This document shows, one piece after another, positions 1 through 32,523 of a stretch of DNA of 32,523 nt. The DNA comes from a virus. The DNA is taken from positions 1-32,523 of the IMG/VR virus record IMGVR_UViG_3300029787_000198, one strand, 5' to 3'. Position 1 is the stretch's first letter; every line of letters begins with the position of its first letter. The notes beneath the pieces were generated by a model. It saw only the letters and a list, made by a program, of their open reading frames with translations, did no database searches and was not told the DNA's origin. The translations under genes were made by a program, and so were the position numbers.

Positions 1-1
1 C

Positions 2-682
2 AAATGCTCTGACATGCCTATCCAGCCTTATTGCAATAAAGACGTGTGTATCACGCGGAAGTTTGGTGTAGGTGCGGCAGTGTCCGACATGGCGATAGCT
101 AACCTACGAAAATACGACTCCGTACCACCTATCTGGTTCTTGGATGTCAACGGCGTACCACTAGAGCTTGATACGGATGCCTTGCTTAGTCAGGTGGCTT
201 TCCAAAAAGCCTGTATCGAGCAATTGAACTTCATGCCACAAACCTTACCTAAGCGAGGTTGGGAAGGGCGTATCAACCAATTGATGAAAGAAATGTCAGA
301 GACTGACGGGGCAATTATTGAAGTGTCGCAAGATGCGTCAATCACAGGTCAGTTCTACGAGTTTCTGGAAGAGTTCTGCTCCAACAGCCAACGTGCAGAG
401 GATCGAGAAGAAATATTGTTGCGTCGTCCATGGGTGGACGATGACAGTAATAGTATCTACTTCCGCCTCAAGGACTTTGATGCCTTTCTGAAGAAAAACA
501 AATTTAGTGAATTCAAGTCCCACAAAATTGCCCAGCGCCTGCGAGACATCAACGGGGAGTCTGTCGTCCTTAACATCAAGAATAAGTCTGTGCGTGTTTG
601 GCAACTACCCTTAGATGAACTGCGACATGGCGACACCAATGTGTCGGCACCTATCTTTTCGGCAGGTGAGGCACCCTTCTAA
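2..682 (+). CDS. Probable phage primase/helicase, C-terminal part (5' end outside window)
   Basis: The reading frame is open to the window edge, so the ATG at 14 is probably internal and the gene probably begins upstream. The visible part has no P-loop. It matches my memory of the C-terminal region of large phage replication proteins (primase/helicase, DUF5906-like), with a conserved RRPWVDDDSNSIYFRLKD stretch near residues 137-153 and a winged-helix-like tail ending in VWQLPLDEL. It overlaps the helicase start by one base (TAATG), which fits a replication operon. The family assignment is from memory and tentative; the coding call itself is firm because of codon structure and the tight junction. 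Confidence 0.6.
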   Translation, partial: KCSDMPIQPYCNKDVCITRKFGVGAAVSDMAIANLRKYDSVPPIWFLDVNGVPLELDTDALLSQVAFQKACIEQLNFMPQTLPKRGWEGRINQLMKEMSETDGAIIEVSQDASITGQFYEFLEEFCSNSQRAEDREEILLRRPWVDDDSNSIYFRLKDFDAFLKKNKFSEFKSHKIAQRLRDINGESVVLNIKNKSVRVWQLPLDELRHGDTNVSAPIFSAGEAPF

Positions 683-2187
683 TGTATCGGATTTTTGGTC
701 CGCCCGGCACGGGTAAGACCACGACACTCCTGAACATGGTCGATAAGGCCCTCTCTGATGGAGTGCCTTCCAGTTCCATAGGTTTCTTTGCGTTTACCAA
801 GAAGGCCGCGTCAGAGGCCAAGGAACGCGCCTCACGGCGCTTTTCGTTGAACCCCGACACAGACTTACCTTTTTTCCGAACGATCCACTCGCTGGCTTAC
901 AGGATGCTCTCCGTGAAGGAGCATCAAATGATGGGGACCACGCAGTACAAAGAACTTTCAGAAGCTATAGGCTTTGAGCTAAACGGCACGTCGTTTACAG
1001 ATGAGTGGGACACTACGGTCAAATCCGGTGATCATCCCATCCTTTCTTTGATCAACCTTGCCCGAACGAAGAAGAATGACCTTCGTAACGAATACAACCG
1101 CAGTAACATCAACTTTACGTGGACTGAGGTGGACTACGTCGCTAACAGTTACAGCAACTATAAGTCCGCAAACAACCTCATTGACTTTACTGACCTTTTA
1201 GAAAACTTCGCGAAAGAGGCAGAGTTTTTGTTACCTCAGTTCCAGCTTTGCTTTTTAGACGAGGCGCAAGATCTATCCCCCCTACAATGGGACATTGCAC
1301 ACAAGTTAGACTTTAAATCCACGAAGATGTACTGCGCCGGTGACGACGATCAAGCGATCTACGTGTGGGGTGGGGCTGATGTAAACCATTTTATACATCT
1401 ACCGGGCGGTTCCGAAACTTTAGAGCAGTCGCATCGCGTCCCACGTGCCGTACACTGCCTAGCTGAAAAAATTGCCAGTCGTATCGTAAACCGCTTTCCC
1501 AAAACCTATCGTCCTCGTAACGAAGAAGGCTCTGTGCAACGCATCTACGATATTGAGCAGTTAGATTTGTCTGAAGGCACGTGGCTAATCATGGCTCACG
1601 CTAACTACATGCTTCACCCGATTGCCACCACGTTGAAAGAGCAAGGGTATTTGTTTCTGCGGGGCCACGACCAACGGTCAATTCCTGAAAAAATGTCAGT
1701 GGCGATCAATGCGTGGGAGCAACTACGAAAAGGTAAAGCCGTACATACGGGGGCTGTCAAAGCCATCTACTCGTTTATGTCAGGCAACAACATCCGCATC
1801 AAGCGTGGCTTTAAAAAAATAGAAACTGACGACGACGTGCTTTTAGATCTGAAAACGTTGCAAACACATCACGGCTTGTTGGTTGGTGATGAGATGATCT
1901 GGCATGAGGCCATGGATAAGATTCCCGATAAAGACCGTGCCTATATCGTAGCCATGCTCCGACGTGGCGAAAAATTTAACGCTAAACCTCGCATTCGATT
2001 GTCAACAATCCATGGGACAAAAGGCGGCGAGGCGGAAAACGTTGTTCTTATGCTTGATCTTACGAATGCGGCGCTTGAGCAATCGGGAGATGAGCTACAT
2101 AGAACATTCTACGTGGGTATTACCCGCACACTTAAAAACCTCTACATCTTAGAACCCGATGATTATTTAAAGGCTTACGAACTATGA
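682..2187 (+). CDS. UvrD/Rep-like superfamily 1 DNA helicase
   Basis: ATP-dependent DNA helicase expected to unwind duplex DNA during phage replication or repair. SF1A motifs appear in order: Walker A GPPGTGKT (residues 6-13), Ia AFTKKAA (37-43), Ib RTIHSLA (66-72), Walker B FLDEAQDL (191-198), III GDDDQAIYVWGGA (220-232), IV LEQSHRVP (247-254), V STIHGTKGGEAENVVL (441-456) and VI FYVGITR (476-482). At 501 residues it is shorter than UvrD (about 720), and the 2B-type insertion appears reduced, as is usual in phage versions. The start overlaps the preceding stop by one base and the end overlaps the next ATG by four, so translation is probably coupled. Confidence 0.93.
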   Translation: MYRIFGPPGTGKTTTLLNMVDKALSDGVPSSSIGFFAFTKKAASEAKERASRRFSLNPDTDLPFFRTIHSLAYRMLSVKEHQMMGTTQYKELSEAIGFELNGTSFTDEWDTTVKSGDHPILSLINLARTKKNDLRNEYNRSNINFTWTEVDYVANSYSNYKSANNLIDFTDLLENFAKEAEFLLPQFQLCFLDEAQDLSPLQWDIAHKLDFKSTKMYCAGDDDQAIYVWGGADVNHFIHLPGGSETLEQSHRVPRAVHCLAEKIASRIVNRFPKTYRPRNEEGSVQRIYDIEQLDLSEGTWLIMAHANYMLHPIATTLKEQGYLFLRGHDQRSIPEKMSVAINAWEQLRKGKAVHTGAVKAIYSFMSGNNIRIKRGFKKIETDDDVLLDLKTLQTHHGLLVGDEMIWHEAMDKIPDKDRAYIVAMLRRGEKFNAKPRIRLSTIHGTKGGEAENVVLMLDLTNAALEQSGDELHRTFYVGITRTLKNLYILEPDDYLKAYEL

Positions 2188-2462
2188 CTTCAAACAAACA
2201 ACCCTTAAAAATTGATAAAGGTGTGCCGTTGCCAAAAACAGGTGGTAGACAGGCAAAAACACAACATTTTTATGATGCTTTAGATGTTTTAGAAATAGAG
2301 GATAGCGTTGAGTTCCCTGTGGACGGAGTAAGGGGGCCTCATAACGCATTAACTTCTAAGGCGGGTGAAAGTTTTGCACAACTGGCTAAACGTCGTGGAT
2401 TTAAAATGACTCGAAGGTTGAGCGACGACAGACAAACCATTCGTTATTGGAGAATTAAATAA
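2184..2462 (+). CDS. Small conserved phage protein of unknown function
   Basis: A 92-residue soluble, fairly basic protein that starts in an ATGA overlap with the helicase stop. Its N-terminus has KIDKGVPLPKTGGR, and the C-terminal half reads like a small helical DNA-binding unit (SFAQLAKRRGFKMTRRL) ending in YWRIK. The stretch QLAKRRGFKMTRRL carries a helix rich in Arg and Lys that could contact nucleic acid, but no named family is recognised. Position between the helicase and the polymerase suggests a replication accessory role; this is inference from context only. Confidence 0.75.
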   Translation: MTSNKQPLKIDKGVPLPKTGGRQAKTQHFYDALDVLEIEDSVEFPVDGVRGPHNALTSKAGESFAQLAKRRGFKMTRRLSDDRQTIRYWRIK

Positions 2463-2465
2463 GCC

Positions 2466-2615
2466 ATGGATGATTTACGAACCATCACCTGTCCAAAGTG
2501 CGGTGAAAAGGCAAAAGAAGTAATACACGCTGAAAAAAATATTCGACGAGGCTGGTACTGCGAAAGCTGTCAGCACTTTGAAAAAGCTATTTTGCGAGAA
2601 ATAAAGGTGGCTTAA
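2466..2615 (+). CDS. Zinc-ribbon-like mini protein (49 aa)
   Basis: Short ORF starting three bases after the previous stop. It carries two CxxC knuckles, CPKC at residues 9-12 and CESC at 32-35, about 20 residues apart, the classic spacing of a small zinc ribbon. The next gene begins two bases after its stop. A structural or nucleic-acid-binding role is likely for such a fold, but the exact function is unknown. The gap-free position in the operon and the paired cysteines are the reasons to call it real. Confidence 0.7.
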   Translation: MDDLRTITCPKCGEKAKEVIHAEKNIRRGWYCESCQHFEKAILREIKVA

Positions 2616-2617
2616 CC

Positions 2618-2767
2618 ATGTTTAAAGACCTTGTTTTATTGGGCCTCACTGTTTTCTTTTTGATGGATATGGTGGCTGGTGCCATGGCAGGAGAGATGCT
2701 TAGAGCTATTGCCTCGCTGTCCGGTGGCTTATTCGGCCTATTTGCTTTTACTGACGACGAGTTCTAA
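2618..2767 (+). CDS. Small membrane protein (49 aa), two predicted membrane helices
   Basis: Short ORF in the replication operon, flanked by two-base gaps on both sides. Residues 5-24 (from LVLLGLTVFF onward) and roughly 30-45 (from AIASLSGG to FAF) are strongly hydrophobic, separated by a short polar turn (GEMLR). It therefore looks like a two-helix inner-membrane miniprotein ending in an acidic DDEF tail. Phages often encode such proteins for superinfection or host-membrane functions, but nothing in the sequence identifies a role. A holin-like function cannot be excluded, though its place among replication genes argues against it. Confidence 0.65.
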   Translation: MFKDLVLLGLTVFFLMDMVAGAMAGEMLRAIASLSGGLFGLFAFTDDEF

Positions 2768-2769
2768 TC

Positions 2770-4674
2770 ATGCCCGGCAAACTACAAATGGCAATGTTCC
2801 CACCCAAAACAGACTGGGTGCCAATCGCAGAGTTTCCTGACATCACCGATGCCGAAGAAATCGCTATCGACGTGGAGACCCGTGACCCTAGCCTCAAAGA
2901 ACGAGGACCGGGCTGGCCTACCTGTAACGGAGAGGTCGTCGGCTACGCCATCGCTGTCGCTGGCTGGTCTACTTACATCCCTGTAGGACACGCAGGGGGC
3001 GGAAACCTCGATGCACGGATCACGGCCCGATGGTTAAAAAAAGTATTCGAATGCCCTGCCGACAAAGTCATGCACAACGCTCAGTACGACCTTGGCTGGC
3101 TCCGCGCTATGGGCTTTACCGTTAATGGCAAGATTATCGATACCATGATGACCGCCAGCCTAATCGACGAGAATCGCTTCAGCTACAGCCTAAACGCACT
3201 GGCCTATGATTATCTAGGCAAAACCAAATCTGAAAAAACCCTGACCGACGCCGCACGGAGCTTTGGTGTCGATCCCAAAGCAGAGATGTGGCGTTTACCC
3301 GCCATGTATGTCGGCCCCTACGCAGAAGTCGATGCAGAGCTTACCCTTGAACTTTGGAACCACTTCAAAACAATCCTCAATCGTGAGGACCTATGGACGA
3401 TCTGGGAACTCGAAACCGGACTCTTACCTTGTTTGGTGGACATGACCATGAAAGGTATCCGTGTCGATTCCGACAAAGCAGAGCGTGTAAAACAAAAGCT
3501 GATGCGCGAAGAACATGAGCTACACAAACGCATCAAAAAATTAGCGGGTAAAGACGTAGAAATATGGGCCGCACAATCCATCGCCCAAGCTTTCGACAAG
3601 CTGTCTATCCCTTACCCCAAAACAGAGAAGGGTACGCCCAGCTTCACAAAGACCTTTTTGTCTGAACACTCCAGCGAACTCGCAAACTTGATCGTTCAAT
3701 GCCGCAACATCAACAAAACCCACGGTAGCTTTATCGATGGCGTCATGAAGTACGTTCACAAAGGCCGCGTACACAGCCACGTGAACCAACTGCGATCCGA
3801 CGATGGGGGCACAATTAGTGGGCGTATGAGTTACAACTCGCCCAACTTACAGCAAATCCCAGCCCGTGACCCACAGCTTGGCCCATTGATCCGCTCCCTG
3901 TTTATTCCTGAAGAAGGCACACAGTGGGCGGCTATCGACTTCTCGCAACAGGAGCCACGGATCTTGGTTCATTACGCCAAAGCTTTTGGAGAATCACGTA
4001 ACGCACCATTATCGGGCGTCGAAGAAATCGTCGATGCGTACCGCACCAAAATGGACACCGACTTCCACACCATGGTCGCGGAGATGGCAAACATCCCTCG
4101 CAAACAAGCCAAAACCATTAATTTAGGCATGATGTACGGTATGGGTGTCAACAAATTGGCAGACCAGTTGGACCTCACTATCGACGAGGCAAAGGCCCTT
4201 ACTAAGCAATACCATGAGCGGGTGCCCTTCGTTAAAGCACTAATGCGGGGCGTCCAACAACGGCTCGAAGACCCACGGTCCTCCGGCTCCATACGATCTC
4301 TCAAAGGACGCAAATGCCGATTTGACCTCTGGGAACCCGATACCTTCGCAATGCACAAAGCCATGCCCCGCGAAGAGGCCATCGCGACTCACGGGCCAAC
4401 CACACGGTTAAAACGTGCTTACACCTACAAGGCACTCAACCGTTTGATCCAAGCATCCGCCGCCGACATGACCAAGCAAGCAATGCTCGACTGCTACAAC
4501 GCGGGACACGTGCCTATGCTCCAAGTACACGACGAGCTTGCCTTCAGCATTGAAAGCACGGAACAAGCGCGTAAACTATCTTCAATCATGGAAAATGCGG
4601 TGCCAATCGAGGTGCCAAACAAATGTGACGTTGAAATTGGCCCATCGTGGGGTGAATGCGAGGACATGATATGA
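2770..4674 (+). CDS. polA: DNA polymerase I (family A) with 3'-5' exonuclease domain
   Basis: Replicative phage DNA polymerase. The N-terminal proofreading exonuclease has ExoI DVET (residues 34-37), ExoII HNAQYD (102-107) and ExoIII Y184/D188. The polymerase domain has motif A with D390 (DFSQQEPR), motif B RKQAKTINLGMMYG (444-457) and motif C VHDE (586-589). There is no 5'-3' nuclease domain, and 634 residues is typical of phage Pol I. In motif B, counting from R754 and K758 of E. coli Pol I, the residue matching Phe762 is Leu452 (codon TTA at 4123-4125). The start lies two bases after the membrane-protein stop and the end overlaps the next gene in ATGA. Confidence 0.96.
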   Translation: MPGKLQMAMFPPKTDWVPIAEFPDITDAEEIAIDVETRDPSLKERGPGWPTCNGEVVGYAIAVAGWSTYIPVGHAGGGNLDARITARWLKKVFECPADKVMHNAQYDLGWLRAMGFTVNGKIIDTMMTASLIDENRFSYSLNALAYDYLGKTKSEKTLTDAARSFGVDPKAEMWRLPAMYVGPYAEVDAELTLELWNHFKTILNREDLWTIWELETGLLPCLVDMTMKGIRVDSDKAERVKQKLMREEHELHKRIKKLAGKDVEIWAAQSIAQAFDKLSIPYPKTEKGTPSFTKTFLSEHSSELANLIVQCRNINKTHGSFIDGVMKYVHKGRVHSHVNQLRSDDGGTISGRMSYNSPNLQQIPARDPQLGPLIRSLFIPEEGTQWAAIDFSQQEPRILVHYAKAFGESRNAPLSGVEEIVDAYRTKMDTDFHTMVAEMANIPRKQAKTINLGMMYGMGVNKLADQLDLTIDEAKALTKQYHERVPFVKALMRGVQQRLEDPRSSGSIRSLKGRKCRFDLWEPDTFAMHKAMPREEAIATHGPTTRLKRAYTYKALNRLIQASAADMTKQAMLDCYNAGHVPMLQVHDELAFSIESTEQARKLSSIMENAVPIEVPNKCDVEIGPSWGECEDMI

Positions 4675-4874
4675 AGTGCTGGAACTGTGAAGACATTGAC
4701 CTCATTTGGGGTGGTGATCATGAACAAATCAACGAAGACGGTGAGTCAAACACAGTTTCTAACTTTTCTTGCCCCAACTGTGATGCTCTGGTTTTCTTTT
4801 ATCACGGCACACGGGACACGTTCACTCCTGAGTGGGCTAGAGAAATAGTTGCAAATGAGCCAGAGCTACATTAA
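4671..4874 (+). CDS. Zinc-ribbon-like small protein (67 aa)
   Basis: The start is placed at the ATG in the ATGA overlap with the polymerase stop rather than at an in-frame ATG 15 bases upstream, inside the polymerase gene. It has two cysteine pairs, CWNC (residues 3-6) and CPNC (about 37-40), and an acidic body, so it is probably a metal-stabilised ribbon. It closes the replication operon; 230 bases without an obvious gene follow. Function unknown. Domain-of-unknown-function proteins of this shape are common next to phage polymerases, but I cannot name the family. Confidence 0.75.
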   Translation: MKCWNCEDIDLIWGGDHEQINEDGESNTVSNFSCPNCDALVFFYHGTRDTFTPEWAREIVANEPELH

Positions 4875-4931
4875 ATCTTGTATTATCTAACATAATCGTA
4901 TATATTTACTCATAGGACAAGATCTAACATC

Positions 4932-5085
4932 GCTGGCATAAGACACCAGTGTCCTGAAACGTCTAGGACAGGGGCTTACTTCCACCCAAATAGCTGGCAT
5001 AAGACACCAGTGTCCGAAACGTCCAAGACAAGGAGGTGGCTCCTCGTAACTTGGTCTGAGGCACCAAGGTCTGAAACGCCTCACC
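4932..5085 (+). repeat. Three tandem structured repeats: two adjacent hairpins with complementary loops
   Basis: Three units at 4932-4970, 4993-5030 and 5050-5085, about 56-61 bases apart; units 1 and 2 share 23 identical bases. Each unit has hairpin 1 (CTGG/CCAG in units 1-2, CTTGG/CCAAG in unit 3), then hairpin 2 closing on TGAAAC (TGTCCT/AGGACA in unit 1, TGTC/GACA in unit 2, GGT/ACC in unit 3). The loop of hairpin 1 can pair with the loop of hairpin 2: AGAC with GTCT in unit 1, TGAGGC with GCCTCA in unit 3; unit 2 has only three such pairs. The helices change sequence but keep pairing, which suggests a functional RNA. It matches no class I know. An extra hairpin lies at about 5033-5045. 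Confidence 0.6.
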
Positions 5086-5104
5086 TAATTAAGTGGATGC
5101 GCGT

Positions 5105-5428
5105 ATGAAAAAATTATTGATAGCAACACTGTTACTTTCTTCCGGCGCAACGGCTGGAGAAGTGTGGGATAAAATTGTTGGTGATAGGCACCGCAACAAA
5201 GCATCACTTTACTGCATTGATGACGGAATTTCTGCGGCAGGTTACTTTACAAAAAACAAAGAGCTTGTTGACGCACGGTATGAGCTTTGTATTGCTCAAT
5301 ACACCAACCAGTACATTGAAGAAGAAATAGTTCAAGAAATTGAAATCAGTCAGGAGCTTGAAGCTATTCAAAAACAAATCAATGAACTAATACGACGCCG
5401 TGAAGAAATGCTCAAGGGCGTGTTTTAA
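5105..5428 (+). CDS. Small secreted/periplasmic protein with signal peptide and C-terminal coiled coil
   Basis: The ATG at 5105 is preferred over an in-frame GTG at 5093 because it begins a textbook signal peptide: MKK, a hydrophobic core LLIATLLLSS and a small-residue cleavage region GATAG near residue 18. The mature part has two cysteines (CIDDG and ELCIAQ) that could form a disulfide. It ends in a heptad-like acidic helix (about residues 70-105, EEEIVQEIEIS to RRREEML), probably a coiled coil. It lies 20 bases downstream of the structured repeat array. No family recognised; a role in the envelope, such as exclusion or lysis control, is only a guess. Confidence 0.75.
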   Translation: MKKLLIATLLLSSGATAGEVWDKIVGDRHRNKASLYCIDDGISAAGYFTKNKELVDARYELCIAQYTNQYIEEEIVQEIEISQELEAIQKQINELIRRREEMLKGVF

Positions 5429-5450
5429 TTTTTAACTGGAGATTTTTTGT

Positions 5451-5687
5451 ATGGACACCACTAAGTGGAAATCAGTGCTGATGCCTCGCGACGTATACGA
5501 AGAGATTGTTGTCATCTCGCGTGTGGAAGGTCGGACCATTAGCGGACAGTTGCGCTACATAACTGAAGCATGGAAACAAGCCAACCTTTCTAAGAACGAT
5601 CAAAGTTACATCAAAGATGAGGTGCAGAAGTTTAAAGAAGCAAATGGTGACAATAAGGCGCTAACCGCAAAAAGCTTTTCTATTTGA
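5451..5687 (+). CDS. Ribbon-helix-helix-like DNA-binding protein
   Basis: A 78-residue protein whose N-terminal half fits the Arc/CopG ribbon-helix-helix fold: a short strand WKSVLMP (residues 5-11), helix A DVYEEIVVISRVEG, a turn, then helix B TISGQLRYITEAWKQA. Such proteins dimerise and insert the two-stranded ribbon into the DNA major groove, usually as repressors. The C-terminal 35 residues are polar and helical. The next gene starts in a TGATG overlap. Upstream GGAG lies about 12 bases before the ATG. It is the only recognisable small regulator in the window, so the inverted repeats at 6052-6066 or the TATGCGAT cassettes are possible targets; that link is inference. Confidence 0.75.
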   Translation: MDTTKWKSVLMPRDVYEEIVVISRVEGRTISGQLRYITEAWKQANLSKNDQSYIKDEVQKFKEANGDNKALTAKSFSI

Positions 5688-5869
5688 TGGATATAGAATC
5701 CAAACTAAAAGAACTGTTAGAAAATTTTGATGAGTCCTACGAAAGAAAAGGGGTTGTCAATCGATCAGACCTTGGTGAAATCCTTATATGGTATGAACTA
5801 TTACATGCAAAACGAAAAGCCGAACGAGAAAGGAGTGCCAAGCCCGTCAATCCCCAAGATGATGATTGA
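5687..5869 (+). CDS. Small hypothetical protein (60 aa)
   Basis: ATG overlaps the stop of the preceding gene in TGATG, which argues for translational coupling. Mostly alpha-helical and highly charged: acidic N-terminal half (ESKLKELLENFDES) and a basic KRKAERERSAK segment before a DDD terminus. No cysteines or membrane segment and no family recognised. A second frame overlaps its last bases, so the boundary with the following small gene is uncertain. Confidence 0.6.
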   Translation: MDIESKLKELLENFDESYERKGVVNRSDLGEILIWYELLHAKRKAERERSAKPVNPQDDD

Positions 5870-6020
5870 TGATGCTTTAATCGCGCTTGAAGCCGCTCAC
5901 GCTTGGGCAGACCGAACAGGGCGGGTTGTTGTCATAATGGAAGATTTGTCGGTCACGTTTCAAGATGAACTGCCTGCGGATCAAATGAAACTTGTGCTTG
6001 AAACGATACATGGAGCTTGA
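5859..6020 (+). CDS. Small hypothetical protein (53 aa), start uncertain
   Basis: Frame stays open from 5727, but the stretch before 5859 overlaps the previous gene and reads as low-complexity sequence. The globular-looking part begins with MMIDDALIALEAAHAWADRTG and continues into VVVIMEDLSVTFQDELP, a helix followed by strands. Start options are ATG 5859, ATG 5805 and GTG 5835; none has a well-placed ribosome binding site (AAGGAG at 5830-5835 is too far from 5859). It ends this small operon, with a terminator about 120 bases downstream. Function unknown. Confidence 0.5.
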   Translation: MMIDDALIALEAAHAWADRTGRVVVIMEDLSVTFQDELPADQMKLVLETIHGA

Positions 6021-6051
6021 ATTATCGGCTTTTTTATGATTTAACAGGTCT

Positions 6052-6066
6052 GTGTCATTTTGACAC
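6052..6066. promoter_or_regulatory. Inverted repeat GTGTCA-TTT-TGACAC, candidate operator
   Basis: Perfect 6-base arms with a 3-base centre. The same GTGTCA half-site recurs in direct orientation at 6189-6195 and 6214-6220, and related TTGTCACA units lie at 6231-6248, all upstream of the 6264 promoter. This clustering suggests a protein binding site rather than a terminator, because no T-tract follows. Confidence 0.4.
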
Positions 6067-6100
6067 GCTTCCTAGTTTTTAGGGTTCATTTAAATACGTT

Positions 6101-6110
6101 CCCAAAGTGT
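6101..6110 (+). promoter_or_regulatory. CCCAAAGTGT, complement of the downstream ribosome-binding leader
   Basis: These ten bases are the exact reverse complement of ACACTTTGGG at 6354-6363, the conserved ribosome-binding leader of the gene at 6373. Two more flanking positions also pair (one A-T and one G-T). A transcript reading through the 6139 terminator would contain both and could mask the binding site. The same arrangement is seen at 11880-11889. Confidence 0.4.
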
Positions 6111-6138
6111 ATTTACCTCTTAGCTCCATTGAACCCGA

Positions 6139-6164
6139 CCCCTGCAATTGCAGGGGTTTTTTTT
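6139..6164 (+). terminator. Rho-independent terminator
   Basis: Perfect 18-base palindrome CCCCTGCAATTGCAGGGG followed by eight T residues. It closes the small operon ending at 6020 and separates it from the promoter region upstream of 6373. Confidence 0.9.
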
Positions 6165-6167
6165 GTT

Positions 6168-6183
6168 TGTTCCGCGTGGAACA
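6168..6183. promoter_or_regulatory. parS-like palindrome TGTTCCGCGTGGAACA
   Basis: Differs at one central base from the perfect palindrome at 14231-14246 (TGTTCCACGTGGAACA), which matches the chromosomal parS type bound by ParB. It sits directly after the terminator T-tract. The single central change (A to G) breaks the perfect symmetry, so it may be a weakened or decayed site. Confidence 0.45.
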
Positions 6184-6188
6184 TTAAA

Positions 6189-6248
6189 GTGTCAAGTTTG
6201 GTTTACACAAAAAGTGTCAACTAAAAAGTTTTGTCACAATTGTCACAC
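6189..6248. promoter_or_regulatory. Operator-like cluster of GTGTCAA / TTGTCACA repeats
   Basis: GTGTCAA occurs at 6189-6195 and 6214-6220 (25 bases apart), followed by TTGTCACA twice with a 9-base period (6231-6238, 6240-6247). The cluster ends 16 bases before the -35 box of the promoter at 6264, a usual location for activator or repressor sites. Confidence 0.4.
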
Positions 6249-6263
6249 GTTTTAAAGTTTTTC

Positions 6264-6292
6264 TTGACTTATATGCATATGTATGCGATAGT
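6264..6292 (+). promoter_or_regulatory. Promoter, cassette copy 1 (extended -10 TATGCGATAGT)
   Basis: -35 TTGACT (6264-6269), 17-base spacer, -10 GATAGT (6287-6292) preceded by TGC, giving an extended -10. It is the best-formed copy of the repeated TATGCGATA cassette. The leader that follows has a hairpin (GGGTCA 6297-6302 with TGACCC 6323-6328, plus an inner AAAGG/CCTTT) and then ACACTTTGGGAG (6354-6365), the ribosome binding site of the gene at 6373. Confidence 0.65.
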
Positions 6293-6372
6293 AGGAGGGT
6301 CAAAGGAAAAACCTTTGGCCGCTGACCCCTAGCGGGTAGCGATCTTTAACAACACACTTTGGGAGGTGACCT

Positions 6373-6708
6373 ATGTCACTTGAAGACAAGACCTTCGCTC
6401 AGAAGGCCGTCGAAAAAACCTTAATGCTCGAACGCCACGACTCGTTCGGTTTGATCTTAGCCGAAAACCCAAGCGGGTCTCCTTCGCTAATTGTCGGGGT
6501 CGTTAAAGAGGGCGGAACTATTGTGCCTTTGGCTAAACTGCTGTCCAAGCGAGAAATCGATAGCATGGACCCTCTGTTCGATAGCAGAGAATGGTGGGAC
6601 GGGGTGATGAGCAAAGCCCGAACGGACATTCCTTGGAGTGCCCCTGACGACTTTCTCAAAACCGGTCCACTAGATTATTTATCTGCGGACGAAGTTCCAT
6701 TCGACTGA
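6373..6708 (+). CDS. Hypothetical early-type phage protein (111 aa)
   Basis: First gene after the strong promoter at 6264, with a well-placed GGGAGG seven bases before its ATG. The protein is soluble and acidic toward its C-terminus (LSADEVPFD). It contains a possible beta segment around residues 25-50 (SFGLILAENPSG to VPLAKLL) and a WWDGVM motif near 75-80. I do not recognise the family. Strong expression signals and position at the head of a run of small genes suggest an early, host-directed or regulatory protein; that is inference. Confidence 0.75.
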   Translation: MSLEDKTFAQKAVEKTLMLERHDSFGLILAENPSGSPSLIVGVVKEGGTIVPLAKLLSKREIDSMDPLFDSREWWDGVMSKARTDIPWSAPDDFLKTGPLDYLSADEVPFD

Positions 6709-6730
6709 TCTTCTGATGAACAAACCAACC

Positions 6731-6752
6731 GCCCCCTTTCGGGGGCTTTCTT
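6731..6752 (+). other. Leader hairpin GCCCCC-TTTC-GGGGGC before ribosome binding site
   Basis: Six-base-pair GC stem with a 4-base loop, followed by TTTCTTGGAG, the ribosome binding site of the gene at 6767. A second copy at 6993-7008 has the exact reverse-complement hairpin (loop GAAA) with the same TTTCTTGGAG after it. May act as a weak terminator, a processing stop or a translation-enhancing 5' hairpin. Confidence 0.55.
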
Positions 6753-6766
6753 GGAGAGACAAACCT

Positions 6767-6985
6767 ATGGCAGTTAAAAGCCACAAAATTAACTCACGCA
6801 TGACAGTTCAGTTAGACCGAACTTGTCATAATACTACTGAGTCGTGGAATGTCCGAATCCTCGATGAGGATACTGGACTTTCAATCATGGTAGGCGACCC
6901 CTACTACTGGACCAAAAAGAAAGCAGAAGACGCTTTCGAATCCACAAGCAGTCTGCTGAAAACTATGGTTGCAGACGAAAAGTAA
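6767..6985 (+). CDS. Hypothetical small phage protein (72 aa)
   Basis: Start chosen at the ATG of MAVKSHKIN because TTGGAGAG precedes it at proper distance; the longer frame from 6716 would run through the hairpin at 6731-6746. The protein reads as a beta-rich core (RMTVQLDRT, SWNVRILDED, LSIMVGDPY) followed by a helix (KKKAEDAFESTSSLLKTM). It is a compact, soluble single domain with no recognised motif. It lies between two copies of the GC hairpin leader, so it may be made as a separate mRNA segment. Confidence 0.7.
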   Translation: MAVKSHKINSRMTVQLDRTCHNTTESWNVRILDEDTGLSIMVGDPYYWTKKKAEDAFESTSSLLKTMVADEK

Positions 6986-6992
6986 AATCCTG

Positions 6993-7014
6993 GCCCCCGA
7001 AAGGGGGCTTTCTT
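6993..7014 (+). other. Leader hairpin GCCCCC-GAAA-GGGGGC before ribosome binding site
   Basis: Six-base-pair stem capped by a GAAA (GNRA-type) tetraloop, followed by TTTCTTGGAGG for the gene at 7025. The hairpin is an inverted copy of the one at 6731-6746, while the bases after it are the same. Confidence 0.55.
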
Positions 7015-7024
7015 GGAGGTGCCT

Positions 7025-7249
7025 ATGTACACACTTAAACCTAGAACCACTCACTTAACCACGGGTGAGTCTTTCGACAAAGCTGACCTGCTCGATAGTG
7101 AGTTCGTTTTAAACAACTATCGTGCCTCTGGCTACAACCTACAGTGGGACTCTAAAGAAGAAGCCTTGCGGATTGCCTTCGGCCATCATCGAGGTGCATT
7201 GCAACTTAGCCCCGACTACTTTCAAGTCGTCAAAGAGGAGGACGAATGA
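7025..7249 (+). CDS. Hypothetical small phage protein (74 aa)
   Basis: Start set at the ATG of MYTLKPRTTH, five bases after GGAGG; an in-frame TTG at 7013 lies inside the ribosome binding site and is rejected. The protein has a DNYR/NNYRASGYNLQWDSKEEALRIAF middle that looks like an alpha/beta unit, and it ends in an acidic EEDE tail whose codons run into the next gene by ATGA overlap. No family recognised. Confidence 0.7.
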   Translation: MYTLKPRTTHLTTGESFDKADLLDSEFVLNNYRASGYNLQWDSKEEALRIAFGHHRGALQLSPDYFQVVKEEDE

Positions 7250-7479
7250 ACAAGACCGATTTCCGTAAAGCTTACGAAGAGACTCATGACTTGCTTAATA
7301 ACTCGCTTGAGATTCTTGATAAATTGTATGACGAGAAGCATTTCGAAACTCGCCGAGAGTTATTGAGCGACCTAGTAAAAACCATGGGCCTTGTAAAGAA
7401 ACACTGCAACACCCTAGCCGCTGGTGAAGCGTGGACCCACGCAATCGAAGAAAAGGAAAAGGAGTTTAAAAATGCCTAA
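7246..7479 (+). CDS. Hypothetical helical protein (77 aa)
   Basis: Begins in an ATGA overlap with the previous stop and ends eight bases into the next gene, so all three are probably translated from one message. It is almost entirely helical: residues 5-45 and 48-75 form amphipathic helices with many Glu and Lys (KAYEETHDLLNNSLEILDKLY, EEKEKEFKNA), suggesting a helical hairpin or dimer. No DNA-binding motif is apparent. Unknown function. Confidence 0.7.
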   Translation: MNKTDFRKAYEETHDLLNNSLEILDKLYDEKHFETRRELLSDLVKTMGLVKKHCNTLAAGEAWTHAIEEKEKEFKNA

Positions 7480-7969
7480 CCATTGCTATCAAACTGTGGA
7501 CATCAAGGGTGACTTTAGTTTAGTTACCCAACTTTACATGGCCCTAACAGAACAGAACAGGTTCTGTGATTTAGTTTTACCAATGCCCCTTGAAAATTGG
7601 GAGGGTAATAAATGGTATGACTGGCGCAAAGAAACTTGGGGGACCAAGTGGGATCTGTGTCAGGTGGACATCATTGAAACGGATGGTATAACAGACATCG
7701 AAAGGTATGGTATACCAAAAAGGCCTCTACCGTACAAAAGGTCAGTAGGGTTCAGTTTTAAATGTTGGACTGCGTGGAGTCCGCCCATACCTGTGTGGGA
7801 AAAGCTTACCGAACTGGACATCTGTGTCACGGCTTATTATTTGGATGAAGGTGGGTACTTTTGCGGTATCTATGAAGATGGTGAGGTCACAGAAGCTCAA
7901 AGCCTTGACGGTGAGCTAGGTCAAATTGTTATCAAAAATGTTGGCTATGAAATGGAAGAGGCGTCATGA
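7472..7969 (+). CDS. Api92/YubB-like ferredoxin-fold domain protein
   Basis: The start at the ATG of MPNHCYQTVDIKG is chosen because the MPN-C-TV-I-G opening is the usual N-terminus of the Api92-like (DUF1281) family and AAAGGAG lies upstream. These proteins are widespread on phages and plasmids and contain a ferredoxin-like fold; their function is unknown. Further family-like features are LVLPMPLENWEG, WYDWRKETWGTKWD (residues about 51-64) and SFKCWTAWSPPIPVWEKL (about 99-116). At 165 residues the length fits. It is the last gene before a 350-base noncoding region. Confidence 0.8.
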   Translation: MPNHCYQTVDIKGDFSLVTQLYMALTEQNRFCDLVLPMPLENWEGNKWYDWRKETWGTKWDLCQVDIIETDGITDIERYGIPKRPLPYKRSVGFSFKCWTAWSPPIPVWEKLTELDICVTAYYLDEGGYFCGIYEDGEVTEAQSLDGELGQIVIKNVGYEMEEAS

Positions 7970-8323
7970 CACCACACCGTTGGCAACATCCGGTGGAATG
8001 AAATTGTTGCACCTACTTTAAATCCCCTATATAGAGTTTTTCTGAGAGATTATTTTTTTTATAAAAAAAATTTAAAATAGGCGTAATCGGTGTAATTGTG
8101 TAATCACCCCTCTAAAGGCCGCATAAACACTGGGTTTTGGCACGTTACGCCAGATTACACAGTTACATAAGTGTTCAGGGCTTTTTGTTAATTCGCGATT
8201 TAGCATATAGGGCTGAGAGATTGTTTTTGTTTTGAAAAAAAAGTCTGAGAAAAAACTCTATATAGGGGGTTTTCATAAAGGCCATGTTATGGCAAATTAC
8301 TCGCATACCGATAAGGATTGAAG
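7970..8323. other. AT-rich noncoding region with nested inverted repeats
   Basis: No gene is supported here. An 18-base perfect inverted repeat, CCCCTATATAGAGTTTTT (8024-8041) and its complement (8251-8268), brackets the region. Inside it, GTGTAATTGTGTAATC (8090-8105) has an inverted partner at 8153-8168 with 14 of 16 bases matching, and GGCGTAA (8080-8086) has TTACGCC at 8145-8151. CTGAGAGATT is repeated directly at 8042 and 8213, both followed by T- and A-runs. The region precedes the small terminase gene, so it could hold a replication origin, a packaging site or operators. Confidence 0.5.
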
Positions 8324-8968
8324 ATGGCTGTAAAGAAAGAACGGTATGCCAAGGTCTTGTCCCCCAAAGGGTCGGCAGTTATCCCCGAAGACCAGCGACC
8401 ACCTAGAAAGCGAAGAGCGCCTAGTGCTGATAAAAGGCTGACTCGAAAGCAGGAGCTTTTTGTCAGAGAGCTAGTAGCAAAGGATGGTCAGATCACCATG
8501 CGGGAAGCGGCAATCAATGCAGGGTATCCACCCAAATCTGCTTCACAACGCGCCAGCGAATTAACCAACCCTCGTTTGAACCCACACGTGTGCAAGGCCA
8601 TACGAGAGTATCGTCAAGAACTCGACCAAAAATACGGTGTGGAATATCAAAGACACCTTAGAGACCTTCAACGAATTAGAGACGCCGCTCTGGATAGTGG
8701 GGCATTCTCTGCCGCTGTGATGGCGGAGTACCGTAGGGGTCAAGCGCAGGGAGATATCTATGTCTCAAAGAGTGAGATAAGGACAGGGTCGATTGACCAG
8801 ATGTCCAAGGAAGAAGTTTTAAAAGCACTAGAAGAGATTCGAGGCACCTACCAACCCTTAACACACGAAGGCGATTTATCTGATGGATCGGGTCGTAGGG
8901 ATAAGGCGCGGGAACGAATCATGTCAGTCATTGATGAGAGCGAAGGGAACGATAATGTTCATAGTTAA
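8324..8968 (+). CDS. terS: Terminase small subunit
   Basis: DNA-recognition subunit of the packaging motor. After a basic N-terminal leader (RPPRKRRAP) comes the family-typical helix-turn-helix region, LTRKQELFVRELVAKDG, then REAAINAGYPPKSASQRASELTNPRLNP (residues 38-85), followed by a long helical oligomerisation region and an acidic tail. The start at ATG 8324 has AAGGA six bases upstream; an in-frame TTG two codons earlier is less likely. It lies 5.4 kb from the large subunit at 14355, whereas the two are adjacent in many phages. The noncoding repeat region just upstream would be a natural place for a pac site. Confidence 0.85.
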   Translation: MAVKKERYAKVLSPKGSAVIPEDQRPPRKRRAPSADKRLTRKQELFVRELVAKDGQITMREAAINAGYPPKSASQRASELTNPRLNPHVCKAIREYRQELDQKYGVEYQRHLRDLQRIRDAALDSGAFSAAVMAEYRRGQAQGDIYVSKSEIRTGSIDQMSKEEVLKALEEIRGTYQPLTHEGDLSDGSGRRDKARERIMSVIDESEGNDNVHS

Positions 8969-9128
8969 TATTTTAGGAAAGCTTTGGTTTGGACCGGAAA
9001 CGTGGAATCGAATGCAAGAAATGCAAAACGCCCCGAAGGTTAGATTAGATCGACGATATCAAAGCCGGTACGGAGAAATGAATAATGGACGATCTACTAA
9101 CTGTTCCGAAGAAAGTAAGGAAGCCTAG
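8955..9128 (+). CDS. Small hypothetical protein (57 aa)
   Basis: Overlaps the end of terS by 14 bases and the start of the nuclease gene by 44, which is long for this genome. AAGGGA lies eight to ten bases before its ATG. The N-terminus MFIVNILGKLWFGPETWN is hydrophobic and could be a membrane-associated or amphipathic helix; the rest is polar. No family recognised. It could be a chance frame, although the ribosome binding site and starting position favour a real gene. Confidence 0.45.
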   Translation: MFIVNILGKLWFGPETWNRMQEMQNAPKVRLDRRYQSRYGEMNNGRSTNCSEESKEA

Positions 9129-9519
9129 AGAATCCAGCTTCTGGCAACAGATGAAACAGGCCATGAAGCAACACCAGCCGAAATGGTCTGCCACACGTTT
9201 AGAATCTAGAGTTACCCATGGTGTTCCCGATGTTCTTTTGTTAGATCATCTGGGGCGCTGGCATTTAGTCGAGTTAAAAACGACAGACCGAAACAAGGTT
9301 GACATATCCCCACACCAAGTAGCGTTTGCCAGCAAGCATTCGCGAGGTAGTTGCTGGATAGCCGTCAAGCTTAAAACAAGCAGTACATCTGAAATATTTT
9401 TGTATCGAGGCGACTCCGCAATGGACCTTCGAATGGATGGGCTTGCAACTAAACCCGAACTCAAATTAACGGCACCTATAGACTGGTCTCTTTTCTTTCA
9501 AACAATTGCAAATCCATAA
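9085..9519 (+). CDS. VRR-NUC-like PD-(D/E)XK nuclease
   Basis: Predicted metal-dependent endonuclease of the VRR-NUC type, a fold used for structure-specific cleavage such as junction resolution. Catalytic residues appear in the usual order: E40 (RLESRV), G46-V-P-D49 (PD motif), E63-L-K65 (ELK, the ExK motif) and Q78 (SPHQVAF). At 144 residues it is a minimal stand-alone domain like other phage copies. A basic N-terminal helix (KKVRKPRESSFWQQMKQAMK) may bind DNA. Location after terS suggests a role in resolving replication intermediates before packaging. Confidence 0.82.
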   Translation: MDDLLTVPKKVRKPRESSFWQQMKQAMKQHQPKWSATRLESRVTHGVPDVLLLDHLGRWHLVELKTTDRNKVDISPHQVAFASKHSRGSCWIAVKLKTSSTSEIFLYRGDSAMDLRMDGLATKPELKLTAPIDWSLFFQTIANP

Positions 9520-9556
9520 GCTTTGACTTACACTACGTATGGGACAAATCCCATAC
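9506..9556 (+). promoter_or_regulatory. Promoter-like boxes and an 8-bp operator/leader hairpin
   Basis: TTGCAA (9506-9511), 17 bases, then TACACT (9529-9534) is a reasonable sigma70-type promoter; a second -35-like TTGACT lies at 9523-9528. The palindrome GTATGGGACAAATCCCATAC (9537-9556), with 8-bp arms, covers the expected transcription start. It can act as an operator or as a 5' hairpin ahead of AAGGAG (9561-9566). Confidence 0.45.
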
Positions 9557-9573
9557 TTAAAAGGAGCAAAGTT

Positions 9574-9804
9574 ATGATGATTCAGTTCAGTTATACCGAC
9601 GTTATTGAAGCTCTTCAGCTTTATTTATCCAAGCAGTTATGTGCAAAGGTTGATTGCTATGAAATGGTAGACATCAGTTTTGAGCATAGTTTTTTTTACA
9701 AGCCGGATGAAAACGAGCCTACTGAAATGAAAACAGAGTTGCTCGAATTTGGTGAGTTAGATTGTTTCACCGTTCTAATTGAAGAGGTGAGCAATGAAGA
9801 CTAA
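9574..9804 (+). CDS. Hypothetical acidic small protein (76 aa)
   Basis: Start at ATG 9574 (a second ATG follows at once), seven bases after a perfect AAGGAG. The longer frame from 9523 would translate the promoter/palindrome region and is rejected. The protein has a helix (YTDVIEALQLYLSKQL), a strand-rich middle (VDISFEHSFFY) and an acidic C-terminus (EVSNED). The last ten bases overlap the next gene. No family recognised. Confidence 0.65.
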   Translation: MMIQFSYTDVIEALQLYLSKQLCAKVDCYEMVDISFEHSFFYKPDENEPTEMKTELLEFGELDCFTVLIEEVSNED

Positions 9805-9997
9805 ACAGGATCTGGTATTGGAACGGTACGGGAATCAGACGGTGGACTATGCACTGCCGTTGCATTGGGTACAGGAATGTAATGAGCGGGGATTCGATGT
9901 AGTACCCCACTTTGTATGGCTGTATGACACGACGTTCGGTAGGCCAGCGTCACTCACACCAGAGGGGGACGTAATGCTGTCCCGTATGGCTCATTAA
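9794..9997 (+). CDS. Hypothetical small protein (67 aa)
   Basis: Starts 11 bases before the previous stop, with GAGG upstream inside that gene, and ends in a TAATG overlap with the next. Rich in aromatic residues (ALPLHWVQECNERGFDVVPHFVWLYDTTFG), suggesting a small compact fold. Base use is slightly more GC-rich than in the flanking genes. No family recognised. Confidence 0.6.
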   Translation: MKTKQDLVLERYGNQTVDYALPLHWVQECNERGFDVVPHFVWLYDTTFGRPASLTPEGDVMLSRMAH

Positions 9998-10263
9998 TGG
10001 ACAGGGATAAAATACTGACAATTGCTAATCAACTTAGTAACGAGGAAATTTGCGAGTTGATTGACTTGGTTTCAAATAGGCTGACGGTTTTATTTGGATG
10101 TCTTAATAACCATGTGATGAGTTCTGATGTTGAGTTTGCGTGTATGAATGGACCTTACATACAGATCAATTGCACAACAGCCAATTTAGATGATTTAAGT
10201 CAGAATGATTTTATCCGGTCTGCATTAGAGTCCAGTCCACCATTACAAAAGGAAACGCACTAA
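9997..10263 (+). CDS. Hypothetical small protein (88 aa)
   Basis: Begins in a one-base overlap (TAATG) with the previous stop and is followed at once by a strong terminator, so it is the last gene of this operon. The N-terminal half is a helical acidic segment (KILTIANQLSNEEICELIDLVSNRL). Four cysteines are spread along the chain without a zinc-ribbon pattern. Unknown function. Confidence 0.65.
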   Translation: MDRDKILTIANQLSNEEICELIDLVSNRLTVLFGCLNNHVMSSDVEFACMNGPYIQINCTTANLDDLSQNDFIRSALESSPPLQKETH

Positions 10264-10284
10264 ACCCGCTCCGGCGGGTTTTTT
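10263..10284 (+). terminator. Rho-independent terminator
   Basis: Stem CCCGC/GCGGG with a TCCG loop (extended by A-T pairs) followed by six T residues, starting on the last base of the preceding stop codon. The stem and loop are nearly identical to those at 11893-11916. Confidence 0.88.
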
Positions 10285-10311
10285 CATGCCTATTGAAATT
10301 TTAAAAAGCAG

Positions 10312-10375
10312 TTGCACTGCCGCCCCACTGTATGCGATTATCTGGGATGTCGCGATGTGCGGCGCAACTTTGGGA
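10312..10375 (+). promoter_or_regulatory. Promoter/leader cassette copy 2
   Basis: TTGCAC (10312-10317), 18-base spacer, then TATGCGATTAT (10331-10341) with an extended -10 (TGC GATTAT). The leader holds a small hairpin (GTCGC 10349-10353 with GCGGC 10359-10363) and the conserved ACTTTGGGA (10367-10375) before the ATG at 10383. Confidence 0.6.
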
Positions 10376-10382
10376 AATTACT

Positions 10383-10727
10383 ATGGCAGAAATTAACTAC
10401 GTGGAGTTCCACAACTTTGAAGTGGATTGCAGTGAGATTAGAGGCGATGAAAGCGAGATTCTCGAGATCATGCAGAATAGCGAGGTATCTATTCAAAACC
10501 TTTGTGAATCTAAGTTCGGATACAACCTTGATGATGTTGAAGAGCGCGATGAACTCGCAAAGTATTTGAATGACCTTATCGGTAATGAAGATGAGGACCG
10601 TTTAGTGATGTCTAGCACTGTTAAAGAGTGGATATCTGGTTGCGAGGATTTCGAAACCTTGCTCCACATCAGTTCACTCGTCACGGAAAACTTATTTCGC
10701 GTTATCAAGTCACGCGGCCAACTCTAA
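10383..10727 (+). CDS. Hypothetical acidic protein (114 aa)
   Basis: Start at the ATG of MAEINYVEFHNF, just downstream of the cassette leader; the upstream in-frame ATG at 10332 lies inside the promoter box and cannot be used by a transcript starting there. The protein is strongly acidic (many Asp/Glu: DCSEIRGDESEILEIMQ, DDVEERDELAKYL, GNEDEDRL), a composition seen in DNA-mimic and other host-protein-binding phage proteins, although nothing here proves that. The next gene follows 12 bases after the stop, with AGAGGGA between them. Confidence 0.7.
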   Translation: MAEINYVEFHNFEVDCSEIRGDESEILEIMQNSEVSIQNLCESKFGYNLDDVEERDELAKYLNDLIGNEDEDRLVMSSTVKEWISGCEDFETLLHISSLVTENLFRVIKSRGQL

Positions 10728-10739
10728 GAGGGAACTATC

Positions 10740-11870
10740 ATGCATAGCATTGAAAACGGAACCAACACTCTCCAAAACCTTTTGTTAAAAGTTCAGGATC
10801 AAGCCACACGGGCGCAGGATTTTCTTGCGCCTACAAACCAACTGCAATTGATGACGGGCGATCGCGGGAATGGTACGAACGTGTCGCAAGTAATTATCGA
10901 GCAGTCGGGTGGGATGCCCACACAAATTTTGTCAGCGAATGAGGTAGCCTTTGATCAAATCGCCCAGCGAGCCAACATTGATGTCCGCACCGCCCGTCGG
11001 TTACAGCAGGATTACGCGGGTGAATTTGACGCACTGATTAATGCCATCTGGCAAAAAGAACCCGCAGTGCGGATGCTCCGCACGTTTAACACTGGGGACA
11101 ATGTCGGGATTGCTCGCGCATTCGTTTCGGATAAATTTAAAACGTTCGATAACGTTCACCTATTGCAATCGGCATTGCCTCAGTTGATGGAATCGGATGC
11201 CCAGTGGAAAGTGGTCAACGGTGAAGTAACGGATAAACGCTTGTACCTTCGCTTGAAGTCGGAAAATCAAACCGGCGAAGGTGCCGCAGTCGGGGATATC
11301 ATGGCGAATGGTATTGGCCTCAGCAATTCGGAGACCGGTTGCGGTAGCGTGAACGTTTATCAAATGTTCTGGACACTGGCGTGTCTTAACGGGATGCAAA
11401 CCGAAAAGCGCACTCGCAAGTCTCACATTACTGGCGCACGGGGTGACGCCGATACGTGGGGACTTTTAACAGATGAAGCGAAGGATGCTGATAACCACGC
11501 GCTGGCGTTACAGTTGCGGGATGTCACTGCGGCGTATGCTAGTCGTGAATCCTTCGATGAAGTTCTTGAAAAAATGAAAGCCGCGCACGAGGACACTATT
11601 TCGGGTTCCGTTAACGCGGCAGTGGAATCGCTGGGCAAGGTTTTGACCTTATCCAAAAAAGACACGGCGAGCGTATTGGATGGCCTACTTGCTACCGTCG
11701 GTCAGTCGGGTTTCGCCGGTCAGCCGGTCACCCGTGCGACTATGGTTAACGCGGTAACAGCGGTTGCACATAAAGCGGACGCGGACAACGTCGACGATTG
11801 GCAGAGACTAGGCGGACGGGTTTTAGATCTGCCACGCTCCGATTGGCAAAGGGTCGCCATGGCGGCATAA
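10740..11870 (+). CDS. DUF932-family phage/plasmid protein
   Basis: A 376-residue protein matching the DUF932 (phage/plasmid-like) family found on many phages and plasmids and of unknown biochemical role. Family-like features are AVRMLRTFNTGDNVGIARAF followed by SDKFKTFDNVHLLQSALP (residues about 108-148), a central RLYLRLKSE strand, and GIGLSNSETGCGSVNVYQMFWTLACLNGM (about 190-220). The C-terminal third is helical and ends WQRLGGRVLDLPRSDWQRVAMAA. It shares the cassette promoter at 10331 with the acidic protein before it and is followed by a terminator. Start fixed by AGAGGGA. Confidence 0.8.
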   Translation: MHSIENGTNTLQNLLLKVQDQATRAQDFLAPTNQLQLMTGDRGNGTNVSQVIIEQSGGMPTQILSANEVAFDQIAQRANIDVRTARRLQQDYAGEFDALINAIWQKEPAVRMLRTFNTGDNVGIARAFVSDKFKTFDNVHLLQSALPQLMESDAQWKVVNGEVTDKRLYLRLKSENQTGEGAAVGDIMANGIGLSNSETGCGSVNVYQMFWTLACLNGMQTEKRTRKSHITGARGDADTWGLLTDEAKDADNHALALQLRDVTAAYASRESFDEVLEKMKAAHEDTISGSVNAAVESLGKVLTLSKKDTASVLDGLLATVGQSGFAGQPVTRATMVNAVTAVAHKADADNVDDWQRLGGRVLDLPRSDWQRVAMAA

Positions 11871-11879
11871 CTGAACACC

Positions 11880-11889
11880 CCCAAAGTGT
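11880..11889 (+). promoter_or_regulatory. CCCAAAGTGT, complement of the next gene's ribosome-binding leader
   Basis: Second occurrence of the ten bases seen at 6101-6110. Eight of them (CCCAAAGT) are complementary to ACTTTGGG at 11950-11957, just before the gene at 11969. As at 6101, it sits between a gene end and a terminator, so only read-through RNA would contain both partners. Confidence 0.4.
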
Positions 11890-11892
11890 ACA

Positions 11893-11916
11893 CCCCGCTC
11901 CGGCGGGGTTTTTTTT
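11893..11916 (+). terminator. Rho-independent terminator
   Basis: Stem CCCCGC/GCGGGG, loop TCCG, followed by eight T residues; ends the DUF932 transcription unit. Confidence 0.9.
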
Positions 11917-11924
11917 ATCCTCAA

Positions 11925-11959
11925 TATGCGATAGTCTGCGACTATGATTACTTTGGGAG
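11925..11959 (+). promoter_or_regulatory. Promoter/leader cassette copy 3
   Basis: TATGCGATAGT (11925-11935) nine bases after the terminator T-tract. A hairpin ATAGTC/GACTAT (11931-11945) overlaps the -10, so it may be an operator rather than an RNA hairpin, and ACTTTGGGAG (11950-11959) precedes the ATG at 11969. No good -35 box is visible; the T-tract occupies that position. Confidence 0.55.
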
Positions 11960-11968
11960 ACTTTCACA

Positions 11969-12649
11969 ATGTTTTTTCAATTCATTAAAAAAAGCAGTAA
12001 TGCAAAAACCGGCGCGATACCGGTCACCAATAGTTCACGGAATACCTGCCCGTCTGCCTGTCCTTTAAAAGGGGATGCCGGTTGTTATGATGAGGCGCTA
12101 TTCTGGACCCGTCTTAATTGGGACAAAGTAGACAGCGGTGAGCGCGGCGCGTCATGGTCTGACCTACTAGATAACATCCGCGCATTACCCGACGGGCAAT
12201 TGTGGCGTCACAATGTCGCGGGGGATCTGCCGCCATCGGGTGATAACCAGATTCACATTTCAAAACTGCTTCAATTGATAGACGCCAATAGTGGGCGCAA
12301 GGGTTTCACTTATACGCATTATCCTATGTCTTTTCTTAATGAGGGGCTGGTAAATATGGCTAATCGGCGCGGGTTCACCGTTAACGTTAGCGCGGACACT
12401 GAGAAGCAAGCTGTTAACCTTTACCGGCGAGAGTTGCCCACTGTTGCACTGGTAGCGGCAAACAAGCGCGGCGCAGACTGGCGCAAATTCAAGCGCGACG
12501 GGGTGCAGTTCGTGAGGTGTCCCGCCGAATATCTCGAGACCGATTGCAAAGCTTGCCAGTTGTGTCAGCGATCGGACCGGCAGTGCGTAGTAGGATTTAC
12601 CCCGCACGGGTCGAATAAAAACAGTGCCGAACTAATAGCCTCTAATTAA
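11969..12649 (+). CDS. Cysteine-rich conserved phage protein (DUF7227-like)
   Basis: A 226-residue protein with two cysteine clusters: TCPSACPLKGDAGCY (C27, C31, C39) and CPA...CKACQLCQ...C (C184, C193, C196, C199, C206). Together they could bind a metal or an iron-sulfur cluster. Between them lie conserved-looking segments LPDGQLWRHNVAGDLP (about 74-88) and GRKGFTYTHYP (109-119). The layout matches phage and plasmid proteins I recall as DUF7227; the three-cysteine N-terminus recalls radical-SAM-like phage proteins, but a CxxxCxxC motif is not present. It has its own cassette promoter, and no stem-loop terminator was seen after it. Confidence 0.75.
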   Translation: MFFQFIKKSSNAKTGAIPVTNSSRNTCPSACPLKGDAGCYDEALFWTRLNWDKVDSGERGASWSDLLDNIRALPDGQLWRHNVAGDLPPSGDNQIHISKLLQLIDANSGRKGFTYTHYPMSFLNEGLVNMANRRGFTVNVSADTEKQAVNLYRRELPTVALVAANKRGADWRKFKRDGVQFVRCPAEYLETDCKACQLCQRSDRQCVVGFTPHGSNKNSAELIASN

Positions 12650-12670
12650 GGGTTCCTTTTCAATCGCATA

Positions 12671-12717
12671 TATGCGATAAAGGGCTGGCGGCAATGTTGC
12701 CGCTACACTTTGGAGAG
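12671..12717 (+). promoter_or_regulatory. Promoter/leader cassette copy 4
   Basis: TATGCGATAAAG (12671-12682), then a GC-rich hairpin GCGGCAA/TTGCCGC (12688-12703) and ACACTTTGGAGAG (12705-12717) before the ATG at 12724. Hairpin sequence differs from every other copy while its position is kept. Confidence 0.6.
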
Positions 12718-12723
12718 TAAAAA

Positions 12724-13122
12724 ATGCGAGAGTTACTTTATAGATTAGAAGCTGATCCGCAGGGTCACTACATTAGCACCGGCCATTATGGCGGCATTGA
12801 TGAATGTGAGGAGCACTGCAAAGAATGGGCCGGATACATCCCCCATATTTTCGCGGAAGCGTTAATGATATCGGAAGAGCGCGGACAGGTGACGCTGGAC
12901 ACTGTCGCGCAAGCAATGAATGACGTTTACGGCATGGGTGGGTTTATGTACCCAATGGGCGGGGACGTTGATCCGGTTACCGGTGTTTATTCTTATGTCG
13001 GGGAGTCTGATTTATTCCCGCTGGTCGATATCCGCTCAAATGGCTTGCGCGTGTTGGTCTACCCGTACGGGATTGTCGCGTTAACCGATGGCGACCGCGT
13101 CAAAACTGCGAGATTCGATTGA
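12724..13122 (+). CDS. Hypothetical phage protein (132 aa)
   Basis: Starts seven bases after the GGAGAG of cassette copy 4. N-terminal half is helical with HYGGIDECEEHCKEWAGY (C27 and C31) and FAEALMISEERGQVTLDTVAQAMNDVYGMGG. The second half is beta-like with repeated Gly, Val and Tyr (YSYVGESDLFPLVDIRSNG, LRVLVYPYGIVALTDG). No recognised family or membrane segment. The next gene starts in the TGATG overlap at its stop. Confidence 0.7.
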   Translation: MRELLYRLEADPQGHYISTGHYGGIDECEEHCKEWAGYIPHIFAEALMISEERGQVTLDTVAQAMNDVYGMGGFMYPMGGDVDPVTGVYSYVGESDLFPLVDIRSNGLRVLVYPYGIVALTDGDRVKTARFD

Positions 13123-13340
13123 TGGACCCATCACTCGAGCAGAACGTGCGACGTGCGCTATTCCAGATTCAATACGCTGGCGTTATGGCGCTATCCGGTC
13201 GGGACAGTGAAGCGCGGGAAGCTTATGCCGAATGTCATTCGATACTGGCGCAGTCTGTCGCGTTACTGGATGAAGCGGACGCGAAGCTGGCGGAGTTCAA
13301 CCCCATCAGCGAACCCGCGACACTGGCCGATTTACTCTGA
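13122..13340 (+). CDS. Hypothetical helical protein (72 aa)
   Basis: ATG lies in the TGATG overlap with the preceding stop, so it is probably co-translated. The sequence is Ala-rich and helical, with two helices resembling a tetratricopeptide-type pair (VRRALFQIQYAGVMALSGRD, ALLDEADAKLAEF). A terminator follows about 20 bases after the stop. Unknown function. Confidence 0.65.
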   Translation: MDPSLEQNVRRALFQIQYAGVMALSGRDSEAREAYAECHSILAQSVALLDEADAKLAEFNPISEPATLADLL

Positions 13341-13361
13341 CCAGTGACCCGCTAAAACATA

Positions 13362-13387
13362 CCCCGCCACCGTGCGGGGTTTTTTTT
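13362..13387 (+). terminator. Rho-independent terminator (copy A)
   Basis: Stem CCCCGC/GCGGGG, loop CACCGT, then eight T residues. The element, including the first A before the stem, recurs identically at 13751-13777. Confidence 0.9.
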
Positions 13388-13397
13388 ATGCTGAAAG

Positions 13398-13443
13398 TAT
13401 GCGATAAAGGTTCCGCGCTAATGTTGGCGCGACACTTTGGGAG
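13398..13443 (+). promoter_or_regulatory. Promoter/leader cassette copy 5
   Basis: TATGCGATAAAGG (13398-13410) directly after terminator copy A, hairpin CGCGC/GCGCG (13414-13431), then ACACTTTGGGAG (13432-13443) before ATG 13453. Confidence 0.6.
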
Positions 13444-13452
13444 CATTAAAAA

Positions 13453-13731
13453 ATGATTAAATTCACGGAAGCGACTGCAGTAAACAAGCCGCGAGGGTCC
13501 ATGGTCATCTGGTCTATGGTCAAGCGAATGCGAGACGTTAAACCCTCGCAAATCAAAAACGGAAAAGACTACATTGTCCGAAAAACCGAAACCGGCCCGT
13601 GGTTAATTTATCGCGCGGTAGATGGTCGATTGAAATCACTAGGTTACGAGTTCGTCCGGTGGGGGATTTTCAGCGATTCACCGGACGATGTTTTGCGCGT
13701 TCCTACCCGTAAACCGAAAGCCGTTCAGTAA
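13453..13731 (+). CDS. Hypothetical basic protein (92 aa)
   Basis: Preceded by cassette copy 5 and followed by a terminator, so it is a one-gene transcription unit. The protein is basic (many Lys and Arg: KRMRDVKPSQIKNGKDY, PTRKPKAVQ) with a beta-rich middle (YIVRKTETGPWLIYRAVDGRLKSLGYEFVRWGIF) that resembles a small OB or SH3-like barrel. DNA or RNA binding is possible from the charge but is not shown by a known motif. Confidence 0.7.
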   Translation: MIKFTEATAVNKPRGSMVIWSMVKRMRDVKPSQIKNGKDYIVRKTETGPWLIYRAVDGRLKSLGYEFVRWGIFSDSPDDVLRVPTRKPKAVQ

Positions 13732-13751
13732 CCGCTGGACCAGCTCCACAA

Positions 13752-13777
13752 CCCCGCCACCGTGCGGGGTTTTTTTT
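13752..13777 (+). terminator. Rho-independent terminator (copy B)
   Basis: Same stem, loop and T-tract as copy A at 13362. It ends the last gene of the cassette region. Confidence 0.9.
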
Positions 13778-13904
13778 GTACACATTTCGGCAGCGGGGTG
13801 ACTTTCGGCAGCGGGGGATAACTTGCTTTCCCTGGCTATGCGATTACTCGCATAAAACCTAGCGTTCCGGTTGACGGTCTCCGCTGGTTAATTTTTAACC
13901 ACCT

Positions 13905-13913
13905 TGTGGATAA
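13905..13913 (-). promoter_or_regulatory. Consensus DnaA box
   Basis: TGTGGATAA on the + strand is TTATCCACA on the - strand, the strongest bacterial DnaA-binding 9-mer. A single perfect 9-mer can occur by chance, but a one-mismatch copy lies at 14319-14327 in the same noncoding region, which raises the likelihood. Confidence 0.5.
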
Positions 13914-13976
13914 CCCGTAAAACCTGCGCCGCGCCGCCTGCCCCGTTCGCCCTGAAACGCACCACCAAAACCGTGG

Positions 13977-14043
13977 CCCGTGGGCCGTGGGCACTGGCAC
14001 CGCGTCCGGTGGGCCGTGAACCGTCTCCCGTGGGCCGTGGGCC
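13977..14043. repeat. GC-rich direct repeat CCCGTGGGCCGTGGGC, 50 bases apart
   Basis: Perfect 16-base copies at 13977-13992 and 14027-14042, with partial copies (GGGCCGTG, GCCCGTGGGGCCCG) between and after them. The composition is far more GC-rich than any neighbouring segment. Confidence 0.7.
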
Positions 14044-14230
14044 GCGATTTTTTGCCCGTGGGGCCCGTCCGTCGATCGCGTCAACCGCGCCGTCCAGCGC
14101 GAGCCGTGGCGACCGCGCCGCGCCGCGCGGCCCGTGGCCGCTGGCAACGGCTAATGTTGCATGTTTTTCGCAAACAATTACGTGAAAAAACGGTACGAAA
14201 ATTCCGTAAGTTGAGAAGAGGCCCGAAAAA

Positions 14231-14246
14231 TGTTCCACGTGGAACA
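14231..14246. promoter_or_regulatory. parS-type palindrome TGTTCCACGTGGAACA
   Basis: Perfect 16-base palindrome. Bacterial chromosomal parS sites have the form TGTTYCACGTGRAACA, and this sequence satisfies that pattern at every position. ParB binds such sites and spreads. No parA or parB gene is in the window, so host ParB would be the expected partner if the site is functional. Confidence 0.6.
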
Positions 14247-14354
14247 AAAAAGGCGTAGTTAGGAGTCCCAAGGGCCGTGAAATTTTGTTAATTTACAAAA
14301 CGTATGAAATCGCATACATTTGGATAACTTTTTGTTATAAATAAGGTTTGTTTT

Positions 14355-15818
14355 ATGACTTTTTCTACTGAAAACGAGATGGACGAGAAGCGTTTGAAGC
14401 TTGAATACCGCCTTGCGCAGTTGGAACGGGTTGAGGCTTGCCAAGGGAACTTTTTGGACTTTGTAAAAACGGTCTGGCCGGAGTTCATTGCGGGCAAACA
14501 CCACCGAATCATGGCGGAGAAACTTGAACTGGTGGCAAAAGGCGAGTTGAAACGTTTGATCATCAACATGCCACCGCGTCACACCAAGTCTGAGTTTGCA
14601 AGTTTCCTGTTTCCAGCGTGGATGATTGGTAAAAACCCGACAATGAAAATTATTCAGGCCACGCACACCACGGAACTTGCGGTCAACTTCGGTAGAAAGG
14701 TCAAGAATTTGATTGAGCGAGATGATTACGAAGAAGTTTTTCCGAATGCAAAGCTTGCGGCGGACTCAAAGGCTTCTGGCCGGTGGGACACGGATCGTGG
14801 AGGGATGTATTACGCCGTGGGTGTGGGGTCAAACCTCGCGGGCCGTGGTGCAGACTTATGTATTATTGATGATCCGCACTCGGAGCAGACAGCGATGTCT
14901 ACGAATGGCTTTGATGATGCGTGGGAATGGTATACCGGTGGTCCTCGACAGCGTTTACAGCCGGGTGGTGCGGTGATTATGGTGATGACGCGGTGGTCAG
15001 ATAAGGATTTGACGGGTCAATTGATGCGTCAGATGGCGCGAGACGCGAAAGCGGACCAGTGGGAAGTGATTGAGTTTCCGATGGAGCTACCTTCTGGAAA
15101 TCCTGTGTGGCCGGAGTATTGGACACGCGAAGACATGGAGTCGATCAAAGCAAGTATCCCGATATCAAAGTGGAATGCGCAGTATCAGCAGAATCCCACG
15201 GGTGATGAGACTTCGATTTTGAAGCGAGAGTGGTGGAATGTTTGGGAGAGAGAGGCTGTTCCACAGCTTCAGTACGTGATTCAGAGCTACGATACGGCGT
15301 TTTCCAAGCATGAGAAGGCGGACTACAGTGCGATAACGACGTGGGGTGTTTTTTATCCTGAAGAGGGTGGGCCTGCTAACCTTATTTTGTTAGATTCACA
15401 GAAAGGGCGTTGGGATTTCCCAGAACTCAAGAGTGTAGCGTATGATCAATACAACTTTTGGGAGCCTGAGACGGTAATTATTGAGGCGAAGGCAAGTGGC
15501 TTGCCGTTGACTCACGAGTTACGGAATATGGGCATACCCGTGGTAAACTTTACGCCATCACGCGGGAAAGATAAGTTGTCCCGTGTGCATAGTGTTTCGC
15601 CGCTATTTGAATCAGGTTTGATATGGGCACCGGATAAGGTGTGGGCACATGAAGTTATTGAAGAGTGTGCGGCTTTTCCGAACGGAGAGCATGATGACTT
15701 GGTGGATAGTACGACGCAGGCGCTAATGCGGTATCGACAAGGTAATTTTGTGCAATTGCCCACCGATGATTGGCGAGATGAGGGTGGTGCGTTGTTACCA
15801 CAGGCATATTACGGATAA
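14355..15818 (+). CDS. terL: Terminase large subunit (ATPase-nuclease)
   Basis: Motor of DNA packaging. ATPase domain: atypical Walker A MPPRHTKSE (residues 72-80), Walker B LCIIDD (168-173) and coupling motif MTRW (211-214). C-terminal RNase H-like nuclease (Terminase_6C type): D313 in SYDTAFS, E377 in IIEAKASG, and HDDLVDS (446-452). At 487 residues it has the usual size. The ATG lies about ten bases after a weak AAGG; the region upstream is noncoding and holds the parS-like site. It opens the late structural block, and the next gene starts five bases after its stop. Confidence 0.95.
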   Translation: MTFSTENEMDEKRLKLEYRLAQLERVEACQGNFLDFVKTVWPEFIAGKHHRIMAEKLELVAKGELKRLIINMPPRHTKSEFASFLFPAWMIGKNPTMKIIQATHTTELAVNFGRKVKNLIERDDYEEVFPNAKLAADSKASGRWDTDRGGMYYAVGVGSNLAGRGADLCIIDDPHSEQTAMSTNGFDDAWEWYTGGPRQRLQPGGAVIMVMTRWSDKDLTGQLMRQMARDAKADQWEVIEFPMELPSGNPVWPEYWTREDMESIKASIPISKWNAQYQQNPTGDETSILKREWWNVWEREAVPQLQYVIQSYDTAFSKHEKADYSAITTWGVFYPEEGGPANLILLDSQKGRWDFPELKSVAYDQYNFWEPETVIIEAKASGLPLTHELRNMGIPVVNFTPSRGKDKLSRVHSVSPLFESGLIWAPDKVWAHEVIEECAAFPNGEHDDLVDSTTQALMRYRQGNFVQLPTDDWRDEGGALLPQAYYG

Positions 15819-15823
15819 ACGCT

Positions 15824-17332
15824 ATGGCAGAGTTTCAAAGTCTAGAACAAATCAACGAAGTCCGCGCTGGAATGGGTCTCCCCCCACTTTCTATGGCAGA
15901 TTTAACAAATGCAAGAATGTTAGGTTCAGACCCTTATACGTTTATGGAGCTTGGGAGTGGCACAGGTGGCGGTGGCGGTGGTGCGAGTCCAACGCCTTTT
16001 CCATCTTTTGGTTTAGGGAATTTTAACTATGGTTTTGTTCCCGGTTTAGGTACTTTTCCCGGCACAGGAGAAGAAGACGGCTCTGAAACGGGCGATCAGG
16101 AGGGTCTTTTAGGCGAAGAGGTCGATCCAGTACCTCTACCGCCGCCGATCAATTTTTTTGGTCAGGCACCTACGGGTGATCGAGGACAGTTTACGACCGA
16201 TGATATATTGGTGTCTTCATCAGAACAGCCAAATATGTATGATGCTGTATTTGCACAACAATTTGCTCCCCTTAATCCCTACGCCACGCCTGCCCCTACG
16301 CTCAATGTTCCGGCTCCTCGTGAAACTCCTAATTTGGTTTTTGAAACGGAGGCACCGACGCCCGTAGAACCTTTACCCGCGCCAGCGCCACCGGTTCAAA
16401 TTGTACCGGAACCTGCTCCAATAGCGCCTATTGTTCCAGAACCTTTACCTCCGGTGTCTCCTACTCCACCTCCGCCACCTCCGCCACCTCCGGTTGTTAC
16501 ACTACCCGTAGAGCCACCACCTGTAACCCCTGTGCCGGTTCCGCCGCCACCGCCCATTGTTGAACAGCCATTACCTGTTGTGGGAGGACCGGTTCCACCA
16601 CCTTCTACCATGCCGGTTCCAGAGCCGCCTCAAGAGCCAGAACCTTTGCCACCCGTTATAGGGCCGCCTGTTACTATGCCGGTGCCAGAGCCACCACCTG
16701 TGGAATTAGCTCCGCCAAGACCTTTACCGCCTGATCCAAAACAACCTGTGGTGACGGAGCAACCTGCGCCACTGACTTTTGCAGAGTTGTTGGACAACTA
16801 CACCAATCAAGGGCAAGAGCTAACTAAACAAGGTCAGTCGATTACACGAAACTTTCAATTAAGCGTAAGAGGCCCTACCAGAGGACAGGAACCAAATTTA
16901 AGCATAGAAGAACGTCGAAGCATGTTAGATCAGTTCAAAGCTGATCGTGAAGAGATTGAGTCTTTACAAGATGCGAATAGACGAACGCTTGCGCAAGGGA
17001 TTATGGCGCTTTCTCCAGAAGAAAGAGCTATGCGTTTAGATAACCCGCAGATGGCTACTATTTTGGGTAACTACTATGATCCTGAAACCAAAGGCATCAT
17101 AGGTCTTGCGATGGGTGGCTCTGTGAACATGGAGCGCGGTTCGGGAGACGGTATCGAATCATTTTTAATGGAATACCGTGACCCGGAGTCTCAGATGCAA
17201 GAGCGTCGAAACGCGACGTTTATGCGTAACATGCGCATGGCCCAGCAACCGCAGATGCCTCAGGGTCCACAGCCCACGGCCCCCGGAACAATGCAACAAG
17301 GAATCATGCCGATAGCAAAGCAGAGGCAGTGA
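15824..17332 (+). CDS. Proline-rich putative virion or head-assembly protein
   Basis: A 502-residue protein in three parts. Residues 1-60 are compact (EQINEVRAGMGLPPLSMADL) with a glycine run. Residues about 90-310 are a disordered Pro/Val/Glu-rich region of PEP, PPPP and PVP blocks. The C-terminal 190 residues are helical (ERRSMLDQFKADREEIESLQDANRRTLAQG) and include GLAMGGSVNMERGSGDGIESFLM. No enzymatic motif. Between terL and the metalloprotease-like and portal genes it may be an internal or assembly protein, but this is inference. Stop and next ATG overlap (TGATG). Confidence 0.65.
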   Translation: MAEFQSLEQINEVRAGMGLPPLSMADLTNARMLGSDPYTFMELGSGTGGGGGGASPTPFPSFGLGNFNYGFVPGLGTFPGTGEEDGSETGDQEGLLGEEVDPVPLPPPINFFGQAPTGDRGQFTTDDILVSSSEQPNMYDAVFAQQFAPLNPYATPAPTLNVPAPRETPNLVFETEAPTPVEPLPAPAPPVQIVPEPAPIAPIVPEPLPPVSPTPPPPPPPPPVVTLPVEPPPVTPVPVPPPPPIVEQPLPVVGGPVPPPSTMPVPEPPQEPEPLPPVIGPPVTMPVPEPPPVELAPPRPLPPDPKQPVVTEQPAPLTFAELLDNYTNQGQELTKQGQSITRNFQLSVRGPTRGQEPNLSIEERRSMLDQFKADREEIESLQDANRRTLAQGIMALSPEERAMRLDNPQMATILGNYYDPETKGIIGLAMGGSVNMERGSGDGIESFLMEYRDPESQMQERRNATFMRNMRMAQQPQMPQGPQPTAPGTMQQGIMPIAKQRQ

Positions 17333-18849
17333 TGGAAAGAGACTTACCTGTAGTTGATCCTTTAGATCTTCCGTTACCTGAACAATCTGATGCTGAAAAA
17401 TATGGGGTCATAAAGGCCCCTGATTCTCCAAGAATGGCAAAAGCGGCGGAGATCTTCCGTGCGCTTGAGCGTCGAGTTGAGGGAAGTCCTGCTGAGTTTA
17501 TGTTGCCCGGTGGTGGCATCGCTCAAGTTTTGGAGCGCAAGGCGTATGGTGAAGACCCGTCGGCGTTTGAGTACGCCATGGCGGGTTTGGATGCCACGGA
17601 TATCGTACCGGGTGCCGCGCCCCTTAAAGCGGTTCTTGTGGGTATGAGTGCAAAAGGCGCTAAAGCTGTCAGAGATCGTGTGGATTCTTTGCGAGGCGAG
17701 GGTCTTGAAGATGCACAAGAGGTGTGGAATGCCCAAGAAGGAAAAAAATATAGAGGGTATTACAGCCCTTCAGATGGTCAATTTCGCATGGAAATTGACA
17801 CATCCAAAGCTGATATAACAAGAGATGAGATAAAGTTACCTACACGAGTTTCCAAGGACGACAGTGTTCGATTACCTGACGTTTTAAAATTTGATGATTT
17901 GTTTGATCAGGTTCCCTCTTTAAAAGACGTTAAGGTCAAACAGCTTCCTCTTGGAAACCAAATACAAGGCACTGTAGCGGCATATGATGACGTAACAGAC
18001 ACTATTTTTATTCCGGGAGGTTTTAAGGATCTTAAAGATAACATTGCAAAAAGCCGCTTGTCGGCTTTGTTGCATGAAGTGCAACACGCTGTTCAAAAAA
18101 GAGAAGGATTTTTACAGGGATATAGCACACAACGTTTTACTACAGATGAATTTGAAGAAGCTTTTAAGGAGGCCAACAAAAGAAGACAAACTTTTGTGAC
18201 CGGTATTGGTGATGTTGCTAGAAAAGCGGGTGCAAAGTATCCATTAAGTGCCGCAAAAGAGTTTTCACTACTGGATAGTGTACGAATTAATCCAGAACTT
18301 TTTGAAAAAATAGTGGCAACAAATAGGTTTTCGGACGAAGGCCGAAAATTAAAGGAAGAGTTTGAAAGTTTTTACGCTCAACGGACAAAAGGGCAGAAAA
18401 ACGTTGTGCCGGTCGAAGTTGCTTTAAATAAATTAAGAGACTTATCTAATTCTTTTGAGGGTGATCTTCAAAAGATGTATAGCGTTGCCGCTGAAATAAA
18501 ACCTTTGATCAAAGGGTTTAAAGAAGCGGATGCAGAATATCAGCCTTTATATGAGCAATCCCGACGTGCATCTGAGATGTATATGCGCGTCCCCGGCGAA
18601 GTAGAAGCTCGAACAGTTCAACGGGCATTTGAAGGTAAAAAAGGTGCCGAAAAAGAACTGGTTCCTTTGGCTAGAGGAGATTTTTCACCAGAAGAGTATT
18701 TTTATCCGTTAGATCCCGAGTACAACATACCTACCAAAAAAGCCGAAGGCGGTGGCGTACAAAGTCTTGCTCCCATAGCCAAGGACATGTTTCGGGGTTA
18801 TGATGATGTAAAACGCGGTGTAGGATCGTATATACCGCATATCAAGTAA
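17332..18849 (+). CDS. Zincin-like metallopeptidase-domain protein (large-polyvalent-protein type)
   Basis: ATG 17332 overlaps the previous stop; an in-frame GTG at 17329 is less likely. The central LLHEVQHAVQKREGF (zinc motif H248-E249-x-x-H252, then Q and E) matches the HExxHxxQxxEG signature of peptidase domains in phage polyvalent proteins. About 180 residues downstream, YMRVPGEVEARTVQRAF is the second typical block of that family and probably supplies the third zinc ligand. The 505-residue chain has charged, helical regions around it. It lies between the Pro-rich protein and the portal, so a role in capsid maturation or as an injected protein is possible but not shown. Confidence 0.75.
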   Translation: MERDLPVVDPLDLPLPEQSDAEKYGVIKAPDSPRMAKAAEIFRALERRVEGSPAEFMLPGGGIAQVLERKAYGEDPSAFEYAMAGLDATDIVPGAAPLKAVLVGMSAKGAKAVRDRVDSLRGEGLEDAQEVWNAQEGKKYRGYYSPSDGQFRMEIDTSKADITRDEIKLPTRVSKDDSVRLPDVLKFDDLFDQVPSLKDVKVKQLPLGNQIQGTVAAYDDVTDTIFIPGGFKDLKDNIAKSRLSALLHEVQHAVQKREGFLQGYSTQRFTTDEFEEAFKEANKRRQTFVTGIGDVARKAGAKYPLSAAKEFSLLDSVRINPELFEKIVATNRFSDEGRKLKEEFESFYAQRTKGQKNVVPVEVALNKLRDLSNSFEGDLQKMYSVAAEIKPLIKGFKEADAEYQPLYEQSRRASEMYMRVPGEVEARTVQRAFEGKKGAEKELVPLARGDFSPEEYFYPLDPEYNIPTKKAEGGGVQSLAPIAKDMFRGYDDVKRGVGSYIPHIK

Positions 18850-18863
18850 ACCGGGAGAACTAG

Positions 18864-21320
18864 ATGGCGAACGGTGACGATAAGACCCCGTTATCCTCCT
18901 TAATGGATAGCACCGCAAGACCCGACGAAGTAACTGAAGAAGGCATGGAGCTAGACATTGAAATAGCTTCTCCGGGTACATTTGAACCTAAAATGATGGA
19001 AACATCAGAGGGTGTTGAGATAGAAACCGACGAGGACGGTAATGTAGTCGTTGATTTTGATCCCTCTGCAATGATCATTGTTGATGAAAACGATTTTTAT
19101 CGAAATCTTGCAGAAGAAATGGATGACCGTGAACTTTCGTCTATTTCTAGTGATCTTTTGAGTGAATACGAGGCTAACCGTTCCTCGCGTTCTGAGTGGG
19201 AAGATGCGTACTCTAAAGGTCTGGATCTTCTAGGTTACAATTATGAAGACCGGACGATGCCTTTTCGTGGCGCGACAGGCGTGACTCACCCTCTTTTGGC
19301 CGAAGCGGCTACACAGTTTCAAGCGCAAGCATTTAATGAGCTTTTGCCACCCTCTGGTCCGGTTAGAACAGCCGTCATGGGTGAAGCTACACGAGACAAG
19401 GTAGCTCAAGCAGAACGTGTAAAAGAGTTTATGAATTACTACATCACGGATGTGATGGAAGACTACACCCCTGAGTTTGACCAGATGCTTTTCTATTTGC
19501 CTCTGGCTGGTTCTACCTTCAAGAAAGTGTATTACGACGAGACTTTGGACCGTGCGGTTAGTAAGTTTGTCCCTGCAGAGGATTTGGTTGTCCCTTATTC
19601 CGCTTCGGACTTAGAAAGCTGTCCAAACATCACTCAGGTTATAAAGATGCCTTTGAACGATGTTCGTAAGCGTCAAGTAGCTGGTTTTTACCGTGACATA
19701 CAGATTTTGCCATCACAAGGCACCAGTCAGGATGATGTTACGGACACAATGGACAAGATTGAAGGCGTAGAGCCAAGCATGATCGACTATGACTGCACTC
19801 TTTTGGAGTGTCATGTTGATCTTGACCTACCCGGATTCGAGGACATGGGGGAAGATGGCGAGCCTACAGGGATAAAAATCCCGTATGTCGTCACAATTAG
19901 CGAGGACAACGGTCAAGTTTTGGCCGTTCGTCGCAACTATCGCGAAGAAGACGAAATGCAACGCAAGATTCAGTATTTCGTGCATTACAAGTTCCTACCG
20001 GGTTTTGGTTTCTACGGTCTTGGTCTTATTCACACGATTGGTGGCTTGTCTAGAACGGCAACAGCGGCATTGCGTCAATTAGTAGATGCGGGCACGTTTT
20101 CTAATTTACCCGCAGGGTTCAAAGCTCGCGGACTACGGATCAGGGACGATGAAGAGCCTTTACAGCCCGGTGAGTTTCGTGATGTAGACGCGCCCGGTGG
20201 TGCCATTCGTGACAGCTTGATGCCTTTGCCGTTTAAAGGACCAGACCAAACACTCTTTCAGCTTTTAGGTTTTGTTGTTGATGCAGGTCGTCGCTTTGCC
20301 ACGATTACCGACTTGAAGGTTGGTGACGGTAATCAGGGTGCCGCAGTTGGTACGACGGTGGCTATGTTAGAGCAAGGCTCGCGGGTCATGAGCGCCGTAC
20401 ATAAGAGACTGCACTATGCCATGCGAAAAGAGTTCAAGATTCTTGCAAGAGTCATGTCAGAGTATCTACCGCAGGAATATCCGTTTACTGTGGAAGGTGG
20501 CGACCAAACTATCATGGCGGCTGACTTCGACGATCGTGTTGATGTTGTACCGGTTTCTAACCCGAATATTTTCTCGCAAGCACAGCGTATTGCTTTGGCT
20601 CAGTCACAGCTTGAGATCGCTATGCAAGCCCCTCAGATGCATGACTTGCATGAAGCTTATCGTCGTGTGTATGAAGCTTTGGGTGTTCGAGATATTGAGA
20701 AGATCTTGTTGCCGCCTCCTTCGGATGAGCCGGAGCCTAAAGATCCTGCTCAAGAAAACATTGATGCAATTAGTGGCATTGAGTTAAAAGCTTTTGACGG
20801 TCAAAATCATGATGCGCACATTATGTCTCACTTGATCTTTGGCATGTCTCCAATAGTTGCTCAAGACCCCATGGCGGCACAGGGTTTGGTCAAGCATGTG
20901 TTGGAACATGTTCGAATGAAGGCACAGGAGCAGGCCGCAGTTCAGTTTATGCAACAAACAGGGGGACAGCCTCTTACACCTGAACTTGAGCTAGAACTGG
21001 AGGCGCTTGTTGCGCAACTGGTAGTTCAAGAAATGCAGAACATGAAGCAAATTCAGATGCAGTTGTCCGGTGCTGGACAGCCGCCTGCACCAGATCCTCT
21101 GGTCGAACTCAAGCAACAGGAGTTGCAGTTGGATGCACAGCGTCAACAGGCTGAATTAACAATGGATCAGCAAGAGTTGGCGATGGATCAGCAACGAATG
21201 CAAAACAAGAGTCAGGAGTTCCAGCAACGTTTGGAGAGCCAAGAGCGTCAAACTCAGGCTAGAATACAAGCCGCGCTAGAGCGTGAAATGTTGAAACAAC
21301 AAGCACAAGGGAGACGATAA
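18864..21320 (+). CDS. Portal protein
   Basis: Dodecameric ring at the head vertex through which DNA passes. An acidic, disordered N-terminus of about 75 residues precedes a portal-typical body: SEWEDAYSKGLDLLGYNYEDRTMPFRGATGVTHPLLAEAATQFQAQAFNELLPPSGP (about 110-165) is a strongly conserved entry block in short-tailed phage portals. A long helical Gln-rich tail (about residues 700-818, QQELQLDAQRQQAELTMDQQEL) resembles the extended C-terminal barrel or coiled coil. At 818 residues it is within the large P22-like size range. It follows the metallopeptidase gene and ends in a TAATG overlap with a small gene. Confidence 0.88.
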   Translation: MANGDDKTPLSSLMDSTARPDEVTEEGMELDIEIASPGTFEPKMMETSEGVEIETDEDGNVVVDFDPSAMIIVDENDFYRNLAEEMDDRELSSISSDLLSEYEANRSSRSEWEDAYSKGLDLLGYNYEDRTMPFRGATGVTHPLLAEAATQFQAQAFNELLPPSGPVRTAVMGEATRDKVAQAERVKEFMNYYITDVMEDYTPEFDQMLFYLPLAGSTFKKVYYDETLDRAVSKFVPAEDLVVPYSASDLESCPNITQVIKMPLNDVRKRQVAGFYRDIQILPSQGTSQDDVTDTMDKIEGVEPSMIDYDCTLLECHVDLDLPGFEDMGEDGEPTGIKIPYVVTISEDNGQVLAVRRNYREEDEMQRKIQYFVHYKFLPGFGFYGLGLIHTIGGLSRTATAALRQLVDAGTFSNLPAGFKARGLRIRDDEEPLQPGEFRDVDAPGGAIRDSLMPLPFKGPDQTLFQLLGFVVDAGRRFATITDLKVGDGNQGAAVGTTVAMLEQGSRVMSAVHKRLHYAMRKEFKILARVMSEYLPQEYPFTVEGGDQTIMAADFDDRVDVVPVSNPNIFSQAQRIALAQSQLEIAMQAPQMHDLHEAYRRVYEALGVRDIEKILLPPPSDEPEPKDPAQENIDAISGIELKAFDGQNHDAHIMSHLIFGMSPIVAQDPMAAQGLVKHVLEHVRMKAQEQAAVQFMQQTGGQPLTPELELELEALVAQLVVQEMQNMKQIQMQLSGAGQPPAPDPLVELKQQELQLDAQRQQAELTMDQQELAMDQQRMQNKSQEFQQRLESQERQTQARIQAALEREMLKQQAQGRR

Positions 21321-21523
21321 TGGCTTCAGTAAAGATTATGGGTGGTCCTATGAAAGAGCCACCAAAGCCCAGCCGCGAAGCAGACATTGAAGGTCAAGGC
21401 AAAATTCCATATTGCACTATGACTGAAGAAAAGACACCAAGCATTGGTGAAGGCAAGGTTACCACTGGTAAGAAGCGCGGCATGGGTGCGGCACTTCGAG
21501 GCAGTCGATTTACGAGCGCATAG
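21320..21523 (+). CDS. Small basic phage protein (67 aa)
   Basis: Starts on the last base of the portal stop. Very polar, Gly- and Lys-rich (GGPMKEPPKPSRE, GKVTTGKKRGMGAALRGSRF) with little secondary structure expected. The RGMGAALRGSRF tail resembles those of other small proteins in marine phage head modules. Function unknown; a minor capsid or packaging role is possible from its position only. Confidence 0.65.
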   Translation: MASVKIMGGPMKEPPKPSREADIEGQGKIPYCTMTEEKTPSIGEGKVTTGKKRGMGAALRGSRFTSA

Positions 21524-21525
21524 TT

Positions 21526-21693
21526 ATGGCTAAGTTTGACCCACAAAAAGCAGATTTAGATAATGACGGCAATTTATCAGGCTACGAAAAAAAGCGTGGT
21601 ATGGCTGTTGCAAAAAACATGAATAAAGGTGGCATGGTCAAAGGCTACAGCCCGATAGCTATTAAGAAACAGAGGTTCAAGGGCGTTTTCTAA
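21526..21693 (+). CDS. EF-hand-like mini protein (55 aa)
   Basis: Short ORF two bases after the previous stop, ending just before the promoter at 21694. Residues 10-20 (DLDNDGNLSGYE) fit the DxDxDGxLxxxE calcium-binding loop of EF-hand or dockerin-type motifs. The remainder is basic and glycine-rich (KKRGMAVAKNMNKGG), ending in IKKQRFKGVF. A close match to small marine-phage proteins recalled beside portal genes. A single loop may bind calcium weakly or be structural. Confidence 0.7.
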   Translation: MAKFDPQKADLDNDGNLSGYEKKRGMAVAKNMNKGGMVKGYSPIAIKKQRFKGVF

Positions 21694-21722
21694 TTGCCTT
21701 ATTGCATATCGCTTGTTATAAA
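21694..21722 (+). promoter_or_regulatory. Promoter TTGCCT-17-TATAAA
   Basis: -35 TTGCCT (21694-21699), 17-base spacer, -10 TATAAA (21717-21722). It has the same layout as the promoter at 25453-25481 (TTGCCC-17-TATAAA), suggesting a shared late promoter type. It lies just before the gene at 21754. Confidence 0.6.
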
Positions 21723-21753
21723 ATGCGTATATATGTAATCAAGGGGATATGTC

Positions 21754-21951
21754 TTGGACGGCCTTCAAATGGCTCAGTACATGCAACGGTTGATCAAAGA
21801 TCGCCGCGAAATGATTTTAGACGTGCTACAGCATGATCAAGTCACCAACATGGAGCAGTATCGTGAGTTGATGGGTATGAAGAAAACCCTCGACTTTTTT
21901 TCACAGGAACTCAGTAGCCTGCTAGATAAACAGGAGCAAATAGATGACTGA
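21754..21951 (+). CDS. Small helical head-module protein (65 aa), TTG start
   Basis: TTG 21754 is preferred because AAGGGGA lies about eight bases upstream and the resulting MDGLQMAQYMQRLIKDRREMI opening fits the pattern of similar phage proteins; ATG 21769 is the alternative. It is wholly helical, with an N-terminal basic helix and a C-terminal coiled-coil-like helix (TLDFFSQELSSLLDKQEQIDD). It overlaps the co-chaperonin start by eight bases. Function unknown; possibly a small head assembly factor. Confidence 0.65.
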   Translation: MDGLQMAQYMQRLIKDRREMILDVLQHDQVTNMEQYRELMGMKKTLDFFSQELSSLLDKQEQIDD

Positions 21952-22390
21952 AACGTCAACCGCTATCAATTTAGATGCGGCAAAAGAAGGTGTAAAAAAC
22001 CTTTATTCTGAGCCAAAAACTAAAGTTCTAGACCCAGACGGGATGGATAAATCCCTACTAGAACGAATGCCCAACCCCACAGGTTGGAGAATGTTAATCC
22101 TTCCATATCGCGGTAAAGAAACAACAGACGGCGGTATTATTGTCCCCAACAAAGTACTTGAAGATGGTCAAATCCAAACTGTTGTTGGATATGTCGTCAA
22201 GCAAGGGCCGCTTTGTTACAAGGACAAGGATAAATTTCCCACAGGAGCATGGTGTCAGCCAAAAGATTGGGTGATTTTTGCTCGATATGCGGGGTCTAGA
22301 TTCCGTATAGAGGGTGGTGAAGTTCGCATCATTAACGATGATGAGATTTTGGGTGTTATTGATGACCCCGATGACATTCTTAGCCTTTAA
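21944..22390 (+). CDS. Phage GroES-like co-chaperonin
   Basis: Cpn10-fold lid that works with a GroEL-type chaperonin, presumably the host's, to fold coat protein. After a 45-residue extension comes PTGWRMLILPYRGKETTDGGIIVP (45-68), which corresponds to the GroES first strand and mobile loop (ending GGIIVP). It continues into TVVGYVVKQGP (79-89) and WVIFARYAGSRFRIEGGEVRIINDDEILGVI (109-139), the latter like the C-terminal strand pair. At 148 residues it is longer than bacterial GroES (about 97) and similar to T4 gp31-like variants. It lies immediately before the scaffold and coat genes, which it may serve. Confidence 0.85.
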   Translation: MTETSTAINLDAAKEGVKNLYSEPKTKVLDPDGMDKSLLERMPNPTGWRMLILPYRGKETTDGGIIVPNKVLEDGQIQTVVGYVVKQGPLCYKDKDKFPTGAWCQPKDWVIFARYAGSRFRIEGGEVRIINDDEILGVIDDPDDILSL

Positions 22391-22401
22391 GGAGAAAGCA
22401 A

Positions 22402-23331
22402 ATGGCTGAAGCAAAGGAAGACATTCAATACGAGTTAGATGTATCTGATTCTCCCGAAACTGAAGTGGAGATTCCTGAAAAGGGAGTGTCAACTTCTACA
22501 GAAAATGAGGTTGAAACAGTTGTAGAAGAAGCTTCTGCGGTTGAAGAAGATGATTCTGAACATGAGGAATACAGTGCCTCTGTTAAGAAAAGAATTAATC
22601 GACTAACTAAAAAAATGCGTGAAGCCGAACGTCAGCGAGAAGAGGCGATTCGCTATGCGCAAACCATTCAAACAGAGAGCGAACAGTTACGCAACCGTGT
22701 TCAAACACTAGATCATGGTTATATGACTGAGTATGGCAATCGTTTGAACGTAGAACAGCAACAAGCTGAAGCAGAATACAGAAAAGCGGTTGAAATTGGA
22801 GACCCAGACGCAACTTTGGCGGCTCAAAAACGTTTGACTGACTTGTCCGTGGCCTCACAACAATATCAGCAAGCCGCCGCACAGCAACAATATTACGCGC
22901 AACAACAAGCCGCCGCACAGCAACAGCCGCAACAGCCGCAACAACCCTCTGTGCAACAACCCCCTCCACAATCTAAACCTGATCCAAAAGCAGAAAGCTG
23001 GGCTTCAAAAAACGAATGGTTTGGCACGGACGAGGCTATGACTTTTGCGGCTTTTGGTGTACATAAGCGATTAGTTGAAGATGAGGGGTTTGACCCCACT
23101 TCTGATGACTATTACACTGAACTAGACAGTCGTATGCGGAGTGAATTTCCGCATAAGCTGAATGGAAATTCGGGTTCCGAACGTCGTCCCGCTCAGACGG
23201 TAACAGGAGTATCCCGCTCAACCACATCCGGGCGCAGTAAAAATAGGGTCAAACTCTCCCCGACCCAAGTTGCAATTGCTAAAAAGTTGGGAGTGCCATT
23301 AGAAGAGTACGCTAAGTACGTTAAGGAGTGA
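22402..23331 (+). CDS. Putative scaffolding protein
   Basis: Likely internal scaffold that directs coat assembly and leaves before DNA packaging. It is strongly acidic at the N-terminus, helical through residues 50-150 (VKKRINRLTKKMREAERQ, EAIRYAQTIQTESEQLR), then has a Gln/Ala/Pro-rich low-complexity stretch (about 155-195), and a basic C-terminus ending with LSPTQVAIAKKLGVPLEEYAKYV, a short helix-turn-helix that could bind coat protein. This architecture and its place between the co-chaperonin and coat genes are typical of scaffolds. AAGGAG at its 3' end serves the next gene. Confidence 0.8.
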   Translation: MAEAKEDIQYELDVSDSPETEVEIPEKGVSTSTENEVETVVEEASAVEEDDSEHEEYSASVKKRINRLTKKMREAERQREEAIRYAQTIQTESEQLRNRVQTLDHGYMTEYGNRLNVEQQQAEAEYRKAVEIGDPDATLAAQKRLTDLSVASQQYQQAAAQQQYYAQQQAAAQQQPQQPQQPSVQQPPPQSKPDPKAESWASKNEWFGTDEAMTFAAFGVHKRLVEDEGFDPTSDDYYTELDSRMRSEFPHKLNGNSGSERRPAQTVTGVSRSTTSGRSKNRVKLSPTQVAIAKKLGVPLEEYAKYVKE

Positions 23332-23334
23332 TTG

Positions 23335-23823
23335 ATGACTGACGAAATTAAAACAAATGGTTTTGAAGGAACTAATCGCTCCTCTCGTGAAACTACTTCG
23401 CGGGAAAAAAAGGCACGGCGCAAGCCTTGGGCACCACCGTCAATGCTAGATGCACCACCTGCACCAGAAGGGTTCAAACATCGTTGGATTCGTGCAGAAG
23501 TTCGTGGGTATGATGATACCAAGAACATTTCTGCACGACTTCGAGAGGGTTACGAGCTTGTTCGTCAAGACGAGTATCCTGATTTTGAATCTCCCGTAAT
23601 TGAATCAGGTAAGTATGAAGGTGTATTTGGCGTCGGGGGCTTGATGCTCGCACGTATACCACTCGAAACAGTTGATGAACGCGCAGAGTATTTTGCTCAA
23701 CGTAACGCGGATCAAGTTGAAGCTATCGAGTCGGATATGATGCGGGAGAATGCGCATCCAACCATGACAATCGGTAAACCCGAGCGTCAATCTCGTGTAA
23801 CTTTCGGTGGCTCTAAAAATTGA
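23335..23823 (+). CDS. Conserved head-region protein of unknown function (162 aa)
   Basis: ATG 23335 is six bases after AAGGAG that forms the end of the scaffold gene; an in-frame TTG one codon earlier is not needed. Basic N-terminus (SREKKARRKPWAPPSMLDAPPAPEGF), then a folded part KHRWIRAEVRGYDDTKNISARLREGYELVRQDE (about 48-80) and GVFGVGGLMLARIPLETVDERAEYF. A C-terminal tail of polar residues ends in RVTFGGSKN. Marine phages often have this protein between scaffold and coat genes, but I know no assigned role. Confidence 0.75.
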   Translation: MTDEIKTNGFEGTNRSSRETTSREKKARRKPWAPPSMLDAPPAPEGFKHRWIRAEVRGYDDTKNISARLREGYELVRQDEYPDFESPVIESGKYEGVFGVGGLMLARIPLETVDERAEYFAQRNADQVEAIESDMMRENAHPTMTIGKPERQSRVTFGGSKN

Positions 23824-23850
23824 GGCACCCCGACAAAGAAGGAATAAGTT

Positions 23851-24501
23851 ATGGCAAATGCTGAAACTTCATTCGGTCTTCGTCCTGTAGGTTTGGTGGG
23901 AAGTAGTGCTAATAGCACTGGTTTGACTCAGTATGAAATTGCTAGTAACAACACTAATGCAATTTTCAACGGGGCACTCGTTATCCCTCTAGCCGCAGGT
24001 GTGATTGACCAAGCTGGTGACACTGCGGGTGGTACTACCGCCGCTCTTGGTGTTCTTGTAGGTGTTGAATACGTTGACTCTGTCTCCAAAAAGCCAGTAT
24101 TTATTAATTACTGGCCCGGATCGGGCAGTGTTAGCGTTGACACTAATCATCCTGTAAAAGCTCTAGTAGCTGACGACCCAAATCAACTATTTGTGGTTGC
24201 GGCTGATGCTACTTTGACAGATCGTGCTACTGCACTTGCTGGCGTTTTTGCTAACGCAAGTCTAGGTACTTCTGCTCGTACTGGCTCAACCGATACAGGC
24301 AAATCTAACTCGCAATTGAGCGTAAGCTCTATCGCAACTACTGCAACATTGCCTCTTCGCATTGTTGGTTTGGTTGACGATGATTCAAACAATGACTATG
24401 GCTCTGCTGGGGCACACCTTGTTGTTCGTATCAATGCGCACTTCAACTCCGGTACTCGTCGATTCGATTCACAGACGACTGCCGACTCAACTGGCATTTA
24501 A
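23851..24501 (+). CDS. Putative head decoration/virion protein
   Basis: Begins MANAETSFGLRPVGLVG, an opening shared with a family of marine phage virion proteins recalled next to coat genes. It is beta-rich and Ala/Thr/Ser-rich throughout, with a VFINYWPGSGSVSV block (about residues 82-95) and a C-terminal GAHLVVRINAHFNSGTRRFD strand pair. There are no cysteines and no enzymatic motif. Its size (216 aa), position directly before the major capsid gene and composition suit a decoration or capsid-stabilising protein; the function is inference. AAGGAATAAGTT lies before its ATG. Confidence 0.65.
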   Translation: MANAETSFGLRPVGLVGSSANSTGLTQYEIASNNTNAIFNGALVIPLAAGVIDQAGDTAGGTTAALGVLVGVEYVDSVSKKPVFINYWPGSGSVSVDTNHPVKALVADDPNQLFVVAADATLTDRATALAGVFANASLGTSARTGSTDTGKSNSQLSVSSIATTATLPLRIVGLVDDDSNNDYGSAGAHLVVRINAHFNSGTRRFDSQTTADSTGI

Positions 24502-24513
24502 GGGGGTCTAACA

Positions 24514-25422
24514 ATGGCTATTTCTCGCGCCCAGTTAGCGAAAGAACTCGAGCCGGGTTTGAACGCCCTTTTTGGCATGGAGTATGATCGCTACGATCAA
24601 GAACACGCTGAGATCTTCGACGAAGAATCTTCAGATCGTGCATTCGAAGAGGAAGTAATGCTTTCAGGCTTTGGCACTGCACCTGTCAAAAGTGAAGGTG
24701 GTTCTATTTCTTTTGACGACGCTCAAGAGACTTACACTGCTCGCTACAGCCACGAAACGATTGCACTTGCCTTCTCAATCACTGAGGAAGCAGTTGAAGA
24801 TAATCTTTATGATCGTCTTGCTTCTCGTTATACACGTGCCCTTGCACGTTCAATGTCACAGACCAAGCAGATCAAAGCGGCGTCTATTTTGAACAATGCC
24901 TTTACGGCAGGTGCTTCAGCCATCGGTGATGGTCAAGCTCTTTGTTCTTCTTCACACCCCTCTTTGTCTGGTAACCAGCGTAACCTATTGTCTACTGCGG
25001 CAGATCTCAATGAGACCTCGCTTGAGCAGATGTTGATAGACATCGCAGGTCTTACTGACGAGCGTGGACTCAAGATTGCTGTACGTGGCATGAAGCTTAT
25101 CATTCCTAAAGAACTTCAGTTCATTGCAGAGCGAGTTCTCAACTCTAACCTGCGGCCCGGCACAGCGGACAATGATTTGAACGCTATGAAGAGCATGGGA
25201 ATGCTTCCTGACGGAGCAGTTGTAAACCACTTCTTGACTGACACAGATGCGTTTTTCATTAAGACTGATGCACCTAATGGCTTCAAGATGTTCCAGCGTA
25301 CTCCGCTGAAAACTGCGATGGAAGGTGACTTCGATACTGGAAACATGAGATTCAAGGCTCGCGAACGTTACTCGTTCGGTGTGTCAGACTGGCGCTCTGT
25401 TTTTGGTACGCCCGGAGCATAA
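24514..25422 (+). CDS. Major capsid protein (Mu gpT-like, HK97 fold)
   Basis: Main shell protein. The N-terminal region (residues 1-60) is acidic and helical, followed by the core with ARYSHETIALAFSITEEAVEDNLYDRL (about 74-100) and the signature ALCSSSHPSLSGNQRNLLSTAADLNETSLEQMLIDIAGLTDERG (about 140-185). The latter matches the gpT-type capsid family, which has an HK97-like fold. The C-terminal MRFKARERYSFGVSDWRSVFG is typical of the closing beta strands. The length (302 aa) is usual. GGGGGTC serves as ribosome binding site, and a strong terminator follows, as expected for a highly expressed coat gene. Confidence 0.9.
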   Translation: MAISRAQLAKELEPGLNALFGMEYDRYDQEHAEIFDEESSDRAFEEEVMLSGFGTAPVKSEGGSISFDDAQETYTARYSHETIALAFSITEEAVEDNLYDRLASRYTRALARSMSQTKQIKAASILNNAFTAGASAIGDGQALCSSSHPSLSGNQRNLLSTAADLNETSLEQMLIDIAGLTDERGLKIAVRGMKLIIPKELQFIAERVLNSNLRPGTADNDLNAMKSMGMLPDGAVVNHFLTDTDAFFIKTDAPNGFKMFQRTPLKTAMEGDFDTGNMRFKARERYSFGVSDWRSVFGTPGA

Positions 25423-25439
25423 AATTATCTTGTGTGTAA

Positions 25440-25468
25440 AAAGGGGGCTTAATTGCCCCCTTTCTTTT
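25440..25468 (+). terminator. Rho-independent terminator after the coat gene
   Basis: Stem GGGGGC/GCCCCC (extended by A-T pairs) with a TTAATT loop and a T-rich tail TTTCTTTTT. The TTGCCC of the next promoter's -35 lies within the stem's 3' half. Confidence 0.88.
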
Positions 25469-25481
25469 TCTATGGTATAAA
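25453..25481 (+). promoter_or_regulatory. Promoter TTGCCC-17-TATAAA with extended -10
   Basis: -35 TTGCCC (25453-25458) embedded in the terminator stem, 17-base spacer, -10 TATAAA (25476-25481) preceded by TGG (extended -10). A leader hairpin CAGTTA/TAACTG lies downstream (25496-25514) before the gene at 25539. Same layout as the promoter at 21694. Confidence 0.65.
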
Positions 25482-25538
25482 AAATTGTCCCTGACAGTTA
25501 TATCTCGTAACTGACACTAGCCCAGACAGGAGATCAAA

Positions 25539-26048
25539 ATGGCTAATACTACTTTTAACGGACCAGTTCGGTCAGAAACTACTTTTAAAACTGTAAGCAA
25601 AGATAGCACGACTGGCACTATTACTGAGGTTGCAACACTAGGTGATGGGCCTGTAAGTCTTTCTGACGGTAACGTAACACTCACTAATGCGACACACAGC
25701 GGTAGAATTCTACTTGTCCCAGATGGTGGTCAAGATAACACCTATACATTGCCCGCTCCGATTGCGGGATCTGTTTTCAAATTTGTTTATGCAGGTGGTG
25801 CGGCGGATGCTACAGACGCGCTCATTGTTACTCCCGGTAACACAAACTTTTATATTGGCGGCGTTACGTTTTTAGATACAGACGGTAACGAAGTAAGTTC
25901 GGTATTTTCTGATGGTAATTCCAACAGCAGTATTCAGTTGAACGTACCTGCTGGATTTGAAATTACTGTTGTTGGATTGAACACCACCAACTATCAAATT
26001 TTTGGAAATGTCACCAGCACTACTGCACCTGCATTTGCTGATCAGTAA
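25539..26048 (+). CDS. Putative structural protein, beta-rich (169 aa)
   Basis: Begins MANTTFNGPVRSETTFK, an opening I recall in marine phage structural proteins of unknown role. The body is Thr-, Asn- and Gly-rich beta (RILLVPDGGQDNTYTLPAPIAGSVFKFVYAGGA, SSIQLNVPAGFEITVVGLNTTNYQIFG), compatible with a jelly-roll-like decoration or short fibre domain. Own promoter at 25453 and AGGAG upstream suggest it is expressed strongly and apart from the coat gene. Confidence 0.65.
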   Translation: MANTTFNGPVRSETTFKTVSKDSTTGTITEVATLGDGPVSLSDGNVTLTNATHSGRILLVPDGGQDNTYTLPAPIAGSVFKFVYAGGAADATDALIVTPGNTNFYIGGVTFLDTDGNEVSSVFSDGNSNSSIQLNVPAGFEITVVGLNTTNYQIFGNVTSTTAPAFADQ

Positions 26049-26060
26049 GAGGATTGAGAC

Positions 26061-26465
26061 ATGGCTGATACAGTAGCTTCTCAAACGCTGGCAGACGGCC
26101 CAAAAACTGCTGTTTTAAAACTTACGAACATTTCAGATGGCACTGGTGAAAGTGCAGTGACCAAAGTTGACGTTTCTGCTTTGCAAGCCAGTGCAGATGG
26201 TATCACGTGTACTGGTGTAACCATTGAACGTATTTGGTGGCAATGCATTGGAATGAAAGTGCAAATTTTGTGGGATGCCTCCACAGATTTGTTTTGCATT
26301 GAATTGGGCGAAAACCAAAGTGGTGATCACGACTACACTAAATTTGGTGGTTTAACCAATAATTCTGGTTCAGGAAAAACGGGTGATGTGAATTTTACAA
26401 CTGTTGGACACAGTAGTGGAGACACATACACCGTCATTTTGTATTTAAGAAAAGACTTTGGCTAA
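26061..26465 (+). CDS. Putative small structural protein (134 aa)
   Basis: AGAGGATTGAG lies before the ATG. A beta-rich chain: KTAVLKLTNISDGTGESAVTKVDVSAL near the N-terminus, then GVTIERIWWQCIGMKVQILWDAS and FCIELGENQSGDHDYTKFGGL, and C-terminal DTYTVILYLRKDFG. It resembles widely shared uncultured-marine-phage virion proteins. Its stop and the next ATG overlap by one base (TAATG). No catalytic motif seen. Confidence 0.65.
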   Translation: MADTVASQTLADGPKTAVLKLTNISDGTGESAVTKVDVSALQASADGITCTGVTIERIWWQCIGMKVQILWDASTDLFCIELGENQSGDHDYTKFGGLTNNSGSGKTGDVNFTTVGHSSGDTYTVILYLRKDFG

Positions 26466-26749
26466 TGGCTACAACCAAAAATGTAGAGAGATTACCCTCT
26501 GGCCGGTTGAAATACCGGGGAGAAACTTTTTCAGGTTATAACAAACCCAAGCGAACCCCCGGTAAATCAAAGAAAAGTGCTGTTTTGGCAAAGAAGGGTG
26601 ATCAAGTAAAACTCGTTCGTTTTGGTGATCCAAACATGTCTATAAAAAAGGCTCAACCGGGTCGCCGTAAAAATTTTAGGGCACGTCATAACTGCGATAC
26701 TGCAAAAGATAAATTTACGGCTAGATATTGGAGTTGCAAAGCATGGTAG
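26465..26749 (+). CDS. Small basic phage protein, conserved CDTAKDK...YWSCKAW tail
   Basis: A 94-residue, highly basic protein with PKRTPGKSKKSAVLAKKGDQVKLVRFGDPNM (about 28-58) and a C-terminal RRKNFRARHNCDTAKDKFTARYWSCKAW with two cysteines. That signature is familiar from marine phages; the domain has no biochemical function that I know. The basic charge and virion-gene neighbourhood suggest a DNA- or capsid-interior-binding protein. It overlaps the next gene by seven bases. Confidence 0.75.
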   Translation: MATTKNVERLPSGRLKYRGETFSGYNKPKRTPGKSKKSAVLAKKGDQVKLVRFGDPNMSIKKAQPGRRKNFRARHNCDTAKDKFTARYWSCKAW

Positions 26750-26997
26750 GAGGACAATGTGGGTCAAGAGTCAAAACCGGACCAAAAAAAGGAAAAGTTA
26801 AAGTTACTTACCTCCGTAAAGGCGGCGATGCTTCGCGTAAAAGCAAAGGTAGTAAGATCTGCCCAGAGGGTAAAGCTTGGGCTAAAAGAACTTTTGACAC
26901 GTATCCGTCGGCGTATGCCAACTTGGCGGCGTCAAAGTACTGTAAAGATCCCAACTACGCCAAAAAAGCCAAAGGCGGCAAACGTAAAGGCCGTTAA
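26743..26997 (+). CDS. Small basic phage protein (84 aa), possible frameshift extension
   Basis: Start at the ATG of MVGGQCGSRVK, seven bases inside the previous gene. The chain has three cysteines, GSKICPEGKAWAKRTFDTYPSAYANLAASKYCKDPNYAKK (about residues 41-80), a pattern shared with small basic proteins of marine phages. It ends at 26997 with KGGKRKGR. The +1 frame stays open from here to 27052, ends in another Lys-rich tail (KPKTKAKTKPRKRKAKNG) and overlaps the next gene's ATG by eight bases, like the other junctions here; a +1 frameshift on AAAAAA at about 26960-26965 is therefore conceivable. Confidence 0.7.
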   Translation: MVGGQCGSRVKTGPKKGKVKVTYLRKGGDASRKSKGSKICPEGKAWAKRTFDTYPSAYANLAASKYCKDPNYAKKAKGGKRKGR

Positions 26998-27044
26998 GCC
27001 AAAGACCAAAGCTAAAACAAAACCCCGCAAGAGAAAGGCTAAAA

Positions 27045-27371
27045 ATGGGTGAGCTTAAAAAGTGGTTGAAACAAAACTGGGTCCGAATAGACAGTGAAGG
27101 AAACATTGTCGGTAAGTGCGGCACGTCTCCAGACAAAAAAAATCCAGATCGTTGTTTGCCTGAGTCAAAAGCAAGATCTTTGACTAAAGCAGAGCGAGCG
27201 GCAACTGCAAGAAAGAAAAAGAAAGAAGGCAAGAAAGGTAAGACAGTGGTGAAAAACACACCAAAGGCTACTGTCAAAAACATGCGAAATGGTGGAGAGG
27301 TTCGCCAACAAATCGCGAAAGGTTGCGGTGCTGTATTAGGTGGCCGTAGAAAAGTAACTAAGTACCTGTGA
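27045..27371 (+). CDS. Small basic phage protein (DUF5872/DUF6321-like)
   Basis: MGELKKWLKQNWVRIDSEGNIVGKCGTSPDKKNPDRCLPESKARSLTKAERAATARKKK (residues 1-60) matches a family recalled in phages and giant-virus-related genomes as DUF5872 or DUF6321: GELKKW..., CGTS...KNPDRCLP and AERAATARKKK. Two cysteines lie about 13 residues apart. The rest is Lys-rich. It may be a virion or DNA-associated protein; function unknown. Starts at the end of the alternative reading frame described for the previous gene. Confidence 0.75.
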   Translation: MGELKKWLKQNWVRIDSEGNIVGKCGTSPDKKNPDRCLPESKARSLTKAERAATARKKKKEGKKGKTVVKNTPKATVKNMRNGGEVRQQIAKGCGAVLGGRRKVTKYL

Positions 27372-27378
27372 GGTATCT

Positions 27379-27642
27379 ATGTCAGTAGTAAATTTGGGCA
27401 ACGGTGCCCCTAAGAAAAAAGCGGCCAAAAAACCCGCTAAGAAAAAAGCCCCAGCTATGAAAGCTAAAGGCATGAAAAATGGTGGAGCGCCAAAAAACCC
27501 ACCTAAGCCTAAAGGCATGAAAAATGGTGGAGCGCCAATGAATCCACCTAAACCTAAGCCTAAAGGCATGAGACTCGGTGGTGTGGTTATGAGATCTAAA
27601 GGTGGCGCGGCTGGCGGGAAATCCAACAAGCCTACAGGATAA
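27379..27642 (+). CDS. Lys/Pro-rich repeat protein (87 aa)
   Basis: Low-complexity basic protein. After KKKAAKKPAKKKAPAMKAKG, a 15-17-residue repeat KGMKNGGAPxNPPKP occurs at 27464-27493 and 27509-27538 (30 identical bases with 45-base period), with a third partial copy KGMRLGG. The histone-like composition and virion-gene context suggest an internal DNA-binding protein. The repeat can easily expand or contract by slippage, so length may vary among relatives. Confidence 0.65.
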   Translation: MSVVNLGNGAPKKKAAKKPAKKKAPAMKAKGMKNGGAPKNPPKPKGMKNGGAPMNPPKPKPKGMRLGGVVMRSKGGAAGGKSNKPTG

Positions 27643-27648
27643 AGCCTA

Positions 27649-28338
27649 ATGCCTTATCTTCAATCTAACATTCCGCATTTTAAATGCTGGGTGCGTAAAG
27701 AGTTTACACACAATCATACCGCATATCATGGTGAGTTTCTCCATGCTATGGCTATAGCTGTTACAACAATGCCGTGTAGGTGTTTAAGTTTTCAGTTGAT
27801 ATTCACGGGTATTGAGGCAGATGGAGAAGAGGAAGATACTGTTCATGGAGGTGCTATGTGGGCACGCATGCCTATCACCGCTTTAGTTGCTGACATTCCT
27901 TTAGAAGAGTGGCCGCAACCTATGGCAGTGCATGACGCGCAACCATGGGATTGTTCTTCTCATTATCATTCTGTGTACGTTTTAGATCGTGCAACACCAT
28001 GCCCTTGGATGGCTAAAATAGCAGGAGAAATGTATCCGGCTAAATATCTTTTTACCGTCGATTACACAGAAAGCGAGATTGCAGATGACCCCGCACAACA
28101 CAAGCAAAGTCATGTGCTTCAACTTTTAGACGCAGGGGAGTGGACGGGCAACATTGTAGCCTTACCAAACAATAGAGTCCGTGTGACGCATCCGGCGTGG
28201 TTTGAAACGGGAACAGGTGCTCCAGATTTTAGACCATCTGCTCACATTCATTACTCTAAATCTGATTTAGATTATGTATTAGATGTAAACCGTATATTTG
28301 ACAATTTGTACAATGACGAGGGTGCTGACGATGGCTGA
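27649..28338 (+). CDS. Conserved marine-phage protein of unknown function (229 aa)
   Basis: Begins MPYLQSNIPHFKCWVRKEFTH and contains LHAMAIAVTTMPCRCLSFQLIFTG (about 31-55), GGAMWARMPITALVADIPLEEWPQPM, a DCSSHYHSVYVLDRATPCPWMAKIAGEMYPAKYLFTVDYTESEIADDPAQHKQSHVLQLLDAGEWTGNIVALPNNRVRVT core and a C-terminal DFRPSAHIHYSK. I recall very similar proteins across uncultured marine phages, always without a known function. Its many Trp, His and conserved acidic residues suggest an enzyme or structural domain. It overlaps the next gene by eight bases. Confidence 0.75.
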   Translation: MPYLQSNIPHFKCWVRKEFTHNHTAYHGEFLHAMAIAVTTMPCRCLSFQLIFTGIEADGEEEDTVHGGAMWARMPITALVADIPLEEWPQPMAVHDAQPWDCSSHYHSVYVLDRATPCPWMAKIAGEMYPAKYLFTVDYTESEIADDPAQHKQSHVLQLLDAGEWTGNIVALPNNRVRVTHPAWFETGTGAPDFRPSAHIHYSKSDLDYVLDVNRIFDNLYNDEGADDG

Positions 28339-28462
28339 GTTGACTGTAGCGGCAAAGAAAAAATTGATTTCTCAGTTAAAAAACTCTGCCAAAATGCATG
28401 CAAACCAAGCAAGGCAATTGGAAAAAACGTTGCCCAAAAGTAAACCTAAAAAGGCCAAATAG
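28331..28462 (+). CDS. Mini protein, lysine-rich helical (43 aa)
   Basis: ATG lies in an 8-base overlap with the previous stop and the next gene starts two bases after the stop, so it fills the operon without gaps. Helical, basic sequence (AAKKKLISQLKNSAKMHANQARQLEKTLPKSKPKKAK) with a Lys/Pro tail. Probably a small virion or assembly protein; no family recognised. Confidence 0.6.
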   Translation: MAELTVAAKKKLISQLKNSAKMHANQARQLEKTLPKSKPKKAK

Positions 28463-28464
28463 TA

Positions 28465-29133
28465 ATGGCAGTTAGCGGATCAAAAGATTTTGAACTTGAT
28501 GTAAACGAATACATTGAGGAAGCGTTTGAGCGTTGCGGCTTGGTAGCCTTGACGGGCTACGATTTAAGAAGTGCTAAACGCTCTTTGAATCTTTTGTTAG
28601 CGGAGTGGTCAAACCGTGGTCTAAATCAATGGACTATTGACCAAGTTACTGTTTCTCTTACTGAAGGAACGAGTAGCTACACTTTAGGTGCAGAAACCAT
28701 TGATGTTTTATCGGCAGTTCTTCGGCGTAGTGATGTAGATTTCAGCTTGGATAGGATTTCTAGAGACGACTACCTAACGATTCCTAACAAAACTCAAAAA
28801 TCCAGACCCTCTCAATTTTTTGTAGACAGGCAGATCAACCCTACTTTAAAGGTGTGGCCTGTCCCTGAAAACAGCACGGATGTTATTGTACTAGATAAAC
28901 TTGTTCGGATGGATGATGCGGACAGTCAAGTAAACACTCTAGACATCCCTTTCCGTTTTTTCCCTTGTCTTGCCGCAGGATTAGCTTACTACATAGCCAT
29001 CAAACGTGCGCCCGATAGAGTTCAATTACTGAAAGCAGTTTATGAGGAGGAGTTTGAAAGAGCCGCCTCTGAAGATAGAGACCGTGCTTCTTTCAATGTG
29101 CAACCCAGCGTTGCTTATTCAAGGATAAATTAA
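28465..29133 (+). CDS. Head-tail adaptor (P22 gp4-like tail accessory factor)
   Basis: Connects portal to tail. The first 60 residues (EYIEEAFERCGLVALTGYDLRSAKRSLNLLLAEWSNRGLNQWTIDQ) match the helical opening of gp4-type adaptors (also called tail accessory factor or head completion). The middle is beta (TSSYTLGAETIDVLSAVLRR, LKVWPVPEN), and the C-terminus is helical (PFRFFPCLAAGLAYYIAIKRAP...LLKAVYEEEFERAASED). At 222 residues it is of the right size. Its stop and the next ATG overlap by one base. Position after the small virion genes and before a second adaptor supports the call. Confidence 0.8.
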   Translation: MAVSGSKDFELDVNEYIEEAFERCGLVALTGYDLRSAKRSLNLLLAEWSNRGLNQWTIDQVTVSLTEGTSSYTLGAETIDVLSAVLRRSDVDFSLDRISRDDYLTIPNKTQKSRPSQFFVDRQINPTLKVWPVPENSTDVIVLDKLVRMDDADSQVNTLDIPFRFFPCLAAGLAYYIAIKRAPDRVQLLKAVYEEEFERAASEDRDRASFNVQPSVAYSRIN

Positions 29134-29438
29134 TGGGTCGATTTGCTTCTGGAAAATTTGCTTACGGCATATCTGATCGTTCAGGTTTTCGTTACAAACT
29201 TAACGAAATGAAACGTGAGTGGACAGGTATGCTTGTTGGTAAAGATGAGTTTGAAACAAAGCAACCTCAACTAGAACCTCGTCGTAAAGTATCTGACCCA
29301 CAAGCTTTGCAAAATGCAAGACCTGATCGCACAGAGCCAACAACTGTTTTGGTTGGAGTGCCTACCGTGATGGGTCCGGTTTTTAGACCTACGCTGGCCT
29401 CTGGTCAAGTCGGTGCAGTGACGGTAACAACATCATGA
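29133..29438 (+). CDS. Small structural protein (101 aa)
   Basis: Overlaps the adaptor before it by one base and the next gene by four. The N-terminus GRFASGKFAYGISDRSGFRYKLNEMKREWTGMLVGKDEFE is an RSGF-type motif shared with small virion proteins of marine phages. The second half is Pro/Val/Thr-rich with little structure. Unknown function; located between two adaptors, so a connector role is possible. Confidence 0.65.
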   Translation: MGRFASGKFAYGISDRSGFRYKLNEMKREWTGMLVGKDEFETKQPQLEPRRKVSDPQALQNARPDRTEPTTVLVGVPTVMGPVFRPTLASGQVGAVTVTTS

Positions 29439-30085
29439 GTTTTACATTTGCACAGTTAAAAACAGCTATTCAAGATTACACAGAGAATAGCGAAACAACT
29501 TTTGTCACAAACATACCTATTTTTATTAGGCAGGCAGAAGAGCGTATTCTTAAAAATGTACAACTCAACCTGTTTCGTAAAAATGTTTCTGGCACGATAA
29601 GTAGCTCAAATAAATTTTTGGCAGTACCAAATGATTTTTTAACACCTTTTTCATTGTCGATTATAGATAGTTCTGGGGATCACCAATTTTTAGATTTCAA
29701 AGACGTAGACTACATTCAAGAGATCAACCCTAATCCTAGCACTACAGGTATTCCTAAGTATTACGCTGTTTTTGACATTAGCAACTTTATTCTTGCGCCT
29801 ACTCCAAACTCAAACTTTACGGCTGAGTTACATTATTTTTACAGACCGGCAAGTCTTACCGCAGGGTCTGACTCTGGAACCACGTGGCTTAGTGAAAATG
29901 CAGAGTTGACTTTACTGTATGGCTCTTTAATAGAAGCATACACTTTTATGAAAGGAGAGCCGGACTTGACTGCTAATTACGAAAAACGATTTGTAGAAGC
30001 GGTTAATGCGCTCAAGTTGTTTGGAGAGGCAAAAGAAACAACAGACGAGTATCGTACCGGTAGAGTAAGAAGGCCCAAACAATGA
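29435..30085 (+). CDS. Phage adaptor protein (SU10 adaptor-like)
   Basis: Connector in the head-tail junction of short-tailed phages. The opening MSFTFAQLKTAIQDYTENSETTFVTNIPIFIRQAEERILKNVQ (residues 1-43) is the usual signature of this adaptor family (SU10-type). It continues with a beta segment (NKFLAVPNDFLTPFSLSIID), an AELHYFYRPASLTAG strand, and a C-terminal helix (ELTLLYGSLIEAYTFMKGEPDLTANYEKRFVEAVNALK). ATGA overlap with the preceding gene. Length 216 aa fits. Confidence 0.85.
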   Translation: MSFTFAQLKTAIQDYTENSETTFVTNIPIFIRQAEERILKNVQLNLFRKNVSGTISSSNKFLAVPNDFLTPFSLSIIDSSGDHQFLDFKDVDYIQEINPNPSTTGIPKYYAVFDISNFILAPTPNSNFTAELHYFYRPASLTAGSDSGTTWLSENAELTLLYGSLIEAYTFMKGEPDLTANYEKRFVEAVNALKLFGEAKETTDEYRTGRVRRPKQ

Positions 30086-30375
30086 TGTCATTAAAAGCAG
30101 AAATGCCAAGCGATTTTAAGGTAGAGGTAGCAACTACATCTCACAGAGGCTTTACCCCAGAGGAAATCGCTCAAAGATGTGCAGATAAGATAATGTCTGT
30201 AGCCGACACAGCTTCTCCGGTCATCAGAGATCAAGCACTGGCTTTCAAAAGCGACATGACAAAAGTAATAGCTTTTTACCTCCAAGAGGCCGTTACTAGT
30301 GACCGAACTACTGTATATAATGAATTAATAAACGCAGGCCATCCAAAACTTGCTGAACTTTTAAGGAGAATCTAA
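30082..30375 (+). CDS. Conserved small phage protein (97 aa)
   Basis: Starts in an ATGATG overlap with the adaptor stop (a second in-frame ATG follows). The helical core (FTPEEIAQRCADKIMSVADTASPVIRDQALAFKSDMTKVIAFYLQEAVTSDRTTVYNELINAGHPKLAELLRRI, residues 23-97) is familiar from many marine phages, including the DRTTVYN and GHPKLAELLRRI blocks. No function known to me. One-base overlap with the next ATG. Confidence 0.75.
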   Translation: MMSLKAEMPSDFKVEVATTSHRGFTPEEIAQRCADKIMSVADTASPVIRDQALAFKSDMTKVIAFYLQEAVTSDRTTVYNELINAGHPKLAELLRRI

Positions 30376-30809
30376 TGGCTTTTACGGGTAACTTTATGTG
30401 TACAAGCTTTAAAAAGGAGCTATTAGAAGGTGTCCACAATTTTAAAAACTCAGGTGGAAGCACGTTTAATCTGGCTTTGTATACTAACAGTGCTTCTTTC
30501 ACTGCTAGCACTACAGCGTACACTACATCTAACGAAGTCTCTGGTACTGGATATACCGCTAAAGGCGGAACACTAACACGTGTAGATCCTACTACTTCAA
30601 GCACCACTGCTTTTACAGACTTTGCAGACCTTACGTTTTCTAGCTCAACTATTACGGCGAGGGGAGCATTAGTTTTTAATGACTCTGCCTCAGGCGATCC
30701 TAGTGTGATTGTTCTTGATTTTGGAGAGGATAAAGCTTCAACGTCTGGGGACTTTACAGTTGTTTTTCCTGCGGCAGATGCAAGTAATGCTATTATTCGT
30801 ATAGCGTAA
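30375..30809 (+). CDS. Putative virion protein, beta-rich (144 aa)
   Basis: AAGGAG lies just upstream. The protein begins with MAFTGNFMCTSFKKELLEGVHNF, then becomes Thr/Ser-rich beta (FNLALYTNSASFTASTTAYTTSNEVSGTGYTAKGGTL, residues 34-70) ending PSVIVLDFGEDKASTSGDFTVVFPAADASNAIIRIA. This family is often found near tail fibre genes in marine phages. It may be a tail or fibre-associated protein; no enzymatic motif. Confidence 0.65.
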   Translation: MAFTGNFMCTSFKKELLEGVHNFKNSGGSTFNLALYTNSASFTASTTAYTTSNEVSGTGYTAKGGTLTRVDPTTSSTTAFTDFADLTFSSSTITARGALVFNDSASGDPSVIVLDFGEDKASTSGDFTVVFPAADASNAIIRIA

Positions 30810-30821
30810 TTTGAATTAAAA

Positions 30822-31454
30822 ATGGCAAATATTACTGGTTGGGGTCGTGGCGCGTGGGGAGATGGCGCATGGGGCCAACCACTTCCTGTTGATTTAACAG
30901 GCGTTTCTTCTACGGGGTCCGTTGGCAGTGTTACCGTAACGGGCGCTTGTGTTGTAAATGTTACAGGATTATCTAGTACAGGTTCTGTCGGTTCTGTAAG
31001 CATTACAGAAGGGACGGGTGTTTCTGTTAACGCTACAGGTCTTTCTTCTACAGGATCTGTTGGCAGTGTTACTGTGACAGCAGACGCAAATGTTTCGGTA
31101 ACCGGTCTTTCTTCTACAGCTTCTGTTGGTTCTGTCACCACAAAAATATCACAAAACATTTCGGTAACCGGTGTTTCCTCTACAGCTTCCGTAGGCTCTG
31201 TGACTATAACTGGGGACAGTATTGTTTCCGTCACAGGCATACAGGCTACTGGTACAACAGCACAAGTGTTAGTTTGGGGACCAATTGTCCCTAGTCAAAA
31301 TCCGGGATACACTAATATTTCAGGTACAACCACGTCTTGGTCGGAGGTTTCTCCGTCTCAAACGCCGAACTATTCAACAATATCTGGTGCAAGCACGACA
31401 TGGACTGAAACCACGCCTTCGCAAAATCCAGATTGGAACAATATAGCCGCGTAA
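30822..31454 (+). CDS. Tandem-repeat tail-fibre-associated protein (210 aa)
   Basis: Two repeat families. Five copies of a 22-24-residue unit TGxSSTGSVGSVTVT (near residues 26, 48, 72, 94 and 116) form a beta-rich, regularly spaced stalk, followed by three copies of a 21-residue unit PSQNPxYxxISGxxTxW (near 156, 177 and 198). The N-terminus GWGRGAWGDGAWGQP carries a short Gly-Trp repeat. Such Gly/Ser/Val/Thr repeats are typical of fibre shafts or adhesin-like proteins. It lies just before the tail fibre gene. Length may vary among related phages. Confidence 0.65.
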   Translation: MANITGWGRGAWGDGAWGQPLPVDLTGVSSTGSVGSVTVTGACVVNVTGLSSTGSVGSVSITEGTGVSVNATGLSSTGSVGSVTVTADANVSVTGLSSTASVGSVTTKISQNISVTGVSSTASVGSVTITGDSIVSVTGIQATGTTAQVLVWGPIVPSQNPGYTNISGTTTSWSEVSPSQTPNYSTISGASTTWTETTPSQNPDWNNIAA

Positions 31455-31472
31455 AACTAAGGGTAAAAAATT

Positions 31473-32523
31473 ATGCCAACTTACGTTAACAACTTACGCT
31501 TGACTGAACTAAATACTGGTGAGGGATCGGGCACGTGGGGCACCACGACAAATACATCGCTTGAGTTAATTGGTGAAGCTCTTGGTTTTAACACTCAAGA
31601 TTGTTTCAGTAGTGATGCGGATGCAACTACCACGGTTGCAGACGGTGCAACTGATCCAGCACGTGCTTTATATTTTAAAGTCACATCTTCTGCAACTTTA
31701 AGCGCAACACGTACTCTTACCGTAGCTCCGAACACTGTTTCGCGCGTCATGTTCATTGAGAATGCGACAACCGGCTCTCAGTCAATCGCTATCTCTCAAG
31801 GCTCAGGCGCAAATGTAACAATTGCGACCGGTAAGACGGCGGTAGTGTATCTGGATGGTGCAGGTTCTGGCGCGGCAGTGGTCGATGCGATGGCAGGTGT
31901 AGACCCCGGCGTTACCGATACGCTGGCAGAAGTACTGGCCGCAGGTAATGTTACTAGTGGCGCAAATCTTCAAATGACTACAACTGATGAGCTTCAGTTT
32001 CGTGATACCGCATTAAAAATATCTTCATCAGCAGATGGTCAATTAGACGTTGATGCCGATACTGAACTTGAAGTAACTGCACCAACAGTAGACATCAACG
32101 CTTCTACAGCCGTTTTAGTTAGTAATGATCTTAAACTAGACAGCGACTCTGCTGTTTTAGGCTTTGGTGCCGATAACGATACTACTCTAACTCACACAGA
32201 CGGCTCTGGCCTTACGCTGAACAGCACCAACAAAATCATGTTTAACGATGCGAGCCAGTTTATTCAAGGCTCTAGCGCAACGGTCTTGGCGTTGGGCGCG
32301 ACGGACGAGATTGACCTGACAGCGACAGCGATTGATGTCAATGGCACGATGGATGTCAGTGGCGCGTTGACGGGCACGACTGCGACCTTTACAACCGCAG
32401 GCAACACCGCGCAGTTAGTTTTGAAGTCAACCGACGCTGATGCAAGTGTTGGGCCTCGCTTAGATTTAACAAGGGATAGTGCAAGTCCTGCTGACGGTGA
32501 TGTTGCTGGGCAAATACGATTCA
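31473..32523 (+). CDS. Tail fibre protein, 3' end outside window
   Basis: The frame is open from ATG 31473 to the window edge without a stop (350 codons), so the C-terminal receptor-binding part is missing. N-terminus MPTYVNNLRLTELNTGEGSGTWG, then beta-rich fibre sequence with repeated DINAS, DVDAD and GTMDVSGALT motifs that recur in phage fibre stalks. The end shows VLKSTDADASVGPRLDLTRDSASPADGDVAGQ, a motif often found near the end of phage fibres. It probably recognises the host surface, but the missing end would hold that specificity. AAGGG lies about ten bases before the ATG. Confidence 0.82.
   Translation, partial: MPTYVNNLRLTELNTGEGSGTWGTTTNTSLELIGEALGFNTQDCFSSDADATTTVADGATDPARALYFKVTSSATLSATRTLTVAPNTVSRVMFIENATTGSQSIAISQGSGANVTIATGKTAVVYLDGAGSGAAVVDAMAGVDPGVTDTLAEVLAAGNVTSGANLQMTTTDELQFRDTALKISSSADGQLDVDADTELEVTAPTVDINASTAVLVSNDLKLDSDSAVLGFGADNDTTLTHTDGSGLTLNSTNKIMFNDASQFIQGSSATVLALGATDEIDLTATAIDVNGTMDVSGALTGTTATFTTAGNTAQLVLKSTDADASVGPRLDLTRDSASPADGDVAGQIRF

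Follow-up and report, generated by a model that had tools for sequence, protein, structure and literature searches.

Tandem pseudoknotted three-way junctions, very likely a structured RNA, upstream of a ribbon-helix-helix-like gene in a phage genome

The sequence analysed here (the window) is the whole of a 32,523-nucleotide stretch, positions 1 to 32,523 of IMG/VR virus record IMGVR_UViG_3300029787_000198. The record is that of a phage with a polymerase and a terminase that are 48-64% identical to their counterparts in the pelagiphages HTVC023P and HTVC027P and in phage DSL-LC04. A noncoding stretch, preceded by the polymerase A gene and a small gene ending at 4874, carries three repeated units in tandem, as the preliminary description had pointed out. 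The array extends from 4914 to 5082 on the plus strand; the start at 4932 proposed earlier is too far downstream, as the UGUCC of the first unit pairs with GGACA upstream of that point. Features of the locus are as follows.

4878..4906, plus strand: promoter-like element TTGTAT-17-TATATT, recognized by conservation and position; the spacer between its -35- and -10-like boxes holds the inverted repeat ATTAT-ctaac-ATAAT.
4914..4964, plus strand: unit 1, from hand alignment and folding. P1 GGAC 4915-4918 / GUCC 4951-4954; P2 lost in this copy (AGATCT); P3 GCUGG 4932-4936 / CCAGU 4946-4950; pseudoknot AGAC 4941-4944 / GUCU 4961-4964; linker UGAAAC.
4965..5024, plus strand: unit 2, whose minimum free energy (MFE) fold in isolation is the three-way junction. 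P1 GGAC 4966-4969 / GUCC 5012-5015; P2 GGG..CCC inside 4971-4987; P3 GCUGG 4993-4997 / CCAGU 5007-5011; pseudoknot AGAC 5002-5005 / GUCC 5021-5024, three pairs; linker GAAAC.
5025..5082, plus strand: unit 3, from alignment and covariation. P1 AGAC 5026-5029 / GUCU 5069-5072; P2 AGGAG 5031-5035 / CUCCU 5040-5044; P3 CUUGG 5050-5054 / CCAAG 5064-5068; pseudoknot GAGGC 5058-5062 / GCCUC 5078-5082; linker GAAAC.
5105..5428, plus strand: small secreted-protein gene, an insertion that is unique to the window and separates the array from the ribbon-helix-helix-like gene.
5451..5687, plus strand: ribbon-helix-helix-like gene (78 aa), which follows the array in every relative of lineage A (see below).

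The promoter-like element is kept directly upstream of the array in L003, L007, L009, L010 and L011. We infer its promoter status from this conservation and from its position before the array, since a strict consensus promoter scan did not call the element at 4878..4906. Its predicted transcript start, at about 4912-4914, coincides with the first base of unit 1 and lies about one base before P1; the array would presumably be transcribed from there. The inverted repeat in the spacer, whose counterpart in L011 reads TTATC-taa-GATAA, is a possible operator for the ribbon-helix-helix-like protein. The small gene that precedes the array (4656-4874) is Zn-ribbon-like; L011 has no such ORF there, and its array and promoter-like element closely follow polA.

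An exact search with CTGGCATAAGACACCAGTGTCC matched five viral contigs, and a protein search with the gene at 5451 was followed by retrieval of the best 80 of 372 viral relatives. Those closest to the window have the array directly 5' of the ribbon-helix-helix-like gene. Other relatives (L017, L023, L031 and so on) are devoid of it, and there the gene follows polA or another gene with a short leader. Because these array-less relatives reach the gene through a short leader straight from polA, the array appears to be a swapped-in leader cassette. Ten viral contigs carry two or three units upstream of this same gene. Lineage A, as defined here, comprises the window and L003 (= L013), L004/L016, L005, L006, L007 (= L008), L009, L010, L011 and L012, several of which are identical within the array. 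There are two units in L009 and L010 and three in the remaining members; the order is constant, with the unit 3 type always last, followed by the Shine-Dalgarno sequence and the gene.

Further pattern scans uncovered a second lineage, B, in a different phage group: L104, L116 and L128, identical in this region, and L216. Here a single unit (11519-11576 in L104, 7790-7848 in L216) lies in a 3' UTR, after a stop codon and ahead of an intrinsic terminator, beyond which is an integrase gene with its own promoter-like site 3' of that terminator. L104 has no tRNA or tmRNA. The remaining matches of the viral pattern scans proved on inspection to be due to chance. Thirty pattern matches in GTDB genomes all lacked P3 and the pseudoknot, and a weak match in G022/L243 lies inside a coding frame. 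Searches of GenBank phages and plasmids returned no homologue; nor did 295 and 369 further sampled bacterial genomes yield any homologue or host RNA of this fold, in a search that loses weak matches.

Alignment of the units indicates that each one is very likely a three-way junction closed by a pseudoknot, and hence that the array specifies a real structured RNA. The consensus reads RGAC-A-[P2]-J-NNNGG-NNN(N)-[PK5']-A-CCNNN-GUCY-GAAAC-[PK3'], over 50-62 nt: P1 (RGAC/GUCY) encloses a variable hairpin, P2, and a 5-bp helix, P3, whose loop pairs with the strand just 3' of P1', spanning the A-rich linker GAAAC. This last pairing is AGAC/GUCU or GAGGC/GCCUC in the array of the window; the variants across units are AGAC/GUCU, AAGC/GCUC, AGGC/GUCU and GAGGC/GCCUC. 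P2 and the segment joining it to P3 (J2/3) vary in both length and sequence, and invariant unpaired bases are few (the A before P3' and the AAA of the linker). The unconstrained MFE fold of the isolated units W2 (unit 2 of the window), L003_1, L011_2 and L104 is in each case the same three-way junction (P1 GGAC/GUCC, P2 GGG/CCC, P3 5 bp); that of W3 (unit 3 of the window) and L216 is not. Folding energy by itself is unremarkable (z -0.23), as expected given that the short pseudoknot cannot be scored by the folding program.

This architecture differs from the kissing hairpins of the preliminary description, several elements of which are nonetheless retained. The helix described as CTGG/CCAG in units 1 and 2 and CTTGG/CCAAG in unit 3 exists and is really 5 bp long (GCUGG/CCAGU and CUUGG/CCAAG). 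The loop contact is also present, as AGAC/GTCT in units 1 and 2 (limited to three pairs, GAC/GTC, in unit 2) and as GAGGC/GCCTC in unit 3; the linker, taken to be constant, is only near-constant as GAAAC. It is the other proposed stem that does not hold. Its TGTCC strand pairs with the upstream GGACA, with four to five of five pairs in 17/17 units, whereas the downstream partner assigned to it, although a GGACA does match downstream in unit 1, is present only where another unit follows. In lineage B there is no downstream partner, the best candidate making 2/5 pairs. Likewise, the GGT/ACC version suggested for unit 3 is lost in relatives, where TCT or TTC stands after GCCTC (L007, L009 and L010).

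Seventeen units were aligned by hand, the lineage A test of P1 and P3 being carried out on 14 distinct rows. Paired cells count sequences rather than events, and the arrays recombine, so that the following percentages and scores are not formal probabilities: for P1 and P3 in lineage A, 99.2% of cells were paired versus 92.4 ± 1.5 in shuffles and 26-41% when slid, and the covariation score was 0.265 versus 0.137 ± 0.022, with three pairs changed on both sides; for P3 together with the pseudoknot in 16 distinct rows of both lineages, 97.2% of cells were paired, with four pairs showing double changes and a score of 0.290 versus 0.159 ± 0.021; for the pseudoknot alone, 96.9% were paired versus 90.7% shuffled and 16-39% slid, with two doubly changed pairs and a score of 0.321 versus 0.176 ± 0.039. 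The independent sequences are few: there are about six types of array and two of single units. Permutation over five distinct strand combinations gave p=0.05 for the pseudoknot and p=0.10 for P3. The clearest single case is found in unit 2, where AGAC/GUCU in L003 corresponds to AAGC/GCUC in L007 and L011, two adjacent pairs being changed on both sides. In P2 of unit 3, the outer pair is A-U in the window, G-C in L009, L010 and L011, and G-U in L003 and L007.

The strongest test of the fold is a held-out covariance search. With model R2, built from lineage A only, L104/L116/L128 score 48.1 bits (E=2.4e-8) and L216 scores 45.3 bits (E=1.1e-7); the best of the other matches in 719 kb has E=0.97. 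Unit 1 of the window scores 54 bits with the same model (cmsearch), being itself part of the training set. As for the strand, G-U occupies 20/221 pair cells on the plus strand versus 3 A-C cells, which would be G-U on the other strand; it is therefore the plus strand, also that of the promoter-like element, that folds. Altogether, homologues retain both the covarying pairs and the loop contact, contrary to the broken pairing that the preliminary description named as refuting evidence, and the R2 search, shuffles and slides place the structure beyond chance, bearing out the earlier suggestion of an undescribed structured RNA. The suggestion that it belongs to no Rfam class also stood: no Rfam 15 family matches the array of the window or of L011, even with the cut-off relaxed to E<=5. 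Over the L104 motif no model exceeds its gathering score, the best being L2-Alphaproteobacteria (16.9 versus 37.8 bits), on the downstream terminator. By these comparisons the array is a new RNA family, absent from Rfam, although its general kind is known. Few structured RNAs have been described in marine phages, and the array adds to them a compact fold supported by covariation.

The gene at 5105, put forward earlier as the regulated one, is missing from the corresponding place in all other array-bearing contigs. In L003, L007, L009, L010 and L011, the array runs straight to the ribbon-helix-helix-like gene, and in L009-L011 the Shine-Dalgarno segment of that gene, TTAACTGGAGATTTTT, is found directly 3' of the array. 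The secreted-protein gene has thus been inserted between the array and the leader and Shine-Dalgarno sequence of its neighbour; because of its absence from relatives we reject it as the ancestral partner of the array. Its sole viral relative found, L002 1365-1682, is 77% identical and has a different gene context. The protein encoded at 5451 has predicted helices at 13-26 and 30-45; the folds that match it best are those of CopG (0.6 A over 35 residues), Arc and MatP, none of them significantly (E>1 in each case), and it has no Pfam or PHROG match. Judging from these helices and fold matches, it is probably a ribbon-helix-helix regulator.

The module itself appears mobile and quick to change. 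L104 and L216 have 97% identity across the two 500-base flanks of the motif and 74% within it; the changes fall in P2, in J2/3 and towards the 5' side of loop 3, and leave P1, P3 and the pseudoknot as they are. Recombination and diversifying selection are candidate causes of this divergence. W3 and L104 share GAAACGCCTCACCTAATT, which extends eight bases beyond the pseudoknot, and this suggests horizontal movement of the module between phage groups. In unit 3 of the window, the P2 hairpin (5031-5044) encloses the Shine-Dalgarno-like AGGAGGUGG; GGAGGUGG is invariant in every lineage A copy of unit 3, and P2 of the other units is freely variable.

Flaviviral xrRNA is topologically the closest RNA. 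Its helices come in the order P1, P2, P3, P1', linker and pseudoknot from loop 3, and it needs single-stranded bases 5' of P1, which pass through the ring and form pairs within the junction. The array resembles class 1 xrRNA in its three-way junction, in the pairing of the P3 loop just 3' of P1', in its size of about 60 nt and in its often tandem arrangement. It differs in having no conserved 5' threading bases (a single base separates the units), in its directly adjacent P1 and P3 and in residing in phage DNA genomes, in an mRNA leader or 3' UTR. A second parallel is offered by type III antitoxin RNAs, which combine a promoter with tandem pseudoknots (PMC8860590), and of which phages can carry mimics, as does PhiTE with pseudo-ToxI (PMC3475682). 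Common to these and the array are tandem H-type pseudoknots behind a promoter (which, for the array, is recognized by conservation only) and an A-rich loop along stem 1. However, the gene after the array is ribbon-helix-helix-like and no endoribonuclease gene is found, unlike in ToxIN; PADLOC returned no match of note near the array. Like the glutamine-I and -II riboswitches, the array is a compact leader RNA of about 60 nt from marine microbes or metagenomes with a junction or pseudoknot; unlike them, it has no Rfam match and no evident ligand pocket. Glutamine-I, a junction without a pseudoknot, was dropped as a topological parallel, and glutamine-II has a different strand order (PMC6698751).

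The explanation that we place first, albeit tentatively, is that the RNA is a portable module that influences, in cis, the stability or the translation of its transcript. P3 would stack directly on P1, as their 3' strands abut with no joining base, and the A-rich linker would lie against the P1/P3 helix; the result would be an H-type pseudoknot whose first stem carries hairpin P2 as an insertion. In lineage A, two or three such modules would form the extreme 5' end of the mRNA of the ribbon-helix-helix-like gene, and the compact array could bury this end, slowing RNase attack that depends on it and/or setting downstream translation. In lineage B, a single module would protect the 3'-UTR end of another operon, before the terminator. 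The leader position behind a promoter-like element and the conserved unit order count in favour of a cis role. The lineage B context (a 3' UTR, before a terminator, with an integrase that has its own site) fits an element whose target is the transcript and not a single gene downstream; the changed gene context is, however, equally compatible with a trans-acting function. As to translation, in simple thermodynamic calculations the accessibility of the Shine-Dalgarno sequence did not change consistently once the pseudoknot strands were reserved, a result that lends translational control no support.

Since the lineage B module lies in a 3' UTR, nearly as likely, while still doubtful, is that the RNA acts in trans as an abundant decoy, its repeated pseudoknots titrating either an RNA-binding protein of the host or a defence RNase, as pseudo-ToxI does with ToxN. 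Tandem pseudoknots of varying copy number (two in L009/L010, three in others), the array's own conserved promoter-like element, the other gene context of lineage B, the PhiTE precedent (PMC3475682) and the rapid change inside the unit between L104 and L216 would all suit such a decoy. Set against this, the units are three-way junctions of 50-62 nt with an inserted hairpin rather than 36-nt simple pseudoknots and are not separated by conserved single-stranded tails at which cleavage could occur; no host RNA of this fold came up in the 295 + 369 sampled genomes or in the GTDB pattern search; and lineage A has no consistent terminator 3' of the array: L003 and L007 have a T-run after unit 3, the window, L009, L010 and L011 do not, and no plus-strand terminator is called. 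A search of 11 array-bearing records with PF13958 (ToxN) gave no match, a weak argument as the control was silent too. That the modules are tandem aptamers by which a ligand controls the ribbon-helix-helix-like gene seems unlikely. Their tandem arrangement in a 5' leader, the frequency of H-type pseudoknots among aptamers (PMC6698751) and the proximity of GCCUC to the Shine-Dalgarno GGAG downstream, part of which it can pair (probability 0.5-0.8 in L003, L007 and L009), speak for it, but with so few invariant unpaired bases and so variable a P2 and J2/3 the units look architectural rather than like a ligand pocket. Moreover, the thermodynamic proxy for Shine-Dalgarno access changes inconsistently, and the lineage B module, located in a 3' UTR, precedes both a terminator and the promoter-like site of the integrase.

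An exonuclease block of the flaviviral kind, stopping a 5'-3' enzyme such as RNase J, is improbable. The helix order, similar size and tandem copies would agree with it, as would the arrest of bacterial RNase J1 by flaviviral xrRNA in vitro (PMC5760640); yet only one base lies between the previous pseudoknot strand and P1, the transcript is predicted to start about one base ahead of unit 1, no conservation is seen in the bases 5' of P1 (TA, CA, AC), and with P3' abutting P1' the stacking probably differs. Least probable is a DNA element (an operator, or a replication or recombination site) whose repeats merely resemble RNA structure. While in the two lineages it has polymerase and integrase genes as neighbours, its crossing helices are changed on both sides, G-U use is restricted to one strand, isolated units fold into the junction and the unit 3 types show no conserved palindrome. 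Beyond the preferred cis-acting module, a bolder proposal, to which we give little weight, is that of an undescribed phage RNA class in which tandem three-way-junction pseudoknots would defeat a host RNA-decay or RNA-based defence enzyme, as a 5' mechanical block or as a decoy, and would have moved among unrelated marine phages by horizontal transfer. In animal viruses, RNAs of similar topology block exonucleases, and phages use tandem pseudoknots as decoys to counter toxin systems; the function of the array thus bears on whether phages resist RNA decay or defence in their hosts by means of such mechanically stable RNAs.

Two further observations concern other parts of the window. Positions 5062-5074, in unit 3, are perfectly complementary to 5765-5777 over 13 nt; this potential antisense pairing is not conserved in L009, L010, L011 and L013 and was dismissed as coincidence. 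The sole Rfam match in the window is a Mu-gpT-DE RNA at 25489-25541 (64.2 bits, E=7e-13), which adjoins the gene at 25539, directly upstream of it, in a phage with pelagiphage-like polymerase and terminase.
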